Source of the DNA: Microcoleus sp. FACHB-1515
GTDB taxonomy: Bacteria > Cyanobacteriota > Cyanobacteriia > Elainellales > Elainellaceae
Length of the DNA: 64,000 bases
Assembly (NCBI RefSeq): GCF_014696105.1
Contig: NZ_JACJPO010000056.1
Coordinates: 1 to 64,000, forward strand
Direction of reading: 5' to 3'
The position numbers and the translations under genes are program-made. This document shows positions 1 to 64,000 of this stretch, piece after piece; position 1 is the first letter of the stretch, and each line of letters starts with the position of its first letter. The notes beneath the pieces were generated by a model. That model saw only the letters and a program-made list of their open reading frames with translations, had not been told where the DNA came from and did no database searches.

Positions 1-2
1 AT

Positions 3-86
3 GAACTACTGCCCGCAACATCCGAGACGTTGATCTACGTTGCCATGATTCGTTTGATGGTGAGGCGCTTGGCATAAAAGCTCACA
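3..86 (+). mobile_element. C-terminal end of an IS5/IS4-like transposase (cut by the window edge)
   Basis: The reading frame open from the left edge ends at a TAA at 84-86. It encodes about 27 residues finishing in ETLIYVAMIRLMVRRLA. A tail of the form T-x-I-Y-x-A-M-I-R-x-M-x-R-R-L-A is common at the C-terminus of DDE transposases of the IS5/IS4 superfamily in cyanobacteria. The catalytic residues lie outside the window, so it is not possible to say whether the element is intact. No terminal inverted repeat could be identified downstream. Confidence 0.45.
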
Positions 87-98
87 CTGTTCACCTTT

Positions 99-377
99 TC
101 AAACGTCCTCTAAAAGAGTGCAGTATCGCTCTAATTCATCTTCAGATTCAAAAACACCATCTGCAATTCCTCCCATCGCCTTGTAGTCCTGCTTAAACTC
201 GTTGATTGGACTTGAAAATTGACCAAAGCCAGGTATGAAAGGTGGTGTTGTGAACCAAGAGAACATTCCGCTTGCGCCAGCCCACATCAAATCAATTAGC
301 GATCTCAATTTCTCATCCGCACAAATTTCCTCAAAAAATTCAGTTGGAATTGCTTGTTTTCTGATAGTATGGCTCAT
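99..377 (-). CDS. hypothetical protein, 92 aa
   Basis: A 92-residue acidic reading frame with an ATG start at 377 and a TGA stop. The protein has no signal peptide or membrane segment. An aromatic/proline stretch (WFTTPPFIPGFG) lies in the middle and an acidic C-terminus follows. I do not recognise a family. It begins 13 bases after the transposase end and is more AT-rich than clpC, which fits an accessory or recently acquired gene. It could be a small immunity or regulatory protein, but nothing in the sequence decides that. Confidence 0.45.
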   Translation of the reverse strand: MSHTIRKQAIPTEFFEEICADEKLRSLIDLMWAGASGMFSWFTTPPFIPGFGQFSSPINEFKQDYKAMGGIADGVFESEDELERYCTLLEDV

Positions 378-746
378 TTTCTTTACATAATAGTAGATTT
401 TATAATAGAGGAAATATGGAGCATCCTAATATAATTGTACTGCTATAGCAAATTGAACTTGAGCGATCGCATTTGCGGCTATTGAGAAACGATCGCTTTG
501 TCACTTTCCCTTGGATAGAAATCTATTTTGAAGCGCGATCGCAGCCCGATCGCGCACTTCGGTTATCCGCCCTAGCTGCTGGTGTTGCCTGCTCGATACA
601 GTAGAGCAAGAGAAGTTTACACATCTTCACCAAGCTGTCGAATTCCCCGCTCGCAACGGTTTTGAGCCACGCTCATAGGCTCGTGGTGCTGCCGATCGAA
701 ACGTGCCACAACCGCTTCATTTATATAGAGGAGACTTTTCCCCCTC
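378..746. promoter_or_regulatory. intergenic region upstream of clpC
   Basis: About 370 bases without a convincing gene. The left third is AT-rich (promoter side of the minus-strand 92-aa gene). The rest is GC-richer with several GCGATCGC or CGATCG sites. The ClpC ribosome-binding site GAGGAGA is at 728-734, 12 bases before the ATG. A short imperfect hairpin (CCACG...CGTGG) sits near 667-686. No clear sigma-70 promoter pair could be fixed by eye. Confidence 0.4.
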
Positions 747-3215
747 ATGTTTGAATACTTTACTGACAAAGCGATCGCCGTCGTGATGGCGGCTCAGGAA
801 GAAGCGCGGCGCTTGGGACACAACTTCGTCGGCACTGAGCAAATCTTGCTGGGGATTATTAAAGAGAAAACCAGCGTTGCCTCGAAAGTGCTGGCCGAAC
901 TGGGCATCACGCTCGAAGACGCTCGCGCTGAAGTCGAAAACATTATTGGTCGCGGTTCGGGCTTTGTGCCTGCCGAGCTTCCGTTTACTCCGAAAACGAA
1001 GCGCATCTTTGAGCAGGCATTCCAGCAAGCCCGCCAGTTCGATCAGCGCTACATCGCTCCCGAACATTTGCTGCTCAGCTTGGTGCAAGACGGCGAAGGT
1101 GTTGCCTCGAAAGTGCTGCAAAACCTCGGCGTTGATCTCTCGTTCATTCGTAGCCAAATCATTCGTGCTTTGGGCGAAGAAGTTCCCACTGCTGCGGGTC
1201 GTCAAGAAGCGCGTCGTCCGAATGCTCGCGGCAGCAAGCAGCCGAAAGCGCTGTTGGAGTTTGGCACTGACCTGACGCAGATGGCGGCTGACGGCAAGCT
1301 TGACCCGATGATTGGTCGGCAAAAAGAAGTTGAGCGCGTCGTGCAGATTTTGGGACGCCGCACGAAGAACAATCCCGTTCTCGTGGGTGAGCCGGGGGTG
1401 GGCAAGACGGCGATCGCAGAAGGACTCGCTCAGCGCATCATCGATCAGGCCGTTCCTGACATTCTGCAAGACAAGCGCGTGATCAGCCTCGACATGGGGG
1501 CGCTGATGGCCGGAACTCGCTTCCGGGGCGACTTTGAAGAGCGCGTCAAGCAAATCATGGAAGAGGTGCGCGAGTCAGAAGGCAGCATCATTTTGATGAT
1601 CGACGAAATCCATACGCTTGTCGGTGCGGGTGCGGTCGAAGGCGGATTGGATGCGGCCAACCTGCTTAAGCCTGCCCTCGCTCGTGGTGATTTCCAGTGC
1701 GTCGGCGCAACCACCTTGGACGAATACCGCAAGCACATCGAGCGCGATGCGGCTCTGGAGCGTCGTTTCCAGCCTGTGATGGTCGGTGAGCCTTCTGTGG
1801 AAGACACGATCGCCATTCTCTTTGGACTGCGCGATCGCTACGAGCAACATCACCGTCTGACGATTTCCGATGAAGCCCTCAAAGCCGCAGCGGAACTGTC
1901 TGACCGCTACATTCCCGATCGATTCCTGCCCGACAAGGCGATCGACCTGATTGACGAAGCCGGATCGCGTGTGCGCTTCCGCTCGACTCAGCAATCCGCC
2001 TCGAAGGAACTCAAGCAGGAGCTTCGCAAGGTGACGGCTGAGAAGACGGCTGCCGTTCAAGCGCAGGACTTTGATAAGGCGGGCAAGCTGCGCGATCGCG
2101 AAATGGAACTCGAAGCTAAGCTGCAAGACAATCAGACCGCTCCGGTTTCGACCACTGCGATTGTCACGGCGGAAGATATCGCGCAGGTCGTCTCGGCTTG
2201 GTCGGGCGTTCCCGTCAATCAGCTTACCGAGTCGGAATCCGTCATGCTGCTGCACCTGGAAGATACGCTGCACGAACGCCTGATTGGTCAAGAGGAAGCG
2301 GTTGTTGCGGTTGCCCGTGCGATTCGTCGCGCTCGTGTCGGTTTGGGCAATCCGAATCGTCCGATCGCCAGCTTCATCTTCTCTGGCCCCACTGGAGTCG
2401 GTAAGACCGAACTGACGAAAGCTTTAGCCGCTGCCGTCTTCGGCTCGGAAGAAGCGATGATTCGGCTGGATATGTCCGAGTACATGGAGCGTCACACCGT
2501 CTCGAAGCTGATCGGTTCGCCTCCTGGCTATGTTGGCTATGACGAAGGCGGTCAATTGACCGAAGCCGTTCGCCGCAAGCCCTACACGGTCGTGCTGTTT
2601 GACGAAATCGAAAAGGCGCACCCGGATGTCTTCAATATGCTGCTGCAACTGCTCGAAGACGGTCGCCTCACCGATGCCAAAGGCCGCACGGTCAGCTTCA
2701 AGAATACTCTTCTGATCATGACCTCGAATATCGGCTCGAAGGTGATCGAAAAGGGCGGCGGCGGACTGGGCTTTGAGTTCGCGACGACGGATGCGGCGAC
2801 GGCTCGCTACGATCGCGTCAAGTCCCTGGTCAACGAAGAACTCAAGCAAATCTTCCGCCCTGAGTTCCTCAACCGCCTCGACGACATCATCGTCTTCCGT
2901 CAGCTTGATCGATCCGAGATCAACCGCATCGCGGATCTCTTAATTCAAGAAGTGGGCGATCGACTTGCGGAGCAAAACATCCGCCTCGAAGTCACCCAGC
3001 CCGTCAAAGACCGCCTCGTGGCTGAAGGCTACAACCCCAGCTACGGCGCACGTCCGCTCCGTCGCGCCATCACCCGCACGATCGAGGATGCTCTGGCCGA
3101 AGCGATGCTATCAGGCCGCATCCAGTCCGGCGATACTGCCGTGATGGACATCGACGATGACGGTCAGGTGCAAGTACGTCCCGTTCACCCGAATGTGCCG
3201 CAGTTGGTTGGGTAG
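747..3215 (+). CDS. clpC: ATP-dependent Clp protease ATP-binding subunit ClpC
   Basis: Class I HSP100 AAA+ unfoldase, 822 residues, the usual length for cyanobacterial ClpC. It unfolds substrates and feeds them to the ClpP/ClpR peptidase. Order of domains: two N-terminal Clp_N repeats (about 1-145), a first AAA+ module with Walker A GEPGVGKT (about 214-221) and Walker B LMIDEIH, a central UVR-type helical insert ([17 protein letters not shown], about 445), a second AAA+ module with Walker A GPTGVGKT (about 547-554), and a D2-small domain. A GGGLGF loop near residue 674 corresponds to the ClpP-binding tripeptide of ClpC. The ATG is preceded by GAGGAGA and a strong terminator follows. In cyanobacteria ClpC is essential and also acts at the thylakoid/envelope in protein turnover. 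A broken second copy of part of this gene lies at 6175-6276. Confidence 0.98.
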
Positions 3216-3236
3216 AGGGTAATTGATTTGATATGG

Positions 3237-3266
3237 AAAGCCACTCGATCGGGGGTGGCTTTTTTG
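3237..3266 (+). terminator. Rho-independent terminator of clpC
   Basis: Hairpin with arms AAAGCCAC (3237-3244) and GTGGCTTT (3255-3262), extended inward by two weaker pairs, followed by a T-run. It starts 21 bases after the clpC stop. A copy of its right half, lacking the left arm, occurs in the clpC relic near 6267. Confidence 0.85.
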
Positions 3267-3360
3267 TTGGGCGATCGCTGATCGGATGCCATAATATTAA
3301 AGATAGATTGTTTAACCTGCTTCAAGGCTAAGAAGGCATCCTCAAAGCTAAACCTCGAGT

Positions 3361-4116
3361 ATGGCTAGAAATACACAGAACTCCATTCAACTACTTGTAG
3401 ATAATGCTGACAATTCTATTGCTAGCTTTATTGAAGAAATAGATAGAGTTAAGTCTGTTTTGGAGAAAAACTATGAGTCAGAAACCAGCGAAATCCCAAG
3501 AGAAAAACTTTTTGAGGATATAGAGAGATTGATCGTTGTATCAGAACATATAAAAGCCGCCGAAAATCTCTTAGATAAAATTGATATTCTTCAGTCAGAA
3601 TATGAGCCATTAGCGGAAGAGATGAGAGCCAGATATGCAGATTTTTTGACGGCTGAAGATGTAGAGAAGATTGAAGAATTAGAAGCTTGTGCAAAGGCAC
3701 CTCAGGAAATGCTTTTAGCGCAAGGAGTAATGATTCATGCGTTTCTAAATGTTGAAGATGCAGTCGAACAAGCTAACTTGTTATATACTGGTCTAGTTAA
3801 AATCTCTGAGGCTTTAGAGAAATACATCAAGTATTTCACTCCTCAAGCAAGAGAGAATGCAAGAAAAATCGCTAGTAGCTTTCTTGCGGACTCAACTTAC
3901 AATCCAGACAATCATCCAGATCAAACAGAGATAAAAAGTTGCATGATTGCGTTGAGAAATACAGCAAGAGCGGTGTTATGGCAGATTGATCAGTATCAGC
4001 AAGAAGAGAAGTATACCGTTGGAGCAATTTTAGACTGGATGCAAACTTCTTCAGGCTGGTTAGGGAATGATTTTGATGATTGCCTCGATTACGTCAACCA
4101 AGTAAGAAAAGAATAG
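3361..4116 (+). CDS. hypothetical helical protein, partner of a PIN nuclease
   Basis: A 251-residue acidic, almost wholly alpha-helical protein with no glycine-rich loops, signal peptide or membrane segment. Heptad-like stretches lie around residues 15-110 (IASFIEEIDRVKSVLEKNYE and onward), suggesting a long coiled coil or helical bundle. I do not recognise a family. It starts at an ATG with no obvious Shine-Dalgarno sequence and ends 19 bases before a PIN-domain gene, so the two are probably cotranscribed. This position is where an antitoxin would be expected, although 251 residues is long for one. Base composition is clearly more AT-rich than clpC, as is that of the next gene, which suggests the pair arrived together by transfer. 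Confidence 0.6.
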   Translation: MARNTQNSIQLLVDNADNSIASFIEEIDRVKSVLEKNYESETSEIPREKLFEDIERLIVVSEHIKAAENLLDKIDILQSEYEPLAEEMRARYADFLTAEDVEKIEELEACAKAPQEMLLAQGVMIHAFLNVEDAVEQANLLYTGLVKISEALEKYIKYFTPQARENARKIASSFLADSTYNPDNHPDQTEIKSCMIALRNTARAVLWQIDQYQQEEKYTVGAILDWMQTSSGWLGNDFDDCLDYVNQVRKE

Positions 4117-4135
4117 TATTTAGGGGCAAGTTGCG

Positions 4136-4591
4136 TTGTATCTACTTGACACAAATCACTGTAGCGACATCCTTTCCAGAAAAAATGCAAATGTAGCTAA
4201 TAAACTTAGCCAACTTCCAAGAGAGTCTTCCATTTCCATAAACACAATAATTTATGGAGAACTCACATTGATGGTTGAGAAATCCGAGCGAAGACCTGAG
4301 AACCTTGTCCTGCTGAATGATTTTCTAAGACTTGTAAGAATTTACACGGTAGATGAAGGAACAGCAATGATTTATGGAAATCTTTATGCTCAAATATTTA
4401 AACAGTTTGCACCAAAAGATAAGGCTAAGAGGAGAAAATTTAGCCTTAAGGAAATTGGAATTCACAATCGCGATTTATGGATTGCAAGCAGCGCAATTCA
4501 ACACGATTTGATTATTGTTTCATCTGATAGTGACTTTGCTCGAATGCAAGAAGTCAAACAGCTAAAGATAGAAACCTGGAGAAATGCATAG
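4136..4591 (+). CDS. VapC-like PIN-domain ribonuclease (toxin)
   Basis: PIN-fold protein of 151 residues. The acidic metal-binding residues expected for VapC-type RNases are visible: Asp in the N-terminal MYLLDTN, a Glu in IIYGELTLM, Asp in NRDLWIASSA and Asp pairs in SSDSDF near the C-terminus. Such proteins cut tRNA, rRNA or mRNA when not held by an antitoxin. The start is a TTG with AGGGGC 8 bases upstream; no ATG fits the conserved N-terminus. The gene follows a 251-aa helical protein by 19 bases instead of the usual small DNA-binding antitoxin. AT-rich like its neighbour. Confidence 0.85.
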   Translation: MYLLDTNHCSDILSRKNANVANKLSQLPRESSISINTIIYGELTLMVEKSERRPENLVLLNDFLRLVRIYTVDEGTAMIYGNLYAQIFKQFAPKDKAKRRKFSLKEIGIHNRDLWIASSAIQHDLIIVSSDSDFARMQEVKQLKIETWRNA

Positions 4592-4630
4592 CTAACAGTC
4601 AATTAAATTTCCATTGCTTGATCACCCCAA

Positions 4631-4718
4631 TTCTAATCATTAGATTGTGGGGCGATCGCTCCCTGATTTCTGTGGTTCGATCGCGTCACTGTGAATGTTT
4701 TAGGGTGGAAGCGATCGC
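4631..4718. repeat. 88-bp repeat, copy A
   Basis: This segment matches 7079-7166 over 88 positions with about a dozen mismatches and no gaps by eye. Both copies begin TTCTAATCATT and end in GGGTGGAAGCGAT. Copy A lies between a plus-strand gene end (4591) and a minus-strand gene end (4700), and slightly overlaps the 3' end of the latter. Copy B has the same position between convergent genes. Confidence 0.85.
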
Positions 4719-5011
4719 CCTTCATCATCGCAACGAAGAACGATCGCCAGTCGCAAGAATTGCTCGATCGAAACGTAGCGCGTGAGGCTTCGCATCAACT
4801 TACCAGGAATGGGTGCAGGCAGCAGCAATGACCATTCTTGAACTTCAGCAAAGCCGTGAATGTGCAGGCTATGCACAACATTTGTGATGCCTTTGTCGGA
4901 GCCGATCACCAAAATTTGTACCGCTTCTCGATCAGGATTGGAGAGTGTTGCAATCAGTCGATCGATTTCCGGCGAAGAAAGTTTGGGTGTGGAGAGAAAA
5001 TTCCTAGACAT
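4700..5011 (-). CDS. hypothetical protein, 103 aa
   Basis: A 103-residue protein with ATG at 5011, no signal peptide and no clear membrane segment. It has an alternating hydrophobic pattern (VQILVIGSDKGITNVVHSL) that could form a small alpha/beta domain. I do not recognise the family, though the composition and codon use look like a real cyanobacterial gene. It is divergent from the XRE regulator at 5106, and the intervening 94 bases contain a perfect 15-bp inverted repeat, so the two may share an operator. The last residues are encoded inside the 88-bp repeat copy A. Confidence 0.55.
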   Translation of the reverse strand: MSRNFLSTPKLSSPEIDRLIATLSNPDREAVQILVIGSDKGITNVVHSLHIHGFAEVQEWSLLLPAPIPGKLMRSLTRYVSIEQFLRLAIVLRCDDEGRSLPP

Positions 5012-5019
5012 GGTTTGTT

Positions 5020-5065
5020 ACCGATTGGACTACGGCCAAGTCTAGCACAACGTAGTCCAATCGGT
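5020..5065. promoter_or_regulatory. perfect 15-bp inverted repeat between divergent genes (candidate operator)
   Basis: Left arm ACCGATTGGACTACG at 5020-5034 and its exact reverse complement at 5051-5065, separated by 16 bases. It lies 9 bases upstream of the minus-strand 103-aa gene and 41 bases upstream of the plus-strand XRE gene. No T-run follows in either direction and both genes point away, so it is not a terminator. The spacing puts arm centres about 31 bases apart, nearly three helical turns, as expected for dimers binding on one face. Confidence 0.7.
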
Positions 5066-5105
5066 GTCATTTACTCGGTCATGACCCTTTGACAGAATCA
5101 AGGGC

Positions 5106-5336
5106 ATGGGGAAAGCAGGCAAAGCACTAAGGCAAGTACTGGAAACATACGATATCAGTCAGAATCGAGTCGCAACAGAAATGGGAATTGGCCGATCGAA
5201 TTTGCACCGATGGGTGAATGAGATTCGCGATCCGGGTGCAGAGATGGTCATTCAGCTTAGGGATGCGCTTAAGCAAATTAACCCTGAAGCTGCAAGAGAA
5301 TTTGTGAGATTGTATTTGGGGGATGAGGAGGCGTGA
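5106..5336 (+). CDS. XRE-family helix-turn-helix protein
   Basis: A 76-residue protein made almost entirely of an HTH_3/XRE fold: helix 2 and the recognition helix correspond to SQNRVATEMGIGRSNLHRWV (about 18-37), followed by the typical DPGAEMVIQLRDALKQIN segment. It probably binds DNA as a dimer. The start is ATG 5106 (MGKAGKAL) with a weak ribosome-binding site. The 15-bp palindrome just upstream is the natural candidate for its operator, giving autoregulation and control of the divergent 103-aa gene. It could also be an antitoxin without a toxin, since no toxin lies directly downstream. Confidence 0.85.
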   Translation: MGKAGKALRQVLETYDISQNRVATEMGIGRSNLHRWVNEIRDPGAEMVIQLRDALKQINPEAAREFVRLYLGDEEA

Positions 5337-5458
5337 GGGATCGTACCGTTCTGCAAGCTTTGCGATCGCGATGCTCTCAATTTAGGGCGATCGCTCTTCT
5401 TACGAAGGCATCTACATCCGCAAATTACAATGAGAGAAGAGCTTGAGGGAGAGAGCTG

Positions 5459-5698
5459 ATGACGCTGCAAGAATTGCAGAACCAAGTGTTGCAGTTATCG
5501 ATTCGCGATCGCTGGCGTTTAGTTCAGTCGGTGCTGGCTTCCATTCAACAAGAAACGCTGTCGTCAATGTCTCCATCGAGCGCAAAATCGATCGCTGATC
5601 TTGACCCTTGGACTCAAAGCCTGATGGGTGTCATTCAGTTAGGTACAGAAGACTCCGCTGAATCTTACGTCGATTATTTAGAGGAGAAATATCGTTGA
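5459..5698 (+). CDS. antitoxin-like protein of a PIN toxin module
   Basis: A 79-residue protein. Its N-terminal half (LQNQVLQLSIRDRWRLVQSV) is helical and resembles the short helical antitoxins (DUF2281/addiction-module type) often found before PIN toxins in cyanobacteria. The C-terminus ends in an acidic/basic tail (YVDYLEEKYR), which would wrap onto the toxin. The stop codon overlaps the TTG start of the next gene, and GAGGAGAAAT just before it serves as that gene's ribosome-binding site, so the two are translationally coupled. Family assignment is by resemblance and position. Confidence 0.7.
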   Translation: MTLQELQNQVLQLSIRDRWRLVQSVLASIQQETLSSMSPSSAKSIADLDPWTQSLMGVIQLGTEDSAESYVDYLEEKYR

Positions 5699-6114
5699 GG
5701 CGCGTGTTGTTTGACAGCGATGTGCTGCTAGATGTTCTCGCTCAACGTCAGCCCTTTGTTACTGCATCCGCTCAAGCTTTGAACACCGTAGCGCAACAGC
5801 AAGTGCAAGGATATGTTTCCGGCCATGCTGTAACAAATCTCTTTTATATCTTGCGCCGTCAGCTTGGCAGTGAAGCAGCGCGGCAACTCATATCAACATT
5901 ATTGCAGCGAATTCAAGTGGCTAGCGTTACAGATGAAGTGATTCGATCGGCGTTGCAGAGTTTTGTCACAGATTTTGAAGATGCGGTGACAAGCGAAGCT
6001 GCATTTGCAGCAGGCTTGGAAGTCATCGTCACTCGCAATACATCTGATTTTGCCGCCTCTTCAGTCCCCGCAATGCGACCAGAAGAGTTCATGGCAACAC
6101 TCTCTGAATCGTAG
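5695..6114 (+). CDS. PIN-domain toxin (VapC-like)
   Basis: PIN-fold RNase of 139 residues. Visible acidic positions: Asp pair in VLFDSDVLLDVL at the N-terminus, a DFEDAVTSEAA motif in the middle (metal-binding Asp and Glu) and RNTSDFAAS near the C-terminus. This is the COG-type PIN family that cuts RNA. It starts at TTG 5695, overlapping the TGA of the preceding antitoxin by three bases; a GTG at 5704 is an alternative. SD GAGGAG lies just upstream. The pair forms a complete type II toxin-antitoxin module. Confidence 0.88.
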   Translation: MRRVLFDSDVLLDVLAQRQPFVTASAQALNTVAQQQVQGYVSGHAVTNLFYILRRQLGSEAARQLISTLLQRIQVASVTDEVIRSALQSFVTDFEDAVTSEAAFAAGLEVIVTRNTSDFAASSVPAMRPEEFMATLSES

Positions 6115-6174
6115 GTTTATTTGGTCAAGAGCTTATGGTGGCGATCGCTATGAAGCAAGTGATAGTCGTAGAGA

Positions 6175-6276
6175 ATGCAATCCCTGGTCAACGAAGAACT
6201 CAAGCAAATCTTCCGCCCTGAGTTCCTCAACCGTCTCGACGATATCATTGTCTTCCGTCAGCTCGATCGGGGGTGA
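6175..6276 (+). pseudogene. relic of a second clpC copy with internal deletion
   Basis: The 89 bases from 6181 to 6269 match clpC 2823-2911 (ClpC residues 693-722) with four differences, all at silent third positions. At the shared CGATCG the match jumps to the sequence just after the clpC gene (GGGGGTGGCTTTTTT there, GGGGGTGACTTTTTT here at 6269-6284). The copy has therefore lost the last 100 codons of clpC and the left arm of its terminator by joining at a CGATCG/TGATCG microhomology. A short frame (ATG 6175 to TGA 6276, 33 aa) remains open by chance. No other clpC homology was found upstream of 6175. Confidence 0.9.
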
Positions 6277-6400
6277 CTTTTTTACATGTGTAAATACGGG
6301 GATCAATTTGTGAATTTTTGGCGATATAGAGAGATTGCGGTGGTTTCTCTACGGAAATTTGAAATAGAAAAGATGAAGTAATTTTCGGACTCTTAATTTC

Positions 6401-7042
6401 ATGGTTTCAGCTAGCGAAGACAACGGCAGCAACATTGTACAGACCACTCTTGAATGGATCGCTGATGCTGGTATCAACGGCTTGGGAGTCCTGCCTTCTG
6501 CGGAGCAGGTAGCAGAAGATCATCTGAGCAAGGCAGCTAGTGTTGAGGACGCAATTGATTCAGTCATTGCGTGGAGAACTACATATGCTGCTGGAACAGG
6601 CTTTGTTACTGGGCTGGGTGGTATTGCCGCAATGCCAGTCACGATTCCGGCAGGCTTAGCTGCATCCTATGCGCTTGGGGCAAACACAGCCGCCGCAGTA
6701 GCCTATCTTCGCGGCTATGACATTCATTCTGAACAAGTGAGAACGATGGTTTTGCTCTGTTTGATTGGCGAAGCAACCGAGGAAGTTCTAAAAACCGCAG
6801 GCGTTGCGATCGGAACCAAGGTATGTCAAAACGTGATCAAGCAAATACCTGGCAAGGTCTTGATCGAAATCAATAAAAAGATTGGTTTCCGCTTGATTAC
6901 GAAGGCTGGTGAAAAAGGCGTGATCAATCTCATGAAAATGGTACCGCTAGTAGGAGGTGTTGTCGGCGGCGCGTTTGATGGCATGTTTGTAAATGGCTGT
7001 GGGCAAACTGCAAAAGCAGTATTTTCGGAAACGCCAAACTAG
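6401..7042 (+). CDS. EcsC-family protein
   Basis: A 213-residue protein resembling the EcsC family (PF12787). Family features are the N-terminal LPSAEQVAEDHL segment, a glycine-rich hydrophobic central region (GTGFVTGLGGIAAMPVTIPA, about 67-86) that is probably membrane-associated, and AAAVAYLRGYDIHSEQVRT (about 97-115). EcsC proteins are named after a Bacillus gene next to an ABC transporter; their function is unclear. A second glycine-rich stretch (LVGGVVGGAFDGMF) is near the C-terminus. No ABC transporter is adjacent here. The 5' flank carries the clpC relic. Confidence 0.75.
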   Translation: MVSASEDNGSNIVQTTLEWIADAGINGLGVLPSAEQVAEDHLSKAASVEDAIDSVIAWRTTYAAGTGFVTGLGGIAAMPVTIPAGLAASYALGANTAAAVAYLRGYDIHSEQVRTMVLLCLIGEATEEVLKTAGVAIGTKVCQNVIKQIPGKVLIEINKKIGFRLITKAGEKGVINLMKMVPLVGGVVGGAFDGMFVNGCGQTAKAVFSETPN

Positions 7043-7078
7043 TAAACTTAACTGCATAAAAGAGCGATCGCCCCTCGC

Positions 7079-7166
7079 TTCTAATCATTGGATTGTGGGG
7101 CGATTGCTCCATGATTTCTGTTGTTCGATCGCGTTGCTGTGAGCATTTTGGGGTGGAAGCGATACC
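7079..7166. repeat. 88-bp repeat, copy B
   Basis: Second copy of the repeat at 4631-4718. It too lies between the 3' ends of convergent genes (EcsC ending 7042, coiled-coil gene ending 7194). Its right end runs into a small palindromic repeat (7159-7189). Confidence 0.85.
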
Positions 7167-7189
7167 CTACGGGGAGCGCTTCGCGATCG
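7159..7189. repeat. short palindromic dispersed repeat
   Basis: GCGATACCCTACGGGGAGCG followed by CTTCGCGATCG. Twenty-two of the first 24 bases equal the unit found twice in tandem inside the histidine kinase gene at 49103-49150. The AGCGCT core and flanking GCGAT.../...CGC make it a partial palindrome, typical of the small dispersed repeats of cyanobacterial intergenic DNA. Confidence 0.7.
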
Positions 7190-7193
7190 TGGT

Positions 7194-7526
7194 TTAGTTG
7201 TTTTCTGGAGGTGGGAAGAGGCGATCGAGAATGCGGCGATTTTCTAATTGCAATTCGCGAATTTCTGCTTGTTGAACTGCAAAACGGACATCGCTATCAA
7301 TCTTCATTTGTCTCAGATCTGACAGTATAATCTCGAAGCGCTGATCGCTTTCCTGCTGCCGTTGGCGAACAGTCTGCAACTCAGCAGCGATCGTTTCAAA
7401 ATTAGTTTGATGAATCTGGATAGCCTGTAATAACGCTTCGGCTGTGATTCGTAAATCAGACGTACTGCGCTCCAAATTACTCACTCGATTTTCGATCGGT
7501 TCCGGTGATTGGGGTGTTTGCGTCAT
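7194..7526 (-). CDS. small coiled-coil protein, 110 aa
   Basis: A hydrophilic 110-residue protein, nearly all heptad-repeat helix from residue 12 to 103 (NRVSNLERSTSDLRITAEAL and similar), ending in FPPPENN. No signal peptide. It resembles the small coiled-coil proteins that occur in multigene families in filamentous cyanobacteria; the molecular role is unknown. The start is ATG 7526. A diverged and broken tandem copy lies at 7630-7911 on the same strand. Confidence 0.75.
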   Translation of the reverse strand: MTQTPQSPEPIENRVSNLERSTSDLRITAEALLQAIQIHQTNFETIAAELQTVRQRQQESDQRFEIILSDLRQMKIDSDVRFAVQQAEIRELQLENRRILDRLFPPPENN

Positions 7527-7629
7527 ACACTGCCATCCTCGAACTCTACTTCATTTTAGGCGATCGCCCCTCAATCATTGAATCTGAAAAGCGATCGAGG
7601 TTGGGGGTGTGGGAGTGCGATCGATTGGA

Positions 7630-7911
7630 TTAATTATTGTCTTCTTGAGGAAAGAGGCGATCGAGGATGCGACTGATTTCTGCTTGTTGGGCAGCAAAGC
7701 GAGCATCGCTGTCAATCTTCATCTGGCGAAGCTCAGAGAGCATGATCTCAAATTGATCGTCACCTTTCCCGTTGACGCTGGCGGATCACCTGCAACTCAG
7801 TCGTAACTGTCTCAAAATTGGTTTAATGAATTTGAACGGCCTGCAACAAGGATGCGGCTGCACTTCGTAAGTCAAGCATTCCACGCTCCAGATTTGTTAC
7901 TCGATTTTATT
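7630..7911 (-). pseudogene. broken paralogue of the 110-aa coiled-coil gene
   Basis: Reading the minus strand from 7911, the frame gives RVTNLERGMLDLRSAAASLL, aligned with the intact gene at 7194-7526. A CAA-to-TAA change makes a stop inside IHQTNF (IH*TNF), and a single-base shift after RQRQRE moves the frame to DQFEIMLSELRQMKIDSDAR. A short deletion removes residues corresponding to RELQLENR, and it ends FPQEDNN then TAA at 7630-7632. The 5' end is missing and runs into the 3' end of the exonuclease gene. Confidence 0.88.
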
Positions 7912-8692
7912 GGATGCTTTTGCGATCGATTGCATTGGGATCAGCGGGTGCAGCAAGCAACTGCTCAACATCGCCTCGACGATACATCGGCTTGTGCAGG
8001 GTAGGACGCGGCGCAATGCCTGCGGCTTCGATCTGTAGCTGTGCTTTGCGGACTGAACAGCCAAGCATGTTAGCGATCATTCGGAGCGGCAACCACTGCT
8101 GCGCCAGGCGCTTCAGCAGCACATCATCCTCAATCTGGTTTAGTTCTGCAAGCAAGCGTTTTGCCAATAGCCAGCAGGCGATCGTATCCGCTTCGGCACG
8201 GTGCGATCGTCCGACGTTAAAGCCAAAATGCTGCACCAAATCGGGCAAGCGACGCGAGGGCAAATCGGGCAGCAGCAATCGAGCAAGCAGAACGGTACAA
8301 AGCTGATCGGATGGCGATCGCGCAAAATCCGTACCCAAGCGAGCGTATTCCTGCTGCAAAAAACCGTAGTCAAATTCGAGATTGTGTGCGGTTAGCACGC
8401 CCGATCGCAGTTGCGGCTCATAGCGCGGCAGCACATTTGCAGCAGGCGCAGCCGCATCGACCATTGCCTGCGTAATCCCGGTAAAGCGGATGATATATGG
8501 CTGCATCTTAAGCTGGGGATTGATTAAATCCGTTTGCTGCTCGATGATTTCACCTTCTGGCGTAGCGCTCAGCACCGACAGTTCGGTAATGCGATCGCGA
8601 GAGGCATATTTCCCGGTTGTTTCAACATCCACAACGGTGAGCGATCGTCCACTCAAGGAACGGTAGTAGCGCAACAGATCGATCGATTTCAC
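7907..8692 (-). CDS. DnaQ-like DEDDh 3'-5' exonuclease
   Basis: A 261-residue nuclease with all three Exo motifs of the DnaQ family: ExoI VVDVETTG (about 20-27, catalytic Asp and Glu), ExoII HNLEFDYGFL (about 101) and ExoIII HRAEADT (about 163, catalytic His and Asp). This is the DEDDh type found in the polymerase III proofreading subunit and in stand-alone exonucleases. A C-terminal HTH-like segment (MLGCSVRKAQLQIEAAG) is unusual and could bind DNA. Its last codons overlap the broken coiled-coil relic, so its native C-terminus may have been changed by that fusion. It lies 50 bases downstream of hetZ on the same strand. Confidence 0.9.
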   Translation of the reverse strand: MKSIDLLRYYRSLSGRSLTVVDVETTGKYASRDRITELSVLSATPEGEIIEQQTDLINPQLKMQPYIIRFTGITQAMVDAAAPAANVLPRYEPQLRSGVLTAHNLEFDYGFLQQEYARLGTDFARSPSDQLCTVLLARLLLPDLPSRRLPDLVQHFGFNVGRSHRAEADTIACWLLAKRLLAELNQIEDDVLLKRLAQQWLPLRMIANMLGCSVRKAQLQIEAAGIAPRPTLHKPMYRRGDVEQLLAAPADPNAIDRKSIQ

Positions 8693-8742
8693 AATCAGTT
8701 CAGTGACAAGGCTAAGAAGCGTTTATTGTATCAGGGTTGGTC

Positions 8743-9981
8743 TTATTCACGACCTTGGTTGCGAGCTTGCCACGCTAGATCAAGCAGCTTCACCCAGCGG
8801 CGATGCACCTGTTTGGGCGTACATTTAAGAATTTTGGCGATCGCTTCGTCCGATCGCGGTTCAGTTTGCACGACGCCGACACCAACGCCTTTAAGTTCCA
8901 GCAGTTGCCGCTGTTCGGGCGAAAGCGTTTTGACAAAAGCTTCCCACTGCAAACGCGATAAGCCAAGATTTTGATCCAGGTCGGCTCCGAGCCACTGGTG
9001 AACGAGCTGCCATTTGTGCGATCGGGCAAACTTTTCAACGTGGTACTTAAAGCGCTGCTGCAAGTAGTCGCGCTGGCGCGGCGTCAAACCGAGGATCGAA
9101 TCAATTTCGGGAACGGAGAGATCTTGCATTTTCAAGGCGAGGTAGTCGGCACAGTCGGCTTGGCCTTGGGCTTCGAGGTACTGAGTGAGTTCTTGGACGA
9201 CGCGATCGCGCAACACGGATTCTGCCGGATCAGCCGCTTCCGACACCATCTGTTCGCGGACTTGCTGGACGAGCGGCGATCGACTGTGGTTCTCGGCATC
9301 TTCACCTTTTGCCGTTTCGACTGCCGCTTCCATATCCAGCGCGGTTTCTGGCGGCTGACGTTTAGCAAAGCCTTGGGCACGCAGAACAATAAGCTGCTGG
9401 TTGCGCTGACCGGATAGCGAAATTCTCCGCTTGGCGTAGTGTTCGGTAAAGGCCATGTATTCCGCCAATTCCAAGCGCGTGCCTGGGCTGTAGTCGGCGG
9501 GCAAGTCGGCTTCGCGGCGAAACTGCTTGAGTGCTTCAATATAAAAGCTTTGTAAAAAATCTTCGATTAAGCTGTAGCGTCCACTGAAACCCAAGTGCGA
9601 TCGACTGGGCGCAACGTGCCGATAAACCATTGCGCTGAGATGGCTGTGCAGTTCAACGCGCCCCCGACGCGAACCAAGCTGATAGTAGCTGAGGCATTTT
9701 TGCAGCCGATGGCGAGCTAGAGTAAGCTGCCACGTGTGCTGCTGGCCGGAAGCCTGAATGCGATCGCTTTTTTGGCAGACGCGATCGACTTCGGCAGCGA
9801 GGCGATGGGCAACCGCTTGAGCCGTCGCAGAAGCGGCGGGAATTTGGGCAGTCAGTTCCTGTAGAAGCAGGTGGGTGAGTTCTTCGCGCGGGAGGTAGCG
9901 TTCGCTGCTGACAGCGGAAGCAACCAGTAGTTCTTCGGAATCAGTCAGTGTCTGGCGAGTTTTGGTAGGTTCAAAGTTCAT
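8743..9981 (-). CDS. hetZ: HetZ-family protein
   Basis: A 412-residue protein recognised as HetZ by YYQLGSRRGRVELHS, SLIEDFLQSFYIEAL, ELAEYMAFTEHYAKRRI and LTPRQRDYLQQRFKYH. In Anabaena, HetZ is a DNA-binding regulator needed early in heterocyst differentiation and controlled by HetR; homologues also occur in filamentous species without heterocysts. Two sigma-like helical segments near the C-terminus (GLTPRQRDYL and KCTPKQVHRRW) look like helix-turn-helix units. I chose ATG 9981 (MNFEPTK); the frame is open to a TTG at 10050, but the extra 23 residues are not family-like. No patU genes follow; the next gene is the exonuclease. Confidence 0.88.
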   Translation of the reverse strand: MNFEPTKTRQTLTDSEELLVASAVSSERYLPREELTHLLLQELTAQIPAASATAQAVAHRLAAEVDRVCQKSDRIQASGQQHTWQLTLARHRLQKCLSYYQLGSRRGRVELHSHLSAMVYRHVAPSRSHLGFSGRYSLIEDFLQSFYIEALKQFRREADLPADYSPGTRLELAEYMAFTEHYAKRRISLSGQRNQQLIVLRAQGFAKRQPPETALDMEAAVETAKGEDAENHSRSPLVQQVREQMVSEAADPAESVLRDRVVQELTQYLEAQGQADCADYLALKMQDLSVPEIDSILGLTPRQRDYLQQRFKYHVEKFARSHKWQLVHQWLGADLDQNLGLSRLQWEAFVKTLSPEQRQLLELKGVGVGVVQTEPRSDEAIAKILKCTPKQVHRRWVKLLDLAWQARNQGRE

Positions 9982-10235
9982 CTTGGCGGCCCTGGTAGTT
10001 GCACGGACAGTTTGAGTCAGGGCTGAAACGGGTATAAACCGGAACACCAAGCTATTTCCAGTTTAGCGATCGCAGTGAAAATCATCTGCGGTCAATCTTC
10101 AGCCCTTGACTCATGAAACTGTCTACAGAGCAATCGTCGAAAACTACGGGCAACAGTGCCTTTGCCTAGGTCAGTTTCTCAGGTGTCTGTCCGGATTCGG
10201 AGAATGGAGCGATCGAACCGATGAAAATCCCGCTT

Positions 10236-10277
10236 GCTGCTCAACTGTCACAAAATCTGAGTGGACAGTTGAGCAGC
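10236..10277. promoter_or_regulatory. perfect 14-bp inverted repeat upstream of hetZ
   Basis: Left arm GCTGCTCAACTGTC (10236-10249) and its exact reverse complement at 10264-10277, 14-base spacer. It lies 13 bases after the end of the YciO-like gene and about 255 bases upstream of hetZ, all on the minus strand. No T-run follows on the minus strand, so it is either an atypical terminator/processing hairpin for the upstream gene or an operator in the hetZ promoter region. The 240-base gap holds no other feature that I can support. Confidence 0.6.
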
Positions 10278-10290
10278 CGGATCAAATCTT

Positions 10291-10959
10291 CTAAGCAGTT
10301 TCACTGAATTCCTCAACACCCCACTGCAAGGCAGTTTCCCAACCCAAACCGCGCCGCACCAAGTTGGGCGTATCTGTGCTGAAATCGAGAATTGTCGAAA
10401 CCTGCGTTCCCGGTTCGCTGCCGTCATCCACAATCAGATCAACAATGTTCTCAAAGCGATCGAACAGTTCGGCCTGCGAGATCCGGTCGGGTTCTGGCTC
10501 GTCTTCTACATACGGATGCGCGGATGTGGAAATAATCGGATTGCCCAAAGCGGTGAGCAGCGCTTGCGAAACCGGATGGTCGGGGACGCGAATTCCCGTT
10601 GTTTTGCGCTTGGGATTCATCACCAGCTTGGGAACCAGCTTCGTGGCGGGCAGCAAAAAGGTGTAGGGGCCAGGAATCAAATGCCGCATTGTTCGATAGG
10701 CACGATCGGTGACGATCGCATATTGCGAAATGTCGGACAGCGAGGGACACAAAAACGTCAGCGGCTTGTCGTTGGATAGCTGCTTGATTTTGCGGACGCG
10801 ATCGATCGCTTGCTTTGAGGTGAGGTCGCAGCCGATCGCATACACGGTATCGGTGGGATACAGCATCACGGCTCCCGATCGCAAAGCAGCGCGGATTTGC
10901 TCGATCGTGCGTGCCTGCGGCGTTTGCGGATGAAGCGAATAGATCGTTGCCATGCTCAT
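10291..10959 (-). CDS. YciO/YrdC/Sua5-family L-threonylcarbamoyladenylate synthase-like protein
   Basis: A 222-residue protein with the YrdC fold. Visible features: MLYPTDTVYAIGCDL near residue 32 (substrate-binding PTDTxY), KPLTFLCPSL, GPYTFLL and KRKTTGIRVPDHP. Members condense threonine, bicarbonate and ATP into threonylcarbamoyl-AMP for t6A37 of tRNA. The KTTGIRVP variant and length point to the YciO branch, whose activity is weaker and role less certain than that of TsaC/TsaC2. TsaE, another t6A protein, is at 40.6 kb. ATG 10953 (third codon) is a second possible start. Confidence 0.88.
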   Translation of the reverse strand: MSMATIYSLHPQTPQARTIEQIRAALRSGAVMLYPTDTVYAIGCDLTSKQAIDRVRKIKQLSNDKPLTFLCPSLSDISQYAIVTDRAYRTMRHLIPGPYTFLLPATKLVPKLVMNPKRKTTGIRVPDHPVSQALLTALGNPIISTSAHPYVEDEPEPDRISQAELFDRFENIVDLIVDDGSEPGTQVSTILDFSTDTPNLVRRGLGWETALQWGVEEFSETA

Positions 10960-10983
10960 GCCCCTCTCATCTCTTCTCTATGG

Positions 10984-11778
10984 TTAGCTCAATTTTGAGA
11001 TGCGATCGTCCGTCTTAAGGCTCGCGATCGATCCGCTTAGCTCGACGACCAAGTTGGGGATGAAGTGCGGATTGCGCTCGTCCGGGTAGCCTCTGGGATT
11101 ACAGAGGACTCGCGTTTTGCCAATCGAATAATCTTGCTGCTGATGCAGATGTCCATGAACCCACAACGCCGCCTGCGACTGTTCGACTACGCAATCGAGC
11201 GGAGAAGCGTAAGCCGCATTGAGTAAATCTTCACGATTATCGGGAAGCGATCGCGAACTGGGCGCGTGATGCGTAATCACGACGATCGGCTGATTTTGCT
11301 GATCGCTTAGTTCACTACTAAGCCACTGTAAAGATTTGTTGTGAATAATCGCGGTGTCGATCGATCGCAGCTTGCGATAGTCAGAACTGACGCGAATCTT
11401 GCGATAGTCGCTCATCGTTTGAGTCGCCTGATGACCTGCAACTTTTGGATTCCCATACAGGTTGAAATCTGTCCATAGGGTACAACCCAAAAACGTAATG
11501 CCATCGAGCGTGAGGCGATCGTTTTCCAGAATGTGGATGTTCGTGCCCTCAGCTAATTTCTTGAGATCAATGACGTGCTTGGGAAAGGCTTTCCCATAAA
11601 ATTCGTGATTGCCCAGCACATAAATTACAGGCTTGTTTGAGAAGTGTGTTTTTGCCCATTCAACGCCTTTTTTGCCAACATGAATATCGCCCGCCAACAC
11701 GATCGCATCGGCATTCGTCACGGGCGGAGTGAACGCTTCAAATTCAAGATGCAAGTCGCTGAGAATATGCAGTTTCAT
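10984..11778 (-). CDS. calcineurin-like metallophosphoesterase
   Basis: A 264-residue phosphoesterase with the five metal-binding blocks of the family: SDLHLEF at the N-terminus, AGDIHVG (about 30), LGNHEFYG (about 55), ITHHAPSS (about 168) and WVHGHLHQ (about 206). These bind a dinuclear metal centre for phosphomono- or diester hydrolysis. No signal peptide, so cytoplasmic. Substrate unknown. It is divergent from larC with 45 bases between start codons and follows the YciO-like gene's promoter side on the same strand. Confidence 0.92.
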   Translation of the reverse strand: MKLHILSDLHLEFEAFTPPVTNADAIVLAGDIHVGKKGVEWAKTHFSNKPVIYVLGNHEFYGKAFPKHVIDLKKLAEGTNIHILENDRLTLDGITFLGCTLWTDFNLYGNPKVAGHQATQTMSDYRKIRVSSDYRKLRSIDTAIIHNKSLQWLSSELSDQQNQPIVVITHHAPSSRSLPDNREDLLNAAYASPLDCVVEQSQAALWVHGHLHQQQDYSIGKTRVLCNPRGYPDERNPHFIPNLVVELSGSIASLKTDDRISKLS

Positions 11779-11823
11779 TCGATCCGTTAAGCTGATGTTG
11801 TCTCAATTTCTACACCACTGCTT

Positions 11824-13161
11824 ATGCCGAAGCTGGCTTATCTCGATTGCCCGACTGGAATTGCGGGCGATATGTGTTTGGGCGCACTGGTGGATGCAGG
11901 CGTACCGTTAGCCTATCTCAGCGAGCAGCTTAGTCGCCTCGGTTTGGCCGCAGAATATCGCCTCTCAGCCGAGTTGGTGCGGCGCAACGGTCAGCAGGGA
12001 ACGAAAGTGCAGGTGCATCTGGTGCAGCCACCCGCCCAGCGATCGACGGAAGCAGGCGTCGATGCTCATACGACGTTTAACCACGAGGCGCATTCGCACG
12101 AGCATTCGCATACGCGCCACCTGCCAGAAATTGAGCAGTTGATTATTCAGGCGAACTTGAGCGATCGCGCTACTCGTTGGAGTCTTGCCGTGTTTCGCCG
12201 CTTGGCCGAAGCAGAAGGAGCCGTACACGGAATTTCGCCCGCCGAAGTGCATTTTCACGAGGTTGGGGCGATCGATGCGATCGTAGACATCGTGGGAACC
12301 TGCATCGGCCTGGACTGGCTGGGCATTGAGCAGATTCACTGTTCTCCGCTGCCTGTGGGCGGCGGCACGATTCGAGCGGCACATGGACGCTTGCCCGTGC
12401 CTGCGCCTGCCGTCCTGAAGCTGTTTGAACTGCGGCAAATTCCGATCTACAGCAACGGCATCGATCGCGAACTGGTGACGCCGACCGGAGCCGCGATCGC
12501 AACGACACTCGCCACCCATTTTGGCGCACCACCGCCGATGATTCTGCGGAAAGTTGGCTTGGGTGCAGGCGGGCGCGATCTGGCGTTGCCGAATCTGCTG
12601 CGGCTGTGGATTGGCGAAACGGACGCGATCGAATTTCATCACCACGCTTCGATCGAGTCGCATCACCCTCACCCTCACGCTTCCGACTCGATCGAACCGA
12701 TCGCCGTTTTGGAAACGCAAATTGATGATTGCAGTCCGCAGGCGATCGGCTATGTGTTCGAGCGATTGTTTGCCTCAGGTGCGGTCGATGTATTTACGCA
12801 GGCGATCGGCATGAAGAAATCGCGTCCGGGAATTTTGCTGAGTGTGGTTTGCCCGATCGATCGCGTGACGGCTTGTCAAACCGTTTTGTTTCGCGAAACG
12901 ACGACCTTGGGCATCCGGCGATCGCTGCAAGAGCGCACGATTTTACAGCGCGAGATGCAGTCGATCGAAACGCCTTATGGTGCGGTGCGAATCAAGGTGG
13001 CGCGTCCCACAACCGGAGAAATTCTCAACGTGCAGCCGGAATATGAAGACTGTGCGGACATTGCGCGGCGGATCGATCGACCCTGGCGCGAAATTCACCA
13101 GATCGCTTTAGCTAAGGCGCGATCGAAATTGGGCTTGAGCGAGCCGGGCTATTCGGACTGA
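11824..13161 (+). CDS. larC: nickel pincer cofactor biosynthesis protein LarC
   Basis: A 445-residue protein beginning LAYLDCPTGIAGDMCLGALV, the signature start of LarC (DUF111). LarC inserts nickel into the pyridinium-dithiocarboxylate mononucleotide using CTP, giving the cofactor of lactate racemase and related enzymes. Two histidine-rich stretches (HEAHSHEHSHTRH, about 89, and HHHASIESHHPHPH, about 275) probably hold nickel. VHFHEVGAIDAIVDIVG and DCSPQAIGYVFERLF are family blocks. It is a single continuous gene, unlike the frameshift-made LarC of Lactobacillus. larB, larE and a racemase homologue are not in the window. The 3' end overlaps the convergent protease gene by 13 bases. Confidence 0.95.
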   Translation: MPKLAYLDCPTGIAGDMCLGALVDAGVPLAYLSEQLSRLGLAAEYRLSAELVRRNGQQGTKVQVHLVQPPAQRSTEAGVDAHTTFNHEAHSHEHSHTRHLPEIEQLIIQANLSDRATRWSLAVFRRLAEAEGAVHGISPAEVHFHEVGAIDAIVDIVGTCIGLDWLGIEQIHCSPLPVGGGTIRAAHGRLPVPAPAVLKLFELRQIPIYSNGIDRELVTPTGAAIATTLATHFGAPPPMILRKVGLGAGGRDLALPNLLRLWIGETDAIEFHHHASIESHHPHPHASDSIEPIAVLETQIDDCSPQAIGYVFERLFASGAVDVFTQAIGMKKSRPGILLSVVCPIDRVTACQTVLFRETTTLGIRRSLQERTILQREMQSIETPYGAVRIKVARPTTGEILNVQPEYEDCADIARRIDRPWREIHQIALAKARSKLGLSEPGYSD

Positions 13162-14351
13162 ATTAGATTTTCGGGAAAGGCGATCGGGCGCATCTGCAAG
13201 GTTTGGGCTTGACCGCTGCGGTTGATTTCAACGCTGAGCACTTGCCCGACGCGGCTCTCTTCGACTTGTGCCTGCACATCTGCCGAAGTTTCAACGGGCA
13301 CGTTGTTAATTTTGACAATGACATCTCCGGGGCGGAGTCCGGCTTGGGCGGCAGGGGCGTTAAGCGCAACTTCGACGATCACCACGCCGCGATCGATCGC
13401 CACATTCAGATTCAATCTGGGATTTTCGTTGAGTTCTTTGCGGCGCTCCGGCGTCAGATCGAGCATTTGAATTCCCAAGTAGGGATGCTGCACTTCTCCG
13501 GTTGCAAATAGCTGCTCGGCGATGCGGTTGGCCGTTTCGATCGGAATGGCAAAGCCTAAGCCTTGCGCGTTGGCGCGAATCGCCGTGTTGATGCCGATCA
13601 CTTCGCCGCGATCGTTGAGCAGTGGACCGCCAGAATTGCCCGGATTGATGGCGGCATCGGTTTGGATGAACCGGACACGCTTATCGGGAACGCCGACCTG
13701 TAGACTGGTGCGATCGAGTGCGCTGATGATGCCTGCCGTAACGGTGTTGTCGAGGCCGAGCGGATTGCCGATCGCGATCGCCCACTGTCCGGGCTGAAGC
13801 TGGGTGGAATTACCTAGGGTGGCTGTTGGCAGATTGGTTGCGCCAATTTGAATCACGGCGACATCCGTGACCGGATCTTCACCAATCACTCTGCCGTCAA
13901 ATGTGCGTCCGTCTTTGAGCGTCACCGTAACGCGATCGGCTCCATCCACGACGTGAGCATTGGTGAGAATGCGACCGTCGGCGCTGAGAATGAATCCTGA
14001 TCCGGTTCCTTCTTCGACGCGCTGCGGTGGAAGTGGACGCTGACCTCCCTCAAAAAATCGTCTAAAAAACGGGTTTTGCAGCGCGTCGGTTTGGGCGCGG
14101 GTGCGCGTGGAGTCAATGCGAACGACAGCTCCACCGACGCGATCGACGGCATCGGCGATGAAATTGGCGGTTTGGGGGGCAGCCGTTGGCGTGGGTGACT
14201 GAATCGGCAGCGAGACAGGAATCGCCTGCGGCACGTTGGCAGCAGGGCGATCGAGCCAGTGGGTTCCCGCCCAGCCGACCGCACCTCCCAAGGCTAGAAC
14301 GGCAGCATAGCGGCTCAATTGGGTGAACAAGGCGCGGGGCTGAAAATCCAT
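13149..14351 (-). CDS. HhoA/DegP-type serine protease (trypsin-like plus PDZ)
   Basis: Periplasmic or lumenal HtrA-family protease of 400 residues. N-terminal hydrophobic anchor about 13-29, linker rich in Pro/Thr, trypsin-like domain with catalytic His133 (ILTNAHVVDG), Asp163 (DPVTDVAVIQ) and Ser240 (INPGNSGGPL), then one PDZ domain (about 285-385, including APAAQAGLRPGDVIVKINN). Cyanobacteria usually have HtrA, HhoA and HhoB; the single PDZ and length fit any of these, most like HhoA/HhoB. It degrades misfolded envelope proteins, including in photoinhibition repair. It is divergent from Psb32. Confidence 0.93.
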   Translation of the reverse strand: MDFQPRALFTQLSRYAAVLALGGAVGWAGTHWLDRPAANVPQAIPVSLPIQSPTPTAAPQTANFIADAVDRVGGAVVRIDSTRTRAQTDALQNPFFRRFFEGGQRPLPPQRVEEGTGSGFILSADGRILTNAHVVDGADRVTVTLKDGRTFDGRVIGEDPVTDVAVIQIGATNLPTATLGNSTQLQPGQWAIAIGNPLGLDNTVTAGIISALDRTSLQVGVPDKRVRFIQTDAAINPGNSGGPLLNDRGEVIGINTAIRANAQGLGFAIPIETANRIAEQLFATGEVQHPYLGIQMLDLTPERRKELNENPRLNLNVAIDRGVVIVEVALNAPAAQAGLRPGDVIVKINNVPVETSADVQAQVEESRVGQVLSVEINRSGQAQTLQMRPIAFPENLIQSE

Positions 14352-14575
14352 AGCGGTGAATGAAATGCGATCGACAATCGAGATGATTTACATAGAAGCC
14401 TAGCCGAATCTGGAAAAAAAGCTCTAAATCTCAGCTTCACATAAAAATTTGTTGGGAAAGATTTTGCATGTTGACGTGTACCGTATTACATTAATAAATG
14501 TAAAGAATGACTTAGTATTTCTCATCTTTTCGGAGATCCGTTAAGATTTATTCCTTAAAAGGGCTGAAGCGATCG
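14352..14575. promoter_or_regulatory. divergent promoter region of HhoA-type protease and Psb32
   Basis: AT-rich 224-base region with a 7-bp inverted repeat TTACATT (14486-14492) / AATGTAA (14497-14503), 4-base loop. A TTGACG hexamer at 14471 could be a -35 for the rightward Psb32 gene, but no well-matched -10 lies at the right distance. Both flanking genes act in photodamage repair or protein quality control, so a shared stress operator is plausible. Confidence 0.4.
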
Positions 14576-15382
14576 ATGTCAAAATCCTCTATTCACCGAG
14601 TTCTCGCAACGGTTGCTGCTGTTTTTCTAGTGCTGGCAAGCTGGGCCGTCTCTCCACCTGCTTATGCCTATGACAATCCGGATTTGCTGCCTGACCATCC
14701 CACCAACATTATTGATCTGGCTGATTCGCTGACAAGCGTGCAGGAAGACAATCTCGATCGCGACTTGCAGCAGTTTGAAGCGGAAACGGGCTGGAAGCTG
14801 CGAGTCTTGACACAGTTCGATCGCACTCCCGGTCGGGCGGTAAAGGCTTTCTGGGGACTTGACGACAAAAGCGTTTTGCTCGTCGCCGACCCGCGTGGCG
14901 GCAATTTGCTCAACTTCAGCGTTGGGGACGATTTGTATCCGCTGCTGTCGCGCACGTTCTGGATCGAACTGCAAACGCGCTATGGCAATCAGTTTTTTGT
15001 CCGAGAGAACGGCGAAGACGGTTCGATTCTCGGTGCGCTTGGCTCGATCAAAACCTGTTTGGCGCAAAACGGCTGTAGCGTCGTTCCCGGTTTGCCGCGC
15101 GAGCAGTGGATTTTGACGCTGATTACTTCGGTAATTGGTGGAATTGTTTGCGGCTTTGCGGCTCAGCCACGTCAGCCCGGTCAAGTTGTTGCGTGGCAGT
15201 GGGCGCTGATTTTCTCGCCGCTGTGGGGTATTTTGTTTATCGCGTTTGGGATTGGGCCAGTCGTGACGCGCACGTCTGAGTGGTTGCCCCTGTTCCGCAA
15301 TGTGGCGGGATTTGTCCTTGGTGCGCTGGTAGCTTATCTGTCGCCAATGCTCAATGCATCGTCTTCCACTTCGGAAACCTAA
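14576..15382 (+). CDS. psb32: Psb32-like TPM-domain protein
   Basis: A 268-residue secreted/membrane protein. Signal peptide of about 31 residues ends in AYA before YDNPDLLP. A TPM domain follows (about 40-165; IIDLADSLTSVQEDNLDRDL, LRVLTQFDRTPG, VLLVADPRGGNLLNF), then three hydrophobic segments near 177-195, 205-228 and 238-257. Psb32 is a thylakoid protein that protects photosystem II from photodamage and speeds its repair in Synechocystis. The gene ends at a strong hairpin terminator and is divergent from the HhoA-type protease. Confidence 0.88.
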   Translation: MSKSSIHRVLATVAAVFLVLASWAVSPPAYAYDNPDLLPDHPTNIIDLADSLTSVQEDNLDRDLQQFEAETGWKLRVLTQFDRTPGRAVKAFWGLDDKSVLLVADPRGGNLLNFSVGDDLYPLLSRTFWIELQTRYGNQFFVRENGEDGSILGALGSIKTCLAQNGCSVVPGLPREQWILTLITSVIGGIVCGFAAQPRQPGQVVAWQWALIFSPLWGILFIAFGIGPVVTRTSEWLPLFRNVAGFVLGALVAYLSPMLNASSSTSET

Positions 15383-15407
15383 GTGCTCTACCCTGAAGTA
15401 TCGTTCG

Positions 15408-15438
15408 GCAGGGGGATCGATCGATCTCCCTGCTTTTT
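15408..15438 (+). terminator. Rho-independent terminator of Psb32 gene
   Basis: Hairpin arms GCAGGGGGATC (15408-15418) and GATCTCCCTGC (15423-15433), one G-T pair, 4-base loop, followed by TTTTT. Confidence 0.85.
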
Positions 15439-15518
15439 GCTTTCTCCCCTGCGAAAGGTGACGGCTGATACTAGAAATTCTTATAACCAAAGAGCAAGTC
15501 TGAAGGAAGCAGTTAACC

Positions 15519-15725
15519 ATGTTGATGGAATCGCCCTTACGAGACGAAGTTCGCCGTCTGGCTGATGAAGCGTTTCACCATAAGCTGATTTCGGGTTATG
15601 GAGATGGTGAATTTAGTGATGAGTTTCAAATTGTGTTTCAGGGAAAGCCGAGGCACTATCCGCTGGATGCGGCGCGGGTGTTTTTGAGGCGGCTGTTGGA
15701 GTCGGAGGTTTCTCAACAGGCTTGA
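15519..15725 (+). CDS. small conserved hypothetical protein, 68 aa
   Basis: A 68-residue soluble protein (MLMESPLRDEVRRLADEAFH...). GAAGGA lies 13-14 bases before the ATG at 15519. The pattern of a charged N-terminal helix, SGYGDGEFSDEFQIVF and a final helix RVFLRRLLES looks like a small conserved cyanobacterial protein of unknown role. It follows the Psb32 terminator, so it has its own promoter. Confidence 0.65.
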   Translation: MLMESPLRDEVRRLADEAFHHKLISGYGDGEFSDEFQIVFQGKPRHYPLDAARVFLRRLLESEVSQQA

Positions 15726-16427
15726 GGTCTCTAAAGGAATGGCGGCTGTAGGACAGCAGCGGGGCGATCGAAGCGGATGAATCGATTCGTGCGGATAGCG
15801 CTTGGCAATCGCGTTTCAAACGACCTCAGCTCCGGAACCAGTGGAGGCTAGGGCGTGATCAGCGTCAGTTGAATGGACAGGCTCAAGCAATGGGCAGATT
15901 GTCGCACGACCACTGGCGAGCGCGATCGATTGTCGATCGTGCTCGCCAGTGGTCGTAGTGTTGGATATCATCAACCAGTGCCTAAGCGACAACTCGCTTG
16001 CAGCGTTCGCCAGAGCACCACAAGGACGTGCTTATTGCCCGCTTGATCCTCCCCAACCCCATACAAAAGGAGGGAGTCATCCTCAAAGTCTCCCTTCTCA
16101 AGGGAGATTTAGGGGGATCGATCGCAAACGACGCACCTCTTTTGGAGCTTTGAAAACACGCCCTAGCCTCCCACTCGGTAGTGAATGCAATTTGCAACCA
16201 AATTTCGCGTCTAGCTTGTTATCGTCAGCACCAGTTGTACAGCTTTGTAACGGCGCACCGATGCGAGGTCAAAAGAGTGAATTTATTGATAAATGCCTTT
16301 TCTCCGAACAATGAACCTGGATTAATTACTGTTGATTAAGCAGTTGTCTTCCTTGCAGGGCGATCGCTTTTGAACTCGACAGATGCATTTTTTGAAAGTT
16401 AGAAAACTAGCATCAGCTAAAGTAATT
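15726..16427. other. 700-base intergenic region with hairpin and repeat fragments
   Basis: No convincing gene. From left to right it holds: a reverse-oriented fragment of the dispersed repeat seen at 29.2 and 63.9 kb (CCAGTGGAGGCTAGGGCGTG, 15839-15858); a very long hairpin (15906-15956); a block with GATCCTCCCCAACCCC (16047) and TTAGGGGGATC (16109) flanking an inner hairpin CTCCCTT/AAGGGAG; another repeat fragment CACGCCCTAGCCTCC (16157); and a HIP1 site near 16361. The 121-codon frame from 15949 crosses these repeats and looks spurious. Confidence 0.6.
15906..15956. repeat. 24-bp stem, 3-base loop hairpin
   Basis: Arms 15906-15929 and 15933-15956 are reverse complements except for one G-T position (15922/15940). 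The outer part is ACGACCACTGGCGAGC, the inner part contains CGATCGA, and the loop is TTG. No T-run follows, so it is not a standard terminator. A hairpin of this size could be a folded RNA end, a cruciform or the core of a miniature mobile element. Confidence 0.85.
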
Positions 16428-16673
16428 TTAGGCTGAACCTCCCCTTTGAATACACTGCATACAAACGCTAAATAAGGTAAGCACTAATACAATTTCGATC
16501 GGAATCTGTAGGACAGATGGGGCAGCCACTAGCCCAGCTAGAATGAGAGCTGAACCAAAAAAAATAGAAACAAGGAGAATAACCTCATCGTCAAATAGTT
16601 TCAGTCCTATCCAAAATGTGACAAACCCAAGCATCCAGAAGAGAAAATAATGCATAGATTTCCGTTTTGTCAT
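16428..16673 (-). CDS. small membrane protein, 81 aa
   Basis: Two or three hydrophobic segments (YFLFWMLGFVTFWIGLKLF, VILLVSIFFGSALILAGLVA, IEIVLVLTLFSVCM) fill most of the 81 residues, preceded by a basic MTKRKS. I chose ATG 16673 since AAAGGA lies 6 bases upstream; a TTG at 16688 is in frame but has no better site. Inner-membrane location is inferred. Family not recognised. Confidence 0.6.
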   Translation of the reverse strand: MTKRKSMHYFLFWMLGFVTFWIGLKLFDDEVILLVSIFFGSALILAGLVAAPSVLQIPIEIVLVLTLFSVCMQCIQRGGSA

Positions 16674-16941
16674 GCAATATCCTTTCAACCAGGATACTCT
16701 AAGCGATCGCTTTGATCTATCTCCTCAACCTTGCGAAGCAGTTTCCACTCGGCACAGCCTAGCAACGGTTGCTCCTGCGGACAAGACGATCGCTTGATTT
16801 GTTCAAACTTTGATATGTTCTTAAACAGGCGCTTGCTGGGTAAGCGGGCGATCGCTAGCAGTATCCTTCAAAAGTCAGAGGAGAAGGTGTGATATTCCTC
16901 GTAGGATAAGTGGCAAGCATTCAAGAATTGACTAAAAAAGT

Positions 16942-18069
16942 ATGGCAAATCCTCAAAACGCGGCTCGTCGCAAAATTCGTTACGCTGTCGTCGGTTTGGG
17001 TTGGTTTGCTCAAGCGGCTGCAATGCCAGCTTTCGCTCAAGCCGAAAACTCTGAACTTGCAGCGCTCGTTTCAGATGATCCTCAGAAACGAGCGGAGCTT
17101 GGTAAGCAATACAACATTCAACGCACCTATTCTTACGAACAGTATGAGGAGTGTTTGAACAGCGGCGAAGTGGATGCTGTTTATATTGCTTTGCCCAATC
17201 ACCTGCATCGCGAATACACTGTTCGTGCCGCTCAAGCTGGCATTCATATCCTGTGTGAAAAGCCGATGGCCGTCACCACAAATGAATGTGAAGCAATGAT
17301 TCAGGCAGCCAAAGATCATCAGGTCAAGCTGATGATTGCCTACCGTTTGCATCTTGAAGAGGCCAATTTGCAGGCTGTTGAAACTTTGCGATCGGGCAAG
17401 ATTGGCGAGCCTCGCATCTTTAACTCGATTTTCACTCAGCAAACCGTTGAAGGAAACGTTCGCCTTGAAAAGGAAAAAGGCGGTGGTACACTCGATGACA
17501 TTGGCATCTACTGCATTAATGCGGCTCGCTATCTATTTCAAGACGAGCCGATCGAAGTTTTTGCCACCAGTGCTAACAATGGCGAGAAGCGCTTTCGCGA
17601 AGTCGATGAAATGACGAGTGCAATCTTGCGTTTTCCTGGCAATCGATTGGCAACTTTTACGGTTAGCTTTGGAGGCGCGAAGGTCTCAACCTATCAAGTT
17701 GTTGGAACGAAAGGCGAATTGCGCGTTGATCCGGCTTACGGAACCGAAGGCGAAATCAAACATACACTTACCATTGATGGTGAAAAACAAGAGCGATCGT
17801 TTGAGCCGCATGGTCAGCTTGCTGCTGAATTTGTTTATTTCTCTGACTGCATTTTGCAGGACAAGGAGCCAGAACCATCTGGCAAAGAAGGGCTAATTGA
17901 TGTCAAAATTATTCGAGCACTTTACCACTCGATCGAAACTGGAAGTTTTGTCAAAGTTGATTTGCCTGAGCGTCAGCAGCGTCCAACTGCTAGCCAAACG
18001 ATCGAGCGTTCCCCCATGCAAGAGCAGCCCGATTTAATCAATGCGGCTGATCCTTCTGGTAAGTCGTAG
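16942..18069 (+). CDS. Gfo/Idh/MocA-family oxidoreductase
   Basis: A 375-residue NAD(P)-dependent sugar or polyol dehydrogenase. N-terminal Rossmann fold with VVGLGWFAQAAAMPAFAQ (about 13-30), DAVYIALPNHLH (about 76) and the catalytic ILCEKPMAVT (Glu-Lys-Pro, about 97). The second domain includes GGGTLDDIGIYCINAARYLF (about 179-198), which is typical of glucose-fructose-oxidoreductase-like enzymes. No signal peptide. Substrate unknown. ATG 16942 fits the family N-terminus. It stands alone, with about 250 bases of non-coding DNA upstream containing HIP1 sites. Confidence 0.92.
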   Translation: MANPQNAARRKIRYAVVGLGWFAQAAAMPAFAQAENSELAALVSDDPQKRAELGKQYNIQRTYSYEQYEECLNSGEVDAVYIALPNHLHREYTVRAAQAGIHILCEKPMAVTTNECEAMIQAAKDHQVKLMIAYRLHLEEANLQAVETLRSGKIGEPRIFNSIFTQQTVEGNVRLEKEKGGGTLDDIGIYCINAARYLFQDEPIEVFATSANNGEKRFREVDEMTSAILRFPGNRLATFTVSFGGAKVSTYQVVGTKGELRVDPAYGTEGEIKHTLTIDGEKQERSFEPHGQLAAEFVYFSDCILQDKEPEPSGKEGLIDVKIIRALYHSIETGSFVKVDLPERQQRPTASQTIERSPMQEQPDLINAADPSGKS

Positions 18070-18162
18070 CTGTTCTAAAGTCACTGTCGATCGAATGGCA
18101 ATCGTGTCCCGACACCGCGCCATTTATCATGTGCGGCTGCGGTCTGTTGTGAAACGAAATAT

Positions 18163-18705
18163 CTAAGAAAAAACGGTTTGTGACCAGTTCGATCGCGCCA
18201 ATCGATCGCTAATTTGCTGTTTCCAAACGGCTAATTCTTGGGCAAATTCATCGCTTTGTAAACCACGTCGCCACAAAATTAAAGCGTCTTCACCATTGTC
18301 GGGATAGTATTTTGGTCGCTTGCCAACTTCGGTGAAGCCAAACTTTGCGTAAAGCGCGATCGCCACCTGATTAGAAGCTCTTACCTCCAGCGTTGCCCAG
18401 CTTAAATTTCGTCGTCTTGCCGCCATTAATAAAGCCAGCAGCATCGCCTGTCCTAAACCTTGTCGCTGATAGTCGGGATGAACCGCGAGTAAGGTAATGT
18501 GCGCTTCGTCGAGAATTGCCCACATGCAGCCCAGCGCGATCGGTAAATTGACAGAATCGCTGGTTAAAATCAACAGTTCACTATTTGGGCTGTCGATTTC
18601 GCGCTGATAGCCCGATCGTGTCCACATGCCGCCCAGCGCGAGGCGATCGAGTTCCACTGCGGCATCAAGCCATCGATCGGTGAGCGGATGCAGTTCAAGA
18701 TTCAC
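18163..18705 (-). CDS. rimI: ribosomal protein alanine N-acetyltransferase RimI-like
   Basis: GNAT-fold acetyltransferase of about 180 residues. The acetyl-CoA loop is VHPDYQRQGLGQAMLL, followed by NLSWATLEVRASNQVAIALY and KFGFTEVGKRPKYY, as in RimI, which acetylates the N-terminal alanine of ribosomal protein S18. I chose the GTG at 18705, giving MNLELHPLTD, which matches the usual RimI start; the frame remains open to a TTG at 18768. The gene is divergent from lysA. Confidence 0.85.
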   Translation of the reverse strand: MNLELHPLTDRWLDAAVELDRLALGGMWTRSGYQREIDSPNSELLILTSDSVNLPIALGCMWAILDEAHITLLAVHPDYQRQGLGQAMLLALLMAARRRNLSWATLEVRASNQVAIALYAKFGFTEVGKRPKYYPDNGEDALILWRRGLQSDEFAQELAVWKQQISDRLARSNWSQTVFS

Positions 18706-18817
18706 GGGGCAATCGATGAAATCGCAGGGGGCGATCGACAAATTCGCTGAAGGAGAAACAGCCCTCAATTGTACACTGGATAACAGTGAAATTCGCAGTT
18801 TTTAGGCACGGGTAATC

Positions 18818-20209
18818 ATGGTTTCCACTCCAGCGGCAGTTGACAATTCTGCACGGCAATATCTGCCAAATTCTGATAGCAAAAATGCATCTCCCAACCA
18901 GCAAATTTTGCCGCTGACGGCGATCGCGAACGATCGCGACCATCTCGAAATCGGCGGCTGTGACGTAGTGGACTTGGTGCAAAAATTCGGCTCACCGCTC
19001 TACATTTTGGACGAAACTTCGCTGAGAACTGCTTGCCGTCAATATCGTCAGGCGTTCGATCGCTACTATCCGGGTGAAGCGCTGGTTTTATATGCCTCGA
19101 AAGCGTGGAACTGTCTCGCGGTTTGTGCGATCGCTCACAGCGAAGGATTGGGCGTAGATGTCGTGTCCGGCGGTGAACTCTACACGGCTCTGACGGCGGG
19201 CGTGAAGTCCGAGAAGCTGTATCTGCATGGCAACAACAAGTCGCGATCGGAACTGGAGATGGCGATCGAGGCGAAAGTTACGGTAGTTGTCGATAACTGG
19301 CTCGATTTGCACAATCTGGTCGAAATGGCATCAGTGGACGCCCCGACGCGAATTCTCTTGCGGCTGACACCGGGAATCGAGTGCCACACGCACGAATACA
19401 TCCGGACGGGACACCTCGACAGCAAGTTCGGCTTCGATCCGGATCAGATGGAAGCGGTTTTTCAATTTTTGACAGACAAGCCGCAAATTCACTGTGCTGG
19501 ACTCGACGCGCATATCGGTTCGCAGATTTTTGACCTTCAGGCGCACCAGGATTTGACAAAAGTGATGGTGCAGTGGTTCACCAAAGCGCAGCAGTACAAC
19601 TTGCCCGTCAGTGAAATTGACGTGGGTGGCGGCTTGGGCATTCGCTATACGGAAAGCGACGATCCGCCCAGCATTGACGAGTGGGTGCGCGTCGTGTGTG
19701 AAGGGGTGGTGAAGGCGTGTGAAGATTTGAAGATGCCGCTGCCAAAACTGATTGTGGAGCCGGGGCGATCGCTGATCGGGTCGTCCTGTATCACCGCTTA
19801 CACAGTGGGCAGTCAAAAAACCGTCCCCGGTATTCGCACCTACATTACCGTTGATGGCGGCATGTCCGATAATCCGCGCCCGATCACCTATCAGTCGGTT
19901 TATCGATCGCTCAAGGCCAATCAAATGTCTGCACCCTGCACCGAAACCGTCACGGTTGCGGGAAAACACTGTGAATCCGGTGATATCTTGATTAAGCAGG
20001 CATTGCTGCCACCGATGCAGACGGGTGATATCCTCGTCGTTGCCAGTACGGGCGCGTACAATTACAGCATGGCCTCAAACTACAATCGACTGCCTCGACC
20101 TGCTGCCGTGCTGGTGCAAAATAGGGAAGCGTCCCTGATTCTCCAGCGCGAATCGATCGAAGATTTGCTGCGGCACGATCGCCTTCCCGAACGGCTCGTC
20201 ACGCACTAG
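18818..20209 (+). CDS. lysA: diaminopimelate decarboxylase
   Basis: PLP-dependent enzyme of 463 residues, last step of lysine synthesis. Seen: GSPLYILDETSLR, PLP lysine in LYASKAWNCLA (about 93), GVDVVSGGELYTA, AHIGSQIFDLQ, phosphate-binding DVGGGLGIRY, VEPGRSLIGSS and the substrate-binding CESGDIL from the partner subunit. It stands 44 bases before cdaA and probably forms an operon lysA-cdaA-uppS, a gene order common in cyanobacteria. Meso-diaminopimelate also supplies peptidoglycan, which ties the cluster to cell-wall growth. Confidence 0.97.
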   Translation: MVSTPAAVDNSARQYLPNSDSKNASPNQQILPLTAIANDRDHLEIGGCDVVDLVQKFGSPLYILDETSLRTACRQYRQAFDRYYPGEALVLYASKAWNCLAVCAIAHSEGLGVDVVSGGELYTALTAGVKSEKLYLHGNNKSRSELEMAIEAKVTVVVDNWLDLHNLVEMASVDAPTRILLRLTPGIECHTHEYIRTGHLDSKFGFDPDQMEAVFQFLTDKPQIHCAGLDAHIGSQIFDLQAHQDLTKVMVQWFTKAQQYNLPVSEIDVGGGLGIRYTESDDPPSIDEWVRVVCEGVVKACEDLKMPLPKLIVEPGRSLIGSSCITAYTVGSQKTVPGIRTYITVDGGMSDNPRPITYQSVYRSLKANQMSAPCTETVTVAGKHCESGDILIKQALLPPMQTGDILVVASTGAYNYSMASNYNRLPRPAAVLVQNREASLILQRESIEDLLRHDRLPERLVTH

Positions 20210-20253
20210 ATCGTTTTGGGGCGCAGCAGTTGCACGGCTTTTAACCGATCCCC

Positions 20254-21159
20254 ATGAATTTTTCGCTGAAGCAGTGGCTGATAACGCTGGACTGGCCGCA
20301 GTCTCTGCTTCACGTCCTCGATGTGTCGCTCGTGTTGATCCTCACCTACATGGTGCTGGTGATCGTGGGCGAACGGCGGACGCTGTGGATGGTGCGCGGC
20401 TTGATTTTTCTGATGCTGGCAGCGGCGCTGAGCGATCGCCTCGGCCTAAATTTGCTCAGCTTTGTTCTCGAAAAGCTCGTCCTCGGTTCTGCCGTTGCGA
20501 TGGCCTTCAGCCTGCAAGCGGAATTTCGGCGTTTGTTGGAACAGATCGGACGCGGTGAAATTCTTCAACTTTTTCAGCCGGATCATGAAGCGATTGCAAA
20601 GCCTGACAGTGTAATTGACGAAATTGTGGACGCGGTGAAAGAACTTTCGCAAAATCGTACCGGGGCGCTGATGATCCTGGAAACCAGCCGCCCGATCGAT
20701 GAGCGCGATTTCTCAGTTCCCGGTGTCCGTTTGAACGCAGAAGTGTCCAAAGAATTGCTGCAAACGATTTTCCAAACTTCCACCCTCCTGCATGACGGAG
20801 CCGTGCTGATTCGCGGGTCTCGCGTCATCGCCGCAGGGGTGATTTTGCCACTTTCGGAACGGACGGCATCGCGACAGCTTGGCACTCGCCACCGCGCCGC
20901 AATGGGCATCACCGATCGCGTTGCGAATTGTGTTTGCGTCGTCGTTTCCGAAGAAACCGGATCGATTTCGCTGGCCGAACGGGGCACACTGAATCGACCG
21001 TTAACAAGCAGTAGACTAAGGGAGCTATTGCGAGAGCGATTTTCCCAGTCGGTCGATCGCGAAACGGTCGCCCCCCGCCTTCGCATCTTAGGTCGCCAAA
21101 TTCGTTCAGGCTTATCCCATTTCAGCCGCTCTTTCACGGCCTCACGGAAGAAAAAATGA
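20254..21159 (+). CDS. cdaA: diadenylate cyclase CdaA
   Basis: Membrane-bound c-di-AMP synthase, 301 residues. Three N-terminal hydrophobic helices (about 20-95) precede the DAC domain (about 110-265), with the catalytic [14 protein letters not shown] and [12 protein letters not shown] motifs (DGA and RHR). c-di-AMP controls potassium and osmotic balance and, in cyanobacteria, night survival and carbon-nitrogen balance. The stop codon overlaps the ATG of uppS (ATGA, 21156-21159). The C-terminal 40 residues are basic (SFTASRKKK). Confidence 0.95.
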
Positions 21160-21902
21160 CAGCACACACGACGCTCCAAGACTTGCCTACTGATTTGCTG
21201 CGCGATCGCCTCCCGCGCCACGTCGCCGTAATTATGGACGGCAACGGACGCTGGGCAAAACGGCAAGGCTTACCCCGAATCATGGGTCACAAGCGCGGCG
21301 TCGATACGCTGAAAAGTTTGCTGCGCTGCTGTCGCGACTGGGGCATTCAGGCATTAACCGCCTACGCTTTTTCAACCGAAAACTGGGGCAGACCGCTCGA
21401 AGAAGTTGACTTTTTGATGACGCTATTTGAGCGGGTTTTGCGTCAAGAACTGCGCGAAATGATGGAAGAAGGCGTGAAGATTAAATTCGTCGGCAACCTC
21501 AACGCCCTACCTCGATCGCTCCAAGCCGAAATCGATCGCGCCATGTCCGAAACGGAACACAACAAAGGCATTCAGTTTACGGTCGCCACCAACTACGGCG
21601 GTCGCCAAGAAATTGTCCAAGCGTGTCAGGCGATCGCGGCTCAAGTCCAACAAGGCCACCTCCAACCCGACCAAATCGACGAAACTCTGTTCGCCAAACA
21701 TCTCTACACGGGCAACCTTTGCGACCCCGATCTGCTCATCCGCACCAGCGGCGAAATGCGAATCAGCAACTTCTTACTCTGGCAAATGGCCTATGCAGAG
21801 ATTTATGTGACGAATACGCTATGGCCGGACTTCGATCGAGCGGAGTTTCATCGAGCGCTCTGTGATTATCAGGGGCGCGATCGGCGTTTTGGTAAGGTTT
21901 GA
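21156..21902 (+). CDS. uppS: isoprenyl transferase (undecaprenyl diphosphate synthase)
   Basis: Cis-prenyltransferase of 248 residues that makes the lipid carrier for peptidoglycan and polysaccharide. The signature regions are [15 protein letters not shown] (about 27, catalytic Asp), [12 protein letters not shown] (about 70) and [19 protein letters not shown] (about 191-209). The start ATG overlaps the cdaA stop, implying translational coupling. Confidence 0.97.
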
Positions 21903-22007
21903 TGTTGAATTGGTAAAAAGTTGATGTTTTGCTAGTGCAGTATGTTGGCGCTTACAAACTTCAGAAGGATACTTGAGTTTATAGTGTCAAATTTTTGGAG
22001 TTAGAGC

Positions 22008-22763
22008 GTGACAGCCCACGAAGTAAGTCATCCTGAATCACAAGAAATTTGCGATGCGCTGCTACAGTTTATGCAACAGCAATTAGCAGGCGTTGAGCGT
22101 AAAGAAGCAGAAGATACCTGCGCGTTTTTTCATCCAGAAGGAAGCAGATTTGCGTATCTGTATCATCAAAGGAACAAGCCAGAAACGCGAATTTATTTTC
22201 GTGCTAATCCTAATACAGATCCTCGATGGTTTCCAGATGGTGTAAAACTTCAGAAGCGATTGAGATTCGACAATTCTTGGGCGCAGAGATTTCCTTATTT
22301 CTTCGACGTTTCGGCATCTGATAATTTGGAGAAGGTCGCTGTGTTCCTCATAGAAGAAGCATATCCTCTTTCTATGAAGCTGAAAACGAAGCACTCTAGA
22401 AAACGCCTAGAATACTTTACGTCGGAAGAGGTTGAAGCAGTTAAATTTGTTGAAGGAAGCGTTAAATCAATCCGCGTTAATGCCTATGAGCGAAATCGCA
22501 AGGCGCGTAATGCTTGCTTGAAGCACTATGGCACAGCTTGCTTTATTTGCGGGTTCAGTTTTGCTAGTTTTGGTAAAAGCTTTGCAAGCTTCATTCACGT
22601 ACATCACCTAGTTCCGATTTCGTCAATTGGTCATGAATACCATTTAGATCCGATTAAAGATTTAAGGCCAGTCTGTCCGAACTGTCATGCAGTAATCCAT
22701 AGACGAGAACCTCCTTTTGGAATTGAAGAAGTGAAGAGCATGTTAAAGAAACATCAGCACTAA
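22008..22763 (+). CDS. HNH endonuclease-domain protein
   Basis: A 251-residue protein starting at GTG. The C-terminal third is an HNH domain: CFICGFSF (first Cys pair, about 176), IHVHHLVPIS (His-His, about 199), DLRPVCPNCHAVIHR (second Cys pair and Asn-His, about 222). The N-terminal 150 residues form a distinct unrecognised domain with LYHQRNKPETRIYFRA, which might recognise DNA. This layout (variable sensor plus C-terminal HNH) resembles McrA-like modification-dependent or phage-defence nucleases, but that is inference. Base use is more AT-rich than the preceding operon. Confidence 0.85.
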   Translation: MTAHEVSHPESQEICDALLQFMQQQLAGVERKEAEDTCAFFHPEGSRFAYLYHQRNKPETRIYFRANPNTDPRWFPDGVKLQKRLRFDNSWAQRFPYFFDVSASDNLEKVAVFLIEEAYPLSMKLKTKHSRKRLEYFTSEEVEAVKFVEGSVKSIRVNAYERNRKARNACLKHYGTACFICGFSFASFGKSFASFIHVHHLVPISSIGHEYHLDPIKDLRPVCPNCHAVIHRREPPFGIEEVKSMLKKHQH

Positions 22764-22876
22764 TCGCTGAATTGACTCATACACTCGGAAAACTGTTTGA
22801 ACAGCGCGATCGCCCTCCCCTTCCACCAACCCGATCGCACCCTACAATCAAAACATCCCACTCAAAATCTTGCATC

Positions 22877-23068
22877 ATGACACCAGAACAGCTTGAAATT
22901 GAAGCGCTGGCACTGCCGAGACCAGCTTTAGCAGAATTGCTGGCGCGACTGTTAGGCTATTTAGGGCAGACAGAAGAAATTGATCAGGATATTGCGGCGA
23001 TTTGGGTGGATGAGGCGGAACGGCGCGATCGCACTCTCGATGAAAATCAATTGAGCAATCGTCAGTAA
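22877..23068 (+). CDS. addiction-module antitoxin-like protein (orphan)
   Basis: A 63-residue protein from ATG 22877 (MTPEQLEIEALALPRPALAE), the pattern of the PF09720 unstable-antitoxin family: an EALALP start, an ELLARLL helix and a WVDEAERRD segment. Members usually precede a ParE/RelE-type toxin, but none follows here; the next gene is a UPF0175 protein. The frame is open further upstream, but the added residues are not family-like. Probably an orphan or leftover antitoxin. Confidence 0.7.
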   Translation: MTPEQLEIEALALPRPALAELLARLLGYLGQTEEIDQDIAAIWVDEAERRDRTLDENQLSNRQ

Positions 23069-23098
23069 AATAAAGAAACTCGATCGCTTTGGTGAAAT

Positions 23099-23365
23099 AT
23101 GCAAGTCACCGTTGAAATTCCCGATGTTATTGCTCAGCAGTTGAATCAAACCGAGGGAGATCTTGCCCGTCGTTTGCTTGAGGTGATTGTGGCGGATGCT
23201 TATCGCGATCGCAAAATCAACACGGCTGAAGTCCGTCAGATCCTCCAGCTACCTACACGACTTGCAACTCATGCTTTCCTAAAGCGGATGGGTGTTCATC
23301 TAAATTACGACGAAGCTGAATTGAAGCAAGATCTTCAAACGCTCAAAGAATTTAGAGTTCAATGA
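23099..23365 (+). CDS. UPF0175-family antitoxin-like HTH protein
   Basis: An 88-residue protein. The N-terminal MQVTVEIPDVIAQQL, the LARRLLEVIVADAYRDRKIN helix pair and KRMGVHLNYDEAELKQDLQT match UPF0175 proteins, which are usually encoded before a DUF3368 PIN-like toxin and act as its antitoxin. Its stop overlaps the ATG of such a toxin frame (ATGA at 23362-23365), but that toxin is truncated. Confidence 0.85.
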   Translation: MQVTVEIPDVIAQQLNQTEGDLARRLLEVIVADAYRDRKINTAEVRQILQLPTRLATHAFLKRMGVHLNYDEAELKQDLQTLKEFRVQ

Positions 23366-23472
23366 TTGTCGTTTCTAATACTTGTTTGATCTGCTATTTG
23401 CTGTTGATTGATCAAATCAAATTCCTGCAAAACTAGTATTTCATCCCAAGATTATTCCATCTGAAATTCGTA
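23362..23472 (+). pseudogene. truncated DUF3368 PIN-like toxin
   Basis: The frame begins MIVVSNTCLICYLLLIDQI, which mirrors the start of DUF3368 toxins (MIVVSNTSPI-type, with the catalytic Asp or Asn region). It meets a TAG after 24 codons (23434-23436). Past the stop, YFIPRLFHLKF still resembles the next toxin block (an IPxxV-like strand) before running into the end of the DUF1824 gene at 23474. The remaining 100 or so residues, including the other acidic catalytic positions, are absent. Confidence 0.72.
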
Positions 23473-23473
23473 A

Positions 23474-23869
23474 TTAGCTTGCGTCGAACAGATCGATCGG
23501 CAGCGTCCCATAAGTTGCATTGACACTCGTTGGATCAGCAGATTGACAAGAGACTAAAACACCGCGACTAGAGCCGCTGTAGGGTTCCGCGTAGCAGGTG
23601 TTCGATCGCCCGTTAAACTTCACATACACCGCTCCGGGTAAATTCGGTAAATCAGCGGTTGGCGTGTAGCCGAGTGCTTTGGCGTAGGTGGCAAGCGCGG
23701 ATTTTGCCGAATCGATCGAATCGGCGCAGATGCCGAGAAACTGATAGTCGCTGGCGTTGACGACCTGCATAAGCGCATCGCGCAAGGTTGGGTAGTCGAG
23801 GTCGGGTGGATTTTGACAGTCAAACGAGGCGAGGAGGGTTTGGGCAGTGGGAAGATCGATCGCGCTCAT
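23474..23869 (-). CDS. DUF1824-family protein
   Basis: A 131-residue soluble protein of a cyanobacterial family (DUF1824): ASDYQFLGICADSIDSAKSA, AVYVKFNGRSNTCYAEPY and GVLVSCQSADPTSVNATYG, then LPIDLF. Function unknown. Its ATG overlaps the stop of ppk1 (23866-23869), so it is the second gene of a ppk1 operon. Confidence 0.85.
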   Translation of the reverse strand: MSAIDLPTAQTLLASFDCQNPPDLDYPTLRDALMQVVNASDYQFLGICADSIDSAKSALATYAKALGYTPTADLPNLPGAVYVKFNGRSNTCYAEPYSGSSRGVLVSCQSADPTSVNATYGTLPIDLFDAS

Positions 23870-26031
23870 GCCATGCCTGCCTCTTGCAATGCGAGTTCCA
23901 TCAGGATTTTTTGTGAGCTTTGTTCGCTTGAACCTTCGGCGGGGCGACGCTGGATGTAGCGTCCGTCTGGCTGCAAGTCCCAGGCTTGGCGGTTGTCTGC
24001 CAGCATGATGCCCAAGAGTTCCTGGAGGTCTTTGGCGATCGCTTCGTCCTCGATCGGCACAACCGCTTCGACGCGACGATCGAGGTTGCGCGTCATCCAG
24101 TCGGCGCTGCCGATGTAGACTTCTTCGGCTCCGCCATTTTGGAAATAGAAGATGCGCGAATGCTCCAAAAATCGCCCGACAATGCTGATGACGCGAATGT
24201 TGTCGCTCACGTCCTCGACACCCGGACGCAAACAGCAGATGCCGCGCACAATCAGATCGATTTCAACTCCGGCGCGAGAGGCTTCATACAGGGCGCGGAT
24301 GATTTGCGGATCGACGAGGGCGTTCATTTTGGCGACGATGCGGCTGGGCTGTCCGAGGCGGCTGTGGTCGGCTTCACGTTGGATTAAGGCAATCATGCGA
24401 TCGCGCAGATTCACTGGGGCAACCAGCAGTTTGCGGTAGGACTGCTGGCGGGAATATCCGGTCAGGTAGTTAAACAGGTCGGTCAAATCTGCGCCCAAGG
24501 CATCGCGGCAGCTTAGCAGGCCGAGATCCGTGTAGAGGCGGGCGGTTTTGGAATTGTAGTTGCCTGTGCCGATGTGGACATAGCGGCGGATGCGGCCTTC
24601 TTCACGACGGACAACGAGGGCGATTTTGGTGTGCGTTTTGAGGCCGACCAGTCCGTAAACGACGTGAATGCCGCCGCTTTCCAGCTTTCGCGCCCAGCTA
24701 ATATTATTTTCTTCGTCAAAGCGGGCTTTGAGTTCCATCAGCACGGCGACCTGTTTGCCATTTTCGGCAGCGGCGATCAGGGCGTTGAGAATCGGTGAAT
24801 CGCCGGATGTGCGGTAGAGCGTCATTTTGATCGCCAGCACGTCCGGGTCGTGGGCGGCTTGCGTGATGAAGCGCTGTACGGTTCCGGCAAACGAATGATA
24901 CGGGTGATGCACCATCAGGTCGCTTTTGCGGAGAACCGAGAAGATGTCTTCTTCACCGTCAGCCCCAAAATCCGATCGATCGCCCTCCACGTCGCTCAAC
25001 CGCTGAAACGGCAGCGGCACGACCGGAGACCAATTCGGATCTTTGAGTTCTGGCAGCGGCAGACCGAGGAACGACATCAGATCGGACAGACACAGCAAGC
25101 CCTCGACTTCGTAGACATCGCTGGTGTCGATTTCCATTTCTTCAATCAGCGTGTCGCGGATCACATCGGGCATGGTGGCGTGAATTTCCAGCCGGACGAT
25201 CGAGCCGCCAAACCGCCGCTTGCGAAGCTCCTGCTCGATCGCCAGCATTAGATCGTCCGCTTCGTCTTCTTCCACTTCCAGATCGGCGTTGCGGGTGACG
25301 CGAAACAGGTAATATTCCTGAATGTTCATGCCCGGAAACAGAAATTCCAGGTTGTGCGCCACGACTTGCTCTAGCGAAACACCTGTCCAAGGCGACGGTT
25401 TGCCTTTGAACGGCAGGCGCAGATGTTCGGGCAGGGCAATGAAGCGCGGCAGCACGTTGGGAACTTTGACGCGGGCGAAATGCTCTTCTTCGGTTTCCGC
25501 ATCTTTGATCACAACCGCGAGACTGAGGCTGAGATTGGAGATGTAGGGAAACGGATGTCCCGGATCAACGGCCAGCGGTGTGAGGACGGGGAAAATTTGC
25601 TCTTCAAAATACTGCTGAAGGAATAAGCGCTGCTCTTGGTTCAAATCGACGTAATCGAGCAGGTGAATTCCATGTGCGGCGAGTTGTGGACGCAATGCCT
25701 GATCGAAATGGCGATGCTGCTTGGCGACCATCGGGCGGAGGCGACGGGCGATCGCTTCAAGCTGCTGCTGGGCGGTGCGGCCATCGGCGGAAAGCTTGGT
25801 GACTTTGGCTTCGACCTGCTGCTTCAGCGCGGCGACGCGCACCATAAAGTATTCGTCCAGGTTGGAGCTAAAAATCGCGATGAATTTGAGGCGATCGATC
25901 AGCGGAGTCCGAGGATCAAACGCTTCATGCAACACGCGATTGTTAAACTCCAGCCAGCTTAGTTCACGGCTGAAATAGTATTGCGGATCGGTTAGCTCAA
26001 CGTCGGGTAGAGACTTCTTCAGGCGCGGCAT
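23866..26031 (-). CDS. ppk1: polyphosphate kinase
   Basis: Ppk1 of 721 residues, the full family length; makes inorganic polyphosphate from ATP. N-terminal domain (YYFSRELSWLEFNNRVLHEA), head domain, then two phospholipase-D-like C-terminal domains. The autophosphorylated and assisting histidines lie in GLKTHTKIALV and YVHIGTGNYNSKTARLYTDL; the second C-domain shows VRGICCLRPGVEDVSDNIRV and SADWMTRNLDRRVE. ATG 26031. Transcribed with the DUF1824 gene. In cyanobacteria polyphosphate granules store phosphate and buffer energy. Confidence 0.97.
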   Translation of the reverse strand: MPRLKKSLPDVELTDPQYYFSRELSWLEFNNRVLHEAFDPRTPLIDRLKFIAIFSSNLDEYFMVRVAALKQQVEAKVTKLSADGRTAQQQLEAIARRLRPMVAKQHRHFDQALRPQLAAHGIHLLDYVDLNQEQRLFLQQYFEEQIFPVLTPLAVDPGHPFPYISNLSLSLAVVIKDAETEEEHFARVKVPNVLPRFIALPEHLRLPFKGKPSPWTGVSLEQVVAHNLEFLFPGMNIQEYYLFRVTRNADLEVEEDEADDLMLAIEQELRKRRFGGSIVRLEIHATMPDVIRDTLIEEMEIDTSDVYEVEGLLCLSDLMSFLGLPLPELKDPNWSPVVPLPFQRLSDVEGDRSDFGADGEEDIFSVLRKSDLMVHHPYHSFAGTVQRFITQAAHDPDVLAIKMTLYRTSGDSPILNALIAAAENGKQVAVLMELKARFDEENNISWARKLESGGIHVVYGLVGLKTHTKIALVVRREEGRIRRYVHIGTGNYNSKTARLYTDLGLLSCRDALGADLTDLFNYLTGYSRQQSYRKLLVAPVNLRDRMIALIQREADHSRLGQPSRIVAKMNALVDPQIIRALYEASRAGVEIDLIVRGICCLRPGVEDVSDNIRVISIVGRFLEHSRIFYFQNGGAEEVYIGSADWMTRNLDRRVEAVVPIEDEAIAKDLQELLGIMLADNRQAWDLQPDGRYIQRRPAEGSSEQSSQKILMELALQEAGMA

Positions 26032-26093
26032 AGCTCAAACGTCGATCGAACGTCAGCAGGGATACCGTTATGATAGACGCGCCTTTTACTTTG

Positions 26094-26123
26094 GTGACGG
26101 TTAAAAAAGTGACGGTTAAAAAA
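26094..26123. repeat. tandem 15-bp direct repeat
   Basis: GTGACGGTTAAAAAA occurs twice in a row at 26094-26108 and 26109-26123. It spans the 3' end of the 68-aa gene and lies upstream of ppk1. Confidence 0.85.
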
Positions 26124-26322
26124 CTTGATCTTCGATTCCCAGCCACCATTCGCCCAAGTTGATGATGTCGCGATGGATGTCGGCCAGCGATCGCACATAT
26201 TCTTCGGGACTGAGCAAATGCTGCTGCTCTTGCAGTTTTTTCAGACGCAGTTGCGCCAGCAACCAGGGTTTTGAAATTCCGTCAGTGGCGGCGATGTAGG
26301 CCGAAAGTTCGTCGCTGTTCAT
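26116..26322 (-). CDS. small hypothetical protein, 68 aa
   Basis: A 68-residue helical protein (LSAYIAATDGISKPWLLAQL, then RLKKLQEQQHLLSPEEYVRS) ending in WWLGIEDQVF. It looks like a small conserved cyanobacterial protein; the role is unknown. ATG 26322. It is upstream of ppk1 on the same strand, 84 bases apart, and divergent from the LysR regulator. Confidence 0.65.
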   Translation of the reverse strand: MNSDELSAYIAATDGISKPWLLAQLRLKKLQEQQHLLSPEEYVRSLADIHRDIINLGEWWLGIEDQVF

Positions 26323-26350
26323 CTTTGAAAAAGAGCAAGGGCAATGCTCT

Positions 26351-26386
26351 GATTGTAGGCATAGAAAAGATTGTAGGCATGGAAAA
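26351..26386. repeat. tandem 18-bp direct repeat upstream of LysR gene
   Basis: GATTGTAGGCATAGAAAA followed by GATTGTAGGCATGGAAAA, one mismatch, 50 bases before the LysR start and 29 bases before the divergent 68-aa gene. It could be a binding site for the regulator or a simple slippage product. Confidence 0.75.
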
Positions 26387-26435
26387 CTCGATAGGCTGGA
26401 TTAGGATTGTCTAGACGCGATCGCAGCGGCTTGGA

Positions 26436-27344
26436 ATGATCGAACTTCGCCATTTGCGCTACTTCATTGCCGTTGCCGAAGAACTGCATTTTGGCCGCGC
26501 CGCCGATCGATTGCAGATGGCGCAGCCGCCGTTAAGTCAGCAAATTCGCCAGCTTGAAACACAGCTTGGCTTTCAGCTTTTTCATCGGACGAAACGGAGC
26601 GTTCAGCTTACGACGGCGGGACGAGTTTTCTTAAGAGAAGCGCGGCGGATTTTGAGTCAGCTTGAGCAGGCGATCGAAACTGGACGGCAAGCGAGTCGCG
26701 GCGAATTGGGGCAGCTAGCGATCGGGTTTGTCAGTTCCGCCTCGTACAGCATTTTGCCCAAAATTTTGAGCGGCTTTCGCCATCAACTGCCGACTGTGGA
26801 GCTTGCATTGCACGAACTGACGACCGATCAGCAGTTGCGATGGCTGCGCGACGGACGAATTGACGTGGGCTTTGTGCGTCCGCCGATCGATGACGACTCG
26901 CTTGGCATTTCCACCATTCTGCAAGAGCCGCTCGTGGTCGCTTTGCCGCAGGCGCATCCGTTCGCCACTGCTGAATCTGTCTCGTTGCGATCGCTGAGCA
27001 GCGAGTCTTTCATTCTCTTTCCTCGCCAGCTTGCCCCCGGACTGTACGACCAAATTATTGCCCTGTGTCAGCAAATGGAATTTAGTCCGAAAGTCGTGCA
27101 GGAAGCAATTCAGATGCAAACGATCGTCAGCCTCGTCGCGGCGGAAATTGGGATCGCGATCGTCCCAATTTCCCTACAAAACTTGCAGCGCACCGGAGTC
27201 GTCTACCGCCGTTTGCAGGAACCGACCCCCAAAGCCGCGATCGCCGTTGTCTGGAAGCAGCACGAGAGTTCGCCCATTGTCGATCGCTTCCTCGAAGCCG
27301 TGACACAAGTTGCTCAAGCTGGGATACAAACTGAAACAAAGTAG
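26436..27344 (+). CDS. LysR-family transcriptional regulator
   Basis: A 302-residue LTTR. N-terminal winged helix: LRHLRYFIAVAEELHFGRAA and DRLQMAQPPLSQQIRQLETQ (recognition helix), then LGFQLFHRTKRSVQLTTAG. The effector-binding domain starts near residue 92 (LAIGFVSSASYSILPKIL). This N-terminus is most like the CatR/BenM/CbbR-type branch. Effector unknown. The bestrophin gene follows in the same direction after 62 bases and could be a target. Tandem 18-bp repeats lie just upstream. Confidence 0.93.
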   Translation: MIELRHLRYFIAVAEELHFGRAADRLQMAQPPLSQQIRQLETQLGFQLFHRTKRSVQLTTAGRVFLREARRILSQLEQAIETGRQASRGELGQLAIGFVSSASYSILPKILSGFRHQLPTVELALHELTTDQQLRWLRDGRIDVGFVRPPIDDDSLGISTILQEPLVVALPQAHPFATAESVSLRSLSSESFILFPRQLAPGLYDQIIALCQQMEFSPKVVQEAIQMQTIVSLVAAEIGIAIVPISLQNLQRTGVVYRRLQEPTPKAAIAVVWKQHESSPIVDRFLEAVTQVAQAGIQTETK

Positions 27345-27406
27345 GAATGCTAAGCTGACACCCGACACAGACGCGAGATCTCGCTCTCCCCGACACCCGA
27401 TCCCCA

Positions 27407-28309
27407 ATGCTCGAACGTACACAATTTTGGTTTCGATCGACGCTGCGCTGGCGCGGTTCTGTTTTACCTGCCGTACTACCCAAAGCGATCGCCTGTGGCG
27501 CAGTGGCGATCGTCGTGACGATTTTGCACGAGCAGGGCTGGCCGATGGCGATTCCGGCTTTGGCAGGTTTGGTGCCAAATATCGTGCTGGGGTTGGTGCT
27601 CGTCTTTCGGACGAATACGGCCTATGAACGCTTTTGGGAAGGGCGCAAGCTGTGGGGCAGTCTGGTGAATTTGACGCGCAACTTGGCGCGGCAGCTTTGG
27701 ACGAATGTTGAGGAGCGTGACGCGGCTGACCATGAGGCAAAGGCAGCGACATTGCGCTTGCTGGTGGCTTTTTCGATCGCCACCAAACAGCATTTACGCA
27801 ATCAGCCCGTCAACGAAGAAATCGCCCAACTGCTGCCCAAATCGCAATACTACACGCTCAAGCTGATGAACAATCCGCCGCTGGAAATCGCCTTTTGGAT
27901 TGGCGATTATCTTCAGCAGCAGTATCGGCGCGATCGACTGGAACTCTATCAGCTTACGGCGATGCAAAAACTGCTGGATGGCATGGTGGACTGCTTAGGT
28001 GGCTGCGAACGCATTCTCAAAACGCCGATTCCAATGGCCTACATGATTCATCTGCGACAACTGCTGCTGCTGTATTGCCTGTCGCTGCCGTTTCAGTTCG
28101 TCAACGATCTGGGCTGGTGGACGAGCGTGATTGTGGTCTTGATTAGCTTCACGCTGTTTGGCATCGAAGAAATTGGCGTGGAGATTGAAAATCCGTTTGG
28201 TGGAGATGCGAACGATCTACCGCTGGATGCGATCTGTGAAACAATGCTGCGAAATGTTGAGGATTTGATGACTTTAGCACCCAGTACGCATGATTTTTCT
28301 AGTCGATAA
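27407..28309 (+). CDS. bestrophin-family ion channel
   Basis: A 300-residue membrane protein of the bestrophin/UPF0187 family. LVLVFRTNTAYERFWEGRKLW (about 63-83) is the family core. Hydrophobic segments lie near 25-42, 50-68, 216-235 and 240-258. Family members form pentameric anion channels. In cyanobacteria and algal plastids related proteins pass chloride or bicarbonate and may tune thylakoid ion balance. ATG 27407 (MLERTQFWFR). Possibly cotranscribed with the LysR regulator. Confidence 0.92.
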   Translation: MLERTQFWFRSTLRWRGSVLPAVLPKAIACGAVAIVVTILHEQGWPMAIPALAGLVPNIVLGLVLVFRTNTAYERFWEGRKLWGSLVNLTRNLARQLWTNVEERDAADHEAKAATLRLLVAFSIATKQHLRNQPVNEEIAQLLPKSQYYTLKLMNNPPLEIAFWIGDYLQQQYRRDRLELYQLTAMQKLLDGMVDCLGGCERILKTPIPMAYMIHLRQLLLLYCLSLPFQFVNDLGWWTSVIVVLISFTLFGIEEIGVEIENPFGGDANDLPLDAICETMLRNVEDLMTLAPSTHDFSSR

Positions 28310-28605
28310 TCTGTTGAATTTATCAATTTCGCTGTGAATTGTTGGGTTGAGATTTTGCGATCGCCCAATCATCTTCTTTTTGACTGCAAACATCAGGAGA
28401 AGTTAGGCCAAAAGTTATACAAATCGCGATGATATTTTGCTGCTAATTGAGAATTGTTGCCAGCAATAAATTGATTTCGATCGCGTGTTGAGAATAACTT
28501 TTATTAGATGAAAAATCACGATTGACGGCTGTAGGCAACCCCGATAGATTGAAGAAGTTGAATCTTTCGATCGCGTCCTATTCGAGACATAGGGGAACAT
28601 CAATC
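28310..28605. promoter_or_regulatory. upstream region of dps
   Basis: About 300 bases, AT-rich, no gene seen. It contains scattered CGATCG sites and the ribosome-binding site AGGGGAAC at 28591-28598 for dps. A clear oxidative-stress operator was not identified by eye. Confidence 0.35.
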
Positions 28606-29160
28606 ATGGCTACCATCGACACTCCGCTACAGGCATTTGACCAAGTTGTTGACAACCCGATCCTGCTCGATCGCCAAGTTACCGCAGCAGTTTGTGAAGG
28701 CTTCAACATCGTTTTGTCCAGCTTCCAAGCGCTGTATTTGCAGTATCAAAAGCATCACTTCGTCGTCGAAGGGTCAGAATTCTATCAGCTTCACGAATTC
28801 TTCCAAGAAGGCTACGAACAAGTCCAAAACCACGTTCACGAAATTGGCGAACGACTCAACGGCTTGGGTGGCGTTCCCGCTGCCAGCTTCCACAAACTTG
28901 CGGAACTTTGCTGCTTCACGCCCGAAGCCGACGGCGCGTACTCCTGCCGCCAAATGGTCGAACATGACCTCGCCGCCGAACAAGCAATCATCCGCGTCAT
29001 CCGTCAGCAAGCCGGACAAGCCGAAAGCCTGGGCGATCGCGCCACCCGCTACCTCTACGAACAAATCCTGCTGAAAACTGAAGACCGCGCCTTCCACCTC
29101 GCCCACTTCCTCGCCCCCGACAGCTTGACCTTGGCCTTCAATCGCGTCGTCAACAACTAG
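28606..29160 (+). CDS. dps: Dps-family ferritin-like protein
   Basis: A 184-residue Dps/ferritin-fold protein. The ferroxidase-type residues fall in [20 protein letters not shown] (His, Glu/Asp and the following helix) and [18 protein letters not shown]-like segment. Dps forms a 12-mer that stores iron and detoxifies hydrogen peroxide. I chose ATG 28606 ([11 protein letters not shown]) because AGGGGAAC lies upstream; the frame extends 28 codons further, but those are not family-like. Cyanobacteria carry several Dps proteins with different metal preferences, so the subtype is open. Confidence 0.93.
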
Positions 29161-29345
29161 GCGATCGGGTGTCGGGTGTCGGGTGTCGGCTCAGAAACGA
29201 GGGACGCGGTCGGCACACCGATGCGTAGCGCCACATTGCCACCCACCAGTAACCCCTTTGGGAGTCCAGCCCTTTGGTCAGGGTTGGAGGTGTGGAGGAG
29301 GGATGAAATCCCTAGCCTCCACTGGCTCGGAAAACCAAAAAAAGT
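29161..29345. repeat. dispersed intergenic repeat, copy 1
   Basis: Begins with three tandem GGGTGTC units inside CGATCGGGTGTCGG..., then a block ATGCGTAGCGCCACATTG, then GGTTGGAGGT, GGAGGAGGG and CCTAGCCTCCA. The same blocks in the same order occur at 63776-63960. A shorter reverse-oriented fragment lies near 15839 and another near 16157. The element sits directly behind dps and is non-coding. Confidence 0.8.
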
Positions 29346-29346
29346 A

Positions 29347-29407
29347 AAAAGGGGATTGATTCCGTTTGCGATCGCGAAGCGCTATCCGCAGGAATCAATC
29401 CCCTTTT
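29347..29407. terminator. long bidirectional terminator hairpin
   Basis: Arms of 17 bp (AAAAGGGGATTGATTCC at 29347-29363 and its exact reverse complement at 29391-29407) with a 27-base spacer containing GCGATCGC and AAGCGCT. A-rich on the left and TTTT on the right make it usable in both directions between the converging dps and PTPS genes. Confidence 0.8.
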
Positions 29408-29421
29408 CCCATCAAAACATT

Positions 29422-30291
29422 CTAAACCTGAGCATACGTCGGTTCAGTTCGAGCCGCGATCGTTGGCATATCCGCCTCCACGCCATACACCTCAGCCGAA
29501 TTATTCGGACTCTCAATCAGCTTCACCTTATACAGCGTCGCACCCGTTTGACGAATCGGCTCCAACAGCAAATCGCGAATGTGAACCGCAATATTTTCCG
29601 CCGTCGGCACAACCTGCGCGAAATAGGGAATGTCTTTATTGAGAAAAGTGTGATCGAACGGTTCAACCACGTGATCCTCGATCGCCTGCTGCACCTCACC
29701 CAAATCTGCCAGCATTCCAGTACGCGGATCAATCTCGCCCTTCACCGTCACTTCGAGATGATAGTTGTGGCCGTGACCATTTTCCCTGGCACACTTGCCA
29801 TAAATTTCCGAATTTTGCTCCAGCGTCAAATGCGGCAACGCTAACCGATGCGCCGCGCTGAAGTGCGTGCTGATGGTTAAATAAGCTTCCATGTGATTCC
29901 CCGTGTATTCTGCCCAAAGTTCCGGATGCTCAAAAAGCTGAACGCGCACGATCGGCAAATGCGGAGCCAACCGCTGCCAAATCACCCGCGCCATATTTTC
30001 AGTCGTCGGCAAAGTTTGACGAAACTCCGGCCAAGCGTCATTCAAAAACGAAAAGTCAAGCTGGCGCGTCACTTCCCGCTTGATCACCTGCTTGACATCC
30101 GACAAATTCAGCACCATGCCGTATTCATCAAGCTCTCCCACCATCGAAACATAGAGAACATAGTTGTGCCCATGCCCCAGAGGTTGAGCGCACAAGCCGA
30201 ATTTTGCTTGATTTTCCGCTTCGCTTAACTCCGGCAGCCAGTAGCGATGACTCGCCGAAAACTGAGCGCGGCGATCGATGATGCATTTCAT
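29422..30291 (-). CDS. double-domain 6-pyruvoyl-tetrahydropterin synthase/QueD-like protein
   Basis: A 289-residue protein with two PTPS/QueD domains in tandem. Domain 1 (about 1-130): FSASHRYW zinc His, CAQPLGHGHNY (Cys and His-x-His). Domain 2 (about 137-280): FSAAHRLALP, CARENGHGHNYHLEV. Both keep the zinc histidines and the catalytic Cys. PTPS enzymes act on dihydroneopterin triphosphate, making tetrahydropterin or carboxytetrahydropterin (queuosine path). In cyanobacteria pterin glycosides are a known product. A double-domain form is a recognised variant. ATG 30291. Confidence 0.92.
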   Translation of the reverse strand: MKCIIDRRAQFSASHRYWLPELSEAENQAKFGLCAQPLGHGHNYVLYVSMVGELDEYGMVLNLSDVKQVIKREVTRQLDFSFLNDAWPEFRQTLPTTENMARVIWQRLAPHLPIVRVQLFEHPELWAEYTGNHMEAYLTISTHFSAAHRLALPHLTLEQNSEIYGKCARENGHGHNYHLEVTVKGEIDPRTGMLADLGEVQQAIEDHVVEPFDHTFLNKDIPYFAQVVPTAENIAVHIRDLLLEPIRQTGATLYKVKLIESPNNSAEVYGVEADMPTIAARTEPTYAQV

Positions 30292-30503
30292 AGCAAAGTA
30301 AAGTTCCGTTAAGCCCTGTCTTTAAAGATAAGGCAAGTCAAGACGGATGGAACGCAAATCGCAGGAACACGCTGCCCGGCTGGTACTGCATAGAAAATTA
30401 TCGAAGCTGTGACCAGTTCCGCAAGGTAGATTCTTCGGAGAGATCTCGCAACTCTCTAGAATATTCGGCACAATTCAGAAGAAGACGCCATTTGCAGGAG
30501 CCG

Positions 30504-32306
30504 ATGTTACTGCCTTCCGACTCGCGATCGATCTCCCTCGCTCAGATTATGGAACGCCACCCGCTGAAACTCTCCGCCGAAACCGGGATAGTAGAAGCAT
30601 TTCAGGCAATGGCACAAGCAAAGCTACGTGCTGATAACGGAAGACTCGCAGCTTATTGGTATTTTCACCGAAAGAGATGTTGTGAAAATAACAGCAAATC
30701 AGCCGGATTTTCACAAACTCCGACTCTTAGACGTGATGACGCGATCGATCATCACGATCGATCAGTCACGCATCCACAACGTGTACGACGTGCTAGAGCA
30801 ACTGCGACAGCATCACATCCGGCATCTCCCCGTCGTATCCGCAGGCGAAGTGGTGGGCGTTTTGACGCTGCAAGCCATTCGAGCCGTCCTTCCTGCGGAC
30901 CTGCTGAAGCTGCGGCGCGTCCGCGAAGCAATGAGATCGGCTGTGATTGCGATCGCTCCGACCGATTCACTCTGGAAACTGCGCTATGAAGCTGCCGATC
31001 GCGCCAGCGGCCAAATGCTTTATGAGCGGGATTTAACGAGCGATCGCGTCACTTGGGGCTGCAACACCGAGCAGATTTTGGGCTTTGCCTCTGAGGAAAT
31101 GCCGCAAGATGCCGATGCATTCATGATGCTGGTGCATCCTGACGACTTCGAGTGGATCAACGCTGCCGACTATCGTGCCAAACAGTCTAACCGTCGAGAA
31201 TATCAAATTCGCCGCAAAGATGACACGTATATCTGGGTTGCCGATTGCTATCAAAGAATTGGCAGCGATCGCATTATTGGCTTTTTAATCAACATTACCG
31301 ATCGCAAGCAGGCCGAAGCAAACTTGCAGCGAACCGAGCAATGGCTACAACAATTTAGCCGCCTGTCGCCCAGTTTAATCTATACGTTGGTGTGCGAAGC
31401 AGATGGTCGATGCATTTGTTGAAGCTGCTTTCACTGCGTTGCGATCAGACGGTTCAATCGGCGATCTTCACGCCTACAAATTTGTGATGCACAGTCCTTC
31501 GGGCGATCGATTTTTGGGCGGCATGGCGTTTGATATTACCGATCGCAAACAGGCAGAACTAGCTCGCGAACAAGCCGAAAGCGCAAGGCGAGAAAGCGAA
31601 GAAAGGTTTCGTCAGCTTGCCGAAAACATTGACGATGTGTTTTGGATTATGGATGCCAAAACGCGCCAAATTCTCTACATCAGTCCGGCGTTTGAAACGG
31701 TTTGGGGCTATTCGCGATCGACTGTTCATGAAACCTATCAAAGCTGGATTGCCACCATTCATCCAGATGATTTGCCAAAGCTGCACGCCACAACGCAACT
31801 GCCGATCGGCGATCCGGTTGCGGTTGAGTATCGAATTATTCGCGAGGACGGCGAAATTCGCTGGATTAGCGATCGCGGCTTTCCCATTCGCAATGCCGCA
31901 GGTGAAGTGTATCGGATTGCTGGAATTGCCGCAGACATCACCGATCGTAAACTGTCCGAGGAAAATCTTCAGCAGAGCGCATCGCGGCTCGACACGCAGC
32001 AGTGCTACCAACTGATTCATCAACTTTCAACCGAGCATCAGGAGATTGCAAGTCGCCTGCGGCTGCTGGTCGATGATTTTCGCTTTGATACGCTGCTGGA
32101 ACTGTTGGCAAAACAAGCGATCGACACCAACCGATAGCGCGGAACAGGCGAAATTGGCTGTTATTGAAATCGATCGCGTCCGGGTAATCCTTGCTGACGA
32201 TGGAGCAGGCATTGCTGAAGACAGCGCGATCGCAGTTGTTCAATTCTGGCTCGGTCAGAGGCCAGCGGTCGATCGTCAAAATTTTTGCCAAAATCACAGC
32301 AGGAAG
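30504..32306 (+). pseudogene. decayed CBS-PAS sensor histidine kinase
   Basis: From ATG 30504 (SD AGGAGC upstream) the frame gives LAQIMERHPLKLSAETGIVE, the start of a CBS pair. Near 30615-30628 it shifts by one base, and the CBS domain continues in another frame as LITEDSQLIGIFTERDVV. Two CBS motifs and a PAS/PAC domain (INITDRKQAEANLQ) follow. At 31403-31422 a second PAS is cut mid-domain and rejoined in a third frame with FDITDRKQAEL, then another PAS/PAC (ADITDRKLSEEN). The kinase dimerisation domain and most of the ATPase are missing; after a stop at 32137 only VRVILADDGAGIAED, like an ATPase G1 box, remains in a further frame. Confidence 0.88.
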
Positions 32307-32324
32307 TGATTTTGCACAAGAGGT

Positions 32325-33173
32325 GTGATGGTGCGACGACATCGCGTTTTAGGAAGTCTGCTGGTGTGTTGTGCGATCGCGGCGGCAATTCTTCCACCTG
32401 CAACCGCGCAAGAATCACTGTGTCCGGCTCCTGCTCTGTCGCGCCTGACTCGACATCGAATTGCTGCCGGAGAAACGCTGGCCGCGATCGCACAGCGCTA
32501 CAGCTTGATCCCCGCAACGCTAATCGGCTTCAATCCAGCCTTGCGAAACGGATTGCCGCCTGTGGGCACTGAGATCGTGATTCCGCCCTACAACGGCATT
32601 CGGGTCGAAGTGCCTGCGGGTCAAACTTGGCGCGATGTGGCAGCGCGATATGGCGTCCGAGCCGACGTGCTGTTTGAAGTGAATGGCTGTCAACGTCAGC
32701 CGCGCGTTGTGTTTATCCCCGGTGTCAACTGGTCGCCCACCGGAACGACAACCGCAACTCAGCCGACCGGAGGAGTGCTGACGGGCTATCCGCTGCCCAG
32801 CGAGGCGACGATTTTGCAGGCATATGGCTGGCAGGTTTCCCCCACGACTGGTCAGGTCGTGTTCAACAGCGGCGTTGAACTGGCGGCACAACCGGGAACG
32901 CCCGTGCTGGCAACGGGCAGCGGCACGATCGCCTTTGCCGGAGCGCAAAACGGCACGAATTTGATTGTGATCAACCATGCACAAGGACTGCAAACGCGCT
33001 ATGCGCTGCTGGGATCGATCGGCGTTCGGGTCGGACAAACCGTCCGCGCAGGCGATCGCATCGGGACAAGCGCTACTTCGCTGCACTTTGAGGTGCGATC
33101 GAATTCCAGCTTGGGCTGGGTGGCACAAAATCCCAGCACCTACATTCGCAACCTCAATCTGAGAACGCAGTAA
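32325..33173 (+). CDS. LysM and degenerate M23-peptidase-like secreted protein
   Basis: A 282-residue secreted protein. Signal peptide about 1-29 ending near ATAQE. Two LysM-like domains follow (HRIAAGETLAAIAQRYSL, then VEVPAGQTWRDVAARYGV), which bind glycan. The C-terminal part has the LytM/M23 fold, but the zinc ligands are altered: the usual H-x-G-x-D block reads NSGVELAA, and the conserved HxH block reads TSLHFEVR with one His. It is therefore probably not an active endopeptidase and may act as an amidase activator, as EnvC and NlpD do. The 3' end overlaps the GH57 gene by 20 bases in convergent orientation. Confidence 0.88.
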   Translation: MMVRRHRVLGSLLVCCAIAAAILPPATAQESLCPAPALSRLTRHRIAAGETLAAIAQRYSLIPATLIGFNPALRNGLPPVGTEIVIPPYNGIRVEVPAGQTWRDVAARYGVRADVLFEVNGCQRQPRVVFIPGVNWSPTGTTTATQPTGGVLTGYPLPSEATILQAYGWQVSPTTGQVVFNSGVELAAQPGTPVLATGSGTIAFAGAQNGTNLIVINHAQGLQTRYALLGSIGVRVGQTVRAGDRIGTSATSLHFEVRSNSSLGWVAQNPSTYIRNLNLRTQ

Positions 33174-35694
33174 ACCAGCCGCGCACATCAACGGCCAGCC
33201 GTTCGCCCAGTCGCAGAAACGCTGGCGCGTCGATTTGACCTGATGCGATCGCAGGCAGAATTTGACGGTGGACGCGCAGGTAAACTTCCTGGGCGCGATC
33301 GAGGGCGAGCGGCTGATGAAGCTGGTGGCTGGTTGCAAGCAGTTGTTCGAGCCAAAGGACAATTGCGGGATCGTTCAGGCAGTGGTGAAGCGATCGCAGC
33401 ACGATACGCTCCAGCGTTTGCCGCAGTTCGGGAAGTTGCAGCGAGCAGCGTAATTGGTCGGCTTCGGTTGCGATCGCTTGCAGTTCGGCCAGATAGCTGT
33501 GGCACAGTTGCGGCTTGGCAAAGGGAAAATCGCTGGTTTCGCGATCGATCGCTTGCACGGCAATCAGGGCGCGATGGCCGAGAGCAATTTCGGCGGCCAC
33601 CTGCAATTCTTTTGGCGCTTCCACTTCGTCGCGATGAAAGGCCATTAGAACGCCGTAGTTGTCGCGATAGACCTGTGTGTAAAGCTGGTCAAGGCGGGTC
33701 AGCGTTTCTTGGCTGAGCAGGCGCATGATCCGGTGACGCTCTTCGGCAAATAGATCTTGCAGGCTAAAAGATTGATTTCCAAAGCAGCGACTCATCGCCA
33801 GAATCGTTTGGGCAGCGCTGGCCTGCTGGAGTGCATCAAACAGCGCATCTCGAATTTGACTGTGGGCACGTCGCCCGGTGAATGGCTGAATGCAGCAGTG
33901 GAAATCCCAGCCGCCCAGATGCAGCACGGCAACCGTAAAGTTGACCGATTCTCGTGTAATTTCCGATGTGAGTTGCAGTTGGGCGATCGCCAAGGTCAAC
34001 GCGCCCATCCGCCGCATTTGATAGTCGGACTGCTGTGCGGTGTAGCAGTAGATGCGCTGTTCGGGGGCGTAGGGCGTGAACAGCGAGCTAATTGCGTAGT
34101 GTGCCGCGACCTGTTCCAAGCTGATTTGTGCGGGTTTGACCAGTTGACGATAAACTTCTGCCCCGTTGCGAAACAAATCGACATTGCTGGGGATCACGGC
34201 CAAGCGCTTCACAAAGGCTTTTTCAAGCTGCACTCCGGCTGCATCTCCAGCTAGTTCGATCGCCCGCGCCGCATAGCGCAAAATTTGCGTGCCTTCTGGT
34301 CGGGAGACTTCATCGAAGAACCAGCCGCAGCTTGTGAACATCAGCAGGGCGTGCCGCTGCATCTCCAAAAGCCGCAGCGCGTCTACTTTTTCGGCATTCG
34401 TGAGGCGATGCGACTGGTGCAGGGCGAAGAAGCGGGTGAGGTTGGCGATCGATCGATCGCCGATGATCTGAATGTATTCGTCGCGGGCTTTCCAAGGATG
34501 GTGAAACAGCTTTGATCCGGTTTCTTCAAACACCTTCACAAGCTGATCCCGCAGCCAGTTGAGCGCGTCACGTAACGGTTTGCGCCACTGCTGATTCCAC
34601 AAACCGCCGCCACAGCCGCAATCCTCCTGCCAGCGATCGACGCCGTGTGCACAACTCCAAGCCGTGACGGGCTTTAGCTCGACTTCCCAAGTCGGCGGAT
34701 TTTGACTGAGGTAGTGGGCGTAGTTCGTCACCGTCCAGCCGCGACTCGGAAATTCCTGCGTGAAGGCGTAGGCCAAAGCTTTTTCCGTGCCGCCTTTGTG
34801 ATGCCCAAAGGTTTCACCATCCGTTGCAACTGAAACAAGCTGCGTGGGCTGATCCCCGCGTACCGCCTGCGCGAGTCGTCCGGCAAAATGCTGGGAACTG
34901 CTCAGCACGTCATTGAAGCCCATGTCGCGCGAAATCGGCCCGTCGTAAAAGAAAATGTCGATGTAGCGATCGCGATTCGTTGAAAAGCAGCGGTAAGGCC
35001 GGACGGGATCGATCTGGTTGCCGCCCACTTCGAGCCATTGCGGAGCCGGATTTTCGTCGCTTGGTAGGAGACGGCAGCGCTGCGCCTGCGAGGGCGCGAG
35101 GATGATGAAGCGAATCTCTTCGCTGATCAAAGCTTCGATCGTGGCGCGATCGATCGCGGTTTCCGCCAGCCACATGCCTTCGGGATCGCGGCCAAAGCGC
35201 GTGCGAAAATCTTGCTTGCCCCAGCGAATCTGCGTCAGTTTGTCGCGATCGCTCGCTAGGGGCAGGATGATGTGGTTGTAGACCTGTGCGATCGCGTTGC
35301 CATGACCGTTGAGCCGTTCGCAACTGCGGCGATCGGCTTCGAGGATGCGCTGATAAACTTCCAAGTCGTGCCGCTCAATCCAGCTCATCAGCGTGGGGCC
35401 GATGTTGAAGCTGAGGTATTCGTAGTTGTTGACGATCCCCAAAATTTCGCCTTGCTCGTTGAGAACACGCGCAAAGGCGTTGGGGCGATAGCATTCCGAG
35501 TGAATGCGCTCGTTCCAGTCGTGAAACGGATGAGCGCTGGGCTGACGTTCGATCGCATCGAGATACGGATTTTCGCGCGGCGGCTGGTAGAAATGCCCGT
35601 GAATTGTGACGTGGACACCTGTGGCGATCGGCTGGGGATCAAGCTGAGAGACGGAATCGATCGATCGGACAGATTCGAGATCAAAAGAAGTCAT
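33154..35694 (-). CDS. glycoside hydrolase family 57 protein with DUF3536
   Basis: An 846-residue protein. N-terminal GH57-type domain: VTIHGHFYQPPRENPYLD, YEYLSFNIGPTLMSWIERHD, GNAIAQVYNHIILPLAS, EGMWLAETAID (putative catalytic Glu in this block) and VSVATDGETFGHHKGGTEK (putative Asp). The DUF3536 C-terminal half follows. Such proteins in cyanobacteria probably act on glycogen or related alpha-glucans; the activity of this branch is unproven. I chose ATG 35694 (MTSFDLESVRS); the frame is open another 36 codons upstream. Found alone, though a debranching enzyme lies at 58.5 kb. Confidence 0.9.
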   Translation of the reverse strand: MTSFDLESVRSIDSVSQLDPQPIATGVHVTIHGHFYQPPRENPYLDAIERQPSAHPFHDWNERIHSECYRPNAFARVLNEQGEILGIVNNYEYLSFNIGPTLMSWIERHDLEVYQRILEADRRSCERLNGHGNAIAQVYNHIILPLASDRDKLTQIRWGKQDFRTRFGRDPEGMWLAETAIDRATIEALISEEIRFIILAPSQAQRCRLLPSDENPAPQWLEVGGNQIDPVRPYRCFSTNRDRYIDIFFYDGPISRDMGFNDVLSSSQHFAGRLAQAVRGDQPTQLVSVATDGETFGHHKGGTEKALAYAFTQEFPSRGWTVTNYAHYLSQNPPTWEVELKPVTAWSCAHGVDRWQEDCGCGGGLWNQQWRKPLRDALNWLRDQLVKVFEETGSKLFHHPWKARDEYIQIIGDRSIANLTRFFALHQSHRLTNAEKVDALRLLEMQRHALLMFTSCGWFFDEVSRPEGTQILRYAARAIELAGDAAGVQLEKAFVKRLAVIPSNVDLFRNGAEVYRQLVKPAQISLEQVAAHYAISSLFTPYAPEQRIYCYTAQQSDYQMRRMGALTLAIAQLQLTSEITRESVNFTVAVLHLGGWDFHCCIQPFTGRRAHSQIRDALFDALQQASAAQTILAMSRCFGNQSFSLQDLFAEERHRIMRLLSQETLTRLDQLYTQVYRDNYGVLMAFHRDEVEAPKELQVAAEIALGHRALIAVQAIDRETSDFPFAKPQLCHSYLAELQAIATEADQLRCSLQLPELRQTLERIVLRSLHHCLNDPAIVLWLEQLLATSHQLHQPLALDRAQEVYLRVHRQILPAIASGQIDAPAFLRLGERLAVDVRGWFTAFSD

Positions 35695-36030
35695 GAAGAA
35701 AGCTCGATGTGTGAATTGAAGCGAACCGCAGCGGGGATCACCCAATTTTTCGCAGGTCTTCGCGCAAACCGCAGCGGAAATCAAAGAAATAGGACGCAGC
35801 AAAACTGATGACGCTAAGCAGGAAGGGAGCGCAGTTTTGACTCGGAATTTATGAGCTGTGGGGCAATTTCTTAACGTATTTTAATCTACGGCAAAGGTCA
35901 GTCGGCATTCTCAGCGGTTTACCTTTCTCAACAAAGTGTGACAGTGCTTTGTTTGCGATGAAACATTCGACATCTTAGTGTAGGCGATCGCTCACTCCCC
36001 TCTACTGCAAAGCAGATTTCCCAGCCGGAA
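35695..36030. other. non-coding region between GH57 and ABC exporter genes
   Basis: About 330 bases. It contains the presumed promoter of the GH57 gene on the minus strand and the 3' tail of the exporter operon. A HIP1-like CGATCGC lies near 35985. I see no gene or clear hairpin terminator. Confidence 0.35.
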
Positions 36031-38091
36031 TTAATATTCCTGCTGCTCCAGCGATTCTAGACTTTTTAGCAGATCGATCGCTGCTGTGTAAGCTTCTTGT
36101 GTCCATTCGCGCTGTTCAGCAGGCGTATCAATCAACCCATCTACCATCAGGCGCAGCGATCCCAGCATGGTGTTGAGGCGATCGCGAATTTCATACGAGG
36201 TGCGGGCGAGATCAGCGCGAAGCAGATCCGGTCGCGATCGCGGTGGATTGGTTGCGTGCGTCGCATATAAGCGGGCATAGTGGCCTGCCTGTGCCAGCAG
36301 ATCAGCATGTGTGCCTTGCTCGATGATGCGTCCGCGATCGAGAACAAGGATGCGATCGGCATTTTGCACGGTCGAAAGGCGATGGGCAATGACGAGCGTG
36401 GTGCGCTGCTGGCTGAGGTCATCGATCGCCTGCTGTACAAGTCGTTCTGAAAGGGTATCGAGGGCAGAGGTGGCTTCGTCGAGAATCAGAATTTCTGGAT
36501 TTTGCAGGAGGGCACGGGCGATCGCAATTCGCTGACGCTGCCCGCCGGAAAGCAGCACGCCGCGATCCCCGATTGGCGTATCGAAGCCTTGCGGCAGTTC
36601 GCAAATGAAATCGTAGGCGTTCGCTCGTTTTGCCGCTGCGATTACCTCAGATTCGTCTACCTGCGGCCAGCCATAAGCGATGTTGTCGCGCACAGAAGCG
36701 TTGAATAAAAAGGTGTCCTGACTGACGATTCCGATCGATCGTCTGAGGCTGCGCCAGTCTAACTCGGTGAGGTTGCGCCCGTCGAGCGAAATGATCCCCG
36801 CTGTGGGATCGTAAAAACGCAGCAGTAAATCAACAATCGTAGACTTGCCTGCGCCAGATGCGCCAACGAGGGCGAAGGTTTGACCCTGCGGCAGCGAGAA
36901 GCTGATCTCTTGCAGGACAGGTGCATCGTGATTGGGATAGGTGAAGGAGACGCGATCGAAGCGAATTTCTTGCCGCAGGCCGTGAAAGGCGATCGTGCCG
37001 TTTATCATAAACGGTTTGTTGTCCTGGCGCAGGAAATCTTTCACCAGTTCAATGCTGGTGCTGGCGTTGGCAATTTGGTTGCGAGCGTCATTCAGTTGCG
37101 AAACGAGGGGCAGCGTCCGAAACAGCACAAATAAATAGGTAAGCAACACGGCAGAAACCGATTCGATTTGAGCCGAGAGAAACAGCCGTCCGAGAACGAC
37201 GATGCAGATCAGCGCCAAAACGCCTGTTACTTCGCTCAAGGGTGCGATCGCCGCAAAGTTCGCCTGCGATTCATATTCGGCCTGTTCGCGCTGGTGAATC
37301 AACTGCCGGAGTCGATCGAATTCCGCCGATTCATTCGCCAGCGACCGCACTAAGCGCATTCCGCCCAGCACTTCCAAAATGGCGATCGAATAGGCTTTGG
37401 AGAGGTCAGAAAGCCGCTGACCGAATTGTTTGGAGCGGCGAATCGTGAATTGATTAACGAGCGCAACGATCGCCAGCAGTCCACTCGCGGCAACGGTCAG
37501 CGGCAAAGACAACGCGAGCAAAATGCTGACAAATACAAGAATGGTCAGCAGCGTAGTCAGCGATCGAATCGTCATCACGATCGCTGCTGCCGCCCGATTG
37601 ATTTCGGTATTCAGCCGATGAATCAAGTCGCCAATGCTGTTTTTGGCGTGAAAGTCGAGATCCACTTCGAGCAGCAGGCGCAGCCCAGATTCACGCAAAT
37701 CGCTGACTAGATGGCGCTTCAAACGGCTCGCGGCTAAAGTGCTGGCATAGGCAGCGGCGTTCTTGAGGACGATGAGCAGGACGATCGCTCCGCCCATCAG
37801 CAGCAAACTTTGATTGGCATCGGCAAACGGGGCGAGCAGCGATCGCAGCAGCACGGGCACATGGGCGATCGTGATTGCTTGCCCCAGAAAATTCAGCAGC
37901 ACGGGCACGATCAAAGCGGTACTGATGCCGTTGAACAGCGCTCCGGAAAAGCCCAGCCCGATCGTGAGCGCAACCAGCAGCGGATACCGCCTCGCAAGAT
38001 TGAGGAGCAAGCGATGGGTCGATCGAGTTGTCCAGATCATCGCGTTGGGGCGGCAGACTTCATCCTGTGCCGCCAGTATAGTCTGATTCAT
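36031..38091 (-). CDS. ABC exporter (fused permease and ATPase) with extra C-terminal helix
   Basis: A 686-residue exporter half. Six membrane helices (about 35-330), then an ATPase domain: Walker A LVGASGAGKST, Q-loop, signature LSGGQRQRIAIARAL, Walker B ILILDEATSALD and switch His in VIAHRLSTVQNA. The gene ends with an extra helical tail of about 65 residues (IRDRLNTMLGSLRLMVDGL and AYTAAIDLLKSLESLEQQEY) not found in standard exporters. Its start overlaps the glycosyltransferase stop (38088-38091), supporting ATG 38091. With a glycosyltransferase upstream, a lipid, polysaccharide or glycolipid cargo is likely. Confidence 0.92.
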   Translation of the reverse strand: MNQTILAAQDEVCRPNAMIWTTRSTHRLLLNLARRYPLLVALTIGLGFSGALFNGISTALIVPVLLNFLGQAITIAHVPVLLRSLLAPFADANQSLLLMGGAIVLLIVLKNAAAYASTLAASRLKRHLVSDLRESGLRLLLEVDLDFHAKNSIGDLIHRLNTEINRAAAAIVMTIRSLTTLLTILVFVSILLALSLPLTVAASGLLAIVALVNQFTIRRSKQFGQRLSDLSKAYSIAILEVLGGMRLVRSLANESAEFDRLRQLIHQREQAEYESQANFAAIAPLSEVTGVLALICIVVLGRLFLSAQIESVSAVLLTYLFVLFRTLPLVSQLNDARNQIANASTSIELVKDFLRQDNKPFMINGTIAFHGLRQEIRFDRVSFTYPNHDAPVLQEISFSLPQGQTFALVGASGAGKSTIVDLLLRFYDPTAGIISLDGRNLTELDWRSLRRSIGIVSQDTFLFNASVRDNIAYGWPQVDESEVIAAAKRANAYDFICELPQGFDTPIGDRGVLLSGGQRQRIAIARALLQNPEILILDEATSALDTLSERLVQQAIDDLSQQRTTLVIAHRLSTVQNADRILVLDRGRIIEQGTHADLLAQAGHYARLYATHATNPPRSRPDLLRADLARTSYEIRDRLNTMLGSLRLMVDGLIDTPAEQREWTQEAYTAAIDLLKSLESLEQQEY

Positions 38092-39245
38092 GCAAGTGCA
38101 TTTAGGAGTGGGGCGAGCGCGGCTGACATCGCTTCGATGCTGTAGTGCTGGCAGCAGCGCGATCGCGCGTTGATCCCGCGCTGTTTGGCTTCAGTTGGAT
38201 GCGCGAAAATCCAATCGATCGCTGCGGCGAGGCGATCGGGCGCGTCCGGTTCAACCAAAAATCCTGTGTCGCCCAAGATTTCTGGCATGTCGCCCACCTG
38301 AGTCGCCAAAATTGGCTTTGCCATTGCCATGCCGTCTGTCAGCTTCAGCGGAAATTGGGCTTGGGCGGCAGGCGTGTTGCGCTGCGGCACGGCAACAATA
38401 TCAGCAGCGGCAACGATCGCAGGCATTTCGGCATACGGCAATTTCGGTAGCTTCACAATCCATCTGCCCCACTGGTGCATTAGCTGCGCGTCGTAGTCAT
38501 CATAGGGACTGCCACCCACGATCACTAGACGCAAATCCGGCCAGTTCAACTGAGCGATCGCCATCAGCAAATCTTCAACGCCTTTGTAAGGACGAGGTGC
38601 GCCCGGAAAAATCAGCGTCCGGTAGCTGCTCAGGCCGTAGCGATCGCGACAAGCGGCAGAATCGTAGCGATCGGGATCAAACAGCGTCACGTCCTTACCG
38701 TTGGGAACATAAATGCCGCCAAACCGATGTTGCAAAAAGCGCGTGTGGACGGTGATTGCATCTGCCCGCTGCACCTGTTTTTCCAGCCAGCGCAGGTAAA
38801 CGGGATGATCGGGCTGTCGCAACGCACCGCCCGATTTGAAGAGGTCGCGGGCGAACTGCTTGGGCGTGGGTTGATACTGGTTGCGATCGCCTCCGTGCCA
38901 GCTCAGTTCCCAATCGTCAATGTCGAGAATGACCGGACGCCGATCGCGCCACTTTTGCCAGAGCGCCACGCCAAAACTGCTCACTTTTGGCTTGATGGCA
39001 TAGATGATATCGCCGCGAATCTGGGAGAGCAGACGGCTTGCGGACTGAAGGAATTTTGGATAGTCGGGGGCGGCGATCGCCGTGACGCCTTCTAGGGTCA
39101 ACTCGCCAAATGTGAAGCCGACAACTTCGACCGAATGGCCGAGTGCTTCGATCGCCTGCTTGAGTCGGAAAACTCGAACGCCGTCCCATCGACCCGCGCC
39201 GCTGCTGGAGAGATCGCTGACGAGGAGCGTAACGTGGCGGCTCAA
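38088..39245 (-). CDS. group 1 (GT4-type) glycosyltransferase
   Basis: A 385-residue GT-B fold glycosyltransferase. N-terminal LLVSDLSSSGAGRWDGVRVF, C-terminal donor-site block FPGAPRPYKGVEDLLMAIAQ, VIVGGSPYDD and PLKLTDGMAMAKPILATQVG. It transfers a sugar onto an unknown acceptor. Its start overlaps the stop of a small upstream gene (39242-39245) and its stop overlaps the start of the ABC exporter, so the three are a tightly coupled operon. Confidence 0.9.
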   Translation of the reverse strand: MSRHVTLLVSDLSSSGAGRWDGVRVFRLKQAIEALGHSVEVVGFTFGELTLEGVTAIAAPDYPKFLQSASRLLSQIRGDIIYAIKPKVSSFGVALWQKWRDRRPVILDIDDWELSWHGGDRNQYQPTPKQFARDLFKSGGALRQPDHPVYLRWLEKQVQRADAITVHTRFLQHRFGGIYVPNGKDVTLFDPDRYDSAACRDRYGLSSYRTLIFPGAPRPYKGVEDLLMAIAQLNWPDLRLVIVGGSPYDDYDAQLMHQWGRWIVKLPKLPYAEMPAIVAAADIVAVPQRNTPAAQAQFPLKLTDGMAMAKPILATQVGDMPEILGDTGFLVEPDAPDRLAAAIDWIFAHPTEAKQRGINARSRCCQHYSIEAMSAALAPLLNALA

Positions 39246-39448
39246 TCGATCAGCTTGAGGCGACCGATTTGGATGAAGTCGAAGACGCGATTGATCTGAC
39301 GGCGTTCTTCTTCGCTGAGGTGAAAATCCGACAAGATGGTAGAGGCAAGCTGTAGATGTTCTTGCCGATTAATTTGTCCGGCAGAGAGAATTTGCTCTAC
39401 CAGGTCGCGAATCGCTGCGCCTGAATGACTTTGCACTGTCCAAACCAT
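39242..39448 (-). CDS. small hypothetical protein, first gene of the exporter operon
   Basis: A 68-residue helical protein from ATG 39448 (MVWTVQSHSGAAIRDLVEQI), preceded by AGGACGAAATC. The rest (LTSTILSDFHLSEEERRQIN-like region) is helical with RQINRVFDFIQIGRLKLID at the end. Upstream ATG 39508 and a further start at 39538 are in frame and cannot be excluded. Similar short helical proteins occur widely in cyanobacteria; the role is unknown. It shares four bases with the glycosyltransferase start. Confidence 0.6.
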   Translation of the reverse strand: MVWTVQSHSGAAIRDLVEQILSAGQINRQEHLQLASTILSDFHLSEEERRQINRVFDFIQIGRLKLID

Positions 39449-39694
39449 AAGATTTCGTCCTGGTCGGTTTCGGCGGTCAAGCTGTTCCTGACGGTTGATA
39501 GAGACCATTGTGCTGTTTGGTAGATGAGAATTGGGCAAAGCGATCGCGCCATCGAATGAAGAGTTGATGAACTTTGGGCAACGCGAGTTGACCGCAAATT
39601 ATCACTCAGACGGCAAACTCTCCGAACAGTCTATCGGTAGACCGCTCGAAACACAAGCCGCGCTTTAACAAACCGAAAAAAGACATCCGCCAAC

Positions 39695-40453
39695 ATGCTG
39701 ATTTTCCGAATTCCAGTCCTGAACGACAACTATATTTTTCTGCTGCATGACTCGGCACAGAACATCGCCGCAGTCGTTGATCCCGCTGTTGCATCGCCCG
39801 TCTTGCAGTGGCTACACGATCGCCAAGCCAAACTCGTCGCCATTTTCAACACGCACCACCATTCCGATCACGTCGGCGGCAATCGCGAACTGCTGCAACA
39901 GTATCCTGAAGCGATCGTTTACGGCGGCGCGATCGATCGCGGACGCATTCCGGGTCAGCAGGTGTTTTTGCAGGCGGGCGATCGCGTCGAGTTTGCCGAT
40001 CGCGTGGCGGAAGTGTTTTTCGTTCCCGGACATACCAAAGCGCATATTGCCTACTACTTCTTGCCGACGGAAATCGCAGGCGGCGAGTTGTTCTGCGGCG
40101 ACACGCTGTTTGCTGGCGGCTGTGGACGATTATTTGAAGGAACGCCTGCTCAGATGGTGGATTCACTCAGCAAGCTGCGATCGCTGCCGGAAGACACGCG
40201 AGTTTGGTGCGCTCACGAATACACGCTCAACAACTTGCGCTTTGCACTGACGGTTGATCCGGACAATGCCGATCTGCGATCGCGTTGCGAAACAGTGCAA
40301 GCGCTGCGTCGTCAGAATGAAGCGACTGTGCCCACTTCGATCGCACTGGAAAAACAAACAAATCCGTTTCTGCGCTGGGATCAGTTGCGATCGAGCGGTG
40401 AAGATGCGGTGAAAACGTTCGCTCGCTTACGCCGACTGAAAGATCAGTTTTGA
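39695..40453 (+). CDS. gloB: hydroxyacylglutathione hydrolase (glyoxalase II)
   Basis: A metallo-beta-lactamase-fold enzyme of 252 residues. The dimetal motif [11 protein letters not shown] (about 51) is intact; further ligands are in [12 protein letters not shown] and [17 protein letters not shown], then [14 protein letters not shown]. It hydrolyses S-lactoylglutathione to lactate, the second step of methylglyoxal removal. ATG 39695. A short hairpin AACCCA/TGGGTT lies after the gene at about 40506-40523. Confidence 0.95.
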
Positions 40454-40606
40454 ATTACCCAGGGCAGCGGCAGCAGCCGTGAAATGAATTTCCGGCTGAA
40501 AGCGCAAACCCATTCAAATGGGTTAGGATGACGGGCTACGTCAGTTGAAACGGATTTAAGAGTTGGAACTTGTGTTTCTGCTGGCAATGCGTCAGGCCTA
40601 TCACCG

Positions 40607-41083
40607 TCAAGTTTTGCTTGTGGCGATCGCCTCCAACCAATTTGCGGCTTTTCCGATCGCGGCAATTTCCGCTTGGCGCTGACCGTTGGCCGTCATGGTG
40701 AGGTGAATTTCGAGATAGGCATCCGGACGAATTGCAAGCCGTTCTGCCCACTCGATCGCCACAATTCCTAACGGCTGCTCTTGTCCTTCCCAGTAGCTTT
40801 CCAAATTGAGCGCTTGGACTTCTGCGGGATCGAGGCGATAGAGGTCGAGGTGGTAGAGCGGTAGGCGACCTTCGAGATATTCATTAATTAAGGTGAAGGT
40901 GGGGCTGGCGATCGCATCGGTAATGCCAAGCTCGCGCCCCAAGCCTTGAACGAGCGTGGTTTTGCCGCTGCCCAAGTTGCCTGTCAGGAAAATAACGCTG
41001 CCTGCGGGGAGCGATCGTCCCAGCAGTGCGCCCAAATCGGCAGTTGCGTCGGCGTCGGCAAGATGAAACGTGAGGGCAGACAT
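40607..41083 (-). CDS. tsaE: tRNA threonylcarbamoyladenosine biosynthesis ATPase TsaE
   Basis: A 158-residue P-loop protein. Walker A GNLGSGKTTLVQGLG (about 34), TFTLINEYLEGRLPLYHLDL and IVAIEWAERL are standard TsaE blocks. TsaE drives the TsaB-TsaD complex that puts the t6A37 modification on ANN-decoding tRNAs. I chose ATG 41083 (MSALTFHLAD); a TTG three codons upstream is possible. It lies after cp12 with a terminator in between. Confidence 0.95.
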   Translation of the reverse strand: MSALTFHLADADATADLGALLGRSLPAGSVIFLTGNLGSGKTTLVQGLGRELGITDAIASPTFTLINEYLEGRLPLYHLDLYRLDPAEVQALNLESYWEGQEQPLGIVAIEWAERLAIRPDAYLEIHLTMTANGQRQAEIAAIGKAANWLEAIATSKT

Positions 41084-41089
41084 GAAACT

Positions 41090-41128
41090 CAAAAAGCAAG
41101 AGGGAGGACTGAAGCTCAGTTCTCCCTC
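41090..41128 (-). terminator. terminator of cp12
   Basis: On the minus strand, a hairpin with GAGGGAG...ACTGA and TCAGT...CTCCCTC arms (41100-41112 / 41116-41128), one G-T pair, 3-base loop, followed by TTGCTTTTTG. Confidence 0.8.
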
Positions 41129-41186
41129 AAAGTTTACATCGCCTGCAAACCGTCAGGCGGCACTGCATTATCTAGCACTGCATCAC

Positions 41187-41417
41187 CTAGTTATCGTAGA
41201 TGCGGCACTCGTCGGCCTCAGGATTGGCGTCACAGTATTGCTCTAGCGAAGTTTTCTTTTCGCTTTCGGTTTTGCTGCGCTGGTGAGACGCTTCGGCTTG
41301 CAGTTCTTCAACTGCATCCCAAGCAGCGGCGCACTCTTGGGAGTTGACGCCATTGGTGTCGCAAACGGCGCGAGCCTGGTCGCGCTCTTCTTGAATCTGA
41401 GAATGAATATCGCTCAT
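41187..41417 (-). CDS. cp12: Calvin-cycle regulator CP12
   Basis: A 76-residue CP12. Two cysteine pairs are seen: AVCDTNGVNSQECAAAWD (first) and EQYCDANPEADECRIYDN (second), with the conserved AWDAVEELQAE between. In the dark, oxidised CP12 ties GAPDH and phosphoribulokinase into an inactive complex; the second pair near the C-terminus binds GAPDH. Length and motifs are standard. ATG 41417; AGGAAGA lies further upstream than usual. Followed by its own terminator. Confidence 0.97.
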   Translation of the reverse strand: MSDIHSQIQEERDQARAVCDTNGVNSQECAAAWDAVEELQAEASHQRSKTESEKKTSLEQYCDANPEADECRIYDN

Positions 41418-41757
41418 GCTGTTGTCCCAATCTTCCTGTGTTGTTGGTGGGGTAGCCCTACCGCTGCGCTGAGTGTCTACTCAACAGCCAGCCATTTCCA
41501 CCCTCCTAGTAAGGCACAAAACCCAGCGATTTGAGTGCAAGCAAGCTCATTTCTTAAGATTTTGCTGCTGTAGCCCCAGCAAGAAAGGTATGATGGAGAA
41601 CTCCCGATATGATTATGTTAGCGAATGTTAAGCGGTAAGGCGAGGCCACAATGAGTATTCTTACTCGATCTTAAGGCAGAATTGTGTCCTTTGCCCAGCT
41701 TATGCATTCGCCCAGCTTATACAGTGCGGTAGAAGCAGTCGAATTCATCCAAAACGT
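41418..41757. promoter_or_regulatory. divergent upstream region of cp12 and the FIST gene
   Basis: 340 bases, AT-rich on the right half. It should hold promoters of cp12 (leftward) and of the FIST-domain gene (rightward). No gene seen and no defined operator recognised. Confidence 0.35.
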
Positions 41758-43002
41758 ATGACGGACAAGATGAAGTGGGTTAGCGCACTCTCGACTCGTC
41801 CTTCGCTGGAAGGGGCGATCGCAGAAGCAGTCGAACAAGCACAAAGCCGATTGCAGGACACGGCAGACTTGGCGATCGTCTTCATTTCGTCTGCCTTTAC
41901 AAGCGAATTTTCGCGCCTGATGCCGCTGCTGCAAGAAAAACTTGCCGTTCCCACCCTGATTGGCTGTAGCGGTGGCGGCGTAATTGGCGTGGATGCTCAG
42001 ACGCAGGTACAAGAAGTCGAGGGCAATGCCGCCCTAAGCTTGACGCTGGCAAAACTGCCGGATGTGAAGGTGCAAGTTTTTCAAGTCAGCGGCGAGGATT
42101 TGCCGGATTTGGACAGTCCGCCCGATCGCTGGGTCGATTTGATTGGGGTCAATCCGCAAGACAATCCGCAGTTTATTTTGCTGGCCGATCCGGTTTCGGC
42201 AGGCGTGAACAATTTGCTGCAAGGCTTGGACTACGCTTACCCCAACGCCATCAAGATTGGTGGACTTGCCAGCGCAGGCACAATTTCGCCGCACAGCACG
42301 TTGTTTTGCAACTATCAACTCGTGCGCGAGGGCGTGGTGGGTTTGGCGCTGAGTGGAAATGTGGTTTTAGAGGCGATCGTTGCCCAAGGATGCCGACCGA
42401 TCGGCCAGCCCTATCGTGTTGTCGAGGCCGATCGCAACATCCTGATGCAGCTTGAAGAACAAGTCGATGCTGACATGGTTCCGGCTCAGCGTCGCAGCAG
42501 CACTCGTCGGACGCCGCTCGATGTTTTGCAAGCGCTGTTTCAAGATTTGAGCGAAGCCGATCGCGTCCTCGCTCAGCATTCGCTGTTTGTCGGCATTGCC
42601 AGCAACGAATTCAAAACTACGCTGGAACAAGGCGATTTTCTCGTTCGCAATCTACTTGGCGTCGATCCAAAAACGGGCGCGATCGCAGTAGGCGATCGCA
42701 TTCGTCCGGGTCAGCGTATTCAGTTTCATCTGCGCGATGCCGAAACGTCGGGCGAAGATTTGGAACTGCTGCTCGATCGTCATCGGACGGAAAGTGAAGC
42801 GATTGGCGCACTGATGTTTTCCTGTTTGGGCAGAGGCGAAGGGCTGTACGGCCAGCCCAACTATGACTCGAAACTGTTCGATCGCTACTTTGCCCAAGTT
42901 CCCGTCAGCGGCTTCTTCTGCAACGGCGAGATCGGGCCAGTCGGCAACATGACATTTCTGCACGGCTACACTTCGGTTTTTGGCATTGTGCGGCAGCCTT
43001 GA
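41758..43002 (+). CDS. FIST N- and C-domain sensor protein
   Basis: A 414-residue soluble protein with FIST_N (about 30-215: LAIVFISSAFTSEFSRLMPL, LIGCSGGGVIGV, GGLASAGTIS) and FIST_C (about 225-400: FVGIASNEFKTTLEQGDFLV, FSCLGRGEGLYG, PVSGFFCNGEIGPVG). FIST domains bind small ligands such as amino acids and usually pass signals to kinases or chemotaxis proteins. Here there is no signalling output domain, so it may work with a partner encoded elsewhere. ATG 41758; the frame is preceded by the cp12 divergent region. Confidence 0.92.
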   Translation: MTDKMKWVSALSTRPSLEGAIAEAVEQAQSRLQDTADLAIVFISSAFTSEFSRLMPLLQEKLAVPTLIGCSGGGVIGVDAQTQVQEVEGNAALSLTLAKLPDVKVQVFQVSGEDLPDLDSPPDRWVDLIGVNPQDNPQFILLADPVSAGVNNLLQGLDYAYPNAIKIGGLASAGTISPHSTLFCNYQLVREGVVGLALSGNVVLEAIVAQGCRPIGQPYRVVEADRNILMQLEEQVDADMVPAQRRSSTRRTPLDVLQALFQDLSEADRVLAQHSLFVGIASNEFKTTLEQGDFLVRNLLGVDPKTGAIAVGDRIRPGQRIQFHLRDAETSGEDLELLLDRHRTESEAIGALMFSCLGRGEGLYGQPNYDSKLFDRYFAQVPVSGFFCNGEIGPVGNMTFLHGYTSVFGIVRQP

Positions 43003-43023
43003 GCGCGAAGGCCGCTGAACCTG

Positions 43024-43332
43024 TCACGAATACTGCCTGACGATTTTGAGCATCGTATCGATCGCCTCGATCGCCTCCTTCACGTCAGCAGGCTGGTTCG
43101 CACCCACTGCACCCAAGACCGCAAACAGTTCATCAACTTTGAAATTGCCTTGGTTATCCACAATCTCAACGCCGAGCGGCAAGCCTGCGGGCAGCGCATC
43201 AGCAGCACCTTGCAGCTTGCAGGCCGACAGCAGTTGTTTCACCAGCGTCAGCGGCGACAAAGGCCAAACCGTATCAAACGCGCCGCTGGCCGCAAAGCTC
43301 GACGTTGCCGTGTTGTGGCTAAACGTCGGCAC
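43024..43332 (-). CDS. hypothetical protein, 102 aa
   Basis: A 102-residue protein starting at GTG 43332 with no clear ribosome-binding site. There is a central LSPLTLVKQLLSACKLQGAA and an acidic helical C-terminus (DVKEAIEAIDTMLKIVRQYS). No signal peptide. Family not recognised. It follows the 95-aa gene at 43357 by 24 bases and is probably cotranscribed. Confidence 0.5.
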   Translation of the reverse strand: MPTFSHNTATSSFAASGAFDTVWPLSPLTLVKQLLSACKLQGAADALPAGLPLGVEIVDNQGNFKVDELFAVLGAVGANQPADVKEAIEAIDTMLKIVRQYS

Positions 43333-43356
43333 TTTGAACTTGATCGTGCCAAACTC

Positions 43357-43644
43357 TTACAAATCACACAGCCACCAAGGATATTCTCTGGGTTGCAGCG
43401 GTTCGCCGCGATCGTTAATCAAGCTGATCGATCGAATGGAGGAAGTGGGTACGACCTCAATGCCCGCCGTACCGATGCGGAGTTCCGCTTTGACAATGGT
43501 GTTTTCGCGCTCGCTTGGATCGAACGTATTGAAGTTTGCACTTCCAATTAAGCCGATCGGGGATGTCGCTCGATTGAAAGCATCGTTGCGGTTTTCGTAA
43601 CCGTGCAGTTTGAGCGATCGCAAACCGCAGATACTAGCAGCCAT
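43357..43644 (-). CDS. hypothetical protein, 95 aa
   Basis: A 95-residue protein from ATG 43644 (MAASICGLRSLKLHGYENRN), with AGGAG 9 bases upstream, which decides the start. The sequence suggests mostly beta strands (AELRIGTAGIEVVPTSSIRS, ISLINDRGEP) and ends in YPWWLCDL. Family not recognised. Divergent from the RnfD-like gene with the two starts 18 bases apart. Confidence 0.55.
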   Translation of the reverse strand: MAASICGLRSLKLHGYENRNDAFNRATSPIGLIGSANFNTFDPSERENTIVKAELRIGTAGIEVVPTSSIRSISLINDRGEPLQPREYPWWLCDL

Positions 43645-43662
43645 CTTCTGTAACTCCTGCTG

Positions 43663-44511
43663 ATGTCGCTGCAAGATGCTCGAATTTATCAGATTGGCTT
43701 TTTGTGTTTGTTTTTGCTGCTCGGCGTAAGCACCAAAGATTGGGAACTGCGATCGGACAGGATTGCCGTAATCGTGTGTACCTGCATCGGAACGCAGGGA
43801 GCCGCATTCGCCCTAAAGCACTGGCAGTCAGATCGCGAGGAACAGCAGCCACAGCTTTTACAGTCGCTTCCCAGCGCGGTCATTACGAGTTTGGGCTTGA
43901 GTTTGCTGCTGCGGGCAGACCACTACAGCACGCTGATGCTGGCAAGTGCAGCGGCAATTTTGAGTAAGTTTGTGCTGCAAGTGCAAGGCAAGCATTTGTT
44001 TAATCCGGCTAACTTTGGCATCATTGCCGCTCTGACGCTGACGCAGAATGCTTGGGTGTCGCCGGGGCAGTGGGGCGAAACGCAATGGTGTGGGCTGCTG
44101 TTTGTCGGGACGGGCGGCGTGGTGCTGCGGCGCGTGGGACGCTGGGACACCTCGATCGCCTTCCTCGCTGTTTATGCCGGACTAGAGGCACTTCGCAATC
44201 TCTGGCTCGGCTGGAGTTGGGACGTGTGGGCGCATCGGCTGATGAGCGGGTCGCTGCTGCTGTTTGCGCTGTTTATGATCACTGACCCGCGCACGATTCC
44301 CAATGCTCGATCGAGCCGAGTCGTCTGGGCGATCGCGATCGCCATTCTCACGTTCATTCTGCGTAATTTTTACTTTTTACCGACCGCTGCATTCTGGGCG
44401 CTGTTCGTTTTGTCGCCCGTGAGCCTGCTGCTCGATCGCTGCTGGCCTGCCGATCGATTTACCTGGCAGTCGATCGAGCTATTCACTTCACCTCAAGGAA
44501 ACGAACCATGA
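43663..44511 (+). CDS. RnfD/NqrB-like membrane protein
   Basis: A 282-residue protein with about nine membrane helices. The block KHLFNPANFGIIAALTLTQN (about 107-126) is the family mark of RnfD/NqrB subunits, which pump ions and covalently carry FMN on a Thr. No flavinylation S/T-G-A-T motif is obvious, and no other Rnf subunit is present. It forms an operon with a DUF2330 gene (ATGA overlap at 44508). This stand-alone arrangement in cyanobacteria is uncharacterised. Confidence 0.85.
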   Translation: MSLQDARIYQIGFLCLFLLLGVSTKDWELRSDRIAVIVCTCIGTQGAAFALKHWQSDREEQQPQLLQSLPSAVITSLGLSLLLRADHYSTLMLASAAAILSKFVLQVQGKHLFNPANFGIIAALTLTQNAWVSPGQWGETQWCGLLFVGTGGVVLRRVGRWDTSIAFLAVYAGLEALRNLWLGWSWDVWAHRLMSGSLLLFALFMITDPRTIPNARSSRVVWAIAIAILTFILRNFYFLPTAAFWALFVLSPVSLLLDRCWPADRFTWQSIELFTSPQGNEP

Positions 44512-45857
44512 AACCACTACGGATTCTGCTGACGGTTTTGCTGGTCTGTCTTGCCTGCCTAGTTGTTGCACCGCGAGCTTGGGCGTTTTGCGGCTTTTAT
44601 GTCGCCAGAGCGGATGCGAGTCTTTATAATCAGGCGTCTCAGGTGGCGATCGCTCGCAGCGGCAACCGGACGGTGCTGACGATGGCGAACGATTTTCAAG
44701 GCACTGTGAGCGATTTTGCGATCGTTGTTCCGGTTCCGGTTGTGCTGCAAGAAAATCAGGTGCAGGTGAGCGATGCACGGATCATCGAACGGCTCGATAG
44801 CTTTAGTGCGCCGCGCCTAGTTGAGTATTTTGATCCCGACCCTTGTGCGTCTGATTTGTTCGAGCAGTTGCCTGCTCCAATGGCTGCGAGTCAAGCAACC
44901 GACGGAGCGGAGCGGGGGCGATCGAATTCCGCGCTGGGCGTGACGGTGGAATCTCGATTCACAGTGGGCGAATACGACATCTTGATTCTCAGCGCTAGAG
45001 AATCGGGCGGGCTGGAAAGCTGGCTGCGGCAAAACGGCTATCGGCTACCGCAGAACGCGAACCAACTGCTGCGGCCTTATATTCGGCAGGGCATGAAGTT
45101 TTTTGTGGCAAAGGTCAACCTGGAAGAATATGAGGCAGCGGGCTATCAGTCGCTTCGCCCGCTGCAAATTCACTATGAGTCGCCGCGCTTCATGCTGCCG
45201 ATTCGTCTGGGAATGCTCAACGCGCAGAGCGCTCAAGATTTGATTGTCTACATTTTGTCGCCGCAGGGTCAGGCCGAAGTGACGAACTATCGCACCGTCA
45301 AGATTCCCTCGGATGCCGAGATTCCGCTGTTTGTCAAAGACGAATTTAGCGATTTCTACCGCGCCACGTTCGAGACGGCCTACAACCGCGAAGGTCGCAA
45401 CGTCGCGTTTCTCGAATACGCTTGGGATATGGCGGGCTGCGATCCTTGTTCTGCCGATCCGCTGACGCCCGATGAACTGCGGCAGGCGGGCGTCTTTTGG
45501 CTACCTCAAGGTGATGCCTGGATGAATGCGCCGAGCGTGTTTTTGACGCGGCTGCATGTTCGCTATACGCGCGATCGCTTTCCAGAAGACTTGATGTTTC
45601 AGCAAACGCGCAACCAGGAGTTTTTTCAGGGGCGCTATATTCTGCGACATCCGTTTACCGATGCAGCCCTTTGTCCTGCCGGACGGCAGTATCAGCGTAC
45701 ACTGCGCCAACGCCATGAGCAGCAGGCACAAACCCTGGCACGGCTGACCGGATGGAATATTCAGAACATCCGGCAGCGACTTCCTCAGATGCCAAGCCAG
45801 CTTGATTTTTGGTGGGAGCAAGTTTGGACGATGATTTCAGGTGTGTCGAGCCGCTAG
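44508..45857 (+). CDS. DUF2330 secreted protein
   Basis: A 449-residue exported protein. Signal peptide about 1-27 (LLTVLLVCLACLVVAPRAWA), then the DUF2330 domain: CGFYVARADASLYNQASQVA, DFAIVVPVPVVLQENQVQV, RLVEYFDPDPC. Function unknown in the literature known to me. Coupled to the RnfD-like gene by an ATGA overlap, so the two probably act together at the membrane. Confidence 0.88.
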   Translation: MKPLRILLTVLLVCLACLVVAPRAWAFCGFYVARADASLYNQASQVAIARSGNRTVLTMANDFQGTVSDFAIVVPVPVVLQENQVQVSDARIIERLDSFSAPRLVEYFDPDPCASDLFEQLPAPMAASQATDGAERGRSNSALGVTVESRFTVGEYDILILSARESGGLESWLRQNGYRLPQNANQLLRPYIRQGMKFFVAKVNLEEYEAAGYQSLRPLQIHYESPRFMLPIRLGMLNAQSAQDLIVYILSPQGQAEVTNYRTVKIPSDAEIPLFVKDEFSDFYRATFETAYNREGRNVAFLEYAWDMAGCDPCSADPLTPDELRQAGVFWLPQGDAWMNAPSVFLTRLHVRYTRDRFPEDLMFQQTRNQEFFQGRYILRHPFTDAALCPAGRQYQRTLRQRHEQQAQTLARLTGWNIQNIRQRLPQMPSQLDFWWEQVWTMISGVSSR

Positions 45858-45884
45858 CAACCATCACAGGAAGTTTGCAAACTG

Positions 45885-48038
45885 CTAGCGCAACTGATCA
45901 ATTTGCTTCCAAGCAAAGATGATGATCAGCCCAAACAGCGTAATTCCGATGATGTTGTCGATCGGATAAGGCAAAATTCGCAGAATTTGCGCGATCACAA
46001 AGCGTCCGACGACGACCGCGACGATCGCAAACAAAATTGCCTTGAGCAATCGCAACGGCAGCGATCGATCGCTGAGACGGTCTGCGATCGAAGCTCTGCG
46101 GCGGCTGGGCGGCAGCGTTTGTCCGGGTGGAATTTCGCGCAGATGGCGAGGCGGCTCGGTGCGATCGTCATCAACCGGAAGCGGGTGATCAGGCTGAGAC
46201 GATTCATCGATCAGCGTTTCAGGTGGAACAGTGACGATCGGAGCTTCCAGAGGAGTCTCAGATTCGATCGCCGTTGAATCTGCAACTTGCGTCGGCTGAT
46301 CAATGGGCGGAGCGATTGTTTCCGTGACGGTTGGCGTTTTTTGCGGATTGAGCAGAGCCGCGATCAGTTCCGCGATCGCCGCATCCTTCTCGTTGACTCC
46401 GCGCTGCATCTGCTTGAGATGCGCTTGACTTGATGGCGAATCATCGGCCATCAGCAACTCTTGCTGATAGCGCTGGAGTTGCGCTTCATCGCGATCGCGC
46501 TGTTGCCGGACGGCAGTTTCTTCTGCTAAGGCCACATCGATCGATCGCAGGTGCAGCGATTGCTGAAGCGAATCGAGTTCCTGCAAGGTCTGCGGCGGTA
46601 ACGGGCGATTTGGTGCAGCGTGATCCAAGAAAAACTGCTGATACTGCTGCAATCGAGCGGCATACGGCGGCAGTTGCGGATCGTCGCTTTCAGGCGGTAC
46701 TGCACTGGGCGCAGGCGCGTGACGCTGCCAAATCACGTTTACGTGGCGCGGCAACAGGTGAAGCTGCTCCTCCAGATAGCGAAATTCGTTGCGCTGAGCG
46801 CGATCGAGCCACGCCCCCGACGCAACTTGCTGAGCGACATACTGTTCATACTGCTGCAAATTTTGGCGATAGCGCTGTTCTGGTGCGGCCAAGGTTTCTT
46901 TGGCGATCGCCGCTGCTTGATCTGGGCTTAGCCCAAGCTGCTGCCGAAGCTGATCCAGCGCCATTTCGGTTGCAGGTTTGAACGGATATTGAAACTGGGC
47001 GATCGCCTTGAGCGTGTCTTGATAGCGCTGGCGATTTTGCAGATGCGTTTGATGCGGCTTGAGGACGCTCGCTTCAATTTGATTCGCCGTGTCGGGTGAC
47101 AGGCCAAGCTGATTGCGATGCCAGTTGAGCAGCAGGCGATCGAAGTCCGAAATCGTGCCGCTTTTGGCTCGCTCCTCCACTTCCGATCGATACATCAGCG
47201 CGTCATTGCGCGGCGGGGCAGTGGCGATCGCTACGGCCACTTCTGGATGCGGCGGGATGATTTGCGGCTCAACAGCCGGAAACGCAGGCTGCATTCGCGA
47301 CTGAATGTACTGATGAATCTGATGCGTGGTGACGGCTGTACCCGGAGGCAAACCGCATCCGGTTTCGATCGCCTCCCGCAAAAATTCCGTATAAACCGAC
47401 AGTTCGCCTTGCTTGTGCGCTGTCGTGTAGCCCGTCGTGCTGGTCGCGCTCAAGACGATTCGGTTGGGTGCGCCAAGCTGCGCCGCGATATCGATGCGGT
47501 GGGAACTGCTGCCCAAAAAGCTGCAATCGAGAATGATCACTTGCTGAGCCGGACAATCGCTGAGCAGCGATTGCAGGGAGGAGAACGCGATCGCCGTTGC
47601 CTTGTTCAGTTCACCCAGCGTATTGTTGCGCGTGTTCGTGGCGGCGAGAAACAGATGTCCGTCTTCGTCAACCATGCCTTGCCCGGAGTAGTAAATCAGC
47701 AGCAGATCGTTGGGCTGACAGTTGCTCGCGGCGGCGTAGATTTCTTCTTCTAACCGCTGGCGATCGAGATTGATCAAAGGCGCGATCGTTGAAAAGCTGG
47801 ATTTCAGCAGGGTTTGCAGGGCTTGCACATCTCGCCAAGCCGCGATCGATCGCTCTGACACGCCGCGCAATCGTCGTTCGATATCTGCCTCAATGCCAAT
47901 CAGCAATGCGCGACGATTGCGACCGGACGGTGCGGGCGAACTGGATTCGACAGGATTCTCACGATTGATCATGCTGTAGCTACCCCAAATGCTGGCTTTA
48001 ATGATACTGAGGTGGCTGACGGCTTGCAGATAATTCAC
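45885..48038 (-). CDS. caspase-fold (peptidase C14) protein with altered catalytic dyad
   Basis: A 717-residue protein. N-terminal caspase-like domain (about 43-235): RRALLIGIEADIERRL, then LLLIYYSGQGMVDEDGHLF, where the usual catalytic His of SGHG is Gln120, and VIILDCSFLGSSS with Cys172 kept. A long Gln-rich helical middle (about 280-560) and a Pro/acid-rich linker follow, then two membrane helices near the C-terminus (LLKAILFAIVAVVVGRFVIA and IIGITLFGLIIIFAWKQ). With His replaced it is probably not an active protease. It is the third gene of an operon with a response regulator and histidine kinase; the GTG start overlaps the kinase stop by one base. ATG 47972 is an alternative start. Confidence 0.85.
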   Translation of the reverse strand: MNYLQAVSHLSIIKASIWGSYSMINRENPVESSSPAPSGRNRRALLIGIEADIERRLRGVSERSIAAWRDVQALQTLLKSSFSTIAPLINLDRQRLEEEIYAAASNCQPNDLLLIYYSGQGMVDEDGHLFLAATNTRNNTLGELNKATAIAFSSLQSLLSDCPAQQVIILDCSFLGSSSHRIDIAAQLGAPNRIVLSATSTTGYTTAHKQGELSVYTEFLREAIETGCGLPPGTAVTTHQIHQYIQSRMQPAFPAVEPQIIPPHPEVAVAIATAPPRNDALMYRSEVEERAKSGTISDFDRLLLNWHRNQLGLSPDTANQIEASVLKPHQTHLQNRQRYQDTLKAIAQFQYPFKPATEMALDQLRQQLGLSPDQAAAIAKETLAAPEQRYRQNLQQYEQYVAQQVASGAWLDRAQRNEFRYLEEQLHLLPRHVNVIWQRHAPAPSAVPPESDDPQLPPYAARLQQYQQFFLDHAAPNRPLPPQTLQELDSLQQSLHLRSIDVALAEETAVRQQRDRDEAQLQRYQQELLMADDSPSSQAHLKQMQRGVNEKDAAIAELIAALLNPQKTPTVTETIAPPIDQPTQVADSTAIESETPLEAPIVTVPPETLIDESSQPDHPLPVDDDRTEPPRHLREIPPGQTLPPSRRRASIADRLSDRSLPLRLLKAILFAIVAVVVGRFVIAQILRILPYPIDNIIGITLFGLIIIFAWKQIDQLR

Positions 48039-49501
48039 TAAAAATCTTTATTCTGAGCAATATTGTGAGCGATCGGCAGCGTCAGCGTGAACGCCGTTTC
48101 ACCCGCCGAAGTGTCATCTAGCGTTAAATTGCCCTGATGCGCCCGCGCAATTTCTCGCGCCAAACTTAGCCCCAAACCCACGCCTTCGACTTTGCGAGTC
48201 CGAGCCGGATCGCCCCGATAAAATCGATCGAAAATGCGGGCGCGATCGATCGCCAAAACTTCGGCTGATGCGTTGGCGATCGTCATCTTCACCGTCTCCG
48301 ATTGCCGTTCGGCTTGCAGTTTGATCCAGCCATTCGGCAAATTATATTTCACCGCATTCACAATCAAGTTTTGCAGAATTTGGGCGATTAGATCGCGATC
48401 GCCCCACACTTTCAAACCTGCTGCAATGTCAGTTTCGACTCGCAAATCTGGAGCGATGAGTTCGATATCTTCGATCGTGACGGCCAGCATTCCCGATAGA
48501 TCAATCTCAACTTTATACAGATTCATCTGTCCCGCATCTGCTAGCGAAAGTAACAGCAACTTTCGCACAATTCCACTCAAACGTCGCACTTCATCTAGCA
48601 GATTGCTTAAGTTTTGCTGCAAAGCAGATCCAGGTTCGGCCTGCTGCAATGCCTGCTCTAATTCACCCTGCAAAATTGCCAGCGGTGTCTTTAATTCATG
48701 GGCTGCATCACCGCTAAAGCGAGAAGCTTGCTTGAAGCTGCGCTCTAATCGCTTCAGCATTTGGTTGAACACTTGAATCAGTTCAACAAACTCGATGTCA
48801 GTCGATTCGATCGACACTTGCTGATCCAATCCGATCGCCGTCACCTGCTGAATTTCTGTCGTTAATCTGCGAATCGGACGCAGCGCACTTCCTGACACAA
48901 TCCACGCGCCGACAACAACCAGCAGCAGCGTTCCCGGAATCGCAATCAGAAAAATATTGCGAATCGCGGCCATGTCCTGATCGATGACGCTGAGGCTAAC
49001 GGCGATCGCCACTCGCGTTTGTGGAAAGCGAGTCGCACTGACGCGCCAACTGCCGGATGAAGTGGCGATCGTTGTGATTTGCGGATTGAGATCGGGTGGA
49101 GGGCGATACCCTTCGGGGAGCGCTGCGCGATACCCTTCGGGGAGCGCTGCGCGATCGAACGATCGGCGCGGCAAAAACGCAGGTGGCGCAGGCAAAAACG
49201 GCTGCAAATCTAGTGAGTTTGACTGATAGAGAATTTGGTTATTTTCATCCACGACGAGCAGCGCGATTGCCGTCTCTGAATTGGTTTCCAGCTCACGCGG
49301 CAGCGAATCGGCAAACTGCGGCCACGCATTCGGCGGACGCGGACGAGCCGATCGCCGCACCAAATTTTCCAGTTTGGCATCAAGCCGATTGACTTCTGCG
49401 GCGTAAATCAATCGCCACGCAATCAAGCTAAATCCCGCGATCGCACTGCCCGCCAGTGCCGCTGATAAAAGCGCAATTCGCAATCGAAACGATCGGATCA
49501 C
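48038..49501 (-). CDS. membrane sensor histidine kinase
   Basis: A 487-residue kinase. Membrane helices near 8-29 and 180-202 flank a periplasmic sensor of about 150 residues, then HAMP, and a HisKA domain with phospho-acceptor His268 in GDAAHELKTPLAI. The ATPase domain has N-box LIVNAVKYNLPN, F-box RIFDRFYRG and G-box GVGLGLSLAREI. The start is GTG 49501, overlapping the response-regulator stop. Two perfect 24-bp repeat units in the periplasmic coding region duplicate RAALPEGY. Signal unknown. Confidence 0.94.
   Translation of the reverse strand: MIRSFRLRIALLSAALAGSAIAGFSLIAWRLIYAAEVNRLDAKLENLVRRSARPRPPNAWPQFADSLPRELETNSETAIALLVVDENNQILYQSNSLDLQPFLPAPPAFLPRRSFDRAALPEGYRAALPEGYRPPPDLNPQITTIATSSGSWRVSATRFPQTRVAIAVSLSVIDQDMAAIRNIFLIAIPGTLLLVVVGAWIVSGSALRPIRRLTTEIQQVTAIGLDQQVSIESTDIEFVELIQVFNQMLKRLERSFKQASRFSGDAAHELKTPLAILQGELEQALQQAEPGSALQQNLSNLLDEVRRLSGIVRKLLLLSLADAGQMNLYKVEIDLSGMLAVTIEDIELIAPDLRVETDIAAGLKVWGDRDLIAQILQNLIVNAVKYNLPNGWIKLQAERQSETVKMTIANASAEVLAIDRARIFDRFYRGDPARTRKVEGVGLGLSLAREIARAHQGNLTLDDTSAGETAFTLTLPIAHNIAQNKDF
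49103..49150. repeat. two tandem 24-bp repeat units inside the kinase gene
   Basis: GCGATACCCTTCGGGGAGCG plus CTGC, repeated exactly at 49103-49126 and 49127-49150. The same unit, with two changes, is intergenic at 7159-7182. Being a multiple of three, the insertion adds residues RAALPEGY twice without breaking the frame. Confidence 0.9.
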
Positions 49502-50181
49502 AAGGCTACGTTCGGCTGGCGAAACCGATACCCGACGCCGCGCACACTTTCAATCCAGCTTGGCGAATCTGCCGCATCAATTTTCTTCCGAATTCGCTGA
49601 ATGCAGACATCAACAACGTTCGTATTTGGATTAAAATCGTAGCCCCAAACATGTTCTAGAATTTGCGTTCGTGTAAAGACTCGTCCGGGCGATCGCATCA
49701 AATATTCCAGCAAATTAAATTCACGACTTGTTAATTCAACCATTTGCTGATCGCAGGTAACGGTGCGCGTGATTCGATCGAGCTTGAGCATTCCAACCGA
49801 TAGAAAATTTTGGCGATCGCCCAAGCTGCGCCGCACAACAGCATGAATGCGGGCGACGAGTTCTTCGACAAAAAATGGCTTGGCAATGTAGTCATCTGCA
49901 CCGAAGTTTAATCCTTCAAGGCGATCGTCTAATTCATTGCGAGCCGTCAGCAAAATGACAGGCGTATTCTGACTGGATTTCCGCAAGCTTTTCAAGATTG
50001 AGAGTCCATCTTTGCCCGGAACCATAATGTCCAGAATAATCACGTCATATTCATGATTAACTGCACGAAAATAGCCTTCATCGCCGTTGTCACAATAATC
50101 CACGACAAAGCCTTGTTCCTTCAGTCCGGCCTGAACGAAACTGGCAATTTTCGATTCGTCTTCCACAAATAGAACGTGCAT
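49498..50181 (-). CDS. OmpR-family response regulator
   Basis: A 227-residue regulator. Receiver domain (about 1-118) with acidic pocket FVEDE, phospho-acceptor Asp51 in IILDIMVPG, LLTARNE and DDYIAKPFFV. Winged-helix DNA-binding domain with TSREFNLLEYLMRSPGRVFT and GYDFNPNTNVVDVCIQRIRK. I chose ATG 50181; a TTG one codon upstream is in frame. First gene of the operon with the kinase and the caspase-fold gene. It probably binds near its own promoter between 50182 and 50297. Confidence 0.95.
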   Translation of the reverse strand: MHVLFVEDESKIASFVQAGLKEQGFVVDYCDNGDEGYFRAVNHEYDVIILDIMVPGKDGLSILKSLRKSSQNTPVILLTARNELDDRLEGLNFGADDYIAKPFFVEELVARIHAVVRRSLGDRQNFLSVGMLKLDRITRTVTCDQQMVELTSREFNLLEYLMRSPGRVFTRTQILEHVWGYDFNPNTNVVDVCIQRIRKKIDAADSPSWIESVRGVGYRFRQPNVAL

Positions 50182-50297
50182 CAATTTATTCTAGTTCGAT
50201 CGATTCTCCGTCAAATTACAAAACTGTAATCGACTGACAAGCCAAATTGTTATTTTCACATCGCTTAATGAAAAACGTAGAGCTTCAAGGAATTGAG

Positions 50298-50873
50298 ATG
50301 AAATATCAACTGCTGGCGATCGCAACCGTTTCCCTCATTGGGCTGGGCGCGATCGGCGTTGGAATGAACAAGGCGACGGCGGATGCACCTGTGTCGATCG
50401 CACAGGCAACGCCAGCCGCACCGCCCGAAGGAGACAGACTGCACCGCCGCATTGATTTCGCTGCTGCCGCTTCGCAACTGGGCACAACTGAAGCGAACCT
50501 GCGAACCGCCTTGGGCTTACCTGCTCAGCGGCCAGAGCGTCCGCGTCCGGATTTATCAGCCGCCGCGAGTAGCTTGGGCGTGACCGAGGAGCAGTTGCGA
50601 ACCGCGCTGGGAATTACGATCGACCCGCAAACCAATCTTCCCGTCCGGCCTCGCACTCGTCCAGATTTGGCCGCCGCAGCCACACAGCTTAACGTCACCG
50701 AAGAACGGCTGCGAACCGCATTGGGACTTCCCGATCGCCCGCCCACAGGCGAACGTCCGCCCCGCCCTCAGCTTGACATTGCAGGCGCAGCAACACGGCT
50801 GGGTGTGACGCAAGAGCAGGTGATTCGCGCTTTGGGAATTGAAGCGCCGACGGACACGAATCAACCGCAGTAG
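50298..50873 (+). CDS. secreted protein with four LGVTEEQLRTALG-type repeats
   Basis: A 191-residue exported protein from ATG 50298, with AAGGA 7 bases upstream. Signal peptide about 1-29 (LLAIATVSLIGLGAIGVGMN). Four repeats of about 25 residues follow, each AAAxxLGVTEEQLRTALG-like: AAAASQLGTTEANLRTALGL, AAASSLGVTEEQLRTALGIT, AAATQLNVTEERLRTALGLP and GAATRLGVTQEQVIRALGIE, spaced by Pro/Arg-rich linkers. The repeat looks like a small helix-turn-helix-like fold. Divergent from the two-component operon and upstream of the dioxygenase. Function unknown. Confidence 0.82.
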   Translation: MKYQLLAIATVSLIGLGAIGVGMNKATADAPVSIAQATPAAPPEGDRLHRRIDFAAAASQLGTTEANLRTALGLPAQRPERPRPDLSAAASSLGVTEEQLRTALGITIDPQTNLPVRPRTRPDLAAAATQLNVTEERLRTALGLPDRPPTGERPPRPQLDIAGAATRLGVTQEQVIRALGIEAPTDTNQPQ

Positions 50874-50948
50874 AACGAATGGCATTGCGGAGCGATCCCA
50901 CGCTTCAGCAATGCCGTTCCTAGAATTGAAGCAGCACAAGGAGAAAAG

Positions 50949-51686
50949 ATGCAGCGATTTAGATTAAGCCGTCGTCACCTGCTCGGCATGATTCGAGCGA
51001 TCGCCGCCGCCTCGCTCGTCGGGTGCATCGGCAGAAAAGCAGATGGAGACGCGATCGCCCAAACGACCACGCAGACGACTAGTCAAACCGTCAACCAGCC
51101 CGGATGCATTGTCCGACCGCAGCAAACCGAGGGGCCGTATTTTGTCGATGAGCGGCTGAATCGATCGGATATTCGATCGAATCCTGCTGATGGAACGGTG
51201 AAGGAAGGCGTTCCTTTACGGTTGGTTTTTCAGGTTTCGCAAGTTGGCGCTTCAGCCTGTACGCCGCTGAGCGACGCCACTGTTGATGTGTGGCACTGTG
51301 ACGCGCAAGGTGTGTATTCAGACGTGCAGGATCGAGCGGCTGACACACGCGGACAGCAATTTTTGCGCGGCTATCAGGTGACAAATGCCAACGGCGGCGC
51401 GGAATTCTTGACGATCTATCCGGGCTGGTATCCTGGCCGAACTACACATATTCACTTCAAAATTCGCACGGCAGCAGGCTACGAATTCACCTCGCAACTT
51501 TACTTTGATGATGCCGTGAGCGATCGCGTCTACACTCAAGCGCCTTACTCTACCAAAGGACAGCGCAACCAAACCAACGCCCAGGACGGCATTTTCCGCA
51601 ATGGCGGCGATCGACTTTTGCTAACATTAACCGAGGGCGAAAACGGCTATGTCGGTCGCTTTGAGATTGGGCTGGAGATGGCTTGA
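50949..51686 (+). CDS. intradiol ring-cleavage dioxygenase-like, putative Tat-exported lipoprotein
   Basis: A 245-residue protein of the protocatechuate/catechol 3,4-dioxygenase fold. N-terminal SRRHLLGM twin-arginine-like motif and LVGC lipobox (about 23-26). The iron ligands appear in DVWHCDAQGVYSD (Tyr) and FLTIYPGWYPGRTTHIHFKI (Tyr, His, His). Members cut catechol rings between the hydroxyls using Fe(III). An exported intradiol dioxygenase in a phototroph is unusual but known in extracellular versions. GGAG lies upstream of ATG 50949. Confidence 0.88.
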   Translation: MQRFRLSRRHLLGMIRAIAAASLVGCIGRKADGDAIAQTTTQTTSQTVNQPGCIVRPQQTEGPYFVDERLNRSDIRSNPADGTVKEGVPLRLVFQVSQVGASACTPLSDATVDVWHCDAQGVYSDVQDRAADTRGQQFLRGYQVTNANGGAEFLTIYPGWYPGRTTHIHFKIRTAAGYEFTSQLYFDDAVSDRVYTQAPYSTKGQRNQTNAQDGIFRNGGDRLLLTLTEGENGYVGRFEIGLEMA

Positions 51687-51695
51687 AGATTCGCG

Positions 51696-52148
51696 CTAAT
51701 CGTCGTCACGATTCGATCGAAACTTCAGCTTGATGGAATAGTCTTCGCGATCGCCATCTGTTGTGATTCTTAAATAGTACGTGCCTCTGTCAAGATCAGC
51801 TTTGAGTTTGCCCTTTTCATCTTCATCTACTTCTCGAAACAGCCGCCGTCCATCGGCCACAATCAAGCGATTTTGTGAGTTGACGATCGAAAAAGTAATC
51901 GACTCTTCGCCTTCGTTTTTGAAGTTGAATTTGACGCTGCCGCTATTTTTGATCTTGAAGCGGTAGAAGACTGATTCATCGTCGCGCACCTGCCCGTCAT
52001 CGTCATACTTGAAGCTTTTGTTGAGTTTGCCGATGTTGATCGAATCGTCGATCGAATCGTTGCGATCGTGAAACCACCAAAAGCGCGATCGATTGCTGCT
52101 GAGCGAAGAAGTTTGCAGAGGCGTGAATCTGCGAGACTGGGCAAACAT
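51696..52148 (-). CDS. PPC-domain-like protein
   Basis: A 150-residue protein. The C-terminal part has the beta-sandwich pattern of pre-peptidase C-terminal (PPC) domains: SVFYRFKIKNSGSVKFNFKN, SITFSIVNSQNRLIVADGRR, GTYYLRITTDGDREDYSIKL. No convincing signal peptide at ATG 52148 (MFAQSRRFTPLQ) or at the upstream start 52196. PPC domains usually sit on secreted enzymes; here it stands alone. It converges on the dioxygenase. Confidence 0.72.
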   Translation of the reverse strand: MFAQSRRFTPLQTSSLSSNRSRFWWFHDRNDSIDDSINIGKLNKSFKYDDDGQVRDDESVFYRFKIKNSGSVKFNFKNEGEESITFSIVNSQNRLIVADGRRLFREVDEDEKGKLKADLDRGTYYLRITTDGDREDYSIKLKFRSNRDDD

Positions 52149-52324
52149 GAACTCAAACCTAACTCGGTAATGTTCGAGGTGTCGTCTGTATAGCACTTTT
52201 TGTTCCCAGTCTCAATCATTCTTAATCATTGCGATCGGGGCTTGGCCGAATTTGCGATCGCTAGCAGGATGCGGAAGTGAAAGCAGCTTGCTAGTCTGAG
52301 AACAAATCATTTTTCTCAGTCTGT

Positions 52325-52741
52325 ATGTCTCACTACCAGCAAATCTTGAAGATCCAAACCAGCGGTAAAACGCTGCACAAAATTACGTCAAAGGTGGCGG
52401 ATGTAGTTGCCCAAGCGGGAATTGAAACTGGCCTGTGCAGCTTGTTTTTGCGCCACACGTCAGCCAGCTTGATTATTCAAGAAAATGCCGATCCAGATGT
52501 GCTCAAAGATCTGGCAAATTTCTTGGCAAAGCTTGTGCCAGAAGGCGATCGCTACATCCACAGCACCGAGGGCGCAGACGATATGCCCGCTCACATTCGC
52601 ACCGTTTTAACGCACACTTCCGAACAAATTCCGATCGCCAACGGTCGTCTTGTGCTGGGTACTTGGCAGGGCATTTATGTCTGGGAACATCGCCAGCATT
52701 CGCACCTGCGCGAATTAGTCGTGCATATTTCTGGCACATGA
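52325..52741 (+). CDS. yjbQ: YjbQ-family protein (UPF0047)
   Basis: A 138-residue protein of the YjbQ family. LFLRHTSASLIIQENADPDV and HTSEQIPIANGRLVLGTWQG, then IYVWEHR, are the conserved active-site blocks. Members show weak thiamine-phosphate synthase activity; the main role is uncertain. ATG 52325. Terminated before the dnaX terminator region. Confidence 0.93.
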   Translation: MSHYQQILKIQTSGKTLHKITSKVADVVAQAGIETGLCSLFLRHTSASLIIQENADPDVLKDLANFLAKLVPEGDRYIHSTEGADDMPAHIRTVLTHTSEQIPIANGRLVLGTWQGIYVWEHRQHSHLRELVVHISGT

Positions 52742-52832
52742 ATTCATGCCTTTATATGCGGTTTATCTAACTGCAAGCATATGAATTTTTCTACTGCTTC
52801 AGGATTCATTTTCGCAGTGGCGATCGAATTCT

Positions 52833-52873
52833 AAAAATTGCTTTTAGGGCATTAGATTGAATGCCCTAAAAGC
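52833..52873 (-). terminator. terminator of dnaX
   Basis: Perfect 14-bp inverted repeat GCTTTTAGGGCATT (52840-52853) / its reverse complement (52860-52873), 6-base loop. On the minus strand it is followed by CAATTTTTAG. It lies 7 bases after the dnaX stop and can also stop transcription from yjbQ. Confidence 0.88.
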
Positions 52874-52879
52874 GATCGA

Positions 52880-54766
52880 CTAGAATTTGCGGTACTCAAA
52901 GCCCACCTTTGGACGGTGAATTTCAGGATCAATTAAATCGTCTGCAAACATCGATTTAGCAGCAGGTCGCAGAAAAGGAATGTCCTCTTCATCGTCTGCA
53001 TCTTCTTCAACAGTGACTTCTGGTAGTTCTGGCTCTGGCGGAATGGCTACTTCCTCGATCGCGCCATCTGCCTGATCAAGATCGACAATTTGTCCATTGA
53101 ACATTTGCGCTAAGTTCTTGGCCGCTTTGGTCACATCATCTTCTTCCCAAACGGGCGGAGGAGGTGCGGCTTCGGCTCGATCGATCGGCGGAGACGGCAC
53201 AGATTCGATCGCAGCCGACTGAGGCGACTCGATCGCAGATAAAGTTGTCATCGCGCCTGGAAGAACCACCTCAAGCGTAACGCTAACGGGTTGCCCGCAT
53301 CGCTGTGTAAAAGCTGCTTCAATATTCGGCAATTTAGCTTTTGCCATATTAAAAAGCTTTTCAGTTTTTGTGCCGATTCGAGCTTCTTTGCCTGTGAAAT
53401 CAATCAAATGACACTGCTGGCGCAGCATGGCTTGAGTTGAAAATGGCTGCACGAGTTCAAGCACCTGCTTCCAGAGGCGATCGAGATCAGAAGTTGGGGG
53501 TTGAGCATCGGCGGGAAGTTGCGGATCAGCAGGTAATTCTTCAACCGGAGTCGGCGGAGAAGCGATTGGTTCTGGAGTTGATTCTGGAGGTGAGAAATTG
53601 TTCGCGATCGATTCACGAACGACTGGCGGCGGCACAACTTCACGATTGAAAGCAGGTGCCGAAATAGGGCGATCGTCGCCAGCAGGTAGCAAAGTCATCA
53701 GTGCAACTTCTAACCACAAGCGCGGCTGAGTAGAACTTTTAATTTGCTGTTCGCTTTCGCGCAATTGCTGCTGACTAGTCAGAATCCAACTCAAGTCAAC
53801 CTGATTGCTAAACTGCCGCAGTTCACTCCAAGTTGGAGCAGTCAGGCTGACCAAATCCGAGCGATCGCCCGCCGTCTTTGCGATTAGCAAATCGCGAAAG
53901 AAACTCGCCAAATTTTGCAGCACGATCAGCGGTTCCCGCCCGCGATCCATCAATCTTCGTGCTGATTCGATCGCGGTTACGCCATCACTCGCAGCGATCG
54001 CTTTTACTAAATTGAGTAACTCTCGTTCCGGTACGGCTCCAACAAGATCCCAAACGCGATCGATCGTCACTTCGTCATCCATTAAGCTCAACTGATCGAG
54101 CAAGCTTTCGGCATCACGTAAGCCACCTTGCGACAGTTGCGCGACGAGTTGAAGGGCGTCGGGTTGAATGTTAATGAATTCTTTTTGGGCGATCGCCTGC
54201 AAGTGCGCCACCATTTCAGCCAGCGGAATTCGTCGAAAATCAAATCTTTGACAGCGTGAAATGATAGTAGGAAGAACGCGCTGCGGGTCGGTGGTTGCTA
54301 ATACGAAAACGACGCGATCGGGCGGTTCTTCTAAAGTCTTAAGAAGGGCATTAAATGCCTGCGTACTTAACATATGACATTCATCGACCACATATACTTT
54401 GAAGCGGCATTGAACCGGAGCAAATTGGGCGCGTTCGATTAATTCTCGAATATTATCAACGCCTGTATTGCTAGCAGCATCAATTTCGATTACATCGAGG
54501 GCAGAACCGTTGGCGATCGATCGACATACCTCACAAACTCCGCAAGGATTATCCGTCGGCACATCGCTATTCAGGCAGTTGAGCGACTTGGCGAAAATAC
54601 GGGCGCTTGAGGTTTTGCCCGTTCCTCTTGCGCCCGTGAACAGATAGGCGGGAGCGATGCGCTGCGATCGCAAGGCGGTACTGAGCGTCGTGGCGATCGC
54701 GCCTTGTCCGACGAGCTGAGCGAAGGTCTGCGGGCGATATTTGTGGTGGAGCGGTTCGTAGGACAT
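52880..54766 (-). CDS. dnaX: DNA polymerase III gamma/tau subunit
   Basis: A 628-residue clamp-loader subunit. AAA+ part (about 1-370): HHKYRPQTFAQLVGQ, Walker A GARGTGKTS, zinc Cys cluster (NPCGVCEVC), Walker B VVDECHML, sensor I LATTDPQRV and SRC motif in IISRCQRFDFRRI. The C-terminal region (about 380-628) is Pro/Glu-rich and divergent, as in cyanobacterial DnaX. No intein is present, although some cyanobacteria have one here. ATG 54766; the ATPase/TPR pair diverges from it. Ends at a perfect hairpin terminator. Confidence 0.96.
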   Translation of the reverse strand: MSYEPLHHKYRPQTFAQLVGQGAIATTLSTALRSQRIAPAYLFTGARGTGKTSSARIFAKSLNCLNSDVPTDNPCGVCEVCRSIANGSALDVIEIDAASNTGVDNIRELIERAQFAPVQCRFKVYVVDECHMLSTQAFNALLKTLEEPPDRVVFVLATTDPQRVLPTIISRCQRFDFRRIPLAEMVAHLQAIAQKEFINIQPDALQLVAQLSQGGLRDAESLLDQLSLMDDEVTIDRVWDLVGAVPERELLNLVKAIAASDGVTAIESARRLMDRGREPLIVLQNLASFFRDLLIAKTAGDRSDLVSLTAPTWSELRQFSNQVDLSWILTSQQQLRESEQQIKSSTQPRLWLEVALMTLLPAGDDRPISAPAFNREVVPPPVVRESIANNFSPPESTPEPIASPPTPVEELPADPQLPADAQPPTSDLDRLWKQVLELVQPFSTQAMLRQQCHLIDFTGKEARIGTKTEKLFNMAKAKLPNIEAAFTQRCGQPVSVTLEVVLPGAMTTLSAIESPQSAAIESVPSPPIDRAEAAPPPPVWEEDDVTKAAKNLAQMFNGQIVDLDQADGAIEEVAIPPEPELPEVTVEEDADDEEDIPFLRPAAKSMFADDLIDPEIHRPKVGFEYRKF

Positions 54767-54828
54767 AAGTTCTAGTGCGATTGCCTACAATCTAGAGTAT
54801 CTGTTAGGTGGGAAGATCTGGCGAGACA

Positions 54829-54858
54829 AAAGGAGGATGGATGGCGGATGATTTTTAG
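54829..54858 (+). promoter_or_regulatory. strong ribosome-binding site and 5-codon frame ending in an in-frame amber codon
   Basis: AAAAGGAGG (54829-54836) is followed after 4 bases by ATG 54841, then GCG GAT GAT TTT and TAG at 54856-54858. The frame is the same as that of the long ATPase gene, which continues GTC TTG AAG CGG. Either the TAG is a recent nonsense change in the true N-terminus, or it is a mini-leader with re-initiation at TTG 54862. Confidence 0.75.
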
Positions 54859-54861
54859 GTC

Positions 54862-56169
54862 TTGAAGCGGATCTTCAACGCCTTTGATCCGTTTAGGCCG
54901 CTTCCCGCAGGCGATCCCGTGTATGTGGACTGTCGGGAGGTGCGGGGCGACGGCAATATTTTAGAGGAACTGGGCAAGGAAATCCGGTTTGCCGATCGAA
55001 TGACCTGTCAGCTTTATGCCGGACATCGGGGCGCAGGCAAGTCCACCGAACTGCTCAGGCTGAAGAAAGATTTGGAAGATCATCAGTTTCGCGTCGTTTA
55101 TTTTGCCGCAGATGAAGAGGATATCGACGCGGAAGATACGCAGTACACCGATATTTTGCTGGCCTGCACTCGTCATTTAATGCAGGATTTGAAGGGATCT
55201 GATAAAAATCCCGTCGCGAAGTGGCTGCAAGACCGGACGCGATCGCTCGTCGCTTTAATGGGCAGCGAAATGAAGTTTGAAGGTGTGGCGATCGAATCGC
55301 AAATTAGTCAGTTTGCCAAGCTGACGGCAACGCTGAAGGCGAGTCCGAATACTCGACATGAAATCCGGCGCGAAATTGAGCCGCATACGGTTTCTTTAAT
55401 TGAAGCGTTGAACGAGTTTATTAAAGAGGCGATGGCGCGTCAAAATGAATCAACTGGGCAGCTTGTCGTGATTGCAGATAGCCTCGATCGCATTACGCCG
55501 ATCGTCGATTCGGAAAGCGGACGTAGCAATTATGACCAGATTTTTATCGATCGCAGCGAACAGCTTAAAAGCCTAAATTGCCATGTTGTTTATACTGTTC
55601 CGATCTCGATGGTGCATTCCAATCGAGCCAGCGATATTGAAGCCATCTACGGCACTGGAACGCAAGTTTTGCCGATGGTGATGGTGCAAACTCCTGATAA
55701 TCAACCCTATGAACCTGGCATTCAAAAACTGAAGGAATTGGTTTGTAAACGGGTTGATATGGCTGTTCCACGCTATGCCCTAGAACCCGATTTACCCAAT
55801 GTATTTGACCAGAAACAAACGTTGGAGCGGCTATGCTTGATGAGTGGGGGGCATGTCCGCGATCTACTTCTGCTGATGAAGGCGGCAGTGAAGCAGATCG
55901 ATCGCCTTCCAATTACAGCGAGGGCGGCACAGCGGGCAATTAGTGCAGAGCGAGAAATCTATCATCGAACGGTGGATGATCCACAGTGGCCGATTTTGGC
56001 TGAAGTTTGGCGAACCAAGAAAATTCGCAATGATGAAACGCATCGAAGTTTGCTGTTTCGTCGCTGCATCTTGGAATATCGACAGATTAATGCAGATGGA
56101 GCATTTGAGCCTTGGTACGATGTGCATCCTTTAATTCAAGGTTTGAAGGAATTTCAGGAAGCTTTATGA
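54862..56169 (+). CDS. P-loop ATPase of a two-gene ATPase/TPR system
   Basis: A 435-residue ATPase from TTG 54862, downstream of an in-frame TAG (see previous entry). Walker A YAGHRGAGKST at about 52-62. Walker B-like LVVIADSLDRI at about 201-211, resembling the hhhhDxxDR motif of STAND/KAP-type ATPases. GGHVRDLLLLM at about 332 resembles sensor-2. No membrane segment or nuclease domain is seen. The family N-terminus (NAFDPFRPLPAGDPVYVDCR) suggests true translation may start at ATG 54841. Its stop overlaps the start of the TPR partner (ATGA, 56166-56169). Similar pairs occur in other cyanobacteria; I know of no described function. Confidence 0.82.
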   Translation: MKRIFNAFDPFRPLPAGDPVYVDCREVRGDGNILEELGKEIRFADRMTCQLYAGHRGAGKSTELLRLKKDLEDHQFRVVYFAADEEDIDAEDTQYTDILLACTRHLMQDLKGSDKNPVAKWLQDRTRSLVALMGSEMKFEGVAIESQISQFAKLTATLKASPNTRHEIRREIEPHTVSLIEALNEFIKEAMARQNESTGQLVVIADSLDRITPIVDSESGRSNYDQIFIDRSEQLKSLNCHVVYTVPISMVHSNRASDIEAIYGTGTQVLPMVMVQTPDNQPYEPGIQKLKELVCKRVDMAVPRYALEPDLPNVFDQKQTLERLCLMSGGHVRDLLLLMKAAVKQIDRLPITARAAQRAISAEREIYHRTVDDPQWPILAEVWRTKKIRNDETHRSLLFRRCILEYRQINADGAFEPWYDVHPLIQGLKEFQEAL

Positions 56170-57650
56170 ATTCAGAATCGATCGATTGGAACGCCGAAAT
56201 CGACTTCGATCCAGAGGAAGAATATCAGTCACTCCTCCGCACTTTGCGCTGGACAGAAGGATTTGGACTGATGTTTGTGCGCTGTTCGCCCGCAGAGGGA
56301 ACAAGCCTGATCGATCGCATCCACAAAGACTTACCCCAGAAAAAAACCGAAACCCTAACCCTCGGTGCATCTGACTGGAATCTCTACGATATTGTCAATA
56401 ATCTCCCAAATAAAGATGAAATCGAAATTCTCTTTATTCAAGGTTTAGAAAATCCGATCTACGACTATGAGAAAAATCGGATGTGGGATGATTCAAGCGA
56501 TCGCTATTCCTACAGCTTATCCGGCGTTCCTCGGCTACTGAGTCACTTAAATATGCGCCGAGAAAGCTTTCGAGATAATTTCAAAATCTGCTTTGTTTTT
56601 CTCGTGCCGCTGTTCGTTTTGAAGTATTTAATTCGTCGTGCGCCTGATTTTTTTGATTGGCGATCGGGTGTGTGGGAGTTTGACACCGATCCAGAAGTTA
56701 TTAAGAGAGAAGTAATCAGGGTTTTTAGAGAGGCAGCTTATCACAAATATTTAATTCTTACTTCTGAGGAGCGAAATCAAAAGATCTTGGAAGTTCAATC
56801 CTGGATTGAAGAAGCTCAACCATCTCAATTAAAAGCTAGACTCTTGTATAAACAAGGTATGTTTTTCTATATTGATCGTGATTTTGTTGTGGCAATTGGT
56901 TGCTATGATAAAGCTATAGAAATTGAACCTGACTTTCTCCTTACTTGGCTCGGTAAAGCTGTAGCGTTAATGGAGCTAGAGCGTTATGAAGAGGCAATTG
57001 TTAATCTTGATGAAGTAATAAAAATCAAACCCAATTATTTCTATCCCTGGTGCCTTCAAGGAGACGCATTAAAGAAGTTGGGATACTATGAGAAAGCAAT
57101 TACTAATTATGACAAAGCTATAAAACTTGATTCTGATCATCATTGGATCTGGATTGAGCGAGGTCATGCACTTGAGAAACTAGGGCAATACTATGAAGCA
57201 CTTTCTAGTTACAATAAAGCACTAAAAATTAAACCTGACTACGACTATGGGTGGAGTTGCCGAGGCCATGCTTTGGAGAAATTAGGACAATATAAGAAAG
57301 CATTAGATAGCTATAATAAAGCTATAGAAATTGAGCCTAATGATCCCAGTAATTGGTGTTGGCAAGGTATCTCACTAAGGAAGCTGGGACACTACAGAAA
57401 AGCACTTTTCAGTTACGATAAAGCTATAGAAATTAAACCCGATTATGCCTTTGCTTGGAATGAGCGAGGCTATGTGCTAAGAAAACTTAGACGCTACGAT
57501 GAGGCAATTGCTAGTTACGATAGAGCTTTAGAAATCAATCCAGATAATGAAGTGAGTCAAACTGGCAAGCGTACATTGATGAAGCGAACGTCACGGAGGT
57601 TAATGCTGTTTTTGACATCACTTTTAAAATCGCTAGGTTTTATGCGCTGA
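56166..57650 (+). CDS. TPR-repeat partner of the ATPase, with N-terminal P-loop-like domain
   Basis: A 494-residue protein from ATG 56166. The N-terminal domain (about 1-190) includes FVRCSPAEGTSLIDRI at the place of a P-loop but without GKS/T, IEILFIQGLEN as a Walker B-like strand, and DNFKICFVFLVPLFVLKYLI with APDFFDWRSGVWEF as a sensor-like region: a degenerate NTPase fold. Seven TPR units follow (about 222-465; for example AIVNLDEVIKIKPNY and ALDSYNKAIEIEPND), then a short basic hydrophobic tail (FLTSLLKSLGFMR). The TPR part is more AT-rich than its neighbours. Coupled to the ATPase by a 4-base overlap. Confidence 0.85.
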   Translation: MNSESIDWNAEIDFDPEEEYQSLLRTLRWTEGFGLMFVRCSPAEGTSLIDRIHKDLPQKKTETLTLGASDWNLYDIVNNLPNKDEIEILFIQGLENPIYDYEKNRMWDDSSDRYSYSLSGVPRLLSHLNMRRESFRDNFKICFVFLVPLFVLKYLIRRAPDFFDWRSGVWEFDTDPEVIKREVIRVFREAAYHKYLILTSEERNQKILEVQSWIEEAQPSQLKARLLYKQGMFFYIDRDFVVAIGCYDKAIEIEPDFLLTWLGKAVALMELERYEEAIVNLDEVIKIKPNYFYPWCLQGDALKKLGYYEKAITNYDKAIKLDSDHHWIWIERGHALEKLGQYYEALSSYNKALKIKPDYDYGWSCRGHALEKLGQYKKALDSYNKAIEIEPNDPSNWCWQGISLRKLGHYRKALFSYDKAIEIKPDYAFAWNERGYVLRKLRRYDEAIASYDRALEINPDNEVSQTGKRTLMKRTSRRLMLFLTSLLKSLGFMR

Positions 57651-57777
57651 TTCAGACTTAAGGCAAATAAGGGAGTGTGATGCGAGCGCAAATCTCCTAC
57701 TTCTGCTGGATAAAGTCGATCGCACCCGATGTGTACCGTAGAAATAATCGACGTGCGGTTCTCTTTGCGGTACTGAT
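57651..57777. other. intergenic region upstream of the decarboxylase-family gene
   Basis: 127 bases between the TPR gene and the next gene on the same strand. No hairpin terminator identified. Possibly contains the promoter for the acetoacetate-decarboxylase-family gene. Confidence 0.3.
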
Positions 57778-58455
57778 ATGGCTTATCCTTCTGCTCCTTG
57801 GACGCTGCGCGGCTTTGCGCTTCAGACAATTCAGCCTGTGGATGTCGATCGCGTCCGTCCCTCGATTCCCGGTGAACTGGAGATCGTTTCGATATTTCCG
57901 GGTAAGACGATCGGCGGCATTTACGTTTCCTCTTACGGCACAGGTTCGACGCTGCAATATAGCGAACTGATTGTCGTCAGTGCAGTTGTGCGGCAGGGTG
58001 CGCGGTTGGGCGCGTGGATTTCGCATATTTATGTGGATGATGCCGATTCGATCGCAGGCGGGCGCGACATCTGGAGTTTGCCCAAGGAAAACGCGCAGTT
58101 TGACTGGCAGCCTGGAAAGCCGCACTGCGTCACGGTTCGGCAAGACGATCGCATCTTGTGCCGCCTCAATACCAACTGGCAGCTTGCCATTCCCAACATT
58201 TCGCTTCCGGCTCTGCCGATTCCGATCGCAATGGGAACCTTTAGCGCCACCGACGATCGTCTGCTGTGGTTCTCGGCCAGAGGCAATCTGAATCTGAGTC
58301 CGACGGGTGGAACGGTGGAAGTGCCGATCGGCAGTCCGTTCTATGGATTTGGTCTCGATCGCCCCTGGCAAACTCTGTACGGCGATAATCTGAATTTGAC
58401 GATCGACGCGCCCAGCGTGGTTGGCACGCGGGCAAGGGCATATCGGTATTCGTGA
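57778..58455 (+). CDS. acetoacetate decarboxylase-family protein
   Basis: A 225-residue protein of the ADC family (PF06314). The core GGRDIWSLPKENAQFDW (about 98) corresponds to the family's active-site region, with Lys in PKE at the position of the Schiff-base lysine or its neighbour. Cyanobacterial members are not shown to decarboxylate acetoacetate; they may act on pigments or keto acids. ATG 57778. Converges on the debranching-enzyme gene. Confidence 0.85.
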   Translation: MAYPSAPWTLRGFALQTIQPVDVDRVRPSIPGELEIVSIFPGKTIGGIYVSSYGTGSTLQYSELIVVSAVVRQGARLGAWISHIYVDDADSIAGGRDIWSLPKENAQFDWQPGKPHCVTVRQDDRILCRLNTNWQLAIPNISLPALPIPIAMGTFSATDDRLLWFSARGNLNLSPTGGTVEVPIGSPFYGFGLDRPWQTLYGDNLNLTIDAPSVVGTRARAYRYS

Positions 58456-58504
58456 AAGGCAGAGGGCAGAGGACAAGAGGTTCGAGCCTTTTGCCCTCTG
58501 CCTT
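58456..58504. terminator. bidirectional terminator
   Basis: Arms AAGGCAGAGGGCA (58456-58468) and its exact reverse complement (58492-58504), 23-base loop. It starts just after the decarboxylase-family stop and overlaps the stop of the debranching-enzyme gene. Confidence 0.75.
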
Positions 58505-60500
58505 ACTGACTTAAATCCTGCCAGTGGCGAATCAGTTCTGCAACCGACCAGGCTTGCGCGATCGCTCCTTGTGGCGTGTGCGGAGCATCGCCGTCGAAAA
58601 TTTCGGAAACCGAATGCAAGCAAGCTTGATTTTGAAAATGCTCAATCAGCAAGCTGGCATCGAACGGCAGCGGATCGTCAGGGTAAAAGCGCTGCCATGC
58701 GCGGATGAACGAGCCGATCAGCCAGCTCCAAACGGTTCCCTGGTGATAGGCGCGATCGCGGTGCTGCACATCTCCCGCATAGGAGCCGACATATTGAGGA
58801 TCGGCGGGATCGAGCGATCGCAGTCCATACGGCGTCAGCAGGCGATCGCGAGCCACTTGCAAAACGCGCTTGGCCTGATATTCAGAAAAGCCGCAGTAGT
58901 GCAGGGAAAGGGCAATGACGGCGTTGGGGCGAATGGAAGGGTCAGGATGATCCGTCGGAGCGATCGCGTCGTAGAAGTAGTGGCGCTCTGGATTCCAGAA
59001 TTTTTGCAGCGAGGCTTTTACCTGTTCGGCCTGCTGACGATAGCGAGCGGCGTGATTGGCGATCGAAGGGTCGGGCGATCGTTCTGCCCACTGGGTCAAC
59101 CAGCACAAAGCGGAATACCAAAGGGCGTTGATCTCGATCGCTTTGCCGTATCGAGGCGTCACGGGTTGACCGTCCAGAACCGCATCCATCCAGGTGAGCG
59201 CGACGCCGGGAGCCGACCAGGTGACGAGACCATCGAAGGCATCAACGCGGATATCGTGCAGCGTTCCGGCGAAAAAGCCTTTGTAGATGCGGCGAGCGAT
59301 CGGATACTGCTCAGTCAAAAATTCCCAGTCTTGACTGGCTTCGACATAGAGTCCCAAGGTTTCAATCCACCACAAGGCGGCGTCGATGCTGTTGTAGTAG
59401 GGTTTTGCTCCGGCATCGGGGAAAGCGTTGGGGATCAAGCCATATTGACAGTATTGGGCAAAGGTGGCAAGTAAGCCTCGCGCAATCTCAAACCGTCCGG
59501 TTGTCAAGGTTAAACCGGGAAGGGCGATCAGCGTGTCGCGTCCCCAATCGTTGAACCAAGGATAGCCTGCGATCACGGTGGGGCCAGAAATCGAAGCGCG
59601 ATGCACGATGAAGCGATCGCCTGCCTTGAGCAACTGCTGCCACAGATGCAGCTTTTCTTTTGATTCAACGATCGGCGCATGAACGGCAAACTGCTGATCG
59701 AGGCGTTGCTGTTCGAGTTGCAGGGCGCGATCGAACGTTGCATCGGTGAGGGGGTCGGGCGGTTGAACCAAATCGGGATAGCGCACTCGCGCTTCCAGCG
59801 TCAGGGTGTCGCCCGGATGCAGAATGACAACTAGATAGCCTGGACTGTAGAGATCTTCGCGATCGCCCAGGCCGCGCTGGGTTTCTTCGGGATAGCAGTA
59901 GTTGCGATACCACAGTCCGTCGGCGTGGTAAGCGCCTTGCGTCCAGCTAAGCTGCCAGGATGTGCCAACCCAGTTTGATCGCTGTGCCTGCAAGAGAATT
60001 CGCTGGGGATCGATCAGTTGCGAGAAGTGCAAATCCGGGTCGGACTGCTGCTGGTGGTGAAAGTTGCGATCGGCAATTAGCGGCCTCAGGTTGAGCGTGG
60101 CCGAGTTCGTGCCCTGGTAGGTGTAGCGAATCAAAACGCGATTGCACCAGCCTTCTGCTGCGAGTCCATAGGGCAGCAGCAGTTCGCGAGTACACTGCCA
60201 TTGCTCGGTTGACCATTCCCAAGTGGGTGCTGGCTGATCGGAGAACGATCGCAGCAGTTCGTAGCCTGTCGGGGCGATCGTGCCGCCCTGCCAAAAATTG
60301 GTGCCAAGTTCAAACTGCTGACCGCTTGTTTCCAACGTGGCATCAATGCGCGACAGTAATAGCCGTCGATCGCTAGGCGGATCGATCGCCGCAAACAGCC
60401 AGCCGTGATAAGTGCGGGTGTGGGCGTCGCTGAGGGTGCCACTGGCAAAGCTGCCTAAACCGTTGGTGAGCAGCCATTCTCTGGTGTCTGGTTCGTTCAT
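58503..60500 (-). CDS. amylo-alpha-1,6-glucosidase (glycogen debranching enzyme)
   Basis: A 665-residue glycogen-debranching enzyme of the archaeal/cyanobacterial type. N-terminal sensor domain (EWLLTNGLGSFASGTLSDAH, about 9-28), then an (alpha/alpha)6 barrel with WFNDWGRDTLIALPGLTLTT (about 317-336), ALWWIETLGLYVEAS and NALWYSALCWLTQWAE. It removes 1,6-linked branches during glycogen breakdown. No partner enzymes are adjacent. The GH57 DUF3536 protein at 33 kb is also an alpha-glucan-type enzyme. Confidence 0.93.
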   Translation of the reverse strand: MNEPDTREWLLTNGLGSFASGTLSDAHTRTYHGWLFAAIDPPSDRRLLLSRIDATLETSGQQFELGTNFWQGGTIAPTGYELLRSFSDQPAPTWEWSTEQWQCTRELLLPYGLAAEGWCNRVLIRYTYQGTNSATLNLRPLIADRNFHHQQQSDPDLHFSQLIDPQRILLQAQRSNWVGTSWQLSWTQGAYHADGLWYRNYCYPEETQRGLGDREDLYSPGYLVVILHPGDTLTLEARVRYPDLVQPPDPLTDATFDRALQLEQQRLDQQFAVHAPIVESKEKLHLWQQLLKAGDRFIVHRASISGPTVIAGYPWFNDWGRDTLIALPGLTLTTGRFEIARGLLATFAQYCQYGLIPNAFPDAGAKPYYNSIDAALWWIETLGLYVEASQDWEFLTEQYPIARRIYKGFFAGTLHDIRVDAFDGLVTWSAPGVALTWMDAVLDGQPVTPRYGKAIEINALWYSALCWLTQWAERSPDPSIANHAARYRQQAEQVKASLQKFWNPERHYFYDAIAPTDHPDPSIRPNAVIALSLHYCGFSEYQAKRVLQVARDRLLTPYGLRSLDPADPQYVGSYAGDVQHRDRAYHQGTVWSWLIGSFIRAWQRFYPDDPLPFDASLLIEHFQNQACLHSVSEIFDGDAPHTPQGAIAQAWSVAELIRHWQDLSQ

Positions 60501-60618
60501 TGAGCAGGCGATCGCTGCGAAGCAGGCCGATTTAGAAAAAGTTTATTCTAACCGTCAAGATTGCCTGTTGTAATCGCTACTCGTTCTTGGAGTTCCGCTA
60601 CGGCAACTGCTTCCGCTG

Positions 60619-60993
60619 CTAGACGGCTGCGACCAATTGATTTTTGAGCCAGATGGCGTCGCGAGCGTGCAAATAGCGCGGGTCGGGATGCAGCGCGATC
60701 GCCCGCTCATATGCCGCCAGCGCTAAGCCATACGCAAACATTTCGGCCAGCAGCAAACCGCGATTGAACCAGGCTTGGTGATAGCTGCCGTCGAGGGCAA
60801 TGGCGCGATCGTAAGCTGCGAGTGCTTCTGCCGATCGCTGCATGGCTGAAAGCGCATTGCCGCGATAGTTCCAGGCTTGGCTGCTGCGCGGCGAGAGGGC
60901 AATGGCGCAATCGAAAGTCGCGATCGCTTCACCATACTGCTCGTTTTGACAAAGCTGACAGCCTTGATTGATTAGCTGCTCGATCGAATTCAC
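60619..60993 (-). CDS. small TPR protein
   Basis: A 124-residue protein with three TPR units (YGEAIATFDCAIALSPRS, SAEALAAYDRAIALDGSY, FAYGLALAAYERAIALHPD), then a short tail. Codon-level repeats between units are evident. It stands alone between the debranching enzyme and rpoZ. No signal peptide. Probably a protein-interaction adaptor. Confidence 0.85.
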   Translation of the reverse strand: MNSIEQLINQGCQLCQNEQYGEAIATFDCAIALSPRSSQAWNYRGNALSAMQRSAEALAAYDRAIALDGSYHQAWFNRGLLLAEMFAYGLALAAYERAIALHPDPRYLHARDAIWLKNQLVAAV

Positions 60994-61125
60994 GGGTTTA
61001 CTCCTGTTTACTGCGTTTGTTTACTGCATTGAATTCATGCTAGCGAACGGAAAATGGCGATCGAGTTTCGGCTTGTCCTTCCGCCGAGTTGGTAGACTGA
61101 GAAGGCCTTTTCATCGCTCAAGTTC

Positions 61126-61353
61126 ATGCAAAAGCGTTCTAACCTCGATTCGACTCAACTGCACCGTCGGGCTGAAGACTTGATCAATGCGGCTTCTAAC
61201 CGCTATCGCATCACTGTTCAAGTGGCAAATCGAGCGCAGCGCCGCCGCTACGAAGATTTCGACAGCGTGGATGAAAGCAAGATGAAACCTGTGATGCGGG
61301 CGATTATTGAAATGTCCGACGAACTGACGCAGCCAGAAATTATTGGCGAATAG
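61126..61353 (+). CDS. rpoZ: RNA polymerase omega subunit
   Basis: A 75-residue omega subunit with the cyanobacterial pattern [40 protein letters not shown] and [18 protein letters not shown]. It stabilises beta' in RNA polymerase and, in cyanobacteria, helps recruit the primary sigma factor. First gene of a probable operon with the next two; the following start is 7 bases after its stop. Confidence 0.95.
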
Positions 61354-61359
61354 ACTGCG

Positions 61360-61878
61360 ATGCGATCGATTCTCAACTTTCTGCGAATGGCTTGTCTCGC
61401 GGCTGCGATCGTGCTTTTGCTGGGTGCGATCGCTCCGGCTGTGGCGCAGTTTGGCAGTCGATCGATCGATGTGCAGCAGGTTTATGTGCAATTGCCCGAC
61501 CTGCCGCTGGAAAATCAATATGTCAGCCGCGAAACAGGTGAAGTGGCTCAACACAATACGCTGGTCAGCCGAATGGTGCAGTATCACCTGCTGGTTGCCA
61601 ACCGGATTCCAACATCGCGATTGGACTGGAAGCTGACGATGGCCGACTATCTGGGTGCGAACGAGTGGATGCGGCCTGGACTGTATCCCGGTGCAGACAC
61701 CTTTCGGGCCAATCCGATCGAGGGCGATCGAGCCGCGATCGAGCAGCTTAACCGCGCTCAGCGTGACGCCTTGATCGATGTGCTAGTCGGCTTATTTTCT
61801 GCGTCTGCGGATGCGCCGAACGTTCCTCCAAGACAGGTTCCGGCAGAACCAAACGCCGCGCAGCAGTTGCCACGATGA
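61360..61878 (+). CDS. secreted conserved hypothetical protein
   Basis: A 172-residue protein with a signal peptide (about 1-30, MACLAAAIVLLLGAIAPAVA ending near VAQ). The mature part (VYVQLPDLPLENQYVSRETG, NTLVSRMVQYHLLVANR, DWKLTMADYLGANEWMRPG) looks like a conserved cyanobacterial family of unknown role. Its stop overlaps the next start (ATGA, 61875-61878), so it is coupled with the DUF1818 gene. Confidence 0.8.
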   Translation: MRSILNFLRMACLAAAIVLLLGAIAPAVAQFGSRSIDVQQVYVQLPDLPLENQYVSRETGEVAQHNTLVSRMVQYHLLVANRIPTSRLDWKLTMADYLGANEWMRPGLYPGADTFRANPIEGDRAAIEQLNRAQRDALIDVLVGLFSASADAPNVPPRQVPAEPNAAQQLPR

Positions 61879-62246
61879 CACAGCAGTTGCACAGCGGTTC
61901 GGGCTGGCGAATCGGCTGGAATCCAAATGCTCATCCGTATTGCGGGCTGGTTGGAGCGGATGACTGGGCGATCGAACTGACGCAGCTTGAGTTTGATGAT
62001 TTTTGTCGGCTACTGGAGCAAATTAGCGAAGCGATCGCGGCGATTCAAACGGAACTGATGCCGGAAGAAGGCTTGAGTTGCGAGGTGGAGAGCGATCGAA
62101 TTTTGCTGACTGCGGAGGGAATCCCGACTGCCTACGCGCTGCATTTAACGGTACTGCAAGGACGACGGGCAGAAGGAAGCTGGAGCGCTTTGGCCGCTGC
62201 GAATTTGCTGCCGACCGTGCAGCTTCTGAAGGCCGAAAACCTCTAA
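61875..62246 (+). CDS. DUF1818-family protein
   Basis: A 123-residue soluble protein (GWRIGWNPNAHPYCGLVGAD, WAIELTQLEFDDFCRLLEQI, LTVLQGRRAEGSWSALAAAN) of the cyanobacterial and chloroplast DUF1818 family. Function unknown. Third gene of the rpoZ operon; ffh follows after 65 bases. Confidence 0.88.
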   Translation: MTQQLHSGSGWRIGWNPNAHPYCGLVGADDWAIELTQLEFDDFCRLLEQISEAIAAIQTELMPEEGLSCEVESDRILLTAEGIPTAYALHLTVLQGRRAEGSWSALAAANLLPTVQLLKAENL

Positions 62247-62311
62247 GATACAATAGACTTTATGGGCAATTTTTGCGCCCATTTCCCCATTCTTTTTGCT
62301 GCACTGCGCTT

Positions 62312-63775
62312 ATGTTTGAGGCACTTGCCGATCGCCTAGAAGGAGCTTGGAAAAAGCTTCGCGGCCAAGACAAAATTTCCGAGTCGAACATTCAAGACGC
62401 GCTGCGAGAAGTGCGGCGGGCGTTGCTGGAGGCGGATGTCAACCTCCAGGTCGTCAAAGAATTTGTCGCGGATGTTCAGGAAAAAGCGCTCGGCGCAGAT
62501 GTCGTCGCGGGTGTGCGGCCTGACCAGCAGTTCATCAAGATCGTGTATGACGAACTGCTGGAAGTGATGGGCGAAACCAACGCACCGCTAGCGGAAGCCA
62601 CCGATCCGCCCACGATCGTGCTGATGGCAGGCTTGCAGGGAACAGGTAAAACAACCGCAACGGCCAAACTCGCGCTGCATCTGCGGAAGCAAAATCGATC
62701 GACTCTCCTGGTTGCCACTGACGTATATCGGCCAGCAGCGATCGATCAGCTTGTCACCTTGGGTAAGCAAATCGACGTTCCCGTCTTTGAGATGGGGTCA
62801 GACGCCGATCCGGTCGAGATTGCCAGAGCAGGCGTGGAAAAGGCGCGGGTCGATCGCGTCGATACCGTGATCATTGACACGGCAGGCCGCCTGCAAATCG
62901 ACGAATCGATGATGGGCGAACTCGCTCGCATCAAAGAAACTGTCCAGCCGCATGAAGTTCTGCTCGTTGTCGATGCGATGACCGGACAAGAAGCCGCCAA
63001 CCTGACGCGCACCTTCCACGAACAAATCGGCATCACCGGAGCTATTCTCACCAAGCTGGACGGCGACACCAGAGGCGGCGCAGCCCTGTCCGTCCGCAAA
63101 ATTTCCGGCCAGCCGATCAAATTTGTCGGCGTTGGGGAAAAAGTTGAGGCGTTGCAGCCGTTCTACCCCGATCGCATGGCCTCGCGCATTTTGGGCATGG
63201 GCGATGTCCTCACCCTCGTTGAAAAAGCGCAAGAAGAAGTCGATCTAGCCGAAGCCGAAAAAATGCAGGAGAAAATTCTCTCCGCCAAATTCGACTTCAC
63301 CGACTTCCTCAAGCAAACCCGCCTGCTGAAAAACATGGGATCGCTCGGCGGCATCATGAAGCTGATCCCCGGTATGAACAAGCTATCGAGCGAACAGCTT
63401 CAGCAAGGTGAAGTTCAGCTTAAACGCGCCGAATCGATGATCAACTCCATGACCCTCGAAGAACGCCGCGACCCCGACTTGCTCGCAGGCTCCCCCAGCC
63501 GTCGCCGCCGCATTGCCAAAGGTTCCGGCTACGGCGTTGACGACGTAAGCAAACTGGTGAGCGACTTCCAAAAAATGCGATCGCTCATGCAGCAAATGGG
63601 ACAAGGCAACTTCCCCGGAATGCCCGGAATGGGAATGCCTGGCATGGACGGCATGAACCCCTATGGCGCTCCCCAAATGGGCGCACGCCCCGGCTTCCGA
63701 GGCTATCCCGGCGCAGGCAACCCCAACAAAAAGAAGAAAAAAGACAAAAAGAAAAAAGGCTTCGGAACGCTGTAA
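62312..63775 (+). CDS. ffh: signal recognition particle protein Ffh
   Basis: A 487-residue SRP54 homologue. N domain (about 1-85), G domain with GTPase motifs (LQGTGKTTATAKLAL, TDVYRPAAIDQL, DTAGRLQIDESMM, TKLDGDTRGGAALS) and a Met-rich M domain (about 295-440) that binds 4.5S/6S RNA and signal sequences. The tail is Gly/Met-rich (PGMPGMGMPGMDGMNPYG) and ends in a Lys-run. I chose ATG 62312 (MFEALADRLEGAWKKL). No strong ribosome-binding site was seen. In cyanobacteria Ffh also inserts thylakoid proteins. Confidence 0.97.
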   Translation: MFEALADRLEGAWKKLRGQDKISESNIQDALREVRRALLEADVNLQVVKEFVADVQEKALGADVVAGVRPDQQFIKIVYDELLEVMGETNAPLAEATDPPTIVLMAGLQGTGKTTATAKLALHLRKQNRSTLLVATDVYRPAAIDQLVTLGKQIDVPVFEMGSDADPVEIARAGVEKARVDRVDTVIIDTAGRLQIDESMMGELARIKETVQPHEVLLVVDAMTGQEAANLTRTFHEQIGITGAILTKLDGDTRGGAALSVRKISGQPIKFVGVGEKVEALQPFYPDRMASRILGMGDVLTLVEKAQEEVDLAEAEKMQEKILSAKFDFTDFLKQTRLLKNMGSLGGIMKLIPGMNKLSSEQLQQGEVQLKRAESMINSMTLEERRDPDLLAGSPSRRRRIAKGSGYGVDDVSKLVSDFQKMRSLMQQMGQGNFPGMPGMGMPGMDGMNPYGAPQMGARPGFRGYPGAGNPNKKKKKDKKKKGFGTL

Positions 63776-63965
63776 AGCGATCGGGTGTCGGCTCGAAAAA
63801 CCCAAGTCGCGGTCAACACAGCCAATGCGTAGCGCCACATTGACGCTTACGAGTCGCCCCTTGCGTGGGGGTGCAGGGGGAAGGCACTCCCCCCTGCTGG
63901 GGTTGGAGGTTTGGAGGAGGGGCAACGCCCCTAGCCTCCAAGGGTTCGGATCACCAAAAGAAATC
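63776..63965. repeat. dispersed intergenic repeat, copy 2
   Basis: Shares blocks with 29161-29345: CGATCGGGTGTCGGCTC, ATGCGTAGCGCCACATTG, GGTTGGAGGT, GGAGGAGGG, CCTAGCCTCCA and ACCAAAA, in the same order. A G-rich insert with a CCCCC/GGGGG hairpin (GTGGGGGTGCAGGGGG...CCCCCCTGC) separates the second and third blocks. It lies directly behind ffh and is non-coding. Confidence 0.8.
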
Positions 63966-64000
63966 AGTAAGACGATCGATCCATCTCCATCCAAAAATCA

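Follow-up and report, generated by a model that had tools for sequence, protein, structure and literature searches.

Within the window, by which we mean the whole 64,000-nucleotide stretch of Microcoleus sp. FACHB-1515 DNA that was analyzed, two same-strand open reading frames encode a putative ATPase (gene A) and a partner carrying a TPR array (gene B), both of them single-copy in the genome. The features discussed below are as follows.

54830-54836, + strand: Shine-Dalgarno-like AAGGAGG 5' of ATG 54841, read from the sequence
54841-54858, + strand: five-codon frame MADDF with an in-frame TAG (54856-54858), same frame as A; relatives lack the stop
54862-56169, + strand: gene A, predicted AAA+/STAND-type ATPase, 435 aa, TTG start; P-loop kept in 98/99 homologues
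55021-55047, + strand: Walker A GHRGAGKST of A; G54, G57, G59, K60 and T62 invariant in the alignment
55462-55491, + strand: Walker B LVVIADSLDR of A; D206, L208, D209 and R210 invariant in the alignment
55846-55863, + strand: sensor-2-like GGHVRD of A; G329, G330 and R333 invariant in the alignment
55918-56124, + strand: predicted winged-helix domain of A (AlphaFold2 model)
56166-57650, + strand: gene B, predicted inactive AAA+-like N-domain plus TPR array, 494 aa
56166-56831, + strand: N-domain of B, about 220 aa, putative AAA+ core without P-loop (alignment and model), homologous to the N-domain of nSTAND1-WD40 partners
56637-56669, + strand: RAPDFFDWRSG motif of B; R158, D164, W165, R166 and S167 invariant in 51 sequences
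56841-57554, + strand: seven TPR units of B (TPR_1, E 8e-58), the best-scoring six at 56943-57554
57579-57647, + strand: C-terminal hydrophobic/basic tail of B, KRTSRRLMLFLTSLLKSLGFMR, read from the sequence; a few relatives end similarly

The four-base overlap of the two genes (ATGA, 56166-56169) and the seven TPRs of B are as the preliminary description had it, but a start at 54829 was not borne out. The frame opened by ATG 54841 reads MADDF, is closed by TAG at codon 6 and continues with VLKRIF, and the uninterrupted open reading frame begins at TTG 54862. Relatives of A read M-x-Q-D-F-Q/A-x-L-K-R-I with no stop at this site, and the nearest relative (locus L078) reads MVQDFQILKRIYNAF across it. 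ATG 54841 is likely the ancestral start of A, and the simplest account of the TAG would be a single substitution in a Gln codon or an assembly error. We consider it unlikely that this is a decaying copy in which the TAG silences A: a good ribosome site and ATG do precede the stop at 54856, and the TPR array of this B is degenerate without recent expansion, but the remainder of A is open with every motif present, a restart at TTG 54862, 3 bases past the stop, would preserve the conserved core, B is intact and the TAG may be a draft-assembly error. As a separate observation, the L078 gene (289-1620) is itself interrupted by an in-frame stop in mid-gene.

An ATPase and its P-loop-less partner

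The motifs GHRGAGKST, LVVIADSLDRI and GGHVRDLLLLM, from which a STAND/KAP-like ATPase had been proposed, are all present in A. GHRGxGKST and DNLDR/DSLDR (of the hhhhDxxDR type) are near invariant among its relatives, with the core residues invariant in alignments of 22 and 40 relatives, and A thus combines the Walker A and the hhhhDxxDR-type Walker B that mark the STAND class. Assignment to a named family is another matter. Pfam matches of A to AAA_16, NPHP3_N, KAP and nSTAND5 are all below threshold; for KAP NTPases (PF07693) A scores 13.9 bits against a cut-off of 20, which two relatives at approximately 35% identity do exceed. The best NCBIfam match, the Sll1717 family P-loop ATPase (NF047389), covers the ATPase part at 22.8 bits, far under the cut-off of 75, and the PADLOC model PDC-S20 matches weakly at 24.6 bits. 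The literature on Sll1717 and Npun2340 yielded no characterization; Leipe et al. reportedly named an Npun2340/2341 family in 2004, to which A may correspond. The first outcome that would have spoken against a two-component system, membership of A in a well-characterized non-immune family, did not arise, as A falls in no characterized family.

The AlphaFold2 model of A (pLDDT 77) comprises an ATPase core, a helical lid and, at residues 353-421, a probable winged helix, whose helices (353-370, 373-385 and 392-399) and strands (403-409 and 415-421) are modeled with moderate confidence. Its best solved Foldseek match is Cdc6/Orc1 (2qby_A, E 8e-5) at a TM-score of about 0.2, and with moderate confidence in this fold placement we regard A as an uncharacterized, Orc/Cdc6-like AAA+ (STAND-type) ATPase. 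The N-domain of B, which matched no Pfam family, was modeled at the same pLDDT (77) and retrieved AAA+ chains of the T4 clamp loader, ORC4, ORC5 and RuvB (E from 1.4e-4, prob 0.99) with low TM-scores of 0.34-0.42. The model points, again with moderate confidence, to an AAA+ core stripped of its P-loop, in keeping with the degenerate P-loop-like domain proposed earlier, and a P-loop is found in 98/99 A homologues and 0/79 B N-domains. Sequence searches of solved structures returned no convincing match for A or the B N-domain, and no mutual sequence homology was detected between the two.

The RAPDFFDWRSG motif of the B N-domain is not conserved in the nSTAND1-WD40 partners. AAA+ arginine fingers usually lie just before a strand, and in the model R158 ends a helix that precedes a strand, which would put it in that position.

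Among known systems, clamp loader and ORC-Cdc6 AAA+ assemblies resemble both modules in fold and likewise combine active and inactive subunits, but the likeness is one of fold only, at low TM-scores, and A/B has no replication link. A closer parallel in layout is nSTAND2, a two-gene operon of an active STAND protein and a partner with eroded NTP-binding motifs and a variable C-terminal module (Kaur et al. 2021, PMC8195603, Fig. 6C). A/B likewise pairs a P-loop-bearing A with a B N-domain modeled as an AAA+ core, but in B the P-loop is wholly lost rather than eroded, and its tails are receptor arrays of TPR or WD40, nSTAND1, NACHT or, rarely, HetZ-related modules, whereas GT4 and HEPN are the most common modules on the inactive nSTAND2 partner. 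The nSTAND2 family model (PF20702) matched neither A nor its relatives in Pfam scans with E limits of 1 or 0.1, and nothing exceeded its cut-off in 40 genomes including that of Microcoleus sp. FACHB-1515. We therefore reject membership in nSTAND2, on the unmatched model and the differing modules, while noting that A/B is laid out like such active/inactive pairs and would work in a similar way.

Conservation of the pair and its genomic setting

A and B form a conserved pair in hundreds of cyanobacteria, far beyond what chance would give, and the second outcome that would have spoken against a two-component system, lack of conservation as a pair, did not arise either. A is carried by 57/98 related genomes and the B N-domain by 137/291 genomes of the class (cyanobacteria sampled), which makes the family common, yet we found no description of it in the literature searched. 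Finding relatives in genome contigs depended on the query: a single sequence recovered none and an alignment did. In 76 of the 80 best named loci the B N-domain adjoins A, and in the remaining four the contig ends 106-282 bases past A. Where B follows A (71 loci), the four-base overlap recurs in 30 and the spacing is within 60 bases in 45; in a few loci the two genes are split by inserted sequence or lie beside a second copy. Even at 25-31% identity the pair is kept in 17/20 loci, the others being two solitary A genes and one at a contig end. Distances of A and the B N-domain correlate in a mirror-tree comparison (r 0.917, permuted maximum 0.176), a value to which shared descent contributes.

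Two solitary distant relatives of A (L169, L170), without B, sit beside a conserved gene of approximately 200 aa and a gene for a P-loop protein. In Pseudanabaena sp. UWO311 and a matching genome (L133, L281), B is a 1122-aa protein with two tandem N-domains followed by TPRs.

In part of the Nostocales the gene order around the pair is fixed, with a radical-SAM gene preceding the pair (24/80 loci) and, in 10-15 loci, an hflX-like GTPase gene, a glutathione-synthetase-like gene and ftsZ downstream, these gene names being our reading of the sequences. Nine plasmids carry the pair, at identities of 36% or less, and scans of 50,697 phage records and of viral contigs recovered no copy. In Microcoleus sp. 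FACHB-1515, dnaX is the divergent neighbor of A, as had been pointed out, but the adjacency is peculiar to this genome and carries no functional signal: in the 29 further dnaX loci searched in the family, the 1.5 kb on either side of dnaX contains neither A nor B, and the same-genus genome has a different flank. A promoter and terminator scan was uninformative.

The AT-richness of the TPR part, from which transfer had been proposed, is real in this copy (GC 0.377, GC3 0.31, against GC3 of 0.47-0.65 in most neighbors; 0.36 over the whole B frame) and suggests local exchange or import here, making transfer plausible for this copy. As a general sign of transfer in the family we reject it, since TPR GC3 lies below that of A in only 22/62 loci. 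Two other compositional outliers were seen elsewhere in the window. An AT-rich patch at 3361-4591 (GC 0.36-0.375, GC3 about 0.31) encodes a 251-aa protein and then a PIN-domain protein (PF01850, E 3e-10) and is possibly a toxin-antitoxin-like import, and an AT-rich frame at 22008-22763 (GC 0.42), unlike its neighbors in composition, has an HNH domain (PF01844).

The preliminary description had likened the pair to STAND-type signaling or defense modules, and of this the conserved sensor ATPase/TPR layout stands, while genomic evidence for defense was found neither in phage and viral collections nor in effector domains or the Nostocales locus. An anti-phage or abortive-infection role, in which the TPR array would sense phage proteins and A-B assembly would halt the cell through an unrecognized activity, nevertheless has several observations on its side and is, in our judgment, fairly unlikely rather than far-fetched. 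The STAND-type layout, the weak PDC-S20 match of A, a hypervariability of the repeats like that in fungal NLRs (PMC4986451), the plasmid copies and the prediction that similar active/inactive pairs of the nSTAND2 type are counter-invader systems (PMC8195603) would fit such a role, as would a distant A-like domain within a MoxR/SAV_2336 conflict-type operon. Set against this are the lack of any copy in the phage and viral collections scanned, the fixed housekeeping synteny in many Nostocales, the regulatory nature of the recognizable outputs (see below) and the B tails themselves, as Pfam scans of B proteins were negative for nuclease, toxin, TIR and CHAT domains, in line with the effector absence reported at the outset. 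The A-like domain in question lies on a Nostoc sp. C057 plasmid (L158, 4207-7131), where it is fused to a SAV_2336-type protein, with a MoxR ATPase next to it and an FGE-family gene nearby.

Variable tails and a probable variable ligand face

While A and the B N-domain are constant, the tails of B differ and comprise TPR, MalT-type TPR, nSTAND1-WD40 and NACHT-TPR forms. For A relatives at about 35% identity the next protein is mostly 1000-2000 aa long with nSTAND1, most with a WD40 tail, and more distant A genes have partners with MalT-type TPRs or NACHT plus TPRs. These cyanobacterial nSTAND1-WD40 proteins follow an A relative and share their N-domain with TPR-type B (hhalign 98.7%, E 4e-16), but, unlike B, have an nSTAND1 ATPase of their own and a WD40 tail.

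The TPR arrays vary between close strains. Strain pairs whose A proteins are 97-98% identical have 15 versus 3, 8 versus 19 and 6 versus 11 TPR units, although some counts are altered by frameshifts (for example in L156). Near-identical repeats occur in 47/62 B arrays compared with 8/27 control TPR arrays (p 9e-5), the controls being a small set taken from different genomes. In the closest repeat pairs within an array, nonsynonymous changes peak at canonical TPR positions 12, 34, 9, 2, 13 and 5, and Magliery and Regan list positions 2, 5, 9, 12, 13, 33 and 34 as variable and ligand-facing (PMC1261162). At these ligand positions pN/pS is 0.93 for repeats at least 80% alike and 1.32 for those at least 90% alike (95% interval 0.93-1.90), against 0.39-0.40 at other positions; control arrays display a weaker form of the same pattern (0.79 against 0.56). 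These data support a variable ligand face in B arrays, and relaxed constraint at the ligand positions is also possible because pN/pS there is not significantly above 1. The Microcoleus sp. FACHB-1515 array, whose most similar units share 68% DNA identity, appears to be an old one without recent expansion.

The same data bear on whether the pair might be a housekeeping AAA+/TPR assembly or chaperone-like factor without a receptor role. AAA+ and TPR proteins frequently work in assembly and the Nostocales locus is fixed, but the patchy presence (57/98 genomes), several-fold differences in array length at near-constant A and the exchange of the tail for WD40 or NACHT modules make this reading very doubtful.

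Outputs and a proposed receptor switch

In a few relatives the pair is joined to an output that can be recognized. In Fischerella muscicola (L122), B runs on into HetZ-related protein 2 (NF037965, 545 bits, cut-off 400), a fusion that recurs in another Fischerella-like genome (L284). At two further loci (L078, L125) the B N-domain terminates in a ribbon-helix-helix-like segment, and the downstream gene encodes another such segment, then TPRs and then an output domain, which is HetZ-related in L078 (552 bits, below the curated cut-off of 612) and a GAF-SpoIIE phosphatase in L125; we infer that the ribbon-helix-helix segments relink the two halves. The ribbon-helix-helix tail resembles a common cyanobacterial protein of approximately 120 aa, and its use as a query revealed no further split systems. 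In four Nostocales loci (L098, L126, L274, L275) a complete B lies upstream of A, and directly after A comes another, truncated B of 177-212 aa that lacks TPRs; in L274 and L275 we considered the short B (199-212 aa) as part of a split system and rejected this, since it is a truncated second copy and has no ribbon-helix-helix partner.

HetZ is a regulator of heterocyst differentiation (PMC9410556). Recognizable outputs are rare, with HetZ-2 fused to B in two cases and one split locus each for a HetZ-related domain and SpoIIE, none being identified in the other loci, and they are regulatory. A defense role is not required for A/B, because these rare relatives are wired to gene regulators.

Our results lead us to propose, with a probability of roughly 50%, that A and B constitute a ligand-sensing ATPase receptor switch in which the TPR receptor evolves fast and the output is signaling or transcriptional. 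A would be the sole partner able to bind and hydrolyze ATP, and the B N-domain would dock onto it, with R158 or R166 perhaps supplying an arginine finger to its ATP site. The ligand, which is most likely to be a protein or peptide, would bind to the concave face of the TPR array, rebuilt rapidly by gain and loss of repeats and by changes at contact positions, and the A-B interface would translate binding into an altered nucleotide state or assembly of A. In the TPR-only form the output is probably a regulatory signal relayed through contacts between proteins, while in the rare relatives it would be visible in cis or through the ribbon-helix-helix link, as a HetZ-related regulator or a SpoIIE-type phosphatase.

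Fungal NLRs whose arrays consist of TPR or WD40 repeats are STAND-type ATPases that also have near-identical repeats, repeat-number variation and concave-face variation (PMC4986451), but they unite ATPase, receptor and an NLR effector domain in a single protein, whereas A/B is bacterial, consists of two proteins and has no NLR effector. It is tempting, if rather improbable, to regard A/B as a widespread cyanobacterial NLR counterpart split over two genes, whose fast-changing TPR arrays would recognize non-self or kin molecules and feed cell-differentiation regulators of the HetZ group. Also improbable, and a shade more so, is a role of the pair in telling self or kin apart among multicellular cyanobacteria, with variable TPR receptors marking strains and adjusting differentiation or cell fate; array variation among near-identical strains, the HetZ-related outputs and the fungal parallels (PMC4986451) would agree with it, but unicellular genera such as Xenococcus and Prochloron also carry the pair, and HetZ links are rare. 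As a receptor switch, A/B would join an active and an inactive AAA+ protein to arrays whose ligand-contact positions differ from strain to strain. It would provide a testable bacterial case of the receptor diversification known from fungal NLRs, and the rare HetZ-related and phosphatase fusions offer a first clue to what is under the control of such receptors.
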